A stretch of 41,952 nt of DNA. Source: Bacteroidota bacterium (GTDB lineage: Bacteria > Bacteroidota > Bacteroidia > Palsa-948). The position numbers and the translations under genes were made by a program. Location of the stretch: NCBI GenBank assembly GCA_023251625.1, contig JAHEYK010000007.1:1-41952 (forward strand), in the 5' to 3' direction. Numbering within the stretch: the stretch's first letter is position 1; each line of letters opens with the position of its first letter. The notes below the pieces were generated by a model that saw only the letters and a list, made by a program, of their open reading frames with translations, did no database searches and had not been told where the DNA came from. Positions 1 through 41,952 of the stretch are shown piece after piece.

Positions 1-1323
1 GAGCCTGCAAAAATTACACTGGCCGATACACTTAAAAATGCTTCCTGCGGAAGTTCGGATGGAGCTGCGGGAGTTATTGTTTCGGGTGGCACTTCTCCGT
101 ATTCATATGCATGGAGCACCGGAGGAACTACACAGATCATCAGCAACATTGCTGCCGGAAGTTATTCGGTAATGGTAACTGATAATAAAGGTTGCACAAA
201 AACAGGAATGGGTGTTATTGTGAATGTGGGCGGAGCCGTAGTCGCAGTTGATTCTATTGTCAAACCTGGATGTGGCACCGGTAAAGGAGCAATTTATATT
301 TCTATCACCGGAGGAACGCCTCCTTACACTTATCTTTGGACGAATGGTGCGACTACTCAGGATATTACCGGACTTTCCGCTGGGAATTACGGAGTCACTG
401 TTTACAGTAATGGAAATCCCTGCACCGGAGCGTTCAGCGGGTTGATGCCTGCATACATTCCTGTCGCACCAAAAGTATGTATCGTGTCGGTAGATACTTC
501 GAATGGGAAAAATGTATGCGTGTTTGAAAAAGACCCCGTTGCAAATCTTGGTCTTTCAAAATATAATTTTTATAGGGAGACAACTGTGGCAGGAGTTTAT
601 CAGCTTTTGGGAAGTAAATCCGCGACCCTGCCAAGCATCTGGACGGATCAGAGCGCGAACCCGCTGCAGCGTTCATGGAGATACAGAATCACTGCCGTAG
701 ATACTTGCGGAAACGAATCTGCGCTGAGTGTTTACCACAAAACGGTTCACCTTGCTGCCAATGTCGGCATCAACAATGATGTGAACCTTATCTGGGATAA
801 CTACGAAGGTTTTGCGTTCGGAACATTTATCATTTATCGTTACACGCCTGCTTCCGGCTGGGTGGCATACGATTCCATTGCGAGCAATGCCTTTGCTTAT
901 ACAGATATGAATCCTCCAATCCCTATTATTGATGTATATTACTTTGTGGGAATGAGACACCCCGCGGGATGCAATATTACGCTTTCAAAAAATCCGGATC
1001 CGATGACCAATAATTTGAATTTGTCAAAATCAAATGTGAACAGGATCAATCCTTCCAACCCGAATGCGGTGCCTTCAACAGAAGATGTTTACTCAATGGT
1101 GATGGTGTATCCTAATCCTTCGAAGAATCAGTTTCAGGTTTCAGGATTAAAAAATAAAGTTCAGAACGTTGAAGTGTATAACGTATTTGGAGAGAAAGTT
1201 TATCAAACCGTATTTACTTCTGCCAGCGCAATCCTTAATTTGAATTTGTCAGATGGAATTTATTTCCTGAAGATCAAAAGTGATGAAGGAGCCGTTACCA
1301 AGAAGATCGTCATTCAGAAATAG
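1..1323 (+). CDS. SprB-repeat surface protein with T9SS type A C-terminal domain (5' end outside window)
   Basis: The reading frame is open from the first base, so the gene begins upstream of the window; 440 residues are visible. Two SprB-like repeats can be read near the start (ITGGTPPYTYLWTNGATT, GLSAGNYGVTV and a sister copy), a type found in gliding adhesins and cell-surface proteins. A middle part with Fn3/Ig-like character follows (SWRYRITAVDTCGNESALS). The last ~75 residues form a type A T9SS sorting domain: VYPNPSKNQFQVSG, then VYNVFGEKVYQ, then LSDGIYFLKI and a KKIVIQK end. The protein should therefore cross the outer membrane by T9SS and be released or attached to the surface. Its ligand is unknown. 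A strong terminator follows directly, so it is the last gene of its transcript. Confidence 0.9.
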   Translation, partial: EPAKITLADTLKNASCGSSDGAAGVIVSGGTSPYSYAWSTGGTTQIISNIAAGSYSVMVTDNKGCTKTGMGVIVNVGGAVVAVDSIVKPGCGTGKGAIYISITGGTPPYTYLWTNGATTQDITGLSAGNYGVTVYSNGNPCTGAFSGLMPAYIPVAPKVCIVSVDTSNGKNVCVFEKDPVANLGLSKYNFYRETTVAGVYQLLGSKSATLPSIWTDQSANPLQRSWRYRITAVDTCGNESALSVYHKTVHLAANVGINNDVNLIWDNYEGFAFGTFIIYRYTPASGWVAYDSIASNAFAYTDMNPPIPIIDVYYFVGMRHPAGCNITLSKNPDPMTNNLNLSKSNVNRINPSNPNAVPSTEDVYSMVMVYPNPSKNQFQVSGLKNKVQNVEVYNVFGEKVYQTVFTSASAILNLNLSDGIYFLKIKSDEGAVTKKIVIQK

Positions 1324-1346
1324 GTTGTAATAGACCCGATATTTAT

Positions 1347-1389
1347 AACCCATCTTTTCAGAACGTGCTGAGAAGGTGGGTTTCTTTTT
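1347..1389 (+). terminator. Rho-independent terminator after the SprB-repeat gene
   Basis: A 15-bp stem (arms 1347-1361 and 1368-1382, two G-U pairs) with the 6-nt loop AACGTG is followed by TCTTTTT. The hairpin separates the first gene from the Kelch gene, whose -7 box starts 4 bases further on. Confidence 0.85.
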
Positions 1390-1392
1390 GCC

Positions 1393-1400
1393 TATTTTTG
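1393..1400 (+). promoter_or_regulatory. -7 promoter element TATTTTTG of the first Kelch gene
   Basis: Exact match to the Bacteroidota -7 consensus TAnnTTTG. It lies just after the terminator and only 5 nt before the GTG at 1406. I see no TTG at the usual distance upstream, so the call rests on the -7 box and its position. Confidence 0.55.
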
Positions 1401-1405
1401 CAGCC

Positions 1406-3502
1406 GTGAATAAAAAGCACTTTTCCCTTTTCCTTTTTTTTATTTCATCGCTGTGTTTTTCCCAAACATGGACGGCAAAGAATAATTTCCCCGGAGCGGC
1501 ACGATTTGCTGCGGTTGCTTTTCCTATTAACGGCAAGGGCTATTACGGCATGGGTAACGGCCCCGGATTTGGATGGTTCCTGAATAATTTTTGGGAGTAT
1601 GACCCGACAACAGATTCATGGACCCAAAAGGCAAATTTTGCCGGAGGCATAAGAGGATATATGAGCTGCTTTGCCATCGGTAATAAGGGTTATGCAGGCA
1701 TGGGATATAACAGCACTATTTATCTGAACGATCTGTGGGAATACAATCCGGTTACAAATGTATGGACACAAATGGCAAACCTGCCTGGCCCTGGAAGGGG
1801 TTTAGCAGGTTCTTTCAGCGTTAATGGTAAAGGATATGTTGGAACAGGCCAGCAAACAGGACCTGCTTTGCAAGATCTATGGGAGTATAATCCCGGAACA
1901 AATAGTTGGGTACAAAAAGGAAATTTTCCCGGAGTTGCCAGGCAGGATATTGACCGTGCTGTATTTACCATAGGCAACTTTGCGTACTGGGGAACGGGCA
2001 CTGATGGATGGAATGGCCTGGATGATTTTTGGCAATACGATCCGGCCACAGATACCTGGACCCAAAAAGCAAATTATCCGGCAAAAAGATTTGGCCTGAC
2101 GGGATTCAGTATTTGCGGAATGGGTTATTTGGGTTTTGGCGAAGACATGCCATCGTATGTCGATCACAATACTTTTTATACGTACGACCCGGCGGCTAAC
2201 ACATGGACGGCAGTTGCTTCGTGCCCCGGAACCGGAAGGTGCGATGCGCCCGCTATGGTCATAAACAATAAAGCCTATTTAGGAACCGGAAATAATTTTA
2301 ATACAAGCGTATTGAAAGACTGGTGGGAGTTCACTCCGTCTGGAGTAGGATCACTGACCATCACTGCAACCAATTCAGTTGTCTGCCCGGGAACAACGGT
2401 TACATTGAATGCTACCGGTGGGAGCAATTATAACTGGAACACAGGCGCTACCACTTCTTCTATTATTGTTACACCAAGCACTTCCACTACTTATACGGTG
2501 ACTGATCCGGGAAATCCCTGTTCTTCGGCAGGAACAATCCTTATATCTGTAATTACCCAGCCGCATATCACTATTGCCGGAAGTGCCTCTGTTTGTTTGG
2601 GAACTTCTGAGTTACTTACCGCTGTAGGCGGTGGAAATTATTCATGGAGCACAGGGGCCACCACTATTTCTATTTCTGTTTCTCCCACAGCTACAACAAC
2701 CTATTCTGTTGTTGCTGCAACCGGTACCTGTGCTGATACCGGGTATTTCACCGTGTCGGTTATTCAACCACCTGTTGCTCAGATTGCGTGTGTGGATACT
2801 CTTTGTTCTGGCCAAACAGGTATTCTCTCGGCATCAGGAGGAAATACATATTTATGGAGTAACGGATCAACGGCCTCTGCTATTACAGTTTCTCCCAGCG
2901 CTAATACCACTTATTCTGTGATCGTTTCTAACAGCGGATGTAACGATACCGCTAATTGTTCGGTGGTGGTCAAGCCTTCGCCTACTGTAAATGCAGGGCC
3001 GGATGTTACGATCAATTCAGGCGAGAGTACAACGCTTTCTGCTACAGGTTCCGGAGCAAGTAATTATTCCTGGGGCAGTGGATTGGATACTGCTGTGATT
3101 GTTGTTTCACCTTCAGCTACTACTTTTTATGTGGTCACGCTGGCCGGTGCAAACGGTTGTCCGGCTCAGGATACAGTAATTGTTTTTGTTGAACAGATCG
3201 ATTGCTCCTTTTCATCCCCTGATGAATTTTTCATTCCCAATGCTTTTTCCCCTAACGGTGATGGTGAGAACGACAGCCTTAAATTATACTTCAAAAATAT
3301 TTCCTGTATTACCGAGTTTACATTCAATGTGTATAACCGTTGGGGTGAAAATGTTTTTGAAACAAATATCCCTGTTACGGAATGGGATGGTTCTTACAAA
3401 GGAAAAAAAGAAGGCACGGAGGTGTTTATCTATTATATGAAAGCGGTTTTGCTTTCGGGTAATGAAGTGGTAAAAAGAGGAAATATTTCCCTAGTGCGAT
3501 AA
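1406..3502 (+). CDS. Kelch-propeller / Ig-module adhesin with T9SS type B C-terminal domain
   Basis: 698 residues if the GTG at 1406 is used; this gives the signal peptide VNKKHFSLFLFFISSLCFSQ. A GTG at 1376 is in frame, but it sits inside the upstream terminator and would add residues with no signal-peptide character. Residues ~20-315 hold six Kelch-like blades of about 50 aa (pattern DLWEYNPxTNxWTQKANFPG ... GKGYxGTG), enough for one six-bladed propeller. Four Ig-like modules of ~70 aa follow (VCxGxxxTLxATGG, YxWSTGATT, SPTATTTYSV). The end is a gliding-motility-type CTD: FIPNAFSPNGDGENDSLKL, FNVYNRWGENVFE, WDGSYKG, then RGNISLVR. It is probably a secreted surface adhesin or carbohydrate-binding protein; the ligand is unknown. 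Its stop overlaps the converging gene by 12 bp. Confidence 0.88.
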   Translation: MNKKHFSLFLFFISSLCFSQTWTAKNNFPGAARFAAVAFPINGKGYYGMGNGPGFGWFLNNFWEYDPTTDSWTQKANFAGGIRGYMSCFAIGNKGYAGMGYNSTIYLNDLWEYNPVTNVWTQMANLPGPGRGLAGSFSVNGKGYVGTGQQTGPALQDLWEYNPGTNSWVQKGNFPGVARQDIDRAVFTIGNFAYWGTGTDGWNGLDDFWQYDPATDTWTQKANYPAKRFGLTGFSICGMGYLGFGEDMPSYVDHNTFYTYDPAANTWTAVASCPGTGRCDAPAMVINNKAYLGTGNNFNTSVLKDWWEFTPSGVGSLTITATNSVVCPGTTVTLNATGGSNYNWNTGATTSSIIVTPSTSTTYTVTDPGNPCSSAGTILISVITQPHITIAGSASVCLGTSELLTAVGGGNYSWSTGATTISISVSPTATTTYSVVAATGTCADTGYFTVSVIQPPVAQIACVDTLCSGQTGILSASGGNTYLWSNGSTASAITVSPSANTTYSVIVSNSGCNDTANCSVVVKPSPTVNAGPDVTINSGESTTLSATGSGASNYSWGSGLDTAVIVVSPSATTFYVVTLAGANGCPAQDTVIVFVEQIDCSFSSPDEFFIPNAFSPNGDGENDSLKLYFKNISCITEFTFNVYNRWGENVFETNIPVTEWDGSYKGKKEGTEVFIYYMKAVLLSGNEVVKRGNISLVR
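2350..3190 (+). repeat. Four tandem Ig-like modules (about 210 bp each)
   Basis: In-frame tandem modules of about 70 codons, each with a CxG(Q/T) motif, a SATGG/SASGG turn, a (S/N)W(S/N)xG motif and an SPTxxTTYSV strand. The fourth module, next to the T9SS domain, has TINSGES where the others have a cysteine. Confidence 0.8.
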
Positions 3503-5008
3503 TTGTCGGGATTTCTCCTTTACGATCTCAGAAAATTTACGGTTTTCGATCTTGCTTTCTATCCACGACAGGTAATCGAAACTAAGAAGCGGGATCTTTT
3601 CGTAATTGTCGGATGCTAAGGGCAGCAGGTCTTTCTTTAAGTTTTTAAACTGATCAAGCATTTCTTTTTTTGAATCTGCGCGGAAGAGGCGTTTCCCCAG
3701 GTAATCCAGTAATATATTTTCGAATTTATAGAGCCGCTTTTTCGATGAAAGATAGCGGTGCAAGGAACGGGTGAGGTGAGGGATCAGATCTTCGTGGCCC
3801 TTTTCAAAATGTGCGATCAGGTAAAAGAGCTTGATCTGCATCTCGATGTCCGGGCGCAGGCGCAGTATATCTTCCTGACTGAGTATTTTATTCAGCCATT
3901 CGATGCACTTGCTGAAATTTTCTGCTCCGAAATAAAGTCGCGCTATCTGTGAATACAGAATGAGATTCACCATCTTGTCCAGCTTGTGTTCTTCGAGCTG
4001 AAGTGCTTGCGTAAGTTTTTCGACTTCGGGTACACCCTCTTTGAATTTTCCGGTCCGGATATAATAATCCAGGTTATTGTCGTGGAAGTTATAGAATATC
4101 CAGATTTTCTCCCTCTCTGTGTTTACACGTGAATAATTTTGCTGCATCAGGTCGAGGTAATATTTTGACTGATCATATCTCTTTAGCCTGTTACAAGCAT
4201 GGATCGCTGTGTGAAGAGCAAAAAGAAAATTTTGAATCGATAGTTCTGTTTTTTCAGGATTGGCAAGGAAGAGCTCCACATTTTTTTTACAATACTTATA
4301 TTCTTTTAGTGGGTCGCCGGCCAGGCTGTGATAGAGGGACAGGGTATGAAGCACCAGATTCTTGCAGCGAAATGTAACCGCCTTTTTTTCATTACGTATC
4401 AAAGGGTCATTTACCAGCTTTTTTAGCTCTTGCATTTCTTTTGTGCTTCGTGCTGTTCCTAATTGTGCAAGCCGGGTAATGATCTTATTTGCGAGGCGGT
4501 GGTATTGTATCTCTATCTGAAGCTGGGATATATTTTCTTTTTTTTCTTCCAGTGCTTTTGCTGCTTCCGGAAGCTGCTGGTTTCGCCAGGCCAGTGTGTG
4601 TTCCATGGTGGATATTTCCAGCAAGTAATCGTTAAGATCATTTTGTTTTGCGAGCTCCTTGGCTTTTTTTAGCAGCTTATGATGAAGGGAGTATAAGCCT
4701 TTGTTAAATAAGATATCGGCTTGGGTAAGTAGGTTTCTTACTTGTGCGCGTTTGCTCGATGAAAGAGATGCAATCTTGTTGAGGATAAGTCGCTGCAGGT
4801 AATTTTTTTGGAATGAAAGAACATTTTTCGTTATTTTTAATTTAGCAAGTATCTCTTTTTCATCATACACAGATTGATGCGCAATGATGTCAAACATCTG
4901 CATGTATTGCTTTTCGCCCGATTCAATGGATGCGGATAACTTGAAAAAACGTTTTTCATGCTTATTAAGCGAGTGAATGAGTGAAAAAAGTTCTTCTGTG
5001 CGCTTCAT
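3491..5008 (-). CDS. Helical repeat protein of unknown function (505 aa)
   Basis: The frame translates to a 505-residue, strongly alpha-helical, charged protein (MKRTEELFSLIHSLNKHEKRFFKL...) with no signal peptide, membrane segment or catalytic motif that I recognise. Its helix-pair spacing and patterns such as KYYLDLMQQNYSR and LYSQIARLYFGAENFSKCIEWLNKIL suggest a TPR-like solenoid, and thus a scaffold or protein-binding role in the cytoplasm. That is inference only. It is the only - strand gene inside the secreted-protein cluster. Its 3' end overlaps that of the Kelch gene tail to tail by 12 bp. Upstream a TAAATTTG box (5052-5059 on the opposite strand) fits the -7 consensus and would give a leader of about 40 nt. 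Confidence 0.8.
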   Translation of the reverse strand: MKRTEELFSLIHSLNKHEKRFFKLSASIESGEKQYMQMFDIIAHQSVYDEKEILAKLKITKNVLSFQKNYLQRLILNKIASLSSSKRAQVRNLLTQADILFNKGLYSLHHKLLKKAKELAKQNDLNDYLLEISTMEHTLAWRNQQLPEAAKALEEKKENISQLQIEIQYHRLANKIITRLAQLGTARSTKEMQELKKLVNDPLIRNEKKAVTFRCKNLVLHTLSLYHSLAGDPLKEYKYCKKNVELFLANPEKTELSIQNFLFALHTAIHACNRLKRYDQSKYYLDLMQQNYSRVNTEREKIWIFYNFHDNNLDYYIRTGKFKEGVPEVEKLTQALQLEEHKLDKMVNLILYSQIARLYFGAENFSKCIEWLNKILSQEDILRLRPDIEMQIKLFYLIAHFEKGHEDLIPHLTRSLHRYLSSKKRLYKFENILLDYLGKRLFRADSKKEMLDQFKNLKKDLLPLASDNYEKIPLLSFDYLSWIESKIENRKFSEIVKEKSRQLSH

Positions 5009-5051
5009 GGGTCAATAATGAAACTAAGCCTGTCAAGACTATATAACTGCA

Positions 5052-5059
5052 CAAATTTA
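5052..5059 (-). promoter_or_regulatory. -7 promoter element TAAATTTG of the helical protein gene
   Basis: Exact TAnnTTTG match on the - strand, 43 nt before the ATG at 5008. No matching -33 TTG was found at the usual spacing. Confidence 0.45.
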
Positions 5060-5126
5060 CAAATAATTGGCATTAGTAGGGTGTTTTGGGTTTATAATGA
5101 GGGAGTACATTTGGATTTTATTTAAT

Positions 5127-5134
5127 TATTTTTG
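5127..5134 (+). promoter_or_regulatory. -7 promoter element TATTTTTG of the second Kelch gene
   Basis: Exact TAnnTTTG match, 23 nt before the chosen ATG at 5158. It overlaps the upstream in-frame ATG at 5137 closely enough that the transcript would start at or after that codon, which supports the later start. Confidence 0.5.
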
Positions 5135-5157
5135 TTTTGCAACTTTACCAAATAATA

Positions 5158-7932
5158 ATGAAAACAAAACGATCATACCTGATTTGCATTTTAGCCCTGG
5201 CGCCATCCTTTTTTGTGTCTTTCGTATTTTCTCAATCATGGACTCCCAAAGCGAATTTTGGCGGAACAACAAGAAGTGCGGCCAGTGGCTTCTCCATCGG
5301 CACAAAGGGATATATAACACTTGGGGAAGATATTAACGGAATGAATAATGATCTCTGGGAATGGGACCAGCCTACGAATGCCTGGACGCAGAAAGCGAAT
5401 TTTCCGGGAAAAGCACGCTGCCAGGCAGGAGCGTTTTCTGTCGGGACAAAAGGATATGTGGGAACCGGATTTGATGGGAATTTTTACGATGATTTTTATG
5501 AATGGGATCAGGCAACCAATACCTGGACGCAGAAAGCGAATGTTCCGGGAGGGGTGAGGGGAGACCCCGTTTGTTTTCATATAGGGAACAAAGGATATCT
5601 TGGAACAGGATATCTTTTTGGTCCGGTGGCGAATGATTTTTACGAATACGATCCTGTCTTGAACACCTGGACCCAGATGGCCAACGTAGGAGGAATGCAG
5701 CGGTACGCGGCTGCTGGTTTCGCGATCGGAACAAAAGGATACATCGGCACCGGTGTAAACATTGTTCCCGGATTTCCACAATCAACCATTACGTATCTGA
5801 ATGATTTTTGGGAATGGAGCCAATCTAATAATACATGGACACAAAAGGCAAATTTTCCCGGCACTATACGCGGAGAAACATCCGGTTTTTCTATAGGCAA
5901 ACATGGTTATATGGGTATCGGAACCACTAAGATAGGTACAGGAACCGTTTCTACTTTTTATAAATATGACCCGGTAACCAATGCATGGATCCCCATCCCC
6001 AATTTTGGAGGAGGCCTTCGCGAGATGGCTGCCAGTTTCTCGATTGGCTGTTACGGATACATCGCCACCGGTTTTATCAATGACCAGCAGGCAGCATATA
6101 AAAAAGATCTCTGGGAATACTACGATCCAACTGATACGACCTGTGGTTGCACCATCACTGCCTCTGCGAATGGAAATACAACAATTTGCTCGGGAAGTTC
6201 TGCAACGCTTACGGCATCGGGTGGAACAGGTTATGCCTGGACCACGGGAGGAACAACTTCTTCTATTGTTGTTTCGCCAACCTCCACTTCATCCTATTCT
6301 GTGGTTGTATCTAACGGATCTTCCTGCACGGACCTTGCTTCCGTGACAGTAACCATTGCGCCACCTCCTGTTGCATCTGTGAACAGCAATCAAACCATTT
6401 GTGCCGGGCAAAGCGCAACGCTTTCTGCATCGGGTGGATCAAATTATTCCTGGAGCAACGGTGCCACCACAACTTCTATTGCTGTTTCTCCAACAACGAC
6501 TACAAATTATTCTGTTACTGTTTCAAACGGGCCTTCTTGTTCAAGTACCGCTTTTGTAACGATCACAGTGAGCCCTTCGCCTGTCCCAACCATATCGGGA
6601 ACTATTCTTCTCTGCCAGGGGGATGTAACAACCCTTACCGCGTCAAACGGATCAAATTATACCTGGAACACCGGTGTTACCAGCGCTGTTATCACTGTCA
6701 ATCCGTCTTCAACAACATCGTATACGGTTGTTTCAACAAATTCAAACGGATGCACTGCTTCGGCAACTGTTACTGTCTCTGTTGCTCAGCCTCCTATTGC
6801 AACTGTTTCCGGTACTACCATCTGTGCAGGCCAGACCGCAACACTTACAGCGGGCGGGGTAGGAAATTATTCCTGGAGTAATGGAGCAACCACCAACCCC
6901 ATTATAGTTTCTCCTACGGCAAACACGACTTATTCTGTCATTGTTTCAGCCGGAAGCTGCGTGGATACTGCAGCTGCCATGGTTACTGTTGTTCCGGGTG
7001 TTACAGCAAGTATCTCCGGCAACACCGTACTTTGTCTCGGAGATAAGACAACGCTTACCGCTTCGGGTGGAGGAAATTATTCGTGGAACACCGGCTCATC
7101 GTCTAATATCATCGTAGTGCAGCCGGTATCAAATTTTGTTTGCTCGGTGGTTACATCCAATGCAAACGGATGCACCGCTTTGGCATCGATAACAGTAACT
7201 GTTTCTTCGCCTCCCATAGCTTCTGCAAGCGGTACAACTGTTTGTATGGGGCAGAATGCAATACTTACCGCAACCGGCGGAGGTAATTATTCCTGGAGTA
7301 ATGGTGCCACTACTTCTTCTATCACTGTTACACCAATTTCTGCCGCAACTTATTCCGTTATTGTTTCGATCGGTTCCTGCGTTGATACCGCAAGCGCATC
7401 GGTGGGTGTTGTTCCAAGCCCGACTGTTGTAGTGTCAAGCAATGTAACGATCACGCAGGGGCAAAGCACAACGCTGTCTGCAACAGGAGGTGGAAATTAT
7501 ACCTGGAGCAATGGGGAAACTACCGCTTCTATTTCTGTTGCACCCGCAGCAACCACTACGTTTTGTGTAGTGGCCGATAATGGCAGCTGTTCGGATACTG
7601 CGTGTGTGATAGTGGTGGTAGAGCCAATAGACTGTTCGTTTGGAACTGTGGGAGAACTTTTTATCCCGAATGCATTTTCTCCTAACGGAGATGGTGAAAA
7701 TGAGCGCCTAAAACTTTTGTATGGAAATTATTCCTGTATTGATACGTATAAATTCGCAGTGTATAACCGTTGGGGAGAGAAGGTGTTTGAATCTGAAATA
7801 CCCGGGGAAGAGTGGGATGGAACCTACAATGGAAAATTAGAGAATACAGCAGTATTCGCCTGGTACATGACCGCTGTATTGGTAAACGGAGATAAGATTG
7901 AGCGAAAAGGAAATATAAGTCTCGTCAGATAA
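5158..7932 (+). CDS. Kelch-propeller / seven Ig-module adhesin with T9SS type B C-terminal domain
   Basis: 924 residues from ATG 5158, which gives the signal peptide MKTKRSYLICILALAPSFFV...FSQ; the ATG seven codons upstream lies beside the -7 box and is less likely. Six Kelch-like blades occupy residues ~25-325 (WTQKANFPG, GTKGYVGTG, NDFWEW). Seven Ig-like modules of ~70 aa follow (TICAGQSATLSASGG, NYSWSNGATT, SPTTTTNYSV). The last ~90 residues are a gliding-type T9SS CTD (FIPNAFSPNGDGENERLKL, FAVYNRWGEKVFE, WDGTYNG, RKGNISLVR). The layout equals that of the gene at 1406 with three more Ig modules, so the two are paralogues. Expected place: cell surface or medium, role adhesion or glycan binding (inference). 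Confidence 0.88.
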   Translation: MKTKRSYLICILALAPSFFVSFVFSQSWTPKANFGGTTRSAASGFSIGTKGYITLGEDINGMNNDLWEWDQPTNAWTQKANFPGKARCQAGAFSVGTKGYVGTGFDGNFYDDFYEWDQATNTWTQKANVPGGVRGDPVCFHIGNKGYLGTGYLFGPVANDFYEYDPVLNTWTQMANVGGMQRYAAAGFAIGTKGYIGTGVNIVPGFPQSTITYLNDFWEWSQSNNTWTQKANFPGTIRGETSGFSIGKHGYMGIGTTKIGTGTVSTFYKYDPVTNAWIPIPNFGGGLREMAASFSIGCYGYIATGFINDQQAAYKKDLWEYYDPTDTTCGCTITASANGNTTICSGSSATLTASGGTGYAWTTGGTTSSIVVSPTSTSSYSVVVSNGSSCTDLASVTVTIAPPPVASVNSNQTICAGQSATLSASGGSNYSWSNGATTTSIAVSPTTTTNYSVTVSNGPSCSSTAFVTITVSPSPVPTISGTILLCQGDVTTLTASNGSNYTWNTGVTSAVITVNPSSTTSYTVVSTNSNGCTASATVTVSVAQPPIATVSGTTICAGQTATLTAGGVGNYSWSNGATTNPIIVSPTANTTYSVIVSAGSCVDTAAAMVTVVPGVTASISGNTVLCLGDKTTLTASGGGNYSWNTGSSSNIIVVQPVSNFVCSVVTSNANGCTALASITVTVSSPPIASASGTTVCMGQNAILTATGGGNYSWSNGATTSSITVTPISAATYSVIVSIGSCVDTASASVGVVPSPTVVVSSNVTITQGQSTTLSATGGGNYTWSNGETTASISVAPAATTTFCVVADNGSCSDTACVIVVVEPIDCSFGTVGELFIPNAFSPNGDGENERLKLLYGNYSCIDTYKFAVYNRWGEKVFESEIPGEEWDGTYNGKLENTAVFAWYMTAVLVNGDKIERKGNISLVR
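6139..7625 (+). repeat. Seven tandem Ig-like modules
   Basis: Seven in-frame modules of 207-213 bp. Modules 4-6 match modules 5-7 of the next gene in order, including the linkers VPGVTA and the SIGSCxDTASASV ending. The last module lacks the first cysteine (TITQGQS in place of T(I/V)CxGQ). Confidence 0.85.
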
Positions 7933-8088
7933 AAATAAAAAGCGCTTATCCCTTCTCCTTTGTTTCGCTAATATCATGTTTCTTGGATGTATAATATAAG
8001 ATGAATTATATCCTTCCTTCTTTGATAAATAACACACTTTTTTATATAATTTGCATTCGCAGCTAAAGTATTAAGTCCAGACTAAATA

Positions 8089-10881
8089 ATGCAAATACAA
8101 GACAAGAAAATTTCACTGTTACTCTGTTCTTTGTTTTTTACTGTCAGCGGGTTTTCACAATTTTTCTGGACCACATACAGTAAGCACCCTTCTGACAGCC
8201 GCGGGTTAACATTTACGCGAGACGCATATACGTATTCAATTGCAGGAGCCGGAACCCTTGCGGGAAATACAATGAGTGCCCGTGTCAGTCATTTTGGTTC
8301 AACTCAAGGTTTTGACATAGCAAACAGTAGTTTTACTTGTCCTTCCGGTACCGCCAATCAAATTCAAACGTCAACGGAATATTTTAGTACAGGAACGCTG
8401 GATCCTTGCCTGTATCTTTGTCCTCCTCTTCAGGATCCGGGACTGGTAACAACGGGTTTGTGGTTGGGAGTTGACTGGCCAAATAAAACTTCCACCGCAG
8501 ATGTTGACCTTGCATTTCTTTATCCCGTTTATAATGCGAGCTTTGATATTTACGATATCAACCAGAATGTAGTTTCTCTTCCTTTTTCTGACCTGCTTGT
8601 TATTTCCGGTATTACCTGCACAGGAGCAACTGTTTATCCTTTGTCTGTTACTAATTTAGATCCGCCTTATACATACAATTCCGGAACAGGCACTATTGCT
8701 CCCTCGAACAACACAACGCTGGGACTTGGAACAACGTATGCTACCGTTACGTTTGCAAATGTAGGCCTTGCTTCGATCAAGATCTCCTACAAGTCAAATC
8801 CTACCATACCTGCTCCCAATCCCGGAAATCCGGATTATCAGTTTGTTATTGTGAAAGAGATACAAGGAACATACTCTGCCCCTGTATCCCTTACTGTTAC
8901 TCCAAACTCTTCTGTTCTATGTGCAGGCAGTTCGGTAACATTAACAGCCAGCTCCGGATTTTCTTCGTATGCGTGGAATCCGGGTGGCGCTACTACACAA
9001 TCCATTATTGTTGTTCCGCCTGTTGGCTCAACTACGTATACGGTTGTTGCGTCAAATGCAGGCAGTTGTCCGGTAACCGCTACTGCCACTGTTTCTGTTT
9101 CTCCTCCTCCGGTTGCCTCTGCAACATCAGCAACCATTTGCAGCGGACAAAATGCAACTCTTAGCGCATCCGGTGGCGGAAATTACAATTGGAGCACAGG
9201 CCAGACAACAAATCAGATTATTGTTTCACCTACGGCCAACACAACGTATTCAGTCATTGTTGCGATTGGAAGCTGTGCGGATACTGCATTTGATTCTGTG
9301 ACAGTATCACCCGGAATTACAGCAACCGCAGGGCCAAATTCCACGATCTGCTCCGGGCAAACTGCAACACTCAATGCCACAGGAGGAGGAACTTATTCGT
9401 GGAGCAACGGGCAAACAACTTCTTCAATAAATATTTCCCCAACAACAACCAGTACATATTCCGTTACCGTTTCAAATGGTTTATGTACAAGTACAGCATC
9501 TGCAACAATTACAGTAAATGCTGCGCCGGCACCGATCATTACGGGTAATACTTCTCTTTGTGTCGGAGATATTGCAACACTTACTGCATCGGGTGGAAAT
9601 TCTTATTCCTGGAATACAGGAGCAACTACGCCTGTTATTACCGTGAGTCCCACTGCTGCTGCATCTTATACCGTTACAGCAACCAGCGCAGGCGGCTGTG
9701 TTTCTACAAATACAGTGAATGTGACAGTTTCTCCTCCTCCGGTGGCATCCGCAAACAATGCAACTGTATGTTCAGGACAGGCAGCAACTCTCACCGCATC
9801 CGGTGGTGGAAATTACAGTTGGAGTAACGGAAACACCACCAACCCGATCTTTGTTTCTCCGACAACAAATACAACTTATTCTGTCGTTGTTTCTATCGGA
9901 AGCTGTGCCGATACTGCTTTTGCGGCGGTCAATGTGGTGCCGGGAGTTACCGCAAATATTTCGGGCAACACAATTCTTTGTGCCGGAGATATAGCCACCC
10001 TTACTGCATCGGGCGGAGGCAATTATTCCTGGAGTACAGGATCAACTTCAAATGTTATTACTGTGAATCCTGCTTCCACCACTTCGTATACAGTCATCAC
10101 TTCCAATGGAAACGGATGTACGGCTTCCTCTACAGTTACTGTCAGCGTTTCTCCGGCTCCGATTACTTCTGCAAATGGAACAACGGTTTGTGCCGGACAA
10201 AATGCAATTCTTACTGCCTCCGGTGGAGGGAATTATGCATGGAGTAATGGTGCAACAACATCTTCCATTATTGTTATGCCGACTTCTGCCACAACTTATT
10301 CGGTCATTGTTTCGATCGGTTCATGTACAGATACTGCCAGTGCATCGGTGGTTGTAAATCCCAATCCGACCGCATCTGCATTCAGCAACATAACCATCAC
10401 ACAAGGGCAGAGCACAACGCTGGGCGCATCGGGTGGAGGAACCTATCTCTGGAGCAACGGATCTACGGATGCGAACATGACCGTTACACCCACTGCTACA
10501 ATGCAATATTGTGTGCTGGTTACAAATTCTTTCGGGTGTACAGACAGCGATTGCGTGTGGATTACAGTGAATGAGCTGGATTGCTCGTTTGCAGCAGTGG
10601 GTGAGCTTTTTATGCCCAATGTTTTTTCTCCCAACGGAGATGGTGAAAATGAATACTTGAAACTTTTATATGGCAATTATGCTTGTATTGCTACGTACGA
10701 GTTTTTTGTTTACAACCGCTGGGGAGAAAAAGTATTTGAAACGAATGACCCGAAAGATGAATGGGATGGGATGTATAACGGAAAATCAGAAAACACAGCT
10801 GTGTTTGCCTGGTATATGAAAGCTGTTTTGGTGAATGGAAACCAGATTGAACGGAAAGGGAACATTTCGTTAATGCGATAA
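8089..10881 (+). CDS. Eight Ig-module surface protein with unique N-terminal domain and T9SS type B C-terminal domain
   Basis: 930 residues. A signal peptide (MQIQDKKISLLLCSLFFTVSGFSQ) leads into a ~240-residue domain that I do not recognise. It is beta-rich, mentions a cysteine pair region (LDPCLYLCPP), and replaces the Kelch propeller of the two paralogues. Eight Ig-like modules follow (residues ~265-830) and then the gliding-type CTD (FMPNVFSPNGDGENEYLKL, FFVYNRWGEKVFE, WDGMYNG, RKGNISLMR). The Ig modules and CTD are close to those of the gene at 5158. The next gene starts 10 nt after the stop and has no visible promoter, so the two are probably cotranscribed. A near-consensus TATAATTTG (8045-8053, one base too long) lies 35 nt before the ATG. 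Confidence 0.87.
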   Translation: MQIQDKKISLLLCSLFFTVSGFSQFFWTTYSKHPSDSRGLTFTRDAYTYSIAGAGTLAGNTMSARVSHFGSTQGFDIANSSFTCPSGTANQIQTSTEYFSTGTLDPCLYLCPPLQDPGLVTTGLWLGVDWPNKTSTADVDLAFLYPVYNASFDIYDINQNVVSLPFSDLLVISGITCTGATVYPLSVTNLDPPYTYNSGTGTIAPSNNTTLGLGTTYATVTFANVGLASIKISYKSNPTIPAPNPGNPDYQFVIVKEIQGTYSAPVSLTVTPNSSVLCAGSSVTLTASSGFSSYAWNPGGATTQSIIVVPPVGSTTYTVVASNAGSCPVTATATVSVSPPPVASATSATICSGQNATLSASGGGNYNWSTGQTTNQIIVSPTANTTYSVIVAIGSCADTAFDSVTVSPGITATAGPNSTICSGQTATLNATGGGTYSWSNGQTTSSINISPTTTSTYSVTVSNGLCTSTASATITVNAAPAPIITGNTSLCVGDIATLTASGGNSYSWNTGATTPVITVSPTAAASYTVTATSAGGCVSTNTVNVTVSPPPVASANNATVCSGQAATLTASGGGNYSWSNGNTTNPIFVSPTTNTTYSVVVSIGSCADTAFAAVNVVPGVTANISGNTILCAGDIATLTASGGGNYSWSTGSTSNVITVNPASTTSYTVITSNGNGCTASSTVTVSVSPAPITSANGTTVCAGQNAILTASGGGNYAWSNGATTSSIIVMPTSATTYSVIVSIGSCTDTASASVVVNPNPTASAFSNITITQGQSTTLGASGGGTYLWSNGSTDANMTVTPTATMQYCVLVTNSFGCTDSDCVWITVNELDCSFAAVGELFMPNVFSPNGDGENEYLKLLYGNYACIATYEFFVYNRWGEKVFETNDPKDEWDGMYNGKSENTAVFAWYMKAVLVNGNQIERKGNISLMR
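8880..10575 (+). repeat. Eight tandem Ig-like modules
   Basis: In-frame modules of about 70 codons with the same motifs as in the two upstream paralogues. Stretches coding for GGGNYSWSNG recur with only silent differences. The final module again lacks the first cysteine (TITQGQSTTLGASGG). Confidence 0.85.
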
Positions 10882-10891
10882 AAATACACAT

Positions 10892-13339
10892 ATGAAAAAC
10901 ATTCTACTTGTAGCGTACTTTTTGTCGGCAGTACTATTGCTGAATGCGCAGTCAGCTTATTATATTGACCCTGTAAACGGGAACGATAATAACAGCGGGA
11001 CTGCAGCAAATTCTGCTTTCAAGACTATTCATAAGGCGCGCATGGCAGTAAGAACTGTGAATGGAAATATGACAGGTGATATACAGGTCTTTCTTCGCGG
11101 AGGAGTGTATTACATTGACAGCACCATTAGTTTTTATAATTACGATTCCGGTACAAATGGTTACAATATTATTTACCGGTCCTATAATAATGAGCAGCCT
11201 GTTATCAGTGGAGGCGCCTTTGTCAGCACATGGAGTTTGTTTGATGCACAAAAAAATATTTATTCGGCACCCATACTTCCCGGTATGGATTTCAGGCAAT
11301 TGTATGTGATGGGCAAGCGGGCTATCCGTGCGCGGGAGCCTGATCTGACCGACAGTTCTACTTCCGCATCATATTATAAGGTTATCAGCGCAAATCCATT
11401 TATCGTAAACTCTTCGGAGATCAGCAACTGGAACCATCTTAACTCGGTGGAGTGTGTATGGGCTGCACATTGGAAACACAAGCGTACACGCATTGCAAAT
11501 TATTCTGTGAATGGAAGCCAGGCAACCATTACGTTTGCTTCGCCTGAAAATACGGATCCTGTTTTGAATCATTATAACCAGGGCGATCTCCCCGGACATT
11601 ACACCTGGTATTATTATGAAAATGCTTATGAGTTCATTGATCAGGAACGGGAATGGTATTTTGATAAATCCGCGAACACCCTTTATTACAAGCCTGCTTC
11701 CTGCGAAGTTTTTTCAGGAGTGGAAGTGCTGATCCCTAAAGTGGAAAATCTCATTTACATTGCCGGAATTTCTTCTGCTCATGTACACAATATTCAATTC
11801 TACGGCATTACGTTTGAGTGCAGCAACTGGACCAAGCCAAACTCAACGGGATATCTCAACTGGCAGGATGGCATCCAGTTATCCGTGGATAACAACAACA
11901 TTATACCCGGAATGGTGCAATTGGATTATGCAAACAATATCCGGTTTGAACGAAATACATTCAGGCGTTCAGGTGCTCATGGCATTGTGACTGCTCATGC
12001 AACCAATGGGAATGTATTCATCGGAAATGTATTGACCGACCTGGCTGGCGGAGGCATTTACATCAACACGGTTGCCGGTTATTGCGGCAGCACCAATGAT
12101 ACGGTCAAAGACAATCTCATTGATAATATAGGCAGGGTGTATGATGATGGCGTGGGGATCGTGGCAACCAATGATGCGAACATGGTGATCGAGCATAACC
12201 TCATCCGATATTGTCCTTATACGGGCGTTTCGATCGGATGGAGCTGGGATACTTCCAGCCAGGGGTGCATGAACAATGAGATCAGGTACAATGAAATTCA
12301 CGATGTGATGCGCTTGCACGATGATGGAGGAGGGATCTATACGCTAGGAAAAATGCAAGGCGGAAATTTTCATCACAATTATATCTGGAACAATCATAAA
12401 AGCACTTACGAAGGTGGTTATCCCAATGCGGGAATTTATCTTGATAATGGAAGTAAATACAAATCCGTTCACGACAATGTGCTGGACAGTACCAACGATG
12501 CGTTCTATGCTATCAATGCACCCAACTTATTGAATACATTCCAAAATAATTTTTACAATGTCCCGCTTGGAAATATCAGCAATCAGAATACAGTTCAGAA
12601 CAACACCGCTGTGAGCGGGAACAATTGGAATGCCACAGCCCTTGGCATCATGAACAACGCAGGGTTAGAGGCTTCTTATAAAGATATTTTGTATTCCGGA
12701 AATATTCCAGGCAGGGTCGAAGCAGAAAATTATACAGATATGCGCTGCGTGCAGAACATCACAGCAATCGATACGGGCAGCGGGCTCAATGTCGGTTTCA
12801 TCGACCAGGGCGACTGGATGGATTATTTTGTGAATGTTACAGCAACAGGAAATTATACGATCAGTTTTCGGGTTGCCAGTGCATTGAGCGGAGCCCAGTT
12901 TGATCTGAAGAATGGAAGTGCCGTATTAGCTACAGTTTCAGTGCCCAACACAGGAGGGTGGCAAGCATGGCAAACAGTAACTGCCAATGTTAATCTTACA
13001 GCCGGACAGCAAACATTGAGAATTTACTCTACACAAACTCCTAGCTGGAACATTAATTGGTTTGACGCCCCTTCGCTTACAACGGATATTCAGCCAGCAG
13101 AACCCGAGAGTGCTTTTACTGTTTATCCCAATCCCACAGCCGGAGAATTTATGGTTTCTGGCCTTCGGTCTACGGCTAATACCCTGAAAATATTTGATGT
13201 CATTGGAGACCTTCTTTATCAAATAGCTATCAGCAACAAAGAAGAAGCAGTACGCCTTGATCTTCCTAACGGACTCTATTTCATCAAATTGATAAGCGGC
13301 AACCAACAATTCACCCGGAAACTTATCATAAATAGGTAG
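10892..13339 (+). CDS. Secreted right-handed beta-helix protein with CBM6 and T9SS type A C-terminal domain
   Basis: 815 residues: signal peptide MKNILLVAYFLSAVLLLNAQ, a parallel beta-helix (~25-600) with the opening YYIDPVNGNDNNSGT, LRGGVYYIDSTI and QPVISGG, and many GGGIY / N-rich turns (DGVGIVATNDANMVIEHNLI). Residues ~605-735 form a carbohydrate-binding module family 6 (RVEAENYTDM, DTGSGLNVGFIDQGDWMDY, then WNINWFD). A type A T9SS CTD closes the protein (FTVYPNPTAGEFMVSGL, LPNGLYFIKL). The start of the beta-helix resembles glycoside hydrolase family 141-like proteins, but I cannot confirm catalytic residues. It likely degrades or modifies a polysaccharide outside the cell. Start is 10 nt after the previous stop. 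Confidence 0.85.
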   Translation: MKNILLVAYFLSAVLLLNAQSAYYIDPVNGNDNNSGTAANSAFKTIHKARMAVRTVNGNMTGDIQVFLRGGVYYIDSTISFYNYDSGTNGYNIIYRSYNNEQPVISGGAFVSTWSLFDAQKNIYSAPILPGMDFRQLYVMGKRAIRAREPDLTDSSTSASYYKVISANPFIVNSSEISNWNHLNSVECVWAAHWKHKRTRIANYSVNGSQATITFASPENTDPVLNHYNQGDLPGHYTWYYYENAYEFIDQEREWYFDKSANTLYYKPASCEVFSGVEVLIPKVENLIYIAGISSAHVHNIQFYGITFECSNWTKPNSTGYLNWQDGIQLSVDNNNIIPGMVQLDYANNIRFERNTFRRSGAHGIVTAHATNGNVFIGNVLTDLAGGGIYINTVAGYCGSTNDTVKDNLIDNIGRVYDDGVGIVATNDANMVIEHNLIRYCPYTGVSIGWSWDTSSQGCMNNEIRYNEIHDVMRLHDDGGGIYTLGKMQGGNFHHNYIWNNHKSTYEGGYPNAGIYLDNGSKYKSVHDNVLDSTNDAFYAINAPNLLNTFQNNFYNVPLGNISNQNTVQNNTAVSGNNWNATALGIMNNAGLEASYKDILYSGNIPGRVEAENYTDMRCVQNITAIDTGSGLNVGFIDQGDWMDYFVNVTATGNYTISFRVASALSGAQFDLKNGSAVLATVSVPNTGGWQAWQTVTANVNLTAGQQTLRIYSTQTPSWNINWFDAPSLTTDIQPAEPESAFTVYPNPTAGEFMVSGLRSTANTLKIFDVIGDLLYQIAISNKEEAVRLDLPNGLYFIKLISGNQQFTRKLIINR

Positions 13340-13447
13340 TCCTGGTTGCTATATAATACCCTCTTTTTATAAGGCATTTATTCAAATGCGCTATAAAAAT
13401 TAAATAGTATCATTTTTTGGGTTCATAATGAATCCACAAGGTTGGTC

Positions 13448-13478
13448 TTGTTAACCCCATATTACGGAGTTACATTTG
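13448..13478 (+). promoter_or_regulatory. Promoter TTG-N20-TACATTTG of the FG-GAP gene
   Basis: A TTG (13448-13450) and an exact -7 box TACATTTG (13471-13478) are separated by 20 bp, which fits the Bacteroidota housekeeping promoter. The ATG at 13502 lies 23 nt downstream. It separates this gene from the beta-helix gene as an own transcription unit. Confidence 0.75.
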
Positions 13479-13501
13479 TATTATAAAAAACCAACTCCAA
13501 A

Positions 13502-15325
13502 ATGAAAAAATCAATTCTCTTTATCAGTTCGTTCCTGTTTACTGCAGCAGTTTTTGCGCAGCCAACATCCTACACCATTGATTCCATGAGTTTCAACGCC
13601 CTTTCGCTCGAAGGCGGCATGACTCAGGTGCGTTTTGCCGATGTGAACCAGGATGGCAATCTGGATATGGTCACAATAGGAGATCACGGTAGCCCAAATA
13701 TCAATGCGAACGAGCATGGGATCACAGTGTTTTTTGGAAATGGAACAGGTAGCAACTGGACGCTTTTTCAAAATGGAAATTTTGGCTACGGAGGATGCGC
13801 AGTGGGCGATCTAAATAATGATGGCAAACAGGATATTGCATATAGCATGCACCACAACATGGGTACAGCAGGCAGCGGGGGCGATAAACTGATTGAAGCA
13901 GCTCTTGGTAACGGATCAGGAAAAAGCTGGACAGCCTGGGATGCCGGTTTGGCATCGAATGGAGAGTCTTATGGTATGTTTGGAACCGATCTGGGTGATG
14001 TCAATAATGACGGGTTGCTCGACATTGGTTCTAATTCTTTCGGACTGGGCCCCGGTGTTCATATTTACAAAAACTTGGGTACAGGAAACTGGAAACAAAC
14101 TTTTACCGCAGGCTATGGCGGAACTACAGGAAAGTTTTTACAATTCGGAGATATGGATGGGGACGGTAATATTGATTTTGTGGTATCGAATGAAGTTGGC
14201 TCTGCGTATTTTGGAAATGGAAATGGAGGTTTTACGCTGAAGCAGGCCGGCCTGCCTTTACTTCCTGATCTAAATGAAAACCCATACGGGGATGTTTCTT
14301 TGGGAGATATTGATAATGATGGAGATGATGATTTTATTTTCACATTCGATAATTCCACTACAGGAATACGGGGTGTGTATGTTTACAAGTGGAATAAATC
14401 CGCTCAGTCCTGGACCAATGTTTCTTCAGGTCTGCCAAATTCAACAACGGATTATTTTACCGCAGCGCGCCTTGTTGATACGGATATGGATGGATATCTT
14501 GATGTAGTTACCAGTAGTTACTACAGCAGCGACATACAGATCTGGAAAGGCAATGGAGGCTCATCATGGGTTAATAATTTTTCTATTAAAATACCCGGTA
14601 TGGGCGGAGTGCAGGATATTGCTATTTCGGATGTGGATCATTCGGGTTATCCGGATATTCTCGTTTGGGGAAGTTTTAGTGACGGTTCCCCTTATTTTCC
14701 TCAGAGTGTGAATAAAATAAGATTGCTGCGTGATGTTTCTGTGGTGCATGGCATTTCTGCCAATTTATCCTATCCCAAAGGAAATGAATGTTGGCCCAAT
14801 TATGCAGTTCGTTTTATCACCTGGACTTCGGGAGTGATGGGCAATCATTCTACTTCTGTGAAAATTGAATATTCTACTACCGGCAATTCAGGGCCCTGGA
14901 CGGTGATTGCTGCTGCAGCACCTAATAACGGTAGTTATCAATGGGGTGTGCCGGCAAATGTTAATTCTTCCACTTGTTTTATTCGTGTAACAGCCACAGA
15001 TAATGTCAATGGGACTACAGCAGTGGATATGAACGCAGTTGCTTTTAATATCGGCTGTAATGCATCCACCGGAGTGGGAGAGGTTGCAGAAGGTAATTCA
15101 TCTGTTGTGTTTCCAAATCCAATGCTGCAATCATCGGTTATTTATTCAGAGATGAGAAATTGCGATATAAGCATTATTGATATAACCGGAAGCATTGTAA
15201 AAAAGATTGCCAATGTGGATAATTTTCCGTTTTCTATTGAAAGGGGAAACCTTTCTGCCGGAATTTACGTATTAGAATTGTATTCAGAAAGCAAAATTGA
15301 AAGAATAAAAGTTGTTGTGGAATAA
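13502..15325 (+). CDS. FG-GAP/VCBS seven-bladed propeller protein with T9SS type A C-terminal domain
   Basis: 607 residues. The signal peptide MKKSILFISSFLFTAAVFAQ is followed by seven FG-GAP-type calcium-binding loops: DVNQDGNLD, DLNNDGKQD, DVNNDGLLD, DMDGDGNID, DIDNDGDDD, DTDMDGYLD and DVDHSGYPD. That number fits one complete integrin-like seven-bladed propeller. An Ig/Fn-like domain follows (YPKGNECW, ITWTSG, VKIEYS) and a type A T9SS CTD (VVFPNPMLQSSVIYS, ISIIDITGSIVKKI, LSAGIYVLEL). FG-GAP propellers usually serve in protein or glycan binding and need Ca2+. It has its own promoter. The next gene starts 50 nt downstream and might be in the same transcript. Confidence 0.87.
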   Translation: MKKSILFISSFLFTAAVFAQPTSYTIDSMSFNALSLEGGMTQVRFADVNQDGNLDMVTIGDHGSPNINANEHGITVFFGNGTGSNWTLFQNGNFGYGGCAVGDLNNDGKQDIAYSMHHNMGTAGSGGDKLIEAALGNGSGKSWTAWDAGLASNGESYGMFGTDLGDVNNDGLLDIGSNSFGLGPGVHIYKNLGTGNWKQTFTAGYGGTTGKFLQFGDMDGDGNIDFVVSNEVGSAYFGNGNGGFTLKQAGLPLLPDLNENPYGDVSLGDIDNDGDDDFIFTFDNSTTGIRGVYVYKWNKSAQSWTNVSSGLPNSTTDYFTAARLVDTDMDGYLDVVTSSYYSSDIQIWKGNGGSSWVNNFSIKIPGMGGVQDIAISDVDHSGYPDILVWGSFSDGSPYFPQSVNKIRLLRDVSVVHGISANLSYPKGNECWPNYAVRFITWTSGVMGNHSTSVKIEYSTTGNSGPWTVIAAAAPNNGSYQWGVPANVNSSTCFIRVTATDNVNGTTAVDMNAVAFNIGCNASTGVGEVAEGNSSVVFPNPMLQSSVIYSEMRNCDISIIDITGSIVKKIANVDNFPFSIERGNLSAGIYVLELYSESKIERIKVVVE

Positions 15326-15375
15326 TGATTAAAATGAGGCTTTAATTTTAAATTCGTTATTGAATATGATTTGAA

Positions 15376-17232
15376 ATGAAGGTATTTACCCCTTTTTTGT
15401 CTTTAAATTTCCTTTTTTTATTATCGTACTGTATTTCCTATGCCCAAACAATCCATGGAATTGCCGCGGGTAATCACCATAATCTTGTAATATGTAACGG
15501 TGGCGCATCACTACAGGGCTGGGGGTATAATATGGAGGGAGAATGTGGTGATGGAACAACCACTTCGCCGAGATCTTCTGGTGTTACTGTAGTCTCTGGA
15601 TCGGGAGCTTGCTGGACCCCAACACCTGCTTTACATTTTATAGATGTTGCCTGTGGGGATGATTTTAGCATGTGTCTTTCAAACGTGGGTACAGATGCGG
15701 GCTGCGGTTCTCTTCCCGGTGGTATCGTATTCTGTTGGGGCATAAATACGTATGGGCAAATTGGGGATAACTCTACTACCAACAAGTCCAATTCTAGACG
15801 AGTTGGAGGGGCCATCCAGGGTTCAACGGTAGTGGCGATTGCAGCAGGTGGGCATACCGCATATGCGCTGATGAGTGGTGGAGCCAGTATGTATGCGTGG
15901 GGAAGAAACGACTTTGGGCAAACTGGCAACGGCAATACTACTTCTCCTCAAAAACTACCGGTAGCGGTGAATCTTGCAGCGCTTGGCGCCCGTGTGATTA
16001 CAAAAATTTCTGCAGGTAGCGCTCATTCTATGGTGTTGTGTAGTGATGGCACCGTTTGGTGCTGGGGATATAATGCGTATGGTCAACTGGGGGATGGTAC
16101 TACTACCAACAGTTCGACTCCGGTGGCTGTTAACCTTACGGCTCTTGGTGCCCGTACAGTTACAAAAATTTCAGGAGTTGGTATGCATTCCATGGCATTG
16201 TGCACCGATGGCACCGTTTGGACATGGGGGCATAATCCTAATGGAGAACTGGGTGATGGTACTTCCGGCACCGATAGGTTAACGCCGGTGCAGGTGGTAA
16301 CAGGTGCATCGGGTTGCGCAACAAACCTGTGCAGCATCACCGATATCGGTACCGGCAATGGATTTCCCAATACTTCGATTGCTTTAAAAAGTGACGGCAC
16401 AGTATGGACATGGGGAAAGGATGATCTGGGAATGCTGGGAACCAACGCAATAGCGGATGGCGCGAATTCTTTATCTCCTGTTCAAATGACTGGAATTTCT
16501 ACCGCAAACGCCGTAGCCGTGGGAGGGCAGCATACTTTAGTTGCTCTGAAAAACGGAAAAGTAATGGATTCAGGGGATGGACTGAATGGTGAAATGGGAG
16601 ATGCTTCGACAACCAGTCAATCCCTGGCTGTGATTGCGACAACGGTGTGTACAAGTATTCTTCCGGTGGATATCCTTTCATTCAATGTGTCTTACAAATC
16701 AGGAGAGGTGAATTGCGAATGGAGTACGGCTTCTGAATTCAATAATGATTATTTTGAAGTTGAGCGGAGTGTGGATGGAAAAGATTTCGTTTCAGTCGGA
16801 AATGTAAAGGGGGCAGGCAATTCTTCAGCAATTAAAAAATATTCATTCATTGATGAATCTGTTTATTCAACAGGTCAGGTAATGGGCCGATCAACTATTT
16901 TCTATCGCCTCAAACAGGTTGACTATGACGGTAAGTATGAATATTTCGGGCCAGTTGCCGTGTTGATCTCTCCTTCGGATGATTGGAAGCTGTTGTTTCA
17001 AACTGTTTCTTACGATGAACAACTAAAAGGGACATTACTTCTCCCAGAAAGAACATTAGCATCCATCGATATTTTGGACCTGCAGGGGAGGGTGATCAGG
17101 CATGATCAAATAAATGCCGAAAAAGGTTCCAATTACCTTTCATTTGACGTGAATGATATCAGCAAGGGGGCCTATTTAATAAAAGTATCTAACAACGAAA
17201 ATCAGGTATTGAAGAAGTTTGTGAAATTGTAA
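15376..17232 (+). CDS. RCC1-repeat propeller protein with T9SS C-terminal domain
   Basis: 618 residues. Signal peptide MKVFTPFLSLNFLFLLSYCISYAQ. Residues ~25-430 carry about seven RCC1/ATS1 repeats (WGYNAYGQLGDGTTTNSSTP, ITKISAGSAHSMVLCSDGTV, VWTWGHNPNGELGDGT), enough for a seven-bladed propeller. A linker typical of Bacteroidota secreted proteins follows (LPVDILSFNVSYKSGEVNCE, then ASEFNNDYFEVERSVDGKDF, YRLKQVDYDGKYEYF), then the type A sorting domain (IDILDLQGRVIRHDQI, ISKGAYLIKVSNN, KKFVKL). RCC1 repeats outside eukaryotes are mostly of unknown ligand, so only surface binding is inferred. Its stop is 8 bp from the end of the converging dacB. Confidence 0.86.
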   Translation: MKVFTPFLSLNFLFLLSYCISYAQTIHGIAAGNHHNLVICNGGASLQGWGYNMEGECGDGTTTSPRSSGVTVVSGSGACWTPTPALHFIDVACGDDFSMCLSNVGTDAGCGSLPGGIVFCWGINTYGQIGDNSTTNKSNSRRVGGAIQGSTVVAIAAGGHTAYALMSGGASMYAWGRNDFGQTGNGNTTSPQKLPVAVNLAALGARVITKISAGSAHSMVLCSDGTVWCWGYNAYGQLGDGTTTNSSTPVAVNLTALGARTVTKISGVGMHSMALCTDGTVWTWGHNPNGELGDGTSGTDRLTPVQVVTGASGCATNLCSITDIGTGNGFPNTSIALKSDGTVWTWGKDDLGMLGTNAIADGANSLSPVQMTGISTANAVAVGGQHTLVALKNGKVMDSGDGLNGEMGDASTTSQSLAVIATTVCTSILPVDILSFNVSYKSGEVNCEWSTASEFNNDYFEVERSVDGKDFVSVGNVKGAGNSSAIKKYSFIDESVYSTGQVMGRSTIFYRLKQVDYDGKYEYFGPVAVLISPSDDWKLLFQTVSYDEQLKGTLLLPERTLASIDILDLQGRVIRHDQINAEKGSNYLSFDVNDISKGAYLIKVSNNENQVLKKFVKL

Positions 17233-17240
17233 AACAGGCT

Positions 17241-18800
17241 TTATTCCGTCTCCGCGATCGCGATCATTAATTTTTCCAGTTTATCTTTCATTTCACCGGG
17301 ACTGCAATCGTAATTATTTACGATGATAGCAAAGGACAAAAGATTTCCTTTTTTTGTCGTAACGTACCCGGCATAACTGCGCACGCGGGTCATGTAGCCG
17401 CTTTTGGCGTGAAGGTTGTTTTCAGCAATGGTTCCTTTACATAATTTACCGAGGGAGCCGCTTTTTCCGGCTACAGGCAGCGATTCGTAAAATTTCTTGA
17501 AGAGGAGAGAGTCAAGTGTGATCACGCGAAGGATTTCTGAAAGTTGTTTCGTTGTAATTGCATTGAAGCGTGAAAGCCCGCAGCCATCTGCCATATAAAA
17601 TCCTTTCAGGTCAACACCTTTTGATTTCCAATAATTGGTTACGATGTCAATGCCTGTTTGATCTTCGCCAAATTTTGTTTTGTTCCAGGCAATGGTCTTT
17701 AAAAGTGTTTCGGCAAAAAGATTATTGCTTTGGATATTTGTCTGGTAAACAATTTTATCAAGCGTGTGCGAAGTTTGAACGTAGAGGCGTTTTCTCTTTT
17801 CTGTTTTGAAATTCCCGGCATTTGCTTTTAGTATGCGGATGGATGTAGCAGGCTTGTCGATCACCGCCCCCAATTTTCTCAGGGAAGAATCCAGCGACTG
17901 AGCACAGAACAGTGATGGATCAGGCACAGAGCCTTCCACTTCATAATTTGTTTTGTTGGCAGGGATCGTTCCCTTTACATAGCGCAGGGTTTCGTAAGGA
18001 GCGCCATAAATAAATGCATTGTCGAGATAAGCTCCGGTCCGTACATAGCTGGCTACCTTCATATTTGGAATTTCAGGCGTTATTTTTTTGATCCATGTTG
18101 TATCCCCCTTTTTAGGTCCTGATCGGTAGTAAAGAGAAAATTTATTGTCTTTGAAATTCAATCCGCTGGCACCGGCTCCATAATAATTTCCCATATCGCC
18201 CCATATCCAGGTAGAAGGAATTGTTTCGTCTTCAAAAATACTTGCATCAGCAATAATGGCTCCTTCAATTTTTTTTATCCCTTTTGTTGAAATGATCTTT
18301 GCCCATTGGTCTGTCAGCGGAATGGTATCACTCTTTTTTTTGAATGTTTCTGATTCAAGGGTGGGGTCTCCGCTCCCTTTGATATAAATATTTCCATGAA
18401 GAATTCCTGCCGCGGAATCTAATTTGCCATCGTATTCAAGCCGTGTTTCATATTTAAAATCCCAACCCAGTAAAGCGAGCGCGGTAGAAGTAGTGAGAAT
18501 TTTATGAGTGCTTGCCGGCACAAGCGACAGGCGACTGTTGTATTCGGCAAGAATGGAATCTTTTTTTACATCCAAAACACAAACGCTCCATGAAGCGTGG
18601 GTGAGGTCGGTGTCTTTCTGAAGGTTTACTATTTGAGCTTGTAATTTGCTGCCCGTAATTGGCTGACTGCTGGCTATTATACTGCTCCCTAAAATAAAAA
18701 TTCCAAGTAGTAAGATCCAAGTCCCAAATTTCAAGAATGAGCTGATATTGGCTGATTCATTGGAGCTTGGGGTTTGGAGTTTGGGACTTTGGACTTCCAT
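17241..18800 (-). CDS. dacB: D-alanyl-D-alanine carboxypeptidase/endopeptidase, PBP4 type (peptidase S13)
   Basis: 519 residues. The three active-site motifs of penicillin-binding proteins are present: STHK at residues 97-100 (nucleophile serine in ASTHKILTT), SNN at about 358-360 and KSG at about 466-468 (HAKSGYMTRVRSYAGY). The long insert between the first and second motif is typical for class C PBPs. The enzyme removes terminal D-Ala from peptidoglycan stem peptides and cuts cross-links in the periplasm. The N-terminal anchor FLKFGTWILLLGIFILGSSIIASS and the ~20 residues before it are encoded by a dispersed low-complexity repeat (see separate entry), so the exact start is uncertain. The ATG follows the stop of the pterin dehydratase gene with no gap, so both are one operon. 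Confidence 0.9.
   Translation of the reverse strand: MEVQSPKLQTPSSNESANISSFLKFGTWILLLGIFILGSSIIASSQPITGSKLQAQIVNLQKDTDLTHASWSVCVLDVKKDSILAEYNSRLSLVPASTHKILTTSTALALLGWDFKYETRLEYDGKLDSAAGILHGNIYIKGSGDPTLESETFKKKSDTIPLTDQWAKIISTKGIKKIEGAIIADASIFEDETIPSTWIWGDMGNYYGAGASGLNFKDNKFSLYYRSGPKKGDTTWIKKITPEIPNMKVASYVRTGAYLDNAFIYGAPYETLRYVKGTIPANKTNYEVEGSVPDPSLFCAQSLDSSLRKLGAVIDKPATSIRILKANAGNFKTEKRKRLYVQTSHTLDKIVYQTNIQSNNLFAETLLKTIAWNKTKFGEDQTGIDIVTNYWKSKGVDLKGFYMADGCGLSRFNAITTKQLSEILRVITLDSLLFKKFYESLPVAGKSGSLGKLCKGTIAENNLHAKSGYMTRVRSYAGYVTTKKGNLLSFAIIVNNYDCSPGEMKDKLEKLMIAIAETE
18640..18800. repeat. Dispersed low-complexity repeat forming the dacB 5' end
   Basis: Repeated words of the type CCAAACTCC, TTTGGGACTTGG and TTGGAATTT are normally seen between genes in Bacteroidota. 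Here a perfect 10-bp inverted pair (18719-18728 and 18780-18789, AAGTCCCAAA/TTTGGGACTT) lies inside the first 30 codons of dacB. On the - strand the TTTGGGACTTGG... arm encodes FGTWILLLGIF, the core of the signal anchor. Confidence 0.6.
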
Positions 18801-19037
18801 TTAAGCAGTAATGAGTTTATCAATTTCATCTGCCAGTTTTCTGTCTTTCTCTGTAACAACATTCCCTGCATCATGTGTATTCAATGATATCTCAACGGTA
18901 TTGTAAACATTTCTCCAGTCCGGATGATGGTTCATTTTTTCTGCAATGAATGCCACACGCGTCATAAAGGCAAATGCTTCCGAAAAATTTTTGAATTTGA
19001 AAGTTTTCTTGAGGCAGTTGTTTTCTTCTTTCCACAT
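18801..19037 (-). CDS. 4a-hydroxytetrahydrobiopterin dehydratase (pterin-4-alpha-carbinolamine dehydratase)
   Basis: 78 residues, slightly short for the family (usually 90-110). The signature is clear: [13 protein letters not shown]-like segment ([20 protein letters not shown]), with the HHPDW motif whose histidines act in the dehydration, then [21 protein letters not shown] and ADEID. The enzyme removes water from 4a-hydroxytetrahydropterin during recycling of the pterin cofactor after aromatic amino acid hydroxylation. Whether a hydroxylase exists lies outside this window. The stop touches the dacB start. A near-consensus -7 box TACCTTTA on the - strand (19056-19063) lies about 18 nt upstream, divergent from the promoter of the next gene. 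Confidence 0.9.
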
Positions 19038-19081
19038 GCTGGGAGGGTTAGGGTGTAAAGGTATAATTTGTTCAACACTTA

Positions 19082-19114
19082 TTTGCAGTCATGCGGGTGA
19101 GGTTTTTATCTTTG
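19082..19114 (+). promoter_or_regulatory. Promoter TTTG-N21-TATCTTTG immediately before an ATG
   Basis: TTTG at 19082-19085 and the exact -7 box TATCTTTG at 19107-19114 are 21 bp apart. The ATG at 19120 is only 5 nt after the box, so transcription should begin at or within a base or two of the start codon. Confidence 0.7.
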
Positions 19115-19119
19115 CGAAC

Positions 19120-19587
19120 ATGTCATCACCTGTTGCGCGCCTGCAAAGCCTCTCGGAGGAAGAGAAAAGTAAATTGTCGACAATTTTGAGAAAGAAATTG
19201 ATCATACGAGTGGGTGTTTTTTCTGCTTTGGTTTTGTTGTGCCTGGCTGTTATGATGTATTTTAATATGTTCAGCGGAAATTATAAGGTAGAGGATAACC
19301 TGGAGGTGATCAATGTGGCTTTTGTGGTCATATCAGTGCTTTGTCTGCGCCTTGTTGTCTCCGAGATCCTTGAGTTTGGAAAAGAAACAAGGTCCTCAAA
19401 TAAAAAGGTAATTCATGCAAGGATAGTTGGCCGCAAAGGCGATGAGATCATTCTGGGAAACAAATCATTCGCCAAAGATGAAATTCTGCTGGATAATTCC
19501 GAGTTTGATTCTTTTAAAGGCGGAGAAGATGTTATACTTGAAATATCTGCTGTCTCTAACACAATTTTTTCTGTAAAAAGGATTTGA
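19120..19587 (+). CDS. Small membrane protein of unknown function, two transmembrane segments
   Basis: 155 residues from ATG 19120. A longer frame starts at 18946, but that part is antisense to the pterin dehydratase gene and contains the promoter, so I reject it. Two membrane segments are visible (IIRVGVFSALVLLCLAVMMY and VINVAFVVISVLCLRLVVSE), then a ~60-residue beta-rich soluble tail (VIHARIVGRKGDEIILGNKS, DVILEISAVSNTIFSVKRI). The N-terminal ~25 residues are polar and helical (RLQSLSEEEKSKLSTILRKK). I do not recognise the family. It precedes the propeller-phosphatase gene by 62 bp, but that gene has its own -7 box, so the two need not be linked. Confidence 0.75.
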   Translation: MSSPVARLQSLSEEEKSKLSTILRKKLIIRVGVFSALVLLCLAVMMYFNMFSGNYKVEDNLEVINVAFVVISVLCLRLVVSEILEFGKETRSSNKKVIHARIVGRKGDEIILGNKSFAKDEILLDNSEFDSFKGGEDVILEISAVSNTIFSVKRI

Positions 19588-19628
19588 AACAATAAAATGA
19601 GTTTATATTTTCTTTGCAGTTCTTTTTC

Positions 19629-19636
19629 TACATTTG
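19629..19636 (+). promoter_or_regulatory. -7 promoter element TACATTTG of the propeller-phosphatase gene
   Basis: Exact TAnnTTTG match 13 nt before the ATG at 19650. A TTTG at 19613-19616 is too close to act as -33 element. Confidence 0.5.
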
Positions 19637-19649
19637 TTTTTAATATAAG

Positions 19650-22600
19650 ATGAAAAATCGTATATTATACTTCTTCGGCTGTTTATTGTCTATTGTTTAC
19701 CCGCCCTTGGCGAGGCTCGCCCTTTTGGGCGGCTGTCTATTGTTTACTGCCTTTGGTTTCTCACAGGATGTAAAATTCACACACATCGGTGCCGAGCAGG
19801 GCTTGTCTCAAGCTTCGGTTAACTGCATATTGGAAGATAGCAAAGGCTACATGTGGTTTGGTACGCAGGACGGGCTCAATAAATTTAACGGGTACGAAAT
19901 GGTTGTTTACAAGAATGACCCTGCAGATTCAAATTCGCTTTCCGGTAACTATATTGACTGTTTGTATGAAGACAGCAAAGGAACTATCTGGGTGGGTACG
20001 CGCGGTGGGGGCCTGAATGCGATCAATACTTTTCTCGGACGTATAACGCGTTATGGGAACGATCCGAAAAACGACAATTCCATCAGCGGCAATCAGGTGA
20101 AGTGTATCCTTGAAGATAAAAACGGAACCTATTGGATAGGTACTACGTACGGACTCAATTCTTTTGATGGAAAAGCAAATGTGTTCAAAAAATATATTCA
20201 CGAAACAGACGACACACTCAGTATCAATGGATTTAAAGTGGAATCTGTTTATCGTGATAAAAAAGAGCGCTTGTGGATATGTACGCAGGATGGAGGACTG
20301 AACTTGTTTAATGAAAAGAAACAAATCTTCAGCTGCTATATTGACCATTCGTCCGGCATAGGAGAAGAATTTTTCAACCGAACTAAATCTGTGATCGAAG
20401 ATGAGTCAGGCATCTTTTGGATAGGTACCGATAACGGGGGGCTGGTTTCTTTTGATCCGGATAAGAAAATATTTCTTAAGCGCATCACGCATAATTCGGA
20501 TGACCAGGAAAGCAGCATACCTGAAAACAGGATCTCTGCCATTTGTGTGGATGCGAAGGGAGCCCTGTGGGTAGGATCCAAAAACAGCGGTATCTCCTGT
20601 GTGAACAATCGCAATGGCTCGGTAGTGAATTATAGAAATAACCAGTATGATATTCAAAGTCTCAGCAACGATGGAGTAAATGATATCTATAAGGACCAAG
20701 AAGGGAATATGTGGGTAGGGACAGAAGGCGGAGGAGTAAGCGTCTACTTTCCCAATGCGGCCCGCTTTAAACATTTTCATAAGGATATTAAAAACGATAA
20801 TGCATTTCAGTCAAATACCGTGTTTGGCATCCTGCAGGATAAAGAAGGCTTGATCTGGATCGGCACCATGCATGGTGGTATTACCACCATTGACAGGGGG
20901 AAAAATATTTATACTAATTATGGTGATGGAACTGATAGATCGCTTTCAAGTGCACGAAGCAACAGTGTACTTTCTCTTTTTGAAGATGATGATGGCTTGA
21001 TCTGGGTAGGAACCTGGGGCGGAGGGCTTAACACCTATGACAAAAAGACAAAAAAAATAAACCGCATCATTGAAAAGGGAGCCATCACAGGTATTTCCAA
21101 GGGATATGGAGATGTGGTGTGGGTGAGTACCTACGGTTACCGGGGATTGTTCTCTTATAATAGGTCAGAAAAAAAACTGACTACCTATGGCAAAGAGAAC
21201 GGGTTGAGTGCTTCGAATATTTTCTGCGTATATGAAGATAATGAAAGAAGAGTTTGGATCGGAACAGCCGGTGAAGGTTTGAACATGATGAATGTACGTA
21301 CCGGGAAAGTAGTAGTGTATAAGAATGAAAAAGAAAAAAATTCGCTTAGTGATAACACCGTGAATTGCATTTTTGATGACCGCAAAGGAAATTTATGGAT
21401 AGGAACGGCAAACGGATTGAATAAATTTGATAAAGAGAAACAAAGTTTTGTTCAGTACAATGAAAAGGATGGGTTGCCTAACGGAAATGTTTGGGGAATA
21501 CTGGGTGATAAAAGAGGGAACCTGTGGATAAGCACCAATAGAGGTATTTCCCGTTTCACACCGCGCATAGAAAATACGGAAGGTTCGGCATTTAAAAATT
21601 TTACCGTGCATGATGGTCTGCAGGGAGACGAGTTTGCGCAGGGCTCTTATTTTTTGAACAAACAAACCGGCGAAATGTTCTTTGGAGGGCTCAATGGCTT
21701 CAATGCATTCTACCCCGATAATGTTTCCGATAACAAACATATCCCTCCTGTATTTATCACCTCGCTGAAAAAATTCGGAAAGGAAGCGGTGCTCGATACG
21801 AGCGTGGCCGACAAAAAACAGTTGAAGCTTTCCTATAAAGATAATTTCCTCTCCTTTGAATTTGTGGCACTTGATTATATTTTTCCGGGAAAGAATAAAT
21901 ATTCGTTTATGATGGAAGGGCTGGAAGGTAATGATTGGTCGCCCCCTTCCACCAGGCGTTATGTGAGCTACACCGGACTTCCGGGTGGAGAGTATACTTT
22001 TCGTGTAAAGGCCTGCAACAGTGATGGGGTATGGAATGAGGCCGGTACGGCCATTCATATTAAAGTGATACCACCCTGGTGGAAGACCAATATATTTTAT
22101 TCATTGTGTGTGCTGTTCATCATTTCATTTGTGTTTGGTTTTATACGTTATCGTACGGACAAAATAGAGAAAGAGAAGAAAATACTGGAGCAAAAGGTGG
22201 CTGAACGCACCGAGGAGCTTGCACAGAAGAATAAAGACATCACCAGCAGTATTCAATATGCAAAAAGGATCCAGCAGGCGATCCTGCCCACGAATGAGCA
22301 GATACAAAAATATTTTCCCGAATCATTTGTCCTGTTCAAGCCCAAAGATATTGTGAGCGGAGATTTTTATTGGTTTGGCGAAAAGAATGGCAGGCAGATT
22401 GCTGCCTGTGTAGATTGCACCGGCCACGGAGTTCCTGGCGCGTTCATGAGCATGATAGGCGCTAACCTTTTGAATCAGATCATTCTTGAGAATGGGATCA
22501 CAGAGCCGGCTGCTATTTTATCTGCGCTCAACCTGGGTGTGCGTTCAGCACTCAAACAAGATACGCATAATGAGATAGAGACCACCGATGGAATGGACAT

Positions 22601-22994
22601 AGCGATATGTTCCATCGATCAGGAAAAACGGGAAGTCCAGTTTGCCAGTGCCCTCAGGCATTTGGTGTTGATCAGCGATCATGCCATTGAAAAAATTGAT
22701 GGTGATAAATTCTCTATCGGTGGAGGAAAATTTGGAACAGAATCTGTATTCACAAATCACAGCAAAGTTTTAAAGAAAGGAGATATGCTGTATATGTTCT
22801 CCGATGGGTATGCCGATCAGTTTGGAGGCGAAAAAGGGAAAAAGCTGATGATCAAAAAACTTCACGAGTCCCTTTTAAATATTCATGGCATTACTGTTGC
22901 TGAGCAAAGAACTGCGTTGGACAAGACCTTTGAAGACTGGCGCGGAACCCATTCTCAGGTTGATGATGTGCTGGTGATAGGAATACGTTTGTGA
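19650..22994 (+). CDS. Periplasmic two-component-type propeller sensor fused to cytoplasmic PP2C/SpoIIE phosphatase (SiaA-like role)
   Basis: 1114 residues. After a signal sequence (to ~38), residues ~40-700 hold about 12-14 Reg_prop repeats (GLSQASVNCILEDSKGYMWF, GTQDGLNKFNG, IWVGTRGGGLN), then a Y_Y_Y domain (~728-805: FEFVALDYIFPGKNKYSFMM, LPGGEYTFRVKA). One membrane helix (~814-834) and a coiled coil (EKKILEQKVAERTEELAQKN) lead to a PP2C domain (~870-1114). Its metal-binding acidic residues are visible in DIVSGDFYW, DCTGHGVPGAFMS, DGMDIAIC, FSDGYADQFGG and QVDDVLVIGIR. In hybrid two-component sensors this propeller drives a histidine kinase; here the output is a Ser/Thr phosphatase. With SiaB- and SiaC-like genes 1.4 kb downstream the likely substrate is phospho-SiaC (inference). 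Confidence 0.9.
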   Translation: MKNRILYFFGCLLSIVYPPLARLALLGGCLLFTAFGFSQDVKFTHIGAEQGLSQASVNCILEDSKGYMWFGTQDGLNKFNGYEMVVYKNDPADSNSLSGNYIDCLYEDSKGTIWVGTRGGGLNAINTFLGRITRYGNDPKNDNSISGNQVKCILEDKNGTYWIGTTYGLNSFDGKANVFKKYIHETDDTLSINGFKVESVYRDKKERLWICTQDGGLNLFNEKKQIFSCYIDHSSGIGEEFFNRTKSVIEDESGIFWIGTDNGGLVSFDPDKKIFLKRITHNSDDQESSIPENRISAICVDAKGALWVGSKNSGISCVNNRNGSVVNYRNNQYDIQSLSNDGVNDIYKDQEGNMWVGTEGGGVSVYFPNAARFKHFHKDIKNDNAFQSNTVFGILQDKEGLIWIGTMHGGITTIDRGKNIYTNYGDGTDRSLSSARSNSVLSLFEDDDGLIWVGTWGGGLNTYDKKTKKINRIIEKGAITGISKGYGDVVWVSTYGYRGLFSYNRSEKKLTTYGKENGLSASNIFCVYEDNERRVWIGTAGEGLNMMNVRTGKVVVYKNEKEKNSLSDNTVNCIFDDRKGNLWIGTANGLNKFDKEKQSFVQYNEKDGLPNGNVWGILGDKRGNLWISTNRGISRFTPRIENTEGSAFKNFTVHDGLQGDEFAQGSYFLNKQTGEMFFGGLNGFNAFYPDNVSDNKHIPPVFITSLKKFGKEAVLDTSVADKKQLKLSYKDNFLSFEFVALDYIFPGKNKYSFMMEGLEGNDWSPPSTRRYVSYTGLPGGEYTFRVKACNSDGVWNEAGTAIHIKVIPPWWKTNIFYSLCVLFIISFVFGFIRYRTDKIEKEKKILEQKVAERTEELAQKNKDITSSIQYAKRIQQAILPTNEQIQKYFPESFVLFKPKDIVSGDFYWFGEKNGRQIAACVDCTGHGVPGAFMSMIGANLLNQIILENGITEPAAILSALNLGVRSALKQDTHNEIETTDGMDIAICSIDQEKREVQFASALRHLVLISDHAIEKIDGDKFSIGGGKFGTESVFTNHSKVLKKGDMLYMFSDGYADQFGGEKGKKLMIKKLHESLLNIHGITVAEQRTALDKTFEDWRGTHSQVDDVLVIGIRL
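19676..19736. repeat. Palindromic repeat with 54-bp in-frame period inside the signal-peptide region
   Basis: CGGCTGT(T/C)TATTGT occurs at 19676 and again at 19730, a period of 54 bp (18 codons). Between the copies lies a nested hairpin: CCGCCC (19701-19706) pairs with GGGCGG (19727-19732), and GGCGAG pairs with CTCGCC inside. It adds YPPLARLALLGG-like residues to the signal sequence and keeps the frame. Confidence 0.7.
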
Positions 22995-23005
22995 GATATA
23001 TTTTG

Positions 23006-23013
23006 TATTTTTG
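23006..23013 (+). promoter_or_regulatory. -7 promoter element TATTTTTG before the 105-aa protein gene
   Basis: Exact TAnnTTTG match, 34 nt before the ATG at 23048 and just after the stop of the phosphatase gene. Suggests independent expression of the small gene. No -33 TTG at proper spacing. Confidence 0.45.
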
Positions 23014-23047
23014 GGAAAACTTTTAACATCCACCAAATACTACTATC

Positions 23048-23365
23048 ATGAACGTAATGATCTGTTTTGAAGTAAGCGGAAAACAAGAGCAAGTAAGAGA
23101 ACAACTTGCCTCTATGGGTTATATGTCAAGCTGGAGAATCGTGCGTGGTCGTGATGAGCTGACTTTTAATCTTCCTTCTACTGCTATGTGGCGTAAAGGA
23201 GAGAATATGAGCCCTGCAAAAGCAAAAGAAGATCTTAAAAAAGCGACCAGCCAGTTGAAAGTGAAAACACTTAGGGCAGTTGCTGTTGTGGTAGGCAAAT
23301 GGGATGGAATGACCGGAGATTCGCAAAGCATCGAGTCGTCAGTTTCAGAGGCCGCAGAAGCTTAA
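23048..23365 (+). CDS. Small protein of unknown function (105 aa)
   Basis: 105 residues, starting MNVMICFEVSGKQEQVREQL. The order of predicted elements (short beta strand, helix, strands, helix, strand AVAVVVGKWDG) suggests a ferredoxin-like alpha/beta fold, and the basic segments WRIVRGRDE and MWRKGEN would allow nucleic-acid contact, but I cannot name a family. There is no signal peptide or membrane segment, so it should be cytoplasmic. It is placed between the PP2C sensor and the SiaB/SiaC pair, with an own -7 box, and the following lipoprotein gene starts 28 nt after its stop. A function in the partner switch is possible but not shown. Confidence 0.75.
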   Translation: MNVMICFEVSGKQEQVREQLASMGYMSSWRIVRGRDELTFNLPSTAMWRKGENMSPAKAKEDLKKATSQLKVKTLRAVAVVVGKWDGMTGDSQSIESSVSEAAEA

Positions 23366-23393
23366 TCGCGGATATTTTCATAAAGATTTCAGG

Positions 23394-24245
23394 ATGCGAA
23401 AAAATATCTTCAGGATAACACTGTATAGTTTTGTAATTTTTTTGGTGCTGATCGCAGTTCACTCCTGTAGAAAGGACAGGCCGGATACAGATACACAAGC
23501 TTCGGTAGATAACAGTATATGCGAGGGAGAGTTCTCACGGATATTTCCTCAAACCAGCAACATTGCCGTGGGCGATAGCGGAGTGCAAAGAAAAGGAGGA
23601 GACATTCCTGTCCCTTTTTCCGGTTGTCCCGATCATTATATTGACTCAGCAGATATTGCCGATGGATTTCCGGTAACCATGTGGCTCTATTTCGGAACCG
23701 ATTCAGATGGTGACGGCATCTATGAAACTCCGTGCACAGGCCCCGATGGCAGGTCAAGGGCAGGGGTCATAGAAGCTGTGTTCAGTGATAAGTGGCATAT
23801 GCCAGGAGCCAACATGACCATGACCCTTCAAAACTATTTTGTAAATAGCATTCAATATGAAGGAACTGTTTCAGTGACCCGTAATGTCAATGGCTTTAGC
23901 CATACTGTGACGAACGGAAAATGTTCCCATGGGTCTGCCTGGAGCATATCCTGGAATTGTTCCCGCACAGTTACTTTATTGGGTGAACTTACCCAAACCT
24001 TGAGCGATGATGTTTGCCTGGTGTCGGGCAGCGCGAGCGGAACAGATCGTAAAGGAGGTGCTTTTTCAGTTACAATTAACACGCCTCTGAGGCGGCAAAT
24101 GGACTGCCCCTATATCACAAAAGGAGTACAAACCATCAAAATACAGGGCAAGAAGGATAGAACGATCGATTACGGAGACGGAACCTGTGATGACAAGGCA
24201 AAGCTTATTATAGACGGTAATGAGTTTGAGTTTAACCTGCAATAA
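23394..24245 (+). CDS. Putative lipoprotein of unknown function (283 aa)
   Basis: 283 residues from ATG 23394. The N-terminus (MRKNIFRITLYSFVIFLVLI, then AVHSC) is a lipoprotein signal with Cys25 as the probable lipidated residue. The mature part is beta-rich with several cysteines, glycine/serine stretches and a DSDGDGIYETPC segment that looks like a small acidic calcium-type loop. Similar large lipoproteins with a repeated GxVxVTRNVNGxxHTVTNGKC pattern are common in Bacteroidota and mostly unnamed; I do not assign a role. The gene is 28 nt behind the small gene at 23048, likely cotranscribed with it. Confidence 0.75.
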   Translation: MRKNIFRITLYSFVIFLVLIAVHSCRKDRPDTDTQASVDNSICEGEFSRIFPQTSNIAVGDSGVQRKGGDIPVPFSGCPDHYIDSADIADGFPVTMWLYFGTDSDGDGIYETPCTGPDGRSRAGVIEAVFSDKWHMPGANMTMTLQNYFVNSIQYEGTVSVTRNVNGFSHTVTNGKCSHGSAWSISWNCSRTVTLLGELTQTLSDDVCLVSGSASGTDRKGGAFSVTINTPLRRQMDCPYITKGVQTIKIQGKKDRTIDYGDGTCDDKAKLIIDGNEFEFNLQ

Positions 24246-24297
24246 ATGCCTCAAAATCACCCAAATAATAGTTTAGTAGGTATAAATAATTAATTTA

Positions 24298-24305
24298 TAT
24301 ATTTG
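24298..24305 (+). promoter_or_regulatory. -7 promoter element TATATTTG of the siaBC pair
   Basis: Exact TAnnTTTG match 58 nt before the ATG at 24364, in the AT-rich gap after the lipoprotein gene. No clear -33 TTG. Confidence 0.5.
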
Positions 24306-24363
24306 TCGCCAAGCGATGCCCCAGGCATTCACCTAACAAATCCAAGACAAGAAGGAACCGCCC

Positions 24364-24906
24364 ATGATGCTCGATATCTACGATTTTTATGATAAGATGG
24401 AACGCAATCATATTTTGCTTTCCTTCAAAGGCGATATTACTTCCGAGTTGCTTACTTCCATTCTTCAGATCATGGAATCTAAACTGGAAAACCTTCAGGA
24501 AGAACCCAAGGTAAAGAAGAAAGTTTACAATGTACTGGTAGAATGTTTGCAAAACCTGTACCATCACATGGATGAGGTGGATATGACGCAAACAGATAAA
24601 ACGCGCTCGGCCATTTTTATGATCGGTAAAGTCGAAAGTAAGTACACGATCATCACCGGCAACTACATCCGCGCAGAAAATGTAAAAGGATTGGATACCC
24701 GCTTGCAGGAGATCAATACCATGACTCAGGAGCAATTAAAAGAATATTACAAACGCGTTCTTGCCAATGGCGAAATGTCTGCCAAAGGCGGAGGAGGATT
24801 GGGAATGATAGACATTGCCCGTAAAACGGGCGAGAAGTTGAATTATACTTTTATGCCTATTGACGATAAATATTCATTTTTCAGTTTAAACATTAAAATC
24901 TCATAA
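24364..24906 (+). CDS. siaB: SiaB-like protein kinase (DUF6272)
   Basis: 180 residues. It has the layout of a GHKL-type ATPase/kinase: N-box ExxxN at E60-N64 in VLVECLQNLYHHMD, and a glycine-rich box KGGGGLGMIDIARK at about 141-154. In Pseudomonas aeruginosa SiaB phosphorylates SiaC, and the phosphatase SiaA reverses this. The gene directly precedes siaC (7-nt gap), so kinase and substrate are made together. The start could also be the next codon, ATG 24367. No membrane segment is present; the protein should be cytoplasmic and meet the PP2C domain of the propeller sensor at the inner membrane. Assignment by family resemblance and synteny; no search was run. Confidence 0.85.
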   Translation: MMLDIYDFYDKMERNHILLSFKGDITSELLTSILQIMESKLENLQEEPKVKKKVYNVLVECLQNLYHHMDEVDMTQTDKTRSAIFMIGKVESKYTIITGNYIRAENVKGLDTRLQEINTMTQEQLKEYYKRVLANGEMSAKGGGGLGMIDIARKTGEKLNYTFMPIDDKYSFFSLNIKIS

Positions 24907-24913
24907 TACCGCT

Positions 24914-25294
24914 ATGGAAAAGATCAACATCGAATCAACACCCAAAACTCCATCAATCAACTTTGATTTTGAAAAAGGGTTTTTGGAAATTAAAGGACGC
25001 TCGATCCCTGAAAACTCAATTGAGTTCTATAAACCTATTGTAGAATCGCTTGAAAAATACGGCAGCACACCCAGTTCGGTGACTACTGTAAATATTCAAC
25101 TAGAATATTTCAACACAAGTTCTTCTAAATGCATCTTGGATGTGTTCAAGAAGCTAGAGTCTATTCACAAGAACGGAAACCAACTGGTGATCAACTGGTA
25201 TTACGAGCAAGACGATGAAGATATGCTCGAAGCCGGTGAAGATTACCAGGCAATCATCAATGTGCCATTTAAAATGATCCAGATCGCAGAATAA
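24914..25294 (+). CDS. siaC: SiaC-like regulatory phosphoprotein (DUF1987)
   Basis: 126 residues, usual length for the family. The conserved segment LEYFNTSSSKCILDVFKKLE contains Thr68; as I recall, Thr68 is also the residue of P. aeruginosa SiaC that SiaB phosphorylates. The fold is like that of anti-sigma-factor antagonists. In Pseudomonas unphosphorylated SiaC binds and activates the diguanylate cyclase SiaD; no GGDEF protein lies in this window, so the target here is unknown. The acidic loop YEQDDEDMLEAGEDYQ is also typical. It is the last gene before a strong terminator and is probably cotranscribed with siaB. Confidence 0.88.
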   Translation: MEKINIESTPKTPSINFDFEKGFLEIKGRSIPENSIEFYKPIVESLEKYGSTPSSVTTVNIQLEYFNTSSSKCILDVFKKLESIHKNGNQLVINWYYEQDDEDMLEAGEDYQAIINVPFKMIQIAE

Positions 25295-25317
25295 TTTTGG
25301 GCCTCCGTCAATTTTAA

Positions 25318-25362
25318 AACCCCGTTCAGTCCCGATAGCTATCGGGATGTTCGGGGTTTTTT
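25318..25362 (+). terminator. Rho-independent terminator after siaC, built around a palindromic repeat
   Basis: Outer stem AACCCCG (25318-25324) pairs with CGGGGTT (25352-25358). Inside it sits the perfect 18-bp palindrome TCCCGATAGCTATCGGGA (25330-25347), a repeat word common in Bacteroidota genomes. A run of six T follows (25357-25362). Confidence 0.85.
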
Positions 25363-25367
25363 GTTGT

Positions 25368-25434
25368 CCCCCTTTCAAGGGGGCGACACGCGTTTCGCGT
25401 GACGGGGGATGTCTTCCCCCGCTCTGGTCGGGAC
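25368..25434. repeat. Dispersed palindromic repeat (CCCCCTT/AAGGGGG and ACGCG/CGCGT)
   Basis: Two adjacent hairpins: CCCCCTT with AAGGGGG, and ACGCG with CGCGT, then further G- and C-runs. This word order is known to me as a recurrent intergenic element in Bacteroidota. Together with the terminator it fills most of the 316-bp gap 25295-25610; the rest (25435-25610) is AT-rich with nothing else I recognise. Confidence 0.6.
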
Positions 25435-25610
25435 TTATAAAACCGCCCGGGAAGGGTGCATGTCTTACCTTAAAGGACTTACTGCATACGTTTATCGGCT
25501 TTTAGGCCATGCAAAAAGCGATAAAAATTGACATCATAATAGCAAAATTACATTAAAAATTGCTACTATGTTATCATTTTTATTATCTTTATCTATCAAA
25601 TGGAATTATC

Positions 25611-26750
25611 ATGACTTATTTTCATCGGGCAATTGAGTTACAGTTCATAAAGAAGATGCGCCCCGGCAAAGTGATGTTGCTGCTGGGACCCAGGCGGGTT
25701 GGGAAAACTTCATTTATCCGGCAATGGCTTAAGAACAGCAGTGCGCAGGTGCTAATTCTCAACGGTGAAGACCTTGGAACCGTTGCCTCCCTAAGCAACC
25801 GCACAGTGGAAAATTATATGCGGATAGCAGGAAAGCACGATACCATCATTATCGATGAAGCGCAGAAAATACCTGATATAGGAATGATACTTAAACTGAT
25901 GGTGGATGAACTTCCGCATCTCAAAATAGTAGCTACGGGGTCTTCTGTTTTTGACCTGAGCAACCGGCTCGGAGAACCTTTGACAGGAAGAAGCAATACT
26001 TTTTATATGTACCCACTTGCACAAATGGAACTTGCCAAACAAGAAACAGCGCTACAGACCCGTGCAAAACTCGAGGAACGCCTAATTTATGGCAGCTATC
26101 CTGAATTATGGCAATATCCAGGCAATACTGAAAAAGCGGAATACCTCAAAGATCTCGTTAACAATTATCTTTTTAAGGACATACTCGTATATGACGGAGT
26201 GCGCAATTCTTCCAGGATGATAGACCTGCTCCGGCTGATCGCTTTTCAGATAGGTAAGGAGGTATCCGTACATGAACTCGCTCAGCAAATGGGTATCAGC
26301 AGGGCCACGGTTGAAAAATACCTCGACCTGCTCTCAAAAGTATTTATCCTGTTCAAAGTTCCGGCATTCAGCAGGAACCTCAGGAGTGAAATAGCGAAGA
26401 GCAGCAAATGGTTTTTTTATGACAATGGTGTTCGTAATGCGCTCATTTCAAATTTTCAACCCATGAAACTGAGAAATGACAAGGGGGAGCTGTGGGAAAA
26501 TTACATGATCGCTGAACGGATAAAATATCAGAACTACAAAGGCTTGATGGCCAACAATTATTTCTGGAGAACCTATCAGCAGCAGGAAATTGATTGGGTA
26601 GAGGAGCGTGAAGGCAATTTATTTGCGTATGAAATAAAATGGAGTGCAAACAAAAAGATCAAAGCCCCTTCGGCCTGGCGGGATACCTATAAGAAAAGTA
26701 AATTTCAAAACATCAATACCGAAAATTATCTCGATTGGATTGGGGCGTAG
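25611..26750 (+). CDS. AAA-type ATPase with DUF4143 C-terminal domain
   Basis: 379 residues from ATG 25611; a longer frame from a TTG at 25560 adds 17 hydrophobic residues with no support. Walker A is GPRRVGKTS (residues 26-34) and Walker B is TIIIDEAQK; a sensor-like ATGSSVFDLS follows. The helix-turn-helix-like part LAQQMGISRATVEKYLDLLS and the DUF4143 nuclease-fold end (WVEEREGNLFAYEIKW) complete the usual architecture and length. Members are common in accessory regions of Bacteroidota; their biochemical role is not settled, with proposals from DNA binding to mobile-element or defence function. It lies alone between two repeat blocks, which fits an accessory gene. Confidence 0.88.
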   Translation: MTYFHRAIELQFIKKMRPGKVMLLLGPRRVGKTSFIRQWLKNSSAQVLILNGEDLGTVASLSNRTVENYMRIAGKHDTIIIDEAQKIPDIGMILKLMVDELPHLKIVATGSSVFDLSNRLGEPLTGRSNTFYMYPLAQMELAKQETALQTRAKLEERLIYGSYPELWQYPGNTEKAEYLKDLVNNYLFKDILVYDGVRNSSRMIDLLRLIAFQIGKEVSVHELAQQMGISRATVEKYLDLLSKVFILFKVPAFSRNLRSEIAKSSKWFFYDNGVRNALISNFQPMKLRNDKGELWENYMIAERIKYQNYKGLMANNYFWRTYQQQEIDWVEEREGNLFAYEIKWSANKKIKAPSAWRDTYKKSKFQNINTENYLDWIGA

Positions 26751-26763
26751 GCTTCTGATGGTT

Positions 26764-26895
26764 GGATTTGCAATCCCCCGATGAGCGTAGTTTCTAAATA
26801 AAAAAGAAAAGCAGTTGGGCGTATGGCTCCGGCTGTGATCCGGCTTCCAGCCCTTTCGCCCTGCAGTTAGGCGAAGACCCTGCCGGCAGGCAGGT
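26764..26895. repeat. Cluster of dispersed palindromes after the ATPase gene
   Basis: Three inverted repeats lie close together: GGATT/AATCC at 26764-26776, TTCGCC (26855-26860) with GGCGAA (26870-26875), and the perfect palindrome CCTGCCGGCAGG (26879-26890). Words of this kind recur between genes in Bacteroidota. They fill the 265-bp gap before the toxin-antitoxin promoter; I see no gene here. Confidence 0.6.
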
Positions 26896-26967
26896 GTGCC
26901 CATAACTGTTCTCGTGTTTATTTAAGCTATACTCAACGGGAATGCTTCGTACCAGCCGCCAGAAAAC

Positions 26968-26997
26968 TTGCTAAACAATTTTAAATTCCTACCTTTG
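26968..26997 (+). promoter_or_regulatory. Promoter TTG-N19-TACCTTTG of the toxin-antitoxin pair
   Basis: TTG (26968-26970) and the exact -7 box TACCTTTG (26990-26997), 19 bp apart. The antitoxin ATG follows 18 nt later, so the leader is short. Confidence 0.75.
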
Positions 26998-27015
26998 AAG
27001 CACAAACACAACCCA

Positions 27016-27213
27016 ATGAGTTCAGTAGTAATAGCCCAATTAAACGACACAGACGCAAACCTCATCGTTCAGTTGATAAAAAAAGTCCATGGAAGGGTTA
27101 AGATACTCAAAGGAAAAGCTTTGGAAGATTTTCATTTCGGGCAGCTCATTGACAAAGGAATGGAGTCCGAAAACGTCTCTCTTTCTAAAATTCGGGCAAA
27201 ACTTCGTAAATGA
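27016..27213 (+). CDS. Probable antitoxin of a RelE-type toxin-antitoxin pair
   Basis: 65 residues from ATG 27016 (a frame from a TTG at 26968 would begin at the -33 element and is rejected). The protein (MSSVVIAQLNDTDANLIVQL...) is helical and charged and ends in the basic SLSKIRAKLRK. I do not recognise a DNA-binding motif such as RHH or HTH with certainty, so the antitoxin call comes from its size and place: its stop codon overlaps the start of the toxin (ATGA), the classic coupled order antitoxin-toxin. Confidence 0.75.
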   Translation: MSSVVIAQLNDTDANLIVQLIKKVHGRVKILKGKALEDFHFGQLIDKGMESENVSLSKIRAKLRK

Positions 27214-27488
27214 AGATTGTTGTTAAGGGCAGCTTTAACCGCGATGTGGATAAAGCCCGGAGCAAAGAGATTCGTCACGCCCTTGATAACAAAATTTCCC
27301 AAATAGAAAAAGCCGGGGATATTTCTCATATTACCGGGATAATTTTACTTGAAGGATATTCTCATCATTACAGGATAATCGTGAGGTCTCAAAATTATTC
27401 TTACCGTATTGGTGCAATTGTTCGCGGAGAAACGATTTGGTTAGTTCGCTTCCTGCCAAGAAGAATTGTTTATAAAGCATTTCCATAG
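27210..27488 (+). CDS. RelE/ParE-family toxin
   Basis: 92 residues, normal for the family. The C-terminal half shows the RelE-type core: YRIIVRSQNYSYRIGAIVRG, then TIWLVRFLPRRIVYKAF, with the arginines and aromatic residues typical of ribosome-dependent mRNA interferases. The first helix pair (VDKARSKEIRHALDNKISQI) fits also. The likely activity is cleavage of mRNA in the ribosome, blocked by the partner encoded just upstream through the ATGA overlap. A ParE-like gyrase inhibitor cannot be excluded from sequence alone. No terminator is evident behind it. Confidence 0.85.
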   Translation: MKIVVKGSFNRDVDKARSKEIRHALDNKISQIEKAGDISHITGIILLEGYSHHYRIIVRSQNYSYRIGAIVRGETIWLVRFLPRRIVYKAFP

Positions 27489-27803
27489 AAGGCTGCGCTC
27501 AGTTAAGCGTAGCTTGGAAATTACAGCCTTTTCCGAAACCCGATTTTTTCCGATCCCCCTCTTCAGGTAGGCTGCAAAGAGTATGATTTCCTACTGCTGT
27601 TCTCCAAATTCATCCGGGAAATGGAAACAGGCAGGCTGCGCCAACACAATTGGAAGATATTCAGCCCTAACTGGTAATAAAAAGAATCGCTTCTGCTTTT
27701 AAGTCCCGACCAGCACCCAACAATATTATTTGATGAATAAAAATGAAAATCAGCGCGAGCTGTGAGTGTTGCAGTGGGTAATTCCTTATAAATCACTCAT
27801 TAC

Positions 27804-27834
27804 ATTGAGTAAAATTACTCAATCCATTGAGTAA
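27804..27834. promoter_or_regulatory. Operator-like array of three alternating 9-bp half-sites
   Basis: ATTGAGTAA occurs at 27804-27812, as TTACTCAAT at 27815-27823 and again as ATTGAGTAA at 27826-27834. Each neighbouring pair is a perfect inverted repeat with a 2-nt spacer, and the half-sites are 11 bp apart, about one helical turn. This is what a dimeric or oligomeric DNA-binding protein would need. It ends directly in front of the DUF4143 remnant. Confidence 0.6.
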
Positions 27835-27994
27835 AATAATTATTGCATTAGAGGTTAAAACAAATGGGCGAGAAAAAATATTCGGAATGACTAAATTCGT
27901 AAACCAGTTCAAACCTCACAAGGCTTTACTGGTAGGGGAATCGGGTATAAAGTGGCAGGATTTTTTAATGTTAGATCCTGGAGAACTATTTTGA
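27833..27994 (+). pseudogene. Remnant of a second DUF4143 ATPase gene (C-terminal ~52 codons)
   Basis: The frame ending at TGA 27992-27994 reads IIIALEVKTNGREKIFGMTK, followed by VNQFKPHKALLVGESGIKWQ and DFLMLDPGELF. This is the usual end of DUF4143 ATPases (EVK core, then GM...FKPHK.LLVG.GI...FL). An in-frame stop at 27806-27808 and the lack of a start or ATPase part show that only the tail remains. It is not a copy of the end of the intact ATPase at 25611, which has a different terminal sequence. Probably the result of a deletion that joined the operator region to the tail. Confidence 0.7.
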
Positions 27995-28147
27995 TTTTTT
28001 TAGCGGCATACTACCGTGAGTAATGAGATTCGTGGCTTTTCTTCCGGAAATCAGTTTTTTTCATAATTATATTTTTGAGATGGCTTCTGATGAGATGGCT
28101 TGTAAAATTATGGTTGCAAATATAAAAGTCAGACGCTTTCTGTCAAA

Positions 28148-28228
28148 TTATATCGGATCCACATCCGTCCTGACGCCCAGACGATGAATGTCTGCGCAAG
28201 CTTGCAAGGCCTCGGTCTGGATTTCCAT
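28148..28228 (-). pseudogene. Diverged extra copy of the priA 3' end
   Basis: On the - strand 26 codons end ...LGVRTDVDPI-stop. They align without gap to the PriA end ...LRVQADVDPI-stop; over the last 19 residues 10 are identical. The DNA after both stops also agrees (ATTTGACAGAA versus ATTTGATAGAA), so the likeness goes beyond chance amino-acid agreement. The copy is 98 bp downstream of the real stop and in another frame. Most differences are in third codon positions, as expected if it came from a diverged priA. Confidence 0.55.
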
Positions 28229-28245
28229 TATCATCTTCTATCAAA

Positions 28246-30762
28246 TCATATTGGGTCAACGTCCGCCTGCACACGCAGGTATTTGTAGGCAGGATAGGCT
28301 TGGAGTTCAAGAATGGAAGAGCGGATCAGAGTTTTTGTTTTGTTGGGAGATTCTTCTTTGGCAATTTTAATCACTATTTTTTTATGATAGAGATTCTTTA
28401 TCCTTGATATAATAGGAAATTCAGGACCCAATACTCTTTTTCCAAAGGCGGTTCTGAGTTTTTGAGCGAGTTCATCTGAAGAGGCGTTTACTACATCGAG
28501 ATCTTTGTCAATAACAGTAAGCTCTATCAGGCGGTGAAATGGAGGGTACTGGAAGTTTTTTCGGTGCTCCAGCTCTTCGGTATACATTTTCTCAAAATCA
28601 TTTTTTATTACATGTTGAATGATAGGATGCTGAGGAGAATAGGTTTGAAGAACCACTTTTCCCCGTTTATCCTTGCGGCCGGATCTTCCTGACACTTGTG
28701 TGAGCATCTGAAAGCTGCGTTCATGCGAGCGGAAATCCGGAAAGTTCATCATTTGGTCAGCACTGAGGATGCCCACCAGGCTTACATGTTCAAAGTCTAA
28801 ACCCTTCGTGACCATTTGTGTGCCTACCAATATGTCTATGTTTCGTTCTTCAAAGTCGGTGAGCAGGCGCTCATGTGCAAAGCGGGAGCGGGTAGAGTCA
28901 TGATCCATACGGGCAATGCGTGCATCGGGGAAAAAAATTTCCAACTCTTCTTCTATTTTTTCAGTCCCAAAATTTTTCATCTGCATCTCCGGACTTCCGC
29001 AAGCGCTGCAGCTGGCCGGAATAGGAGTCGTATAGCCGCAATAATGGCAGCGCAGCTGCTGCCCTGTTTTGTGATACACTAAACTCACATCGCAGTTCTT
29101 GCACACCGGTGTCCAGCCGCAGGTTTTGCATTCAAGATAAGGGGCAAAGCCTCTGCGGTTCTGGAACAGGATCACCTGCTCTTTGTCTTTCAAAGCCTGT
29201 GCAATGTTATCGAGCAGAAGAGGGGAGAAGTGCGACTTCATTTTCTTCCGCTTGGTGGCATCTTTTATATCCGAGACAATAATTTCAGGAAGCTGCACAC
29301 CGCCGAAACGGGTTGTAAGTTCTGCAAAACCATATTTTCCTTCTTTTGAATTATAAAAACTTTCTACCGATGGGGTTGCAGAGCCGAGCAGCACTTTTGC
29401 TTTGTGGATGTTGGCAAGCATAATGGCGCTGTCCCTGGCGTGATACCTTGGCGCAGGGTCAAATTGTTTGTACGATGCATCGTGTTCTTCATCCACGATG
29501 ATCAAACCTAAATTTGAGTAGGGAAGAAACAGCGAAGAGCGTGCCCCAAGAATAATTTGAAATTGTTGATGTTTGACTTGAGACTTGGCACTTGAGACTT
29601 GGGAATTTAAAACTTGGTTCCAAACCTCCACCCGTTCATTCTCATTAAACCTGGAATGATAAACCCCCAACGCATCGCCAAAATATTTTTTTATACGACT
29701 GACTACCTGTGTAGTGAGGGCGATCTCAGGCAAAAGATAAAGAACCTGTTTGCCCTGCTTTAAAGTTTCCTCGATCAGCCTGACATAAACCTCGGTTTTT
29801 CCGCTGCTTGTTACTCCGTGCAACAATACTACTTCCTTGTCAGCCCATTCTTTTTTTATTTTTTTCAGAACATCTTCTTGTTCACTCGAAAGTGTTTTGC
29901 TGTTTGACGATGGATCGTGTGAAGCGAACCGGCCTGTTTCTTTTTCGTATATCTCCAATATGTTTTTCTTCACTAATCCTTCAATAACTGCGGGAGCAGC
30001 ATTTGTCTTTTTTAGAAGTTCTGCCTTTTTCATTCCTAACACTTCTCCTTCCTTTTGAGAAGAGGACAGGGGTTGGGTGGAATGCACAAACTCCATCAGC
30101 ACCTCCAGTTGCTTGAAAGCTCTTTTTTCTAATTCGTCAAAAGTATTTTTTAGGTTCTTCTCATCCGAAGCAAATTTTGTGAGCCGAATGAATTCTTCAA
30201 TTTTGGGCTTAAACTTCTCCTTTAATTCTTCGTGGATACTTAGGATGCCTTTTTCTAGTAGCGATTTTATAATTGAAAGAGCATTTTTGTGTTCTGTAAT
30301 TTCCTCAACTTCATTTAGTGTGAGTACTTTGTTTTTATCCAGGGCTTCGCAGACAAGAAATTCATCGTCAGACAAGTCGCCCCTCGTCTCTTGTTCCTCG
30401 TCCCTTAAAATGAGTTTCGTCTCGCTCGATAATTTCAACCCTGAGGGTAGCGCTGCATTCATTACTTCCCCGATATGGCACATATAATATTCCGATATCC
30501 ATTTCCAGAGTTCAAACTGCTTTTGGTTGACAATGGGCTCGGCATCCAGAATGCTTTCAATGGGTTTAGCTTTATATAGTTCAGGTTTATTGCTGTGGAC
30601 TTTATAGACAATAGCGGTGTATAGTTTTTTCTTTCCAAACTGTACAACTACACGCTGTCCGGGCCTTACCTTGTTTTGAAGTGCTTCAGGAACGGAATAG
30701 GTGTAAAAATTAGGAACAGCCAAAGGCAAGATCACATCAGCAAAAAGGCTTTCTTTTTCCAT
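28246..30762 (-). CDS. priA: Primosomal helicase PriA
   Basis: 838 residues. The 3'-end-binding domain starts with FADVILPLAVPNFYTYSVPE, which fixes the ATG at 30762. Walker A is HGVTSSGKTEVY and Walker B is IIVDEEHDASYKQ; LGSATPSVES and GTQMVTKGLDFEHVSLVGIL are the later helicase motifs. Eight cysteines in CKTCGWTPVCKNCDVS and CHYCG...CSACGS bind the two zinc ions. PriA restarts stalled replication forks by unwinding and loading the replisome. One oddity: at residues ~384-398 the sequence SQVSSAKSQVKHQQ interrupts the usual short loop before IILGARSSLF and is encoded by a dispersed repeat (separate entry). Its -7 box ends 5 nt before the ATG. Confidence 0.97.
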   Translation of the reverse strand: MEKESLFADVILPLAVPNFYTYSVPEALQNKVRPGQRVVVQFGKKKLYTAIVYKVHSNKPELYKAKPIESILDAEPIVNQKQFELWKWISEYYMCHIGEVMNAALPSGLKLSSETKLILRDEEQETRGDLSDDEFLVCEALDKNKVLTLNEVEEITEHKNALSIIKSLLEKGILSIHEELKEKFKPKIEEFIRLTKFASDEKNLKNTFDELEKRAFKQLEVLMEFVHSTQPLSSSQKEGEVLGMKKAELLKKTNAAPAVIEGLVKKNILEIYEKETGRFASHDPSSNSKTLSSEQEDVLKKIKKEWADKEVVLLHGVTSSGKTEVYVRLIEETLKQGKQVLYLLPEIALTTQVVSRIKKYFGDALGVYHSRFNENERVEVWNQVLNSQVSSAKSQVKHQQFQIILGARSSLFLPYSNLGLIIVDEEHDASYKQFDPAPRYHARDSAIMLANIHKAKVLLGSATPSVESFYNSKEGKYGFAELTTRFGGVQLPEIIVSDIKDATKRKKMKSHFSPLLLDNIAQALKDKEQVILFQNRRGFAPYLECKTCGWTPVCKNCDVSLVYHKTGQQLRCHYCGYTTPIPASCSACGSPEMQMKNFGTEKIEEELEIFFPDARIARMDHDSTRSRFAHERLLTDFEERNIDILVGTQMVTKGLDFEHVSLVGILSADQMMNFPDFRSHERSFQMLTQVSGRSGRKDKRGKVVLQTYSPQHPIIQHVIKNDFEKMYTEELEHRKNFQYPPFHRLIELTVIDKDLDVVNASSDELAQKLRTAFGKRVLGPEFPIISRIKNLYHKKIVIKIAKEESPNKTKTLIRSSILELQAYPAYKYLRVQADVDPI
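29564..29618. repeat. Low-complexity repeat inserted in the priA coding sequence
   Basis: GACTTGAGACTTGG and CACTTGAGACTTGG stand in tandem (core about 29575-29603). Such words are typical of intergenic repeat tracts in Bacteroidota. Here they are read through in frame as SQVSSAKSQVKHQQ between the strands leading to helicase motif Ia and the ILGARS segment. Confidence 0.7.
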
Positions 30763-30767
30763 CGAAA

Positions 30768-30775
30768 CAAATATA
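30768..30775 (-). promoter_or_regulatory. -7 promoter element TATATTTG directly before priA
   Basis: Exact TAnnTTTG match on the - strand. Only 5 nt (TTTCG) separate it from the priA ATG, so the mRNA should be leaderless or nearly so. No -33 TTG is seen. Confidence 0.6.
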
Positions 30776-30822
30776 GAGAATTAACCATAAAAGGAATCTT
30801 TAGTGAGAATATGTAAATACAG

Positions 30823-30912
30823 TTTCGCGCAAGGACGCAAGGATCGCCAAGAAACAGCCAATACAAATAAAATTGCATTCAAAGTCTTTGCGGTCTTTGC
30901 ACCTTTGCGAGA
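30823..30912. repeat. Dispersed inverted repeat of GCAAAG/CTTTGC words
   Basis: The left arm (CGCGCAAGGACGCAAGG) and right arm (CTTTGCGGTCTTTGCACC...) are imperfect reverse complements with about 45 bp between them. This is a known intergenic repeat style of Bacteroidota. It lies between priA and the metal regulator gene. Confidence 0.6.
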
Positions 30913-30970
30913 GATGTGAAAATGAAGGGTATATAGAATAATTGGTTAAATAAAATTTAGGTGGCTCTAA

Positions 30971-30999
30971 AATAATGTTTATATTTGACAAACATTATT
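30971..30999 (+). promoter_or_regulatory. Operator and promoter of the MntR-like regulator/Nramp operon
   Basis: A perfect 10-bp inverted repeat (AATAATGTTT at 30971-30980, AAACATTATT at 30990-30999) has a 9-bp centre that contains the -7 box TATATTTG (30980-30987). A repressor bound here would block RNA polymerase directly. The ATG follows at 31003. The neighbouring DtxR/MntR-type protein is the natural candidate to bind it, giving metal-dependent autoregulation. Confidence 0.85.
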
Positions 31000-31002
31000 A
31001 AT

Positions 31003-31677
31003 ATGAACTCATTCACCGAAGAGAACTATCTCAAAGCGATCTACAAGATTGCCGAGAAGGGCAGCGAGGAAATATCCACGAATGAGATCGCTCGCAGGAT
31101 GAGTACCAGCGCAGCCTCTGTTACAGACATGCTTAAGAAACTTGCAAAGAAAAAACTCATCAAATACAAGAAGTATAATGGACTGAGTATGACAGATGCC
31201 GGAAAAAAAGTAGCGCTGAGTATCATCCGGAAGCACCGCCTTTGGGAGATGTTCCTGGTGAAGGTGCTGCAATTCAAATGGGACGAGGTACACGAGGTGG
31301 CGGAACAGCTCGAGCATGTGCGTTCCGAGAAACTGGTACAGCACATTGATAAGATATTGAACTTTCCAAAGTTTGACCCGCATGGGGACCCCATACCGGA
31401 TCCACACGGGAAATTTATGCTGTCAAAAGAAAAATCAGTGCTGCTTGCCGATGTTAAGGAAGGCAAGCAATATGTAGTAAAAGGAGTGGTAGATCATTCC
31501 AGGTCATTTTTACAGTTGCTTGATAAATCCGGAATTGTTTTGGGAAGCAAGATCAAAGTGAAAGCGGTTCAGCCCTATGATAGATCTTTATCTGTATTGT
31601 TAAATGCAAAAAAGCGATTATTCATCAGCAATCAGATCGCAAAGAATATCTTAGTGTCAAATATTTCTAAAGGATAG
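31003..31677 (+). CDS. DtxR/MntR-family metal-dependent repressor
   Basis: 224 residues from ATG 31003; a TTG at 30985 lies inside the operator and is rejected. Residues 1-65 are a winged helix (EEISTNEIARRMSTSAASVT, DMLKKLAKKKLIKYKKYNG). The dimer and metal-binding part shows HRLWEMFLVKVLQFKWDEVH, EVAEQLEHVRSEKL and FDPHGDPIP, the hallmark of the family. The C-terminal ~75 residues form an SH3/FeoA-like domain (VVKGVVDHSRSFLQLLDKSG). With Mn2+ or Fe2+ bound it should repress its own operon through the inverted repeat in front of it. The transporter starts 2 nt after its stop, so the pair is translationally coupled. Mn2+ as co-repressor is inferred from the Nramp neighbour. Confidence 0.92.
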   Translation: MNSFTEENYLKAIYKIAEKGSEEISTNEIARRMSTSAASVTDMLKKLAKKKLIKYKKYNGLSMTDAGKKVALSIIRKHRLWEMFLVKVLQFKWDEVHEVAEQLEHVRSEKLVQHIDKILNFPKFDPHGDPIPDPHGKFMLSKEKSVLLADVKEGKQYVVKGVVDHSRSFLQLLDKSGIVLGSKIKVKAVQPYDRSLSVLLNAKKRLFISNQIAKNILVSNISKG

Positions 31678-31679
31678 TT

Positions 31680-33596
31680 ATGGCGCGGGTAATTGAAATA
31701 AATAAATCAACTAAGTCCCTTGATGATGTTCACTCTACCGTGGATACCGTCCGATATTCGGGTTTCTGGAAAAAACTTTTTGCCTTTGTAGGCCCTGCTT
31801 ATCTGGTCAGTGTGGGCTATATGGATCCCGGCAACTGGGCAACCGACATAGCGGGAGGAAGCAAATTTGGATATGCGTTGGTGTGGGTTCTTATTATGAG
31901 TAACCTGATGGCGCTTTTACTGCAAAGCTTAAGCGCACGTTTGGGTTTGGTTCGGGGATTGGATCTGGCACAGGCTTCGAAAGAAGCATATCATCCTGTC
32001 ATAAACTTTTTCAATTGGATACTCTGTGAGATTGCCATAGCCGCTTGTGACCTTGCAGAGGTGATCGGAATGGCTATTGGGTTACAGCTATTGTTTCACA
32101 TCCCCTTGCTGGCCGGAGTTTCCATTACGGTGCTTGACACGGTGCTTATCTTGTTCCTTCAGCGATACGGCATGCGTAAAATGGAGGCCTTCATCCTGGC
32201 GCTTATCGCTACCATTGGTTTTGCTTTTATCTGTGAAATGATCTTTGCAAAACCCGTAGGAGCTGAGCTTGTCAAAGGCCTTATCCCTTCTATTCCGAAT
32301 GCAGATGCACTGTATATCGCCATTGGTATTATAGGGGCAACAGTGATGCCGCATAATCTGTATTTGCATTCTGCATTGGTGCAAACCCGAAAATTTGAAC
32401 GATCCAAAGAAGGGATCCGTTCTGCACTAAAATTTAATTTGATCGATACCACCGTGGCACTCAACATTGCTTTGTTTGTGAATGCAGCCATCCTGATCCT
32501 TGCTGCTGCCACGTTTTACAATGCGGGCATGAACAATGTTACAGAAATACAAGATGCGTATAAACTCCTCGATGGGATCCTCGGGACCAAATTCGCCCCG
32601 ATCTTATTTGCGGTTGCTCTGATCGCGGCCGGACAAAGTTCCACACTCACCGGAACATTATCCGGCCAAATTGTGATGGAAGGTTACCTTAATCTTCGCT
32701 TGCAGCCATGGCTTCGTAGGCTGATCACACGATTGATCGCGATCATTCCGGCATTTATCACGATTACTTATTTTGGAGAAGAAAGCACCGGCGACCTGCT
32801 GGTGCTGAGCCAGGTGATTTTGAGCCTGCAGCTTGGTTTTGCCGTGATCCCGCTCATTCATTTTACCAGTGACAAAAAGAAGATGGGAGATTTTGTGATC
32901 AAGCCCTGGGTAAAAATCTGTGCATGGATCACTGCCGGCATTATTGTTTCGCTCAATGTGAAACTGGTGATAGATACTATTATGGGCTGGGTAACGGCCA
33001 GCGCAAACCCTTTGCCTCTTTATCTGATAGTGATCCCGGTTGCATCGGCAGCCGGCATTCTTTTGCTGTATGTGATATTTGCGCCATTCGTACGTAAATT
33101 CACTGCCGGAGATTCTAAACTTCCACATGGTGAGGCGATCGCTCTTACGATCCCTGCCGGGCTTAATTTCCCGATAGAAAGCCGTTACAAAAAAATTGCG
33201 ATAACTGTCGACTTTTCGTTTTCAGATTCACGTGCTGTGATAGAAGCTCTGGGGCAGGGAGGGCGCAAGGCCCAATACATACTTCTGCATGTGGTAGAAA
33301 CAGCCGGCGCCCTTATGATGCGTGAAGACATTGACGATCATGAAACATCGGCCGATGCAGCGAGTTTGAGAATGTACGTAGAACAGTTGCAGAAGTTAGG
33401 ACTTGATGCAAGCCTTAAGTTGGGCTATGGCAACCCGAAACTTTCAATTCCTGATCTGGTGGAGGAATCTAATGCCGATCTCTTGGTGATGGGTGCGCAT
33501 GGCCATGGAACGTTAAAAGATATCGCTTTTGGTACAACGCTTGAATCGGTCAGGCACAATGTGAAAATTCCGGTGATGATCGTTCGGGAGAAATAA
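31680..33596 (+). CDS. mntH: Nramp-family Mn2+/Fe2+ transporter fused to a universal stress protein domain
   Basis: 638 residues. Residues ~25-470 are an Nramp transporter with about 11 membrane helices: the metal site is formed by DPGN in helix 1 (GYMDPGNWATDIAG) and MPHNLYLH in helix 6. Residues ~490-638 are a UspA-type domain with the nucleotide-binding pattern G-2x-G-9x-G-T in GAHGHGTLKDIAFGTT. The transporter takes up Mn2+ (or Fe2+) with protons at the inner membrane; the USP part is cytoplasmic and may sense ATP or stress. I know this fusion from other Bacteroidota, so it is unusual as biology but probably not new. It is controlled with the upstream regulator. Its stop touches the stop of the converging gene. 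Confidence 0.92.
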   Translation: MARVIEINKSTKSLDDVHSTVDTVRYSGFWKKLFAFVGPAYLVSVGYMDPGNWATDIAGGSKFGYALVWVLIMSNLMALLLQSLSARLGLVRGLDLAQASKEAYHPVINFFNWILCEIAIAACDLAEVIGMAIGLQLLFHIPLLAGVSITVLDTVLILFLQRYGMRKMEAFILALIATIGFAFICEMIFAKPVGAELVKGLIPSIPNADALYIAIGIIGATVMPHNLYLHSALVQTRKFERSKEGIRSALKFNLIDTTVALNIALFVNAAILILAAATFYNAGMNNVTEIQDAYKLLDGILGTKFAPILFAVALIAAGQSSTLTGTLSGQIVMEGYLNLRLQPWLRRLITRLIAIIPAFITITYFGEESTGDLLVLSQVILSLQLGFAVIPLIHFTSDKKKMGDFVIKPWVKICAWITAGIIVSLNVKLVIDTIMGWVTASANPLPLYLIVIPVASAAGILLLYVIFAPFVRKFTAGDSKLPHGEAIALTIPAGLNFPIESRYKKIAITVDFSFSDSRAVIEALGQGGRKAQYILLHVVETAGALMMREDIDDHETSADAASLRMYVEQLQKLGLDASLKLGYGNPKLSIPDLVEESNADLLVMGAHGHGTLKDIAFGTTLESVRHNVKIPVMIVREK

Positions 33597-33986
33597 TTAC
33601 TTCATCCTTTTTTTCCATTCATTATCCAGCCATGCAATAGCTTCATTTTTTGTTTTAAACATGCGGCATGGACATGGATACTTAATGAACTGGATCATAA
33701 AATTTCCCAGGATGCGTTGAGCCAGCGAATGGATGACAATCGCCTGTGCTACAATATCCTTGTATTTATCCTTGGTCATCGACTCTTTCTGAGCCGCAAA
33801 GGTTATTGACATGTCAGGAGTGGTGAGTACGAGCGAGAGAAATTTTTTCCCTCCGGTGATCTCAACGGACGCCCTGTGGTCTGTCTTAACGTGATGAACA
33901 TCGATCTCGATATCTTTAAGAACCTCGCAGGTAAGCATCCTGCCGTCAAAAGATAATTTCAGGGTCTCTGTGTATGCTTCCCTCAT
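33597..33986 (-). CDS. Small cytoplasmic protein of unknown function (SpoIIAA/STAS-like fold possible)
   Basis: 129 residues from ATG 33986; the TTG three codons upstream is in the -7 box and rejected. The sequence alternates strands and helices (VEITGGKKFLSLVLTTP, KYKDIVAQAIVIHSLAQRIL) and ends FKTKNEAIAWLDNEW, a phrase typical of SpoIIAA/STAS-like small proteins of Bacteroidota. I cannot name its partner. It converges on the Nramp gene with no base between the two stops. The -7 box TATATTTG ends 6 nt before the ATG, so the mRNA is predicted to be leaderless. Confidence 0.75.
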   Translation of the reverse strand: MREAYTETLKLSFDGRMLTCEVLKDIEIDVHHVKTDHRASVEITGGKKFLSLVLTTPDMSITFAAQKESMTKDKYKDIVAQAIVIHSLAQRILGNFMIQFIKYPCPCRMFKTKNEAIAWLDNEWKKRMK

Positions 33987-33992
33987 CAGAAG

Positions 33993-34000
33993 CAAATATA
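33993..34000 (-). promoter_or_regulatory. -7 promoter element TATATTTG directly before the 129-aa protein gene
   Basis: Exact TAnnTTTG match on the - strand; 6 nt (CTTCTG) to the ATG at 33986. No -33 TTG at the usual spacing. Confidence 0.6.
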
Positions 34001-34035
34001 AGTAAACTTATTGATTAATAATATTGGAGCAATCC

Positions 34036-34908
34036 TTATTTCTTGTTCACCAGATAAACCCCAACAAGAATTACGAGGATAGAGGCAATATGCCTTAACG
34101 TGATCACTTCTCCGTCAAAGAGCCCCCACATCATGGCAACAATGGGGATCAGGTACGTTACAGAGGATGAAAAAAGTGCACCTGTATTTTTGACGAGCAG
34201 GTTGAATACCATCACGGATATAGCAGTGCCTGCAATTGCAAGAATGGCTACAAACCCCAGGCTGCTCCAAAAAAGTGGGTGGTGGTATGCTGCTGCAACA
34301 TCGGTACAGATGAAAATAATTCCGCCAAACGGGCCTACCATCATCATAGACCAGCAGGTGGTGGCAATAGAATGATATCCACCTGCATACCGGCGGATCA
34401 GGTTTACACTCATTCCGTAAAAGAGGGTTGCTATAACAACATAACCGCCATAGTTGATATTGATGCCAAGGTCAGAGATCTTCTGAGGGATCAGTAAACC
34501 TACTGCGCCCGCCAAGCCGATCAATACTCCGGCCACATTAATAGCTTTTGCTTTTGCCCGGAATAAAAGTATTCCGAGAATAAGTGTAAAGAGAGGAGTA
34601 AGGGAGTTGAGCATTCCGGTAAGCGAAGAACTGATCCCTGTTTCCGCAGCCGTAAAAAGAAAGGCAGGAATAAAATTTCCGCACAGGCCGATCGCCATGA
34701 ATTTATACCAGTCTTTGCCTTCTGTTCTTTTTACATACCGCACAGAGAAAGGAAGGATAAATAAAAACGCAATGAACATACGCAGTGCCGCCACCTGAGT
34801 ATCGTTGAACGCTTCAAGTCCACGTTTCATCAGGATGAACGAACTGCCCCAGATGAGAGCGAGAATGAGGAGTATAGCCCAGTTCCAGAATTTGGTGTTG
34901 AAATTCAC
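34036..34908 (-). CDS. DMT-superfamily (EamA) transporter
   Basis: 290 residues with about ten membrane helices and the internal EamA duplication. The first helix, WNWAILLILALIWGSSFILM, is the usual EamA opening, and the second half repeats the pattern (VIATLFYGMSVNLIRRYAGG, then LVKNTGALFSSSVTYLIPIV). Members export amino acids or other metabolites or act in uptake; the substrate cannot be read from sequence. The start is a GTG: helix 1 begins at residue 8, so no later start is possible, and no ATG lies upstream in frame. The -7 box TATATTTG ends only 4 nt before it, again predicting a leaderless mRNA. Confidence 0.9.
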   Translation of the reverse strand: MNFNTKFWNWAILLILALIWGSSFILMKRGLEAFNDTQVAALRMFIAFLFILPFSVRYVKRTEGKDWYKFMAIGLCGNFIPAFLFTAAETGISSSLTGMLNSLTPLFTLILGILLFRAKAKAINVAGVLIGLAGAVGLLIPQKISDLGININYGGYVVIATLFYGMSVNLIRRYAGGYHSIATTCWSMMMVGPFGGIIFICTDVAAAYHHPLFWSSLGFVAILAIAGTAISVMVFNLLVKNTGALFSSSVTYLIPIVAMMWGLFDGEVITLRHIASILVILVGVYLVNKK

Positions 34909-34912
34909 CGTG

Positions 34913-34920
34913 CAAATATA
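34913..34920 (-). promoter_or_regulatory. -7 promoter element TATATTTG directly before the EamA gene
   Basis: Exact TAnnTTTG match on the - strand; 4 nt (CACG) to the GTG start at 34908. Confidence 0.6.
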
Positions 34921-35016
34921 CGATGGTCGATATACGATATGCGAAAAGTGAAGGTGTTAATTTTGTATTTTGGCTGCTAATCGTATTTCGTACATCCGAT
35001 TTCTGATTTCGTATTC

Positions 35017-35466
35017 ATGAGTTCAACTGTTGACATAAAAAACCGCAGGGCCTCTTTTGAGTTTTCTTTTCTTGAAAGATATACAGCCGGTATGGTCTTA
35101 AAAGGTTCGGAAATAAAATCCATCCGCGAAGGCAAGGCAACGATCAACGATGCGCATTGCATGGTACATAATGGAGAACTTTTTATAAAAGGAATGCATA
35201 TTGCTGAATATAAAAATGCAGGCCAGTATGGCCATATACCTGTGAGCGACCGGAAACTGCTTCTCACTAAAAAAGAATTGAAAGATCTTGAAGATGCACT
35301 CAAGAACAAAGGGCTTACCATCATTCCTTTACATCTTTTCTTGAATAAAAGAGGATATGCTAAAATAGAGATCGCACTCGCCAAAGGAAAAAAGACCCAC
35401 GACAAACGCGATACGATGAAAAAACGTGATACGGATCGGGAGATACGAAGGGAATTTGGCAAATAA
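35017..35466 (+). CDS. smpB: SsrA-binding protein SmpB
   Basis: 149 residues, normal length. Conserved features are NRRASFEFSFLERYTAGMVL, KGSEIKSIREGKATINDAHC and the basic C-terminal tail (KGKKTHDKRDTMKKRDTDRE) that enters the ribosomal decoding centre. SmpB brings tmRNA to stalled ribosomes for trans-translation. A TAATTTTG box (34958-34965) 51 nt upstream fits the -7 consensus. The region between that box and the start holds repeated TCGTATTTCG-like words. The tmRNA gene itself is not in the window. Confidence 0.97.
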   Translation: MSSTVDIKNRRASFEFSFLERYTAGMVLKGSEIKSIREGKATINDAHCMVHNGELFIKGMHIAEYKNAGQYGHIPVSDRKLLLTKKELKDLEDALKNKGLTIIPLHLFLNKRGYAKIEIALAKGKKTHDKRDTMKKRDTDREIRREFGK

Positions 35467-35562
35467 TACCATTACCTAATATAAAATAATCCAAAGGCAG
35501 TGGTATTATGCCGATCGAACAAGGGCATTATTGGTTGGACCATTCCCAATTGAGCATAGGCA

Positions 35563-35590
35563 TAAAAAACCCCGGAGAAGTTCCCCGGGG
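35563..35590 (-). terminator. Rho-independent terminator of the outer-membrane protein gene
   Basis: On the - strand CCCCGG (35590-35585) pairs with CCGGGG (35575-35570) across a 9-nt loop and is followed by six T. It lies 25 bp behind the stop at 35615. Confidence 0.85.
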
Positions 35591-35614
35591 CTCTTTAATT
35601 ATTATTTACAACTC

Positions 35615-36487
35615 TTAGAAGTGCATGGTGATCATCAATTGGCCGGTTGACATCATCATACCGCTGTTGATGTCATTGTCAATTCCCCAAGAGGATGTAC
35701 CACCTGTTTTCATAGTGGTAGTAGCTACAGCGTTTTTAGCAGCATCCCAGTATTCTGTAGATCTGCTGCCATCTCCTTGATTGGAGAAGCCAAAACCCCA
35801 TCCGAATTCTGCACCTACAGAAAGCTTAGGAAGGATAAAATACTCTGCTCCGATAAAGCCGCGCACACCGATCATGAAAGCTGATCCGGCTGCGTTATCC
35901 TTGGTCCAGGTAGCTCCTGCCTGGTTGGTACCAAAATTAGTTCTGGTAGGAACCTGGTTGGTAGTAGAGAAGGCATTTCCATAAGCATACGTAGTATCGC
36001 TTCCGAGAATGCCGAACATTAACATCGCTCCGTAAAATCCTTGTAAGCGTGTTTTGCCTCTTCTCATTTCCATTCCACCTCCTAAAATAATGTTGCGCTG
36101 AGAAACTGATTTCGAATCTTTAACAGTAACATCAGGAAGTGCTTGTCCATCTTGCTTGCTGTAAGCATTTTGAGTATTACCTCCGAATCCAAGGCGCAGC
36201 ATCACGCGGTAAGCTGTTTTTTCGTCTTTGAAATACTTTCCTGTGATAGAAAGATTTGTTCCGGTAACATAACCCCAGGTAGGTGCATTGTTTGCAGCGT
36301 TACCAAGGAAACTTCCTACATACGTCAACACAGGGGATGCGTCAATACCCAATGCCCAGTCTCCTGTTTCAGGAAGCATGGTTGCTCCCCTTTTGGACGT
36401 CAGTTCGGTCGCAGCAGGAGGAGTTGTTTGTGCAAAAACACCTGATGTACAAAGTGCTAATGCCATTAATACTAATGTTTTTCTCAT
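35615..36487 (-). CDS. Putative outer-membrane beta-barrel protein
   Basis: 290 residues from ATG 36487, which begins the signal peptide MRKTLVLMALALCTSGVFAQ; the frame continues 17 codons upstream through a palindrome and the promoter, so that start is rejected. The mature part alternates glycine/aromatic-rich strands (DWALGIDASPVLTYVGSFLG, AYRVMLRLGFGG, VGAEFGWGFGFSNQ) and ends in the aromatic residue F (MITMHF), as outer-membrane barrels do. About 10-12 strands seem possible. No specific family is recognised; similar proteins are often abundant porin-like components. The strong promoter, leader palindrome and terminator suggest high expression as a single gene. Confidence 0.8.
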   Translation of the reverse strand: MRKTLVLMALALCTSGVFAQTTPPAATELTSKRGATMLPETGDWALGIDASPVLTYVGSFLGNAANNAPTWGYVTGTNLSITGKYFKDEKTAYRVMLRLGFGGNTQNAYSKQDGQALPDVTVKDSKSVSQRNIILGGGMEMRRGKTRLQGFYGAMLMFGILGSDTTYAYGNAFSTTNQVPTRTNFGTNQAGATWTKDNAAGSAFMIGVRGFIGAEYFILPKLSVGAEFGWGFGFSNQGDGSRSTEYWDAAKNAVATTTMKTGGTSSWGIDNDINSGMMMSTGQLMITMHF

Positions 36488-36505
36488 AATTGTTGGTTTA
36501 TTCAT

Positions 36506-36521
36506 TCCTGATAGATCAGGA
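36506..36521. repeat. Palindrome in the leader of the outer-membrane protein gene
   Basis: TCCTGATAGATCAGGA has 7-bp arms and a 2-nt centre. It sits between the transcription start expected from the -7 box and the ATG, so it would form a hairpin in the 5' leader. It resembles the palindrome TCCCGATAGCTATCGGGA found in the terminator after siaC. Confidence 0.6.
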
Positions 36522-36535
36522 ACAAGGTTGATGCG

Positions 36536-36566
36536 CAAAGCTACATTGCCCTCTTGCTATTACCAA
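36536..36566 (-). promoter_or_regulatory. Promoter TTG-N20-TAGCTTTG of the outer-membrane protein gene
   Basis: On the - strand TTG (36566-36564) and the exact -7 box TAGCTTTG (36543-36536) are 20 bp apart, giving a leader of roughly 43 nt to the ATG at 36487. Confidence 0.75.
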
Positions 36567-36710
36567 TACCTTATTTTCTTGTTATGAACAGAGATTTGTT
36601 AATTGGGAGGATCCTGTTAATTCAGCTAATCAAGTGAAAAAAGTGTCTTTTTTACTTAATTAGGTATTGTCAATTTATTGTAGAGGCATAAAAAACGACT
36701 TTGTAAAACT

Positions 36711-36780
36711 TCGTGTCTTAGTCTCTTTGTGGCAAAACTTCAGCCACTAAGACACAAAGGCTCAAAGAAGCACAAAGAAA
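36711..36780. repeat. Dispersed inverted repeat of GTGTCTTAGT / ACTAAGACAC words
   Basis: GTGTCTTAGT (36713-36722) and ACTAAGACAC (36746-36755) are exact reverse complements, flanked by CTTTGTGGC and CACAAAGGCTCAAAG words. This is a common Bacteroidota intergenic repeat. With the promoter at 36536-36566 it is the main content of the 330-bp gap 36488-36817; the part 36570-36710 is AT-rich and shows nothing else. Confidence 0.65.
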
Positions 36781-36817
36781 TCTATATTTATTTAACATAA
36801 ACTGATTAAAAACTGAT

Positions 36818-37483
36818 TCACTTGTTTTTCTGCGTGAGCATAGGCACGAACTTGAATGCTCCATGTTCAGTTTGCCTGAACTCAGTATCCGAAATTTTTT
36901 CAATGAGAAACATTTCTTGCGTGCTGCCTTCGCCAACGGGTATGACCATCCGGCCACCGACCTTGAGTTGTTGTTTTAGAGGCTCCGGAATGAAAGGAGC
37001 TCCGGCTGTGACTATTATTTTATCAAATGGAGCAAACCCTTCAAGTCCAACGTAGCCATCGCCATAAAACATTTTGGGTGAATATCCTACTTTGGGCAGC
37101 AATACTTTTGTTTTGTCGTAAAGTTCTTTTTGACGTTCGATCGTAAATACCTTTGCGCCTGTTTCAAGTAATATACAGGTCTGGTATCCGCTGCCTGTTC
37201 CGATCTCAAGCACTTTATCTCCGGGTTTGATTTGAAGAAGTTGTGTTTGCATCGCCACGGTGAAGGGCTGTGAAATGGTTTGTCCTGCTTCTATGGGAAA
37301 TGCTTTATCCTCATAGGCAAACTTGATGAAGGTGGTGTTGAAGAAAAAATGCCTTTTTACCTTTCCGATCGCGTTTAGTACATTTCTATCGGTAATGCCT
37401 TTGCCGGATAATTCCTTAACAAGTCGCTCGCGCAGGCCCTGGTGAAGAGGTTCGTCTTTTAATTGGCTCGGAGAAACTGACAT
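36818..37483 (-). CDS. pcm: Protein-L-isoaspartate O-methyltransferase
   Basis: 221 residues. The SAM-binding motif I is VLEIGTGSGYQTCILLETGA, post-I is VFTIERQKELY, and the family motif PFDKIIVTAGAPFIPEPLKQ with PVGEGSTQEMFLIEK is present; the substrate-binding segment PIEAGQTISQPFTVAMQTQL is near residue 70. The enzyme methylates isoaspartyl residues in aged proteins and starts their repair. It reads away from the next genes; no clear TAnnTTTG box is in front of the ATG, only the near-match TATATTGA. Confidence 0.95.
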   Translation of the reverse strand: MSVSPSQLKDEPLHQGLRERLVKELSGKGITDRNVLNAIGKVKRHFFFNTTFIKFAYEDKAFPIEAGQTISQPFTVAMQTQLLQIKPGDKVLEIGTGSGYQTCILLETGAKVFTIERQKELYDKTKVLLPKVGYSPKMFYGDGYVGLEGFAPFDKIIVTAGAPFIPEPLKQQLKVGGRMVIPVGEGSTQEMFLIEKISDTEFRQTEHGAFKFVPMLTQKNK

Positions 37484-37556
37484 GTCAATATACGAAGTTA
37501 GATATACAAAGTACGAAGAGAATTAATACAATATACAAGTTGAAATATGAATTCAT

Positions 37557-37564
37557 TACATTTG
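37557..37564 (+). promoter_or_regulatory. -7 promoter element TACATTTG of the four-helix-bundle gene
   Basis: Exact TAnnTTTG match, 44 nt before the ATG at 37609, in an AT-rich gap with repeated TATACAA/GTACGAAG words. Confidence 0.5.
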
Positions 37565-37608
37565 CAAAAGTAACATGAAGTAGGGAATAGAATCTATGAT
37601 TTACTAAC

Positions 37609-37965
37609 ATGACCAAAGTAGAATTACTTGCCAGGTTTAGACAGTTTGCCATTGATGTTGCATTGTTGATTAATGATTTGCCAAAAAACACCATTAATAA
37701 TACATATTGCGGGCAATTGATAAGATCGTCAAGTTCTACAGGTGCGAATTATCGTGCATCGCAAAGAGCTAAATCGACTGCCGATTTTATTAATAAACTA
37801 AAAATTGTTGAGGAAGAAGCCGATGAGTCTATTTTCTTTTTGGATTTGCTTAGCGTTTTTAATTCTCAATTTAAAGACAGAATCGAAAAGCTGATGAAAG
37901 AAGCAAATGAACTACTTTCAATTACTGTCGCATCAATAATCACAGCACGAAACAACAATAAATAA
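37609..37965 (+). CDS. Four-helix-bundle protein of the 23S rRNA intervening-sequence (S23/IVP) family
   Basis: 118 residues, all helical. The signature is clear: FAIDVALLINDLPKN, then QLIRSSSSTGANYRASQRAK and IVEEEADESIFFLDL, followed by a Lys/Glu-rich last helix. Relatives were first seen as open frames inside intervening sequences of 23S rRNA, but free-standing copies are frequent in Bacteroidota; this one is not in an rRNA gene. The function is unknown; a helical bundle with a conserved basic face suggests binding of nucleic acid or protein. Both flanks hold short repeated TATATCG/CGTATTTCG-like words. Confidence 0.88.
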   Translation: MTKVELLARFRQFAIDVALLINDLPKNTINNTYCGQLIRSSSSTGANYRASQRAKSTADFINKLKIVEEEADESIFFLDLLSVFNSQFKDRIEKLMKEANELLSITVASIITARNNNK

Positions 37966-38014
37966 ATGAGGCTTGTATTTTTCGTATATCGCACCTCATA
38001 TTTCGTTTATCAAC

Positions 38015-38998
38015 ATGATTAAGGTAGGATTGATAGGAGTCGGGCATCTTGGAAAGATCCATTTAAAACTTCTTAAAGAGATCCCGCAATTTGATGTGGT
38101 GGGTTTTTTTGATGCAGATAAAACAAGAGCGGAGCAAATTCAAAAAGAATTTAATGTGCCTGCATTTAATTCGGTGGATGAACTTATTTCTAAATGCGAT
38201 GCGATAGATATTGTTACGCCCACCATCACGCATCATCAGCTTGCTCTAAAGGCACTGAAGAAGTCGAAGCACGTTTTTATTGAGAAGCCGATCGCTCATA
38301 CACTGGAAGAAGCAAAAGAAATAATGACTTTAGCGGATGAGACAGGGCTGAAAGTGCAGATAGGGCATGTGGAACGTTTCAACCCGGCCTTTCTTTCCGT
38401 GAAAAAGTATTTTGATAACCCCATGTTCATAGAAACGCATCGGCTTGCGCAGTTCAATCCACGGGGCACGGATGTATCGGTAGTATTGGATCTGATGATT
38501 CATGATATTGATATTGTACTGAGCGTGATCAGGTCGAACGTAAAAAAGATAAACGCCAGCGGAGTAGCGGTGGTAAGCGATACGCCCGATATCTGCAATG
38601 CACGTATTGAATTCGACAACGGAGCTGTAGCCAATGTGACCGCCAGCAGGATCTCTCTGAAGAACATGCGCAAGTCCAGGTTTTTTCAAAAAGATGCATA
38701 CATCTCTGTCGATTTTTTAGAAAAGAAAACGGAGCTTATTCGTATGAAAACAATTCAGGAAGAACCGGCTGATCTGTTTGCAGTTACCATCGACCTGGGT
38801 GAAAAAGGGAAGAAGCAGATATTTTTTGATAACCCCAAAGTGGAGGACAGCAACGCAATAAAAATGGAACTGGAAGCGTTTGCCAATTCCATTCAGAACA
38901 ATACGCCTGCAGTGATCTCTGCTGTGGACGGTTTTCGTGCGCTGGAGGTGGCTTTTAAAGTGATGGAGAAAATGCAATCAGCAGTTGAAATAAAATAA
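38015..38998 (+). CDS. Gfo/Idh/MocA-family NAD(P)-dependent oxidoreductase
   Basis: 327 residues from ATG 38015 (a TTG at 37973 is upstream in frame but leads through a repeat-like stretch). The N-terminal Rossmann domain shows GVGHLGKIHLKLL and the cofactor-binding EKPIAHTLEEAKEI; the C-terminal domain has RFNPAF, LMIHDIDIVLSVI and GFRALEVAFKVMEKM. The family oxidises or reduces sugars and related substrates. Since the next-but-one gene makes a sugar transferase, a part in nucleotide-sugar or surface-glycan synthesis is plausible, but the substrate is not known. A lipoprotein gene follows after 3 nt, so the two form an operon. Confidence 0.92.
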   Translation: MIKVGLIGVGHLGKIHLKLLKEIPQFDVVGFFDADKTRAEQIQKEFNVPAFNSVDELISKCDAIDIVTPTITHHQLALKALKKSKHVFIEKPIAHTLEEAKEIMTLADETGLKVQIGHVERFNPAFLSVKKYFDNPMFIETHRLAQFNPRGTDVSVVLDLMIHDIDIVLSVIRSNVKKINASGVAVVSDTPDICNARIEFDNGAVANVTASRISLKNMRKSRFFQKDAYISVDFLEKKTELIRMKTIQEEPADLFAVTIDLGEKGKKQIFFDNPKVEDSNAIKMELEAFANSIQNNTPAVISAVDGFRALEVAFKVMEKMQSAVEIK

Positions 38999-39001
38999 AA
39001 T

Positions 39002-39874
39002 ATGAGCGTAAGGCCCTTTATATCAGGCAGGTATTTATTTATGTTTTTTACCATGGTAGCTGTTGGTTTATCCTGTAATAAAGAAGCGCCAATTCCATCC
39101 TATGTTCATATTGACAGTTTTACACTCACAACCAGCTCGCTCGAAGGAAGTCCCTCTCAAAAAATTGTAGATGCATGGATCTATGTGGAAGATCAGTTTG
39201 TGGGGGCGTTTGAACTGCCTTGCACCGTTCCTATTCTTACTTCGGGAAGCCATAAGATACAAGTCTACCCCGGGATCAAAGAGAATGGAATGATCAAGAC
39301 CCGGATCACGTATCCCTTCTATAACACCTTTGAGCAAACCATCCTTTTTACCCCCGGGCAGATCGTCAACGTGGCTCCAACTACAAGTTATAGGTCAACA
39401 ACGTATTTTGAGTGGAGAGAAGATTTTGAAGGCTCCCAAAGTATTTGCGATTCGATAAGCAGTGATACGGTGATGAGCATCATGACGGTGCCATCCGAAG
39501 TATTTGAGGGAACGGGTAGTGGTGCTGTGTTTCTGGAAAGTGGCAAGAACACCTATTTGGGTTCAACCTGCAATAAATACACCTTGCCTCAAGGGGGTGC
39601 TCAGGTATTCCTTGAGTTGGATTATAATTGCAATACCGAGTTTAATATAGGTGTGATAGGCTACGATGCATCCGGCAACAAGAATGACCAGATAATTGCT
39701 TTGTCGTTGCGCCCTACAACAGGATGGAATAAGGTATATGTTAACATGAGCAGCAGCATTACAAATGCAAATCTTTCATCTAAATTCACGGTTTTCTTTT
39801 CGATGCTTAAAAATTCAACCATCTCCTCATCCTATATGTACCTGGATAATGTGAAGCTCGTCCACTTCAATTAA
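39002..39874 (+). CDS. Putative lipoprotein of unknown function (290 aa)
   Basis: 290 residues. The signal sequence (RYLFMFFTMVAVGLSC) has a lipobox ending in Cys25. The mature protein begins with a PEGA-like part (AWIYVEDQFVGAFELPCTVP, SHKIQVYPGIKENGM) and continues with a jelly-roll-like beta domain (FEWREDFEGS, GAVFLESGKNTYLG, SYMYLDNVKLV). I infer an outer-membrane lipoprotein that may bind glycan, but no family name can be given with confidence. It starts 3 nt behind the oxidoreductase gene and is followed by the sugar-transferase gene after 78 bp. Confidence 0.8.
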   Translation: MSVRPFISGRYLFMFFTMVAVGLSCNKEAPIPSYVHIDSFTLTTSSLEGSPSQKIVDAWIYVEDQFVGAFELPCTVPILTSGSHKIQVYPGIKENGMIKTRITYPFYNTFEQTILFTPGQIVNVAPTTSYRSTTYFEWREDFEGSQSICDSISSDTVMSIMTVPSEVFEGTGSGAVFLESGKNTYLGSTCNKYTLPQGGAQVFLELDYNCNTEFNIGVIGYDASGNKNDQIIALSLRPTTGWNKVYVNMSSSITNANLSSKFTVFFSMLKNSTISSSYMYLDNVKLVHFN

Positions 39875-39952
39875 AGTGCATATCTTGTTAATAACTGAGC
39901 AGTTTATCACTGCAATATCCTCTGATTTATAGCGTTTAGAAAGCAAATTTTC

Positions 39953-41377
39953 ATGAAGGGAAGATCTTTACAGATAGTGAAGCACATCATTGCTGATTTA
40001 ATCACTGCCGGAGCAGCATGGGTGTCTTTTTATGTATTCCGTAAGATCTATATCGAAAGCATTAAGTTCGGTCAGGACATTCCCATTGAGTTCGGCCGTA
40101 AATTTTATCTCGGCCTCATCATCATCCCCATTTTTTGGTTTGTATTATATGCTTCTACCGGTGCTTACAAAGATGTTTTCAGGAAGTCAAGATTGAAAGA
40201 ACTGAGCCAGACTTTTTTGATCTCACTCATAGGGGTTATCTTTATTTTCTTTACGCTTATACTGGATGATGAGATCATCACCTATAAATCATATTACCAA
40301 TCTTTTTTGGCGATCCTGGGCCTGCATTTTTCCATTACATTTTTTGTGCGGTATATTTTGGTGACCAGCACTGTTTACAAAGTGCATAACCGCATCATTG
40401 GGTTCAATACGCTGTTGGTAGGAAGCAACGAAGGCGCGTGGAAGATCTTCAACGAAATGGAGTCGCAAAAAAAATCTTCCGGAAATAAATTTGTGGGTTT
40501 TGTAATGGTAGATGATAAGAACGGATATTCCCATAAACTTCAGAATACAGTTCCCTGTCTGGGCAACATCAGCCATATCAAAACAAGCATCCGCGAAAAA
40601 AGCATTGAGGAGGTGATCATCGCCATCGAATCATCCGAGCACGAAAGCCTCGGTAAAATAATCGGGGAACTGGAAGGAACTCCTGCAAGTATTAAGATCA
40701 TTCCGGATATGTATGATATCCTTTCCGGTCAGGTGAAGATGAGCAACGTGCTGGGGACTCCGCTCATCGAGATCTCGCGTGATATCATGCCTGTATGGCA
40801 GCAAACCTTGAAACGGACTTTTGATATTGTGGTTTCCATCTTTGTACTTACTGTTTTCAGTCCTCTGTATCTAGCTATTGCCATCGGGGTAATGATGAGT
40901 TCTAAAGGAAGGATCATTTACAGCCACGAGCGGATAGGCAGGCATGGCGACCCTTTCATGATCCATAAGTTTCGCTCCATGTATTCGGATGCCGAGAAGC
41001 TGGGCCCGCAGCTGTCAAGCACGAATGATCCCCGCATTACGAAGTTCGGCAAGTTCATGCGTAGATCAAGACTGGATGAGCTCCCTCAGTTTTACAATGT
41101 GGTGATAGGGGATATGTCTATCGTAGGGCCACGGCCCGAGCGCCAGCATTTCATCGACCAGATCGTGAAGCGAGCCCCTCATTACAAACATTTATTAAAA
41201 GTGCGTCCAGGCATCACATCCTGGGGGCAAGTGAAATATGGCTATGCCGAAAATGTGGATCAAATGGTAGAACGCTTGAAGTTCGATGTGATCTATATCG
41301 AAAATATGTCCCTCGCGCTGGACTTCAAAATTTTAATTTACACGGTGATGATTATCCTGCAGGGTAGGGGGAAGTAA
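39953..41377 (+). CDS. Polyprenyl-phosphate sugar-1-phosphate transferase (WbaP/WcaJ type)
   Basis: 474 residues. Four to five N-terminal membrane helices (to ~140) precede a Rossmann-like CoA-binding domain (~146-250, IGFNTLLVGSNEGAWKIFNE) and the catalytic bacterial sugar-transferase domain (~282-474). Its motifs are KRTFDIVVSIFVLTVFSPLY, HERIGRHGDPFMIHKFRSMY, RRSRLDELPQFYNV and GDMSIVGPRPER. It moves a sugar phosphate from a nucleotide sugar to undecaprenyl phosphate at the inner membrane and so starts a surface polysaccharide or glycan. The sugar is not predictable. It is the first sign of a glycan locus, but the gene downstream is on the other strand with 3 bp between the stops. Confidence 0.95.
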   Translation: MKGRSLQIVKHIIADLITAGAAWVSFYVFRKIYIESIKFGQDIPIEFGRKFYLGLIIIPIFWFVLYASTGAYKDVFRKSRLKELSQTFLISLIGVIFIFFTLILDDEIITYKSYYQSFLAILGLHFSITFFVRYILVTSTVYKVHNRIIGFNTLLVGSNEGAWKIFNEMESQKKSSGNKFVGFVMVDDKNGYSHKLQNTVPCLGNISHIKTSIREKSIEEVIIAIESSEHESLGKIIGELEGTPASIKIIPDMYDILSGQVKMSNVLGTPLIEISRDIMPVWQQTLKRTFDIVVSIFVLTVFSPLYLAIAIGVMMSSKGRIIYSHERIGRHGDPFMIHKFRSMYSDAEKLGPQLSSTNDPRITKFGKFMRRSRLDELPQFYNVVIGDMSIVGPRPERQHFIDQIVKRAPHYKHLLKVRPGITSWGQVKYGYAENVDQMVERLKFDVIYIENMSLALDFKILIYTVMIILQGRGK

Positions 41378-41380
41378 GGA

Positions 41381-41952
41381 TCATTTCTGCAGCCCTTTCT
41401 CATAATACTTCTCATCAATTATTTTTCCGGCAGCATCATAGGCAAACATTTTTCCATCAAACACATTGCTTTTGCAATTGTATTTGAATTTGATGGTTCC
41501 GGTATTGTAATTTTCTATCCATTCACCTTCTTTTTTTCCGGCCATATAATTTCCTTCCATATAAACATTTCCATTATCGTGATAAAATGTCCATTTGCCG
41601 GTTTCAATTCCGTTGGCATAGGCTCCCAGCTGTTTCATTTTGCCGTTTTGAAAATACACCTTCCATATTCCGTCAAATTTTCCGTTTGAGTAATTGCCTG
41701 TAGTAAATAAAGTTCCGTCCGGGTAATAGGACGACCATGTTCCGATCCGTTCATTGTTTTTATAAGATCCTTTTTCCACAAGCACCCCCTGTTCAACGCC
41801 TTTTACTCTCGAAGGAAAATAATGCAGGTATTCTCCCTGCAGCGAATCATTTGAATAGGTTCCGCGCATCTCTACAGATCCGTTCGGATAATAACCGGTA
41901 AACAGCCCGTTCATTTTTCCGTTTTTATACCAGCATTCTTTTTGTTTTCTGT
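41381..41952 (-). CDS. YwqK/MORN-like repeat protein (5' end outside window)
   Basis: 190 codons are visible. An ATG at 41914 is in frame, but the frame stays open to the window end and the preceding residues (KQKECWYKNGKMNG) fit the same repeat, so the gene starts further on. At least seven repeats of ~23 residues are seen (GYYPNGSVEMRGTYSNDSLQ, then GTWSSYYPDGTLFTTGNYSN, then GKWTFYHDNGNVYMEGNY). This MORN-type/YwqK pattern folds as a beta solenoid. Databases often label it toxin-antitoxin YwqK family antitoxin; in Bacteroidota most copies have no toxin partner, and their role is unclear. Its export cannot be judged without the N-terminus. Confidence 0.85.
   Translation of the reverse strand, partial: RKQKECWYKNGKMNGLFTGYYPNGSVEMRGTYSNDSLQGEYLHYFPSRVKGVEQGVLVEKGSYKNNERIGTWSSYYPDGTLFTTGNYSNGKFDGIWKVYFQNGKMKQLGAYANGIETGKWTFYHDNGNVYMEGNYMAGKKEGEWIENYNTGTIKFKYNCKSNVFDGKMFAYDAAGKIIDEKYYEKGLQK

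Follow-up and report, generated by a model that had tools for sequence, protein, structure and literature searches.

The closest described system is SiaABCD of Pseudomonas aeruginosa (PA0169-PA0172), in which threonine phosphorylation switches the diguanylate cyclase SiaD (PMC7647112, PMC8457831); in Pseudomonas the switch serves to control biofilms. SiaC has so far been described only as an activator of SiaD, while DUF1987 is widespread and has been guessed to modulate adjacent proteins (PMC8457831). For SiaB/SiaC partner switching in Bacteroidota, we found nothing in the open-access literature. Here we describe a candidate switch of this type in a contig (JAHEYK010000007.1) of an uncultured member of the Bacteroidota; "the window" in this context is the whole 41,952-nucleotide stretch that was analysed.

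Five ORFs from the window's ORF list form one run on the forward strand, with gaps of 53, 28, 118 and 7 bp, at exactly the coordinates of the original prediction (Table 1). They encode, in order, a SiaA-like protein (Reg_prop/Y_Y_Y, TM, PP2C), the small protein P1, the lipoprotein P2, a SiaB kinase and a SiaC with Thr68. The order propeller-PP2C > P2 > siaB > siaC was found again in many families of the class, so the run is a real module. Comparison of the relatives' loci put this conservation far above chance; a lack of conserved order in related genomes, which was to count against the prediction, was not what we saw. Orthologues of the sensor-phosphatase were present at 13/41 and 47/80 sampled loci, and siaC lies immediately 3' of siaB in 77/80. 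A Bacteroidetes-type promoter pattern was no more frequent than chance. Some neighbouring genes were rejected: the aldolase, accD and sigma genes (351, 281 and 183 aa) downstream in one subgroup are housekeeping genes rather than outputs, and the divergent upstream genes F3, F6 and F8 (by sequence methyltransferase-, ZIP-transporter- and peroxiredoxin-like, respectively) reflect shared synteny, being present also where the sensor is absent.

Table 1. Features of the module, in window coordinates.
Feature	Position	Strand	Basis or remark
SiaA-like sensor-phosphatase, 1114 aa	19650..22994	+	signal peptide, two-component-regulator propeller, Y_Y_Y, one TM, coiled coil, SpoIIE/PP2C
Predicted single TM segment (aa 814-832), boundary of periplasmic sensor and cytoplasmic part	22089..22145	+	protein's highest hydropathy window
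PP2C/SpoIIE phosphatase domain	22389..22988	+	metal-binding Asp motifs GDF (904), DCTGHG (922), SDGYADQ (1051), QVDD (1103)
P1, 105 aa, optional part	23048..23365	+	genus-restricted
P2, 283-aa lipoprotein	23394..24245	+	Cys25 in the lipobox, Lys at +3 followed by an acidic residue; body all-beta
SiaB-family protein kinase, 180 aa	24364..24906	+	catalytic Glu60, GGGGLG nucleotide loop at 142
SiaC-family phosphoprotein, 126 aa	24914..25294	+	PF09345
Thr68 codon, presumed phospho-acceptor (NTSS)	25115..25117	+	alignment to 6kko/7e6g

The sensor-phosphatase matches Reg_prop (5e-67), Y_Y_Y (1e-14) and SpoIIE (1e-14) in Pfam/NCBIfam. The NCBIfam SiaA model NF038263 covers its PP2C part (aa 836-1113, 5e-59); the different sensor keeps the score under the equivalog cut-off, which is set for the full-length protein. 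When aligned to the SiaA-PP2C structure 6k4e (6.5e-39), the domain retains its Asp motifs. The sensor domain's best PDB relatives are 4a2l and 3v9f, which agrees with the original assignment of the sensor to the Bacteroidetes hybrid two-component kind. The protein itself does not join a sensor, a histidine kinase and a response regulator in one chain; PP2C replaces the kinase/regulator.

The putative kinase matches DUF6272 (1e-43) and SiaB_fam_kinase NF038262 (3e-51; 173 bits, cut-off 85), and its Glu60, invariant in 26 orthologues, aligns with E61 of P. aeruginosa SiaB. The last protein of the run matches SiaC PF09345 above the cut-off (8e-46), and its Thr68 lines up with the residue of the same number in P. 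aeruginosa SiaC (PDB 6kko/7e6g) within an NTSS motif that both share, just where the phospho-acceptor had been predicted. The active-site residues of the window proteins agree with those of solved SiaA, SiaB and SiaC, and families, active sites and gene order all support the proposed SiaABC-type partner switch.

Both genes in between had been put forward as candidate extra parts, and this turned out partly right. P2 belongs to the module as a constant part, lying immediately 5' of siaB in 57/80 GTDB loci, with C25 and K27 invariant. The LES motif is C-X-K-(D/E)2 (PMC5080379), and P2 carries by sequence a Bacteroidetes surface-export signal of this type. Its predicted structure (pLDDT 87) has no convincing relative in the PDB (best OSBP ORD, E 0.013, TM 0.28), and a GldM-domain hint from one homologue (0.0011) was rejected as under the cut-off. 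P1 is optional and confined to the genus: it has no Pfam/NCBIfam match, and homologues occur in only 4/6 same-genus genomes, one of which lacks the sensor gene.

The original prediction saw no GGDEF protein nearby, and this holds far beyond the window. Domain searches found no GGDEF in the module's own genome (assembly 79% complete) or in any of 80 class relatives, including six same-genus genomes that are 95-100% complete; the search was positive in 8/14 control genomes. No SiaD-type stalk was found in the own genome at E 0.001, and the window module does not have a stalk-plus-GGDEF diguanylate cyclase as its output. Since the class is without diguanylate cyclases, the output of the module is not one. 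Elsewhere in the phylum, two genomes with GGDEF (L266, L267) have propeller-PP2C > siaB > siaC followed by a SiaD-type stalk-GGDEF gene, and these loci are SiaABCD-type operons with the same kind of sensor as the window module. Among the SiaC–SiaD interface residues, Y65, N67, T68 and S69 are retained in the window and D79, R103, L107 and D114 are altered. We rejected this pattern as an indicator of SiaD binding, because the SiaC of L266 and L267 depart similarly from P. aeruginosa.

The output had been left open, but the relatives supply a strong candidate, F7: a transporter of ~1020 aa with the architecture TerB–(FHA-like)–ABC–ABC2, accompanied by a lipoprotein (F5) and often by a small secreted protein (F9). 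F7 is associated with SiaB/SiaC both by co-occurrence and by linkage. It is present in 48/80 genomes, 47 of which also have SiaB (Fisher 2e-13), and the co-occurrence persists with one genome per family (30/5/1/20, 1e-9). A siaC gene lies <2 kb from 25/64 F7 genes, in 22 genomes, where 0.66 would be expected, with the proviso that the linkage counts partly reflect shared synteny and that many contigs are short. Some loci are PP2C > siaB > siaC > F7 operons (L128, L129, L133, L136, L139, L268), others are arranged siaC > F5 > F7 (L007, L084-L086, L100), and in others a window-type module is convergent with F7 (L054, L089, L091, L096, L099, L107). In the SiaC tree, the F7-linked SiaC do not all fall in one branch.

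The association has limits: 39/64 F7 genes have no siaC as a neighbour, and seven of the 80 genomes, plus four outside the class, have SiaB without any F7 match, which means that SiaB/SiaC must also act on further targets. The own genome has three F7 copies: contig C130 carries one of them, in the run siaC-F5-F7, and the other two have no siaC close by; the window siaC does not adjoin F7. For the middle domain of F7 (model pLDDT 76), Foldseek matches are FHA structures (E 0.3-3, probability up to 0.75), and fold matches for the N-terminus of F7 are weak (best E 0.15). Profile searches gave no match for the middle domain, a sequence search against the PDB gave chance matches only, and none of the canonical FHA motifs for phosphothreonine binding can be recognised in F7.

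The explanation that we favour, to which we give about an even chance, is a SiaABC partner switch with an exchanged output, most likely the F7 exporter. The periplasmic propeller and Y_Y_Y would control the cytoplasmic PP2C phosphatase via one transmembrane helix, with P2 probably acting on the sensing side. By analogy with the P. aeruginosa orthologues, SiaB would put a phosphate on SiaC Thr68, the PP2C domain would take it off, and only one form of SiaC would engage the target. With F7 (together with F5 and often F9) as that target, SiaC would gate an exporter, presumably through physical interaction, and the window siaC may act on F7 as well as the C130 paralogue. More broadly, we suggest tentatively, as somewhat short of an even bet, that in this Bacteroidota class, which would have lost its c-di-GMP cyclases, SiaABC exchanged the diguanylate cyclase for direct control of an ABC-type exporter with F5, under a glycan-type propeller input, and that in other parts of the phylum the stalk that binds SiaC moved to a histidine kinase or a bare membrane anchor.

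An unlikely but serious alternative is a many-to-many network, in which the one SiaB found would phosphorylate several SiaC paralogues and ~20 PP2Cs with different sensors would take the phosphate off again; each SiaC would have its own target, F7 being that of the C130 paralogue only and the window SiaC acting on some other protein. The own genome fits this picture (21 SpoIIE phosphatases, 6 SiaC and 1 DUF6272 SiaB found), as do the varied neighbours of solitary SiaC paralogues in relatives. The C130 SiaC adjoins another phosphatase and the C164 SiaC is beside four (its row was out of frame and left out of the paralogue alignment), so exclusive pairing with the window sensor cannot be assumed. 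Regular pairing of SiaB/SiaC with another phosphatase was to refute the original prediction; we saw such pairing in part, for these SiaC paralogues, while only one SiaB was found. However, window-type SiaC has F7 as its neighbour in six or more other genomes, and 40 further SiaC loci sampled showed no other recurrent neighbour that is neither kinase nor phosphatase. Moreover, a second SiaB may be missing because the assembly is only 79% complete; within the genus, other genomes reach 6 SiaB domains, and SiaC reaches 15 per genome in the class.

It is improbable that the module is a classical switch to gene expression, with SiaC regulating an anti-sigma/sigma factor or other transcription regulator. 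A trio of PP2C, HATPase kinase and STAS-like protein is the usual architecture of sigma-factor partner switches, but in the loci sampled neither anti-sigma nor sigma genes are recurrent neighbours of the module, and the sigma gene of one subgroup comes after aldolase and accD. The SiaC fold does resemble anti-sigma antagonists (PMC7647112).

We consider it very improbable that the target is a small membrane-anchored SiaD-type stalk protein, i.e., SiaD minus GGDEF. Such proteins (stalk plus TM, 150-200 aa) are encoded directly after siaC in several class relatives (G041, G031, G044, G048; L121 9396-9947, L247 2274-2801, L074 7395-7949, L072), yet only 6/80 class genomes have them, none of these from the own genus. 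An ordinary SiaABCD with its SiaD hidden in the fifth of the genome that the assembly lacks is scarcely credible, given that the six nearly complete same-genus genomes and 74 other class relatives all lack GGDEF.

If the proposed rewiring is true, SiaC would be a general, exchangeable output adapter and the module would be an example of transporter gating by a phospho-switch. What is new is a SiaC-rich class without a c-di-GMP cyclase and with a concrete candidate target. The window shares with P. aeruginosa SiaABCD the SiaA-type PP2C, the SiaB kinase and SiaC Thr68, with catalytic residues aligned (6k4e, 6kko, 7e6g). It differs in its sensor, a Reg_prop/Y_Y_Y propeller where P. aeruginosa SiaA has another input domain, in an additional lipoprotein (P2), and in a probable ABC transporter output in a class where SiaD/GGDEF proteins are absent. 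HsbA/HsbD and BgrV/BgrR likewise place a STAS-like switch protein under kinase/phosphatase control (PMC8457831), but they use STAS proteins and act on GGDEF diguanylate cyclases. Bacteroidetes HTCS (periplasmic parts 4a2l, 3v9f) likewise combine a double propeller in the periplasm with Y_Y_Y and a single TM, whereas the window sensor ends in PP2C and has no HisKA, HATPase, REC or AraC domains. The propeller-SiaABCD loci L266 and L267, from other classes of the phylum, share Reg_prop/Y_Y_Y–PP2C > SiaB > SiaC on one strand but lack P2 and continue into the SiaD-type gene. One phylum therefore offers SiaD-bearing and SiaD-less propeller-PP2C–SiaB–SiaC modules side by side, and with a candidate target in hand, this makes the role of SiaC without SiaD directly testable.

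The module consists of five open reading frames, all on the forward strand and spaced by 53, 28, 118 and 7 bp. Its 1114-aa protein combines a signal sequence with a Reg_prop propeller (213 bits) and a Y_Y_Y domain, followed, past one strongly hydrophobic segment (residues 814-832), by a coiled coil and the SpoIIE/PP2C domain. The nearest solved structures are Bacteroides hybrid two-component sensors for the periplasmic part (4a2l, 4e-111; 3v9f) and SiaA-PP2C for the cytoplasmic part (6k4e, 6.5e-39), in which the metal-binding Asp motifs are kept. The 180-aa protein scores above the curated cut-off for SiaB-family kinases; aligned with the SiaB of 6kko, it has E60 at the position of E61 (no exception across 26 orthologues) and matches the GGGGLG loop. 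The 126-aa protein is SiaC, whose NTSS motif with Thr68 aligns to the P. aeruginosa site. Domain matches, structure alignments and active-site residues therefore recover the sensor-phosphatase, SiaB kinase and SiaC Thr68 of the original prediction, which described these genes accurately.

In 40 regions taken from sister genomes and from further families of the same class, siaC directly follows siaB with almost no exceptions. Counting the window (41 loci), P2, the 283-aa lipoprotein gene, precedes siaB in 17, and a full-length propeller-PP2C gene stands ahead of P2-siaB in 13. A second set of 80 further loci from GTDB genomes had siaC immediately 3' of siaB in 77, P2 immediately 5' of siaB in 57, and propeller-PP2C no further than three genes 5' in 47; several contigs break off before this can be judged. 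The gene order is thus kept in related genomes, and paralogues show an alternative, siaB > siaC > propeller-PP2C (L226, L229, L231, L235, L244). One siaB-siaC pair with 74% identity to the window comes from a record titled Candidatus Saccharibacteria (L167); the contig probably belongs to Bacteroidota and was mis-binned or mislabelled.

Both genes between sensor and kinase had been proposed as extra parts. P2 recurs across loci and is therefore a constant part, while P1 is only a genus-level addition. P1 encodes 105 aa, is genus-restricted and is without a known family; in one genome (G006, locus L047) it precedes siaB with no sensor gene upstream. In P2, the lipobox Cys and a Lys at +3 are invariant, and acidic residues mostly come next. 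This pattern fits C-X-K-(D/E)2, described in Capnocytophaga as a signal for surface export (PMC5080379); the window's own C-R-K-D-R is only partly canonical.

The noted lack of a nearby GGDEF protein or SiaD extends well beyond the window: no GGDEF domain was found in its own genome (79% complete) or in any of 80 relatives, 74 of which reach 90% completeness or more, using a search that gave a match in 8 of 14 control genomes. The own genome has six SiaC, one DUF6272 kinase and 21 SpoIIE phosphatases, and one kinase against so many partners suggests a network, not an isolated line. A siaC paralogue on contig C164 is convergent with a tandem array of four TPR–SpoIIE phosphatase genes. In two near-duplicate loci (contigs C135 and C84), siaC has a carboxypeptidase-like gene on one side and MarR-like and YceI-like genes on the other, with no kinase or phosphatase nearby.

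Elsewhere in the window, two overlapping genes (81 and 92 aa) look like a RelBE-type toxin-antitoxin pair, with no NCBIfam match. An RCC1-repeat protein ends in a Por secretion tail, presumably a sign that the genome also encodes a type IX secretion system.

Coordinates of P1 and of genes outside the module (window or other locus)
Feature	Location	Strand
P1	window 23048-23365	+
RelBE-type-like pair	window 26968-27213, 27210-27488	+
RCC1-repeat protein	window 15376-17232	+
Four TPR–SpoIIE genes	L008:9421-18001	-
siaC locus, C135	L010:962-1336	
siaC locus, C84	L011:4431-4805	
Stalk-HisKA-HATPase_c	L264:8091-9155	+
Small stalk protein behind siaC	L121:9396-9947	-
Small stalk protein behind siaC	L247:2274-2801	+
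Small stalk protein behind siaC	L074:7395-7949	-
Small stalk protein behind siaC	L072:6993-7976	-

Clustering of neighbour genes recognised a candidate output, F7 (~1020-1036 aa; TerB, middle domain, ABC ATPase, ABC2 membrane domain), which together with F5 (~300 aa, lipoprotein-like) and F9 (~140 aa, secreted-type) is convergent with siaC at many loci. Of the 80 genomes, 48 have F7, and 47 of these also have SiaB; only 7 genomes have SiaB without F7 (Fisher 2e-13; with one genome per family, 30/5/1/20 and 1e-9, which removes relatedness only partly). At most 2 kb separates 25 of 64 F7 genes (22 genomes) from a siaC, where siaC counts and genome sizes would predict 0.66.

Linked arrangements include PP2C > siaB(s) > siaC > F7 (L128, L129, L133, L136, L139), siaB > siaC > siaC-like > F7 > F9 > F5 (L137) and siaC > F5 > F7 (L007, L084, L085, L086, L100); on contig C130 of the own genome, a siaC paralogue is directly 5' of F5 and F7. 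The window-type propeller-PP2C > P2 > siaB > siaC is convergent with F7 < F9 < F5 at L089, L091, L099 and L107, and also at L054 and L096, where sensor genes are cut or partial. On the SiaC tree, operon linkage has to change state four times, and well-supported branches make at least two of these changes unavoidable. A sample of 40 further SiaC loci, outside those collected for F7, had no other recurrent neighbour beyond kinases, phosphatases and shared synteny. Duplicated or fused SiaB (a ~380-aa double SiaB, or two or three consecutive siaB genes) precedes siaC-F7 at L136, L139, L128 and L129; the extra copies are possibly regulatory or inactive.

In a model of F7 residues 1-262 (7 sequences, pLDDT 76), a TerB-like helical domain (closest to PG1108, 2h5n; probability 0.99, E 0.15) precedes a beta domain that resembles, weakly, solved FHA domains most (Rad53, PNKP, aprataxin, Mek1; probability at most 0.75, E 0.3-3), with canonical FHA motifs not recognisable in F7. 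FHA domains bind phosphothreonine and SiaC is phosphorylated on threonine, a suggestive pairing; given the weak fold scores and the missing motifs, contact between the two is no more than an idea.

Of 148 genomes sampled across the phylum, 8 had SiaB above cut-off and 4 had F7, each of the latter together with SiaB; three of these four were already in the first sample, and the new one (G217) has PP2C > siaB > siaC > F7 > F5 > F9. None of the four genomes outside the class that carry SiaB has F7; all have GGDEF. Two (L266, L267) have a propeller-PP2C gene (1167/1186 aa; Reg_prop, Y_Y_Y, SpoIIE) > siaB > siaC > GGDEF gene (248/276 aa), the product of the last beginning to match the SiaD model at the stalk (positions 52-252, 5e-52; under the equivalog cut-off). 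In a third (L264), the same SiaD-type stalk (49% identity over 83 residues) is fused to HisKA and HATPase_c directly 3' of siaB > siaC, and this kinase may be under SiaC control. Within the class, 6 of 80 genomes encode the stalk as a small protein, in several cases immediately 3' of siaC (there 154-184 aa; hydrophobic, TM-like C-terminus; no GGDEF). With GGDEF, stalk-kinase, bare stalk or F7 after siaC in different genomes, the downstream gene is exchangeable; the GGDEF form is absent from this class, where F7 is the gene most often associated.

By analogy with HTCS relatives, a signal would bind the propeller/Y_Y_Y part. PP2C activity would then change via the transmembrane segment and coiled coil. 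SiaB would phosphorylate SiaC Thr68 and PP2C dephosphorylate it, as residue comparison suggests here and as was shown with P. aeruginosa proteins (PMC7647112). One SiaC form, which in P. aeruginosa is the unphosphorylated one (PMC8457831), would then bind the output; linkage and co-occurrence suggest that this output is the F7 exporter. The open literature searched held no biochemical evidence on any Bacteroidota member of the SiaABC kind, and F7 gives a specific, testable output hypothesis for this SiaD-less module. Lacking SiaD, the module is therefore not a SiaABCD system; it is of the SiaABC kind and SiaABCD-like up to SiaC.

Follow-up and report, generated by a model that had tools for sequence, protein, structure and literature searches.

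Tandem heptamers in a variable loop of the PriA helicase and period-7 arrays in protein-coding genes of a Bacteroidota genus

A gene for the replication restart helicase PriA in a draft Bacteroidota genome carries a tandem repeat in frame, in the loop that precedes its ILGARS motif. The first-pass annotation of the 41,952-nucleotide stretch of DNA that was analysed (the window) regarded it as a junk-like insert into a loop where PriA proteins normally have only a few residues. The locus raises the question of how tandem repeat DNA comes to be read as part of a conserved enzyme, and whether this gene is a special case. The interest turns out to lie in the wider pattern of the genus rather than in the single PriA case.

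A heptamer array in the priA gene of the window

The protein encoded by the gene scores 592.8 bits against TIGR00595 in a profile search (cut-off, 230.35) and 774.2 against NF004066, below the cut-off of 813 of the latter model. Its closest solved chains are PriA both by sequence and by fold, and the top nine Foldseek matches of its model are all PriA. Its fold and helicase motifs are those of PDB 4NL4 and 6DGD, and it shares with them the invariant pairs of zinc-binding cysteines. Unlike the 4NL4 and 6DGD sequences, it has 12 residues (about 388–399) without a counterpart, so that the loop between the ERVEVWN helix and the GARS strand is longer. The AlphaFold model, built with 24 sequences, has a mean pLDDT of 84.1 and three segments in which pLDDT is below 50 over at least three residues. 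Residues 389–398 are the heptamer array, residues 235–240 belong to a second lineage-specific insert, and residues 427–435 are conserved sequence directly after the DEEH motif.

Table 1 Features of the window in and outside priA
Feature	Position	Strand	Remarks
priA, replication restart helicase PriA	28246..30762	-	838 aa, intact reading frame
Hypervariable loop, ERVEVWN helix to GARS motif	29548..29616	-	pLDDT <50 at residues 389-398
Tandem heptamer array in priA	29575..29602	-	Four units, core ACTTG on the + strand, CAAGT on the coding strand
Second lineage-specific PriA insert	30031..30081	-	STQPLSSSQKEGEVLGM, 17 aa; pLDDT <50 at 235-240
Third PriA loop	30370..30411	-	Degenerate heptamers AGGGACG AGGAACA AGAGACG AGGGGCG; lag 7 best, p = 0.0015 vs shuffles
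Other degenerate heptamer array, TTGGAGC/TTGGGGT...	18760..18796		At or just upstream of the start of ORF 17244-18800 (-)

The repeat claimed for the loop is real and in frame. The coding strand reads CAAGTCT CAAGTGC CAAGTCT CAAGTC and is translated as SQVSSAKSQV before ILGARS, within the peptide ...WNQVLNSQVSSAKSQVKHQQFQIILGARS; on the other strand, three consecutive ACTTGNN units are followed by one more ACTTGG. Tandem Repeats Finder reports period 7 at 29575–29601 and period 14, with 100% match, at 29576–29602. The interval 29564–29618 first quoted for the repeat includes flank outside the repeat proper. Its 7-nt unit, present in two or more tandem copies, places the array among the heptameric tandem simple-sequence repeats (STRR-like), STRR being the name of the cyanobacterial heptamers. 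The imperfect copies argue against a phase-variable contingency locus. The array DNA matches arrays on three further contigs of the same genome (L072, L075 and L076) over 26–29 bases with 90–93% identity.

Could ordinary codon usage produce a low-complexity hydrophilic linker that appears periodic by chance? The 14-mer of the array is not rare in the window: with at most 3 mismatches it has 4 matches against 2.84 expected, and 33 of 100 shuffles equal this number, so that its frequency is not unusual. The signal is the tandem register rather than the word. At lag 7 the loop DNA matches itself with a score of 15, at the other lags from 4 to 12 with at most 4, and a score of 15 was reached by 0 of 2000 mononucleotide shuffles (p = 0.0005). 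Together with the genus-wide surplus of arrays at lag 7 and the harmonic lag 14, this makes a chance origin extremely unlikely.

Variable loops of PriA among relatives

In an alignment of 30 sequences, the flanks of the loop are conserved and its length varies widely. An expression for the loop matched 94 of 110 PriA genes, leaving 16 unmatched, and gave lengths of 10 to 44 residues, the window having 24 by those delimiters. The loop has 12–15 residues in 61 of the 94 matched Bacteroidota PriA, so the idea of a normally short loop holds for many Bacteroidota. It fails within the genus, where tighter delimiters give 9, 16, 23, 27, 28 and 35 residues in six congeners (G001–G006) and 23 in the genome of the window (G000). 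Homologous sequence of the same length in a sister species had been named as the observation that would speak against an insertion. Such a length occurs in one of the six congeners, G004, whose 23 residues align to the window loop without a gap but differ from it. The loop DNA of G004 is itself weakly periodic at lag 7 (p = 0.0185).

Lag 7 scores highest in the loops of G000, G001, G002 and G004 (p = 0.0005, 0.002, 0.0015 and 0.0185, respectively; all p values for loops are from mononucleotide shuffles and uncorrected). It is also the best, without significance, in the 9-residue loop of G006 (p = 0.06), and comes second after lag 4 in G003 (p = 0.0265). The loop of G005 has no lag-7 periodicity (p = 0.31) and contains palindromic DNA instead, the core of which is found by local BLAST at two further places in the stretches of its own genome. 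The words differ as well, being CAAGTCT in the window and CAGGAGT-like in G002. In G003, CAAGTCACAAG is followed by palindromic sequence around CCTGCCTGCCGGCAAGGCAGG. Local BLAST of this loop against stretches of the G003 genome gave no match, and the palindrome was dropped as a proven repeat because no second copy was found in the stretches examined. Two other families show comparable loops: in G011 the loop contains a heptamer array together with an inverted copy of it, and in G023 the heptamers are broken by an apparent palindromic element. Because several congener loops are weakly heptameric, a gain in the PriA of the window is inseparable from inheritance followed by decay. The insert is thus neither unique nor established as a recent insertion, and the picture of a singular, recent event in PriA is wrong on the first count and unsupported on the second.

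The loop might instead have been selected for a function, such as binding of a species-specific partner or tuning of PriA, the repeat being incidental. It lies in the core of the helicase a short way ahead of the DEEH motif, a position that would suit such a role. Against this, neither residues nor length (9 to 35 aa) are conserved among congeners while the flanks are, the structure of the loop is predicted with low confidence, and the 7-nt periodicity is a property of the DNA that is seen in many unrelated genes. Selection for a loop function is therefore very unlikely to explain the repeat.

Two other parts of PriA vary in a similar manner. At the site of the second insert, G005 has 14 other residues and G001–G004 have 8. 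Local BLAST found no second copy of this insert in the examined stretches of its own genome; a repeat origin is suspected. The third loop of the window is no longer than that of most congeners, and local BLAST against the stretches of its own genome returned the self-match alone. At the same site, G004 carries a strong heptamer array with a different word.

The location of arrays within PriA was analysed in 102 of the 110 genes, the other 8 being excluded for lack of an ORF with the two motifs. All seven lag-7 arrays with a score of at least 10, from four genes, lie within the three loops, which make up 68 of the 838 residues; at the same threshold the loops hold 0 of 5 arrays at lag 6 and 1 of 5 at lag 12. 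Since the three loops had been chosen after the arrays were seen, the test was repeated with length-variable zones set by alignment gaps alone, which comprise 19% of PriA residues. These zones contain 9 of 9 lag-7 arrays with a score of at least 9, from six genes, in comparison with 4 of 20 arrays at lags 5, 6, 8 and 9 together, 5 of 10 at lag 12 and 2 of 4 at lag 15, the last two likewise exceeding the 19% share of the zones.

Period-7 arrays across the genus and the peptides they encode

Period 7 dominates short tandem arrays in the genus. A sample of 741 kb from six genomes, in stretches not picked for repeats, includes five stretches taken for PriA (the window, L208, L212, L221 and L229). 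It holds 75 lag-7 arrays, compared with 55 at lag 14 (the harmonic), 20 at lag 8 and at most 17 at any other lag from 4 to 16. G000 alone has 26 lag-7 arrays, 18 at lag 14 and at most 6 at the rest, and shuffled G000 has none at lag 7. The excess is small in G005 and G006 alone (4 and 7 arrays, with 8 at lag 8 in G006). It is small, too, in two samples of other Bacteroidia, which give 22 arrays at lag 7 and 20, 19, 18 and 17 at lags 9, 14, 12 and 8 (686 kb), and 28 at lag 7 with at most 18 at all other lags (627 kb).

Many of the arrays lie in genes. In the 741 kb, 48 of the 75 lag-7 arrays fall within ORFs when these are required to have at least 100 aa, and 41 when the minimum is 200 aa; ORFs were called by a simple longest-first rule in draft assemblies, and the species of one genus are not independent. 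The share in ORFs of at least 100 aa is larger than in other Bacteroidia (48/75 vs 14/50; Fisher p = 1e-4). Per base, arrays are nevertheless depleted in genes, as these ORFs cover 90.5% of the DNA (p = 5e-10). When the stretches picked for repeats are added, which brings the genus DNA to 1.215 Mb, ORFs of at least 100 aa hold 113 of 175 arrays. The genome of the window is a draft of 178 contigs and 79% complete, which leaves room for an artefact of assembly or binning. Yet stretches from six genus genomes contain arrays in ORFs, and PriA has an intact frame and conserved flanks, which makes an artefact extremely unlikely.

The word of the PriA array, ACTTGNN in three tandem units, occurs at 8 places in G000 (14 overlapping matches; the reversed control word has 8 matches). 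All 7 genus genomes searched have it; of 80 genomes drawn from the class, 9 do, and 3 of these belong to the genus. The reversed control word matches often in some genomes, for example 40 times in G011, and the words thus seem to be lineage-specific.

Because 7 equals 1 modulo 3, a heptamer repeat without stops yields one heptapeptide whichever frame is read. In cyclic order, (CAAGTCT)n gives QVSSLKS and (CTTCTGC)n gives LLPSAFC in every frame. The test of frame preference proposed for the CAAGT copies accordingly finds none: copies in ORF arrays are spread over the three frames as 29, 30 and 27. These even counts follow from the same arithmetic, which makes the test uninformative in principle. 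The strand does make a difference. (AGACTTG)n has a stop per 21 bases in each frame and (GGACTTG)n has none, and the sense strand of ORF arrays reads CAAGT in 21 cases and ACTTG in 4. Strand and total length matter, and the phase of insertion does not. Such frame neutrality is common to any unit length not divisible by three; it explains why the arrays are tolerated, not why the unit is seven.

Within genes, arrays lie in variable loops, hydrophobic N-terminal regions and sorting tails, among other places. The array starts within the first 30 residues in 19 of 48 cases against at most 10.3% expected (p = 1e-7; ORFs of at least 100 aa, 741 kb). In ORFs of at least 200 aa, 16 of 41 arrays are N-terminal, with 3 of 13 in G000, the enrichment being carried more by the congeners than by G000. 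By appearance, many N-terminal arrays resemble signal peptides, as in MRIHCLLPTAYCLLSFFF and in LLASGFWLLASGC of a GldH lipoprotein. Mean hydropathy exceeds 1 in 25 of 39 N-terminal arrays vs 7 of 74 internal ones (all genus stretches). Arrays at lag 8 are N-terminal in 5 of 10 cases too, and the enrichment may be a general property of signal peptides. Some N-terminal arrays may also reflect wrongly extended ORFs, such as the array at 18760–18796 of the window.

Six internal arrays follow a YPNP-like motif, and the TIGR04183 type IX sorting domain spans the array in all three proteins of this type tested. Other internal arrays lie in conserved enzymes. ArgS, for example, has one with CAAGTCT in G005 and TTACAGA-like units in the orthologue of G001, and G000 has one in a topoisomerase IV/gyrase A-type protein and two in a UvrA-like ORF, which is cut by a contig end and hence scores below the curated cut-off. 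The earlier statement that this repeat family enters genes and is tolerated there is therefore supported by these genes as well as by the intact frame of PriA.

Origin of the arrays and known repeat systems

The explanation that we consider probable is that lineage-specific heptamer arrays grow in, or are copied into, protein sites of low constraint, where selection keeps those that are stop-free, frame-neutral and compatible with the protein. The PriA array would then be one member of a class abundant in the genus, placed in a surface loop that accommodates very different short sequences. A process at the DNA level would generate tandem 7-nt copies, either in situ or copied from another array, with words that depend on the lineage. 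The phase of insertion would be irrelevant, and the sole need would be a total length that is a multiple of 3. Selection would then retain arrays at low-constraint sites where the peptide fits, so that hydrophilic words (sense CAAGT) would end up in loops and hydrophobic ones (sense CTTCTGC or CTACTGC) in signal-peptide-like N-termini. Later, the array would decay and its word would turn over, the site staying a sink for other sequences. We infer the copying mechanism, its 7-nt step and the near-neutrality of the arrays.

Alternatively, the PriA array may have come as a unit by transposition-like insertion, in the style of Rickettsia palindromic elements, and spread as selfish DNA. The genome has arrays with the same word at scattered places, and an inverted 14-mer (at most 2 mismatches within 150 bp) accompanies 9 of 26 arrays in G000 vs 1 of 26 in the reversed control. 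The PriA loop of G011, with an array and its inverted copy, resembles a mobile palindrome, and other palindromic families are found in ORFs here, including a CTCTCC..GGAGAG family with 8 of 8 copies in ORFs in G000. However, neither constant element ends nor a fixed length is seen, and words vary between sites of one genome and between orthologous sites of different species. Inverted partners are scarcer in the congeners (10 of 49 arrays), and the PriA array itself has no good one within 150 bp, the best 14-mer having 4 mismatches and the control 5. Insertion of a mobile unit is thus unlikely.

According to the available part of one review, which cites Ogata et al. (2000, 2002), Rickettsia palindromic elements are about 150 bp long, fall into ten described families and lie in frame in genes (PMC10969869). 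As described there, they share with the heptamer arrays the character of short repeats that are read in frame in unrelated coding genes. The arrays differ in being mostly tandem 7-mers of 20–50 bp, without fixed ends and with frame-independent reading, and the PriA array is a 28-bp tandem without a palindrome of about 150 bp.

Heptameric simple-sequence repeats of other bacteria are among the closest known systems. Heptameric repeats are known as GGGAATC in Xanthomonas and GGGGAYT in Nostoc, and heptamers were found in 2007 to be over-represented among bacterial repeats, detailed literature on them being unavailable; polymerase slippage tied to the contact length of the polymerase has been proposed as the cause (consulted sections of PMC4692102). 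TAACTGA repeats occur in Beggiatoaceae, Cyanobacteria and a few Bacteroidetes. In BOGUAY they are mainly intergenic, most of the cases in ORFs being terminal in the protein or in proteins classed as hypothetical, and reverse-orientation arrays in ORFs are noted (consulted sections of PMC4679880). As far as these sections describe them, known heptamers are like the genus arrays in their exact 7-nt unit, degenerate copies, dispersed short arrays, some inverted pairs and the use of other words in other lineages. Unlike the TAACTGA repeats of BOGUAY as described there, the genus arrays are not mainly intergenic, 48 of 75 lying in ORFs of at least 100 aa. A single genome also has many words, and the segments that arrays in ORFs encode include internal loops of conserved enzymes as well as sorting tails and hydrophobic N-termini. 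The word of the PriA array is ACTTGNN, not TAACTGA (MacGregor 2015). In the open-licence literature, one Wolbachia paper (PMC4224334) came up for PriA with palindromic elements. Nothing was found there on heptamers in signal peptides of Bacteroidota or in PriA, on palindromic in-frame repeats in Bacteroidetes, on the CAAGTCT word or on the PNPSPKGEG peptide, and heptamers were not found in the available part of PMC4060949.

A broader reading, which is possible but rather doubtful, is that the 7-nt repeat process provides a standing supply of protein parts in the genus, from which secreted proteins and conserved enzymes repeatedly gain working segments while words turn over between species. If so, the cores of signal peptides (LLPTAYC, LLPSAFC, LLASGFW) would come ready for use from pyrimidine-rich words, and hydrophilic loops or the strands of type IX sorting tails would derive from other words. 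Repeat DNA, as the arrays suggest, can be a source from which signal peptides and sorting tails are built. It can also make up variable loops and N-termini in these genomes, which then mislead alignments. Arrays inside conserved genes offer a direct test of the cause of heptamers, as orthologues record gain, loss and change of word, any net change of length must be a multiple of 21 bp to preserve the frame, and the tolerant sites can be read from the protein model. Orthologous sites here hold an array with another word, palindromic sequence or a shorter loop, and the same word in a few cases. At one such site, G006 has AAGTTCC, G003 has AAGTTCA/AAGTCAA, and G000 and G004 have 8 residues fewer.

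Palindromic families within ORFs

Palindromic sequences with the cores CTCTCC..GGAGAG and CCTTCCC..GGGAAGG lie in frame inside ORFs, where they are read as LTPNPSPKGEG-like or PSLGEGLGMGF-like peptides. In the genome of the window (G000), the CTCTCC..GGAGAG palindrome falls within ORFs in 8 of 8 cases. Four control palindromes gave 1 match over all stretches. When the stretches of the genus were searched, cores matching CCCGATAGCTATCGGG and CCTGCCGGCAGG occurred 6 and 2 times, respectively, in those of G000. Sequences similar but not identical to these two palindromes are present in the PriA loop of the congener G003. Heptamer arrays occupy all three variable loops of PriA from another family (G023, stretch L023), with words that differ, and one of them is interrupted by an apparent palindromic element.

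Positions of repeats and array-bearing ORFs (L numbers denote individual DNA stretches)
Feature	Location	Context
Tandem 22-bp palindromic units, TACTCAATnnATTGAGTA type	window 27790-27837	non-coding stretch
CGCAAGGACGCAAGGA, then further along CTTTGCGGTCTTTGCACCTTTGCG in inverted sense	window 30800-30920	between priA and next gene
Second degenerate heptamer array	window 18760-18796	at or just before start of ORF 17244-18800 (-)
Palindrome CCCGATAGCTATCGGG	window 25331-25346	
Palindrome CCTGCCGGCAGG	window 26879-26890	
UvrA-like ORF	L189 9305-11119	two separate heptamer arrays
CTCTCC..GGAGAG / CCTTCCC..GGGAAGG palindromes	L075, L078, L174, L179, L186, L188	G000
CTCTCC..GGAGAG / CCTTCCC..GGGAAGG palindromes	L085, L086, L089, L208, L219	congeners

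Heptamer array sites in orthologues

The signal-peptide-like N-terminus of a protein in two congeners includes a segment translated as VTLSVVEGS (L080 19050 and L191 9860); the G000 orthologue (L070) has a heptamer array there. At the first array of the UvrA-like ORF, the congener G006 is 9 residues shorter. The true start codon of the ORF adjoining the second array of the window may lie downstream of that array.

Non-coding repeats and a repeat-like sequence in the window

The TACTCAATnnATTGAGTA-type units are possible operator sites. They come after a small gene pair (26968-27488), which by eye looks like a toxin-antitoxin pair. The CGCAAGGACGCAAGGA/CTTTGCGGTCTTTGCACCTTTGCG sequence appears, on visual comparison, to resemble another intergenic repeat.
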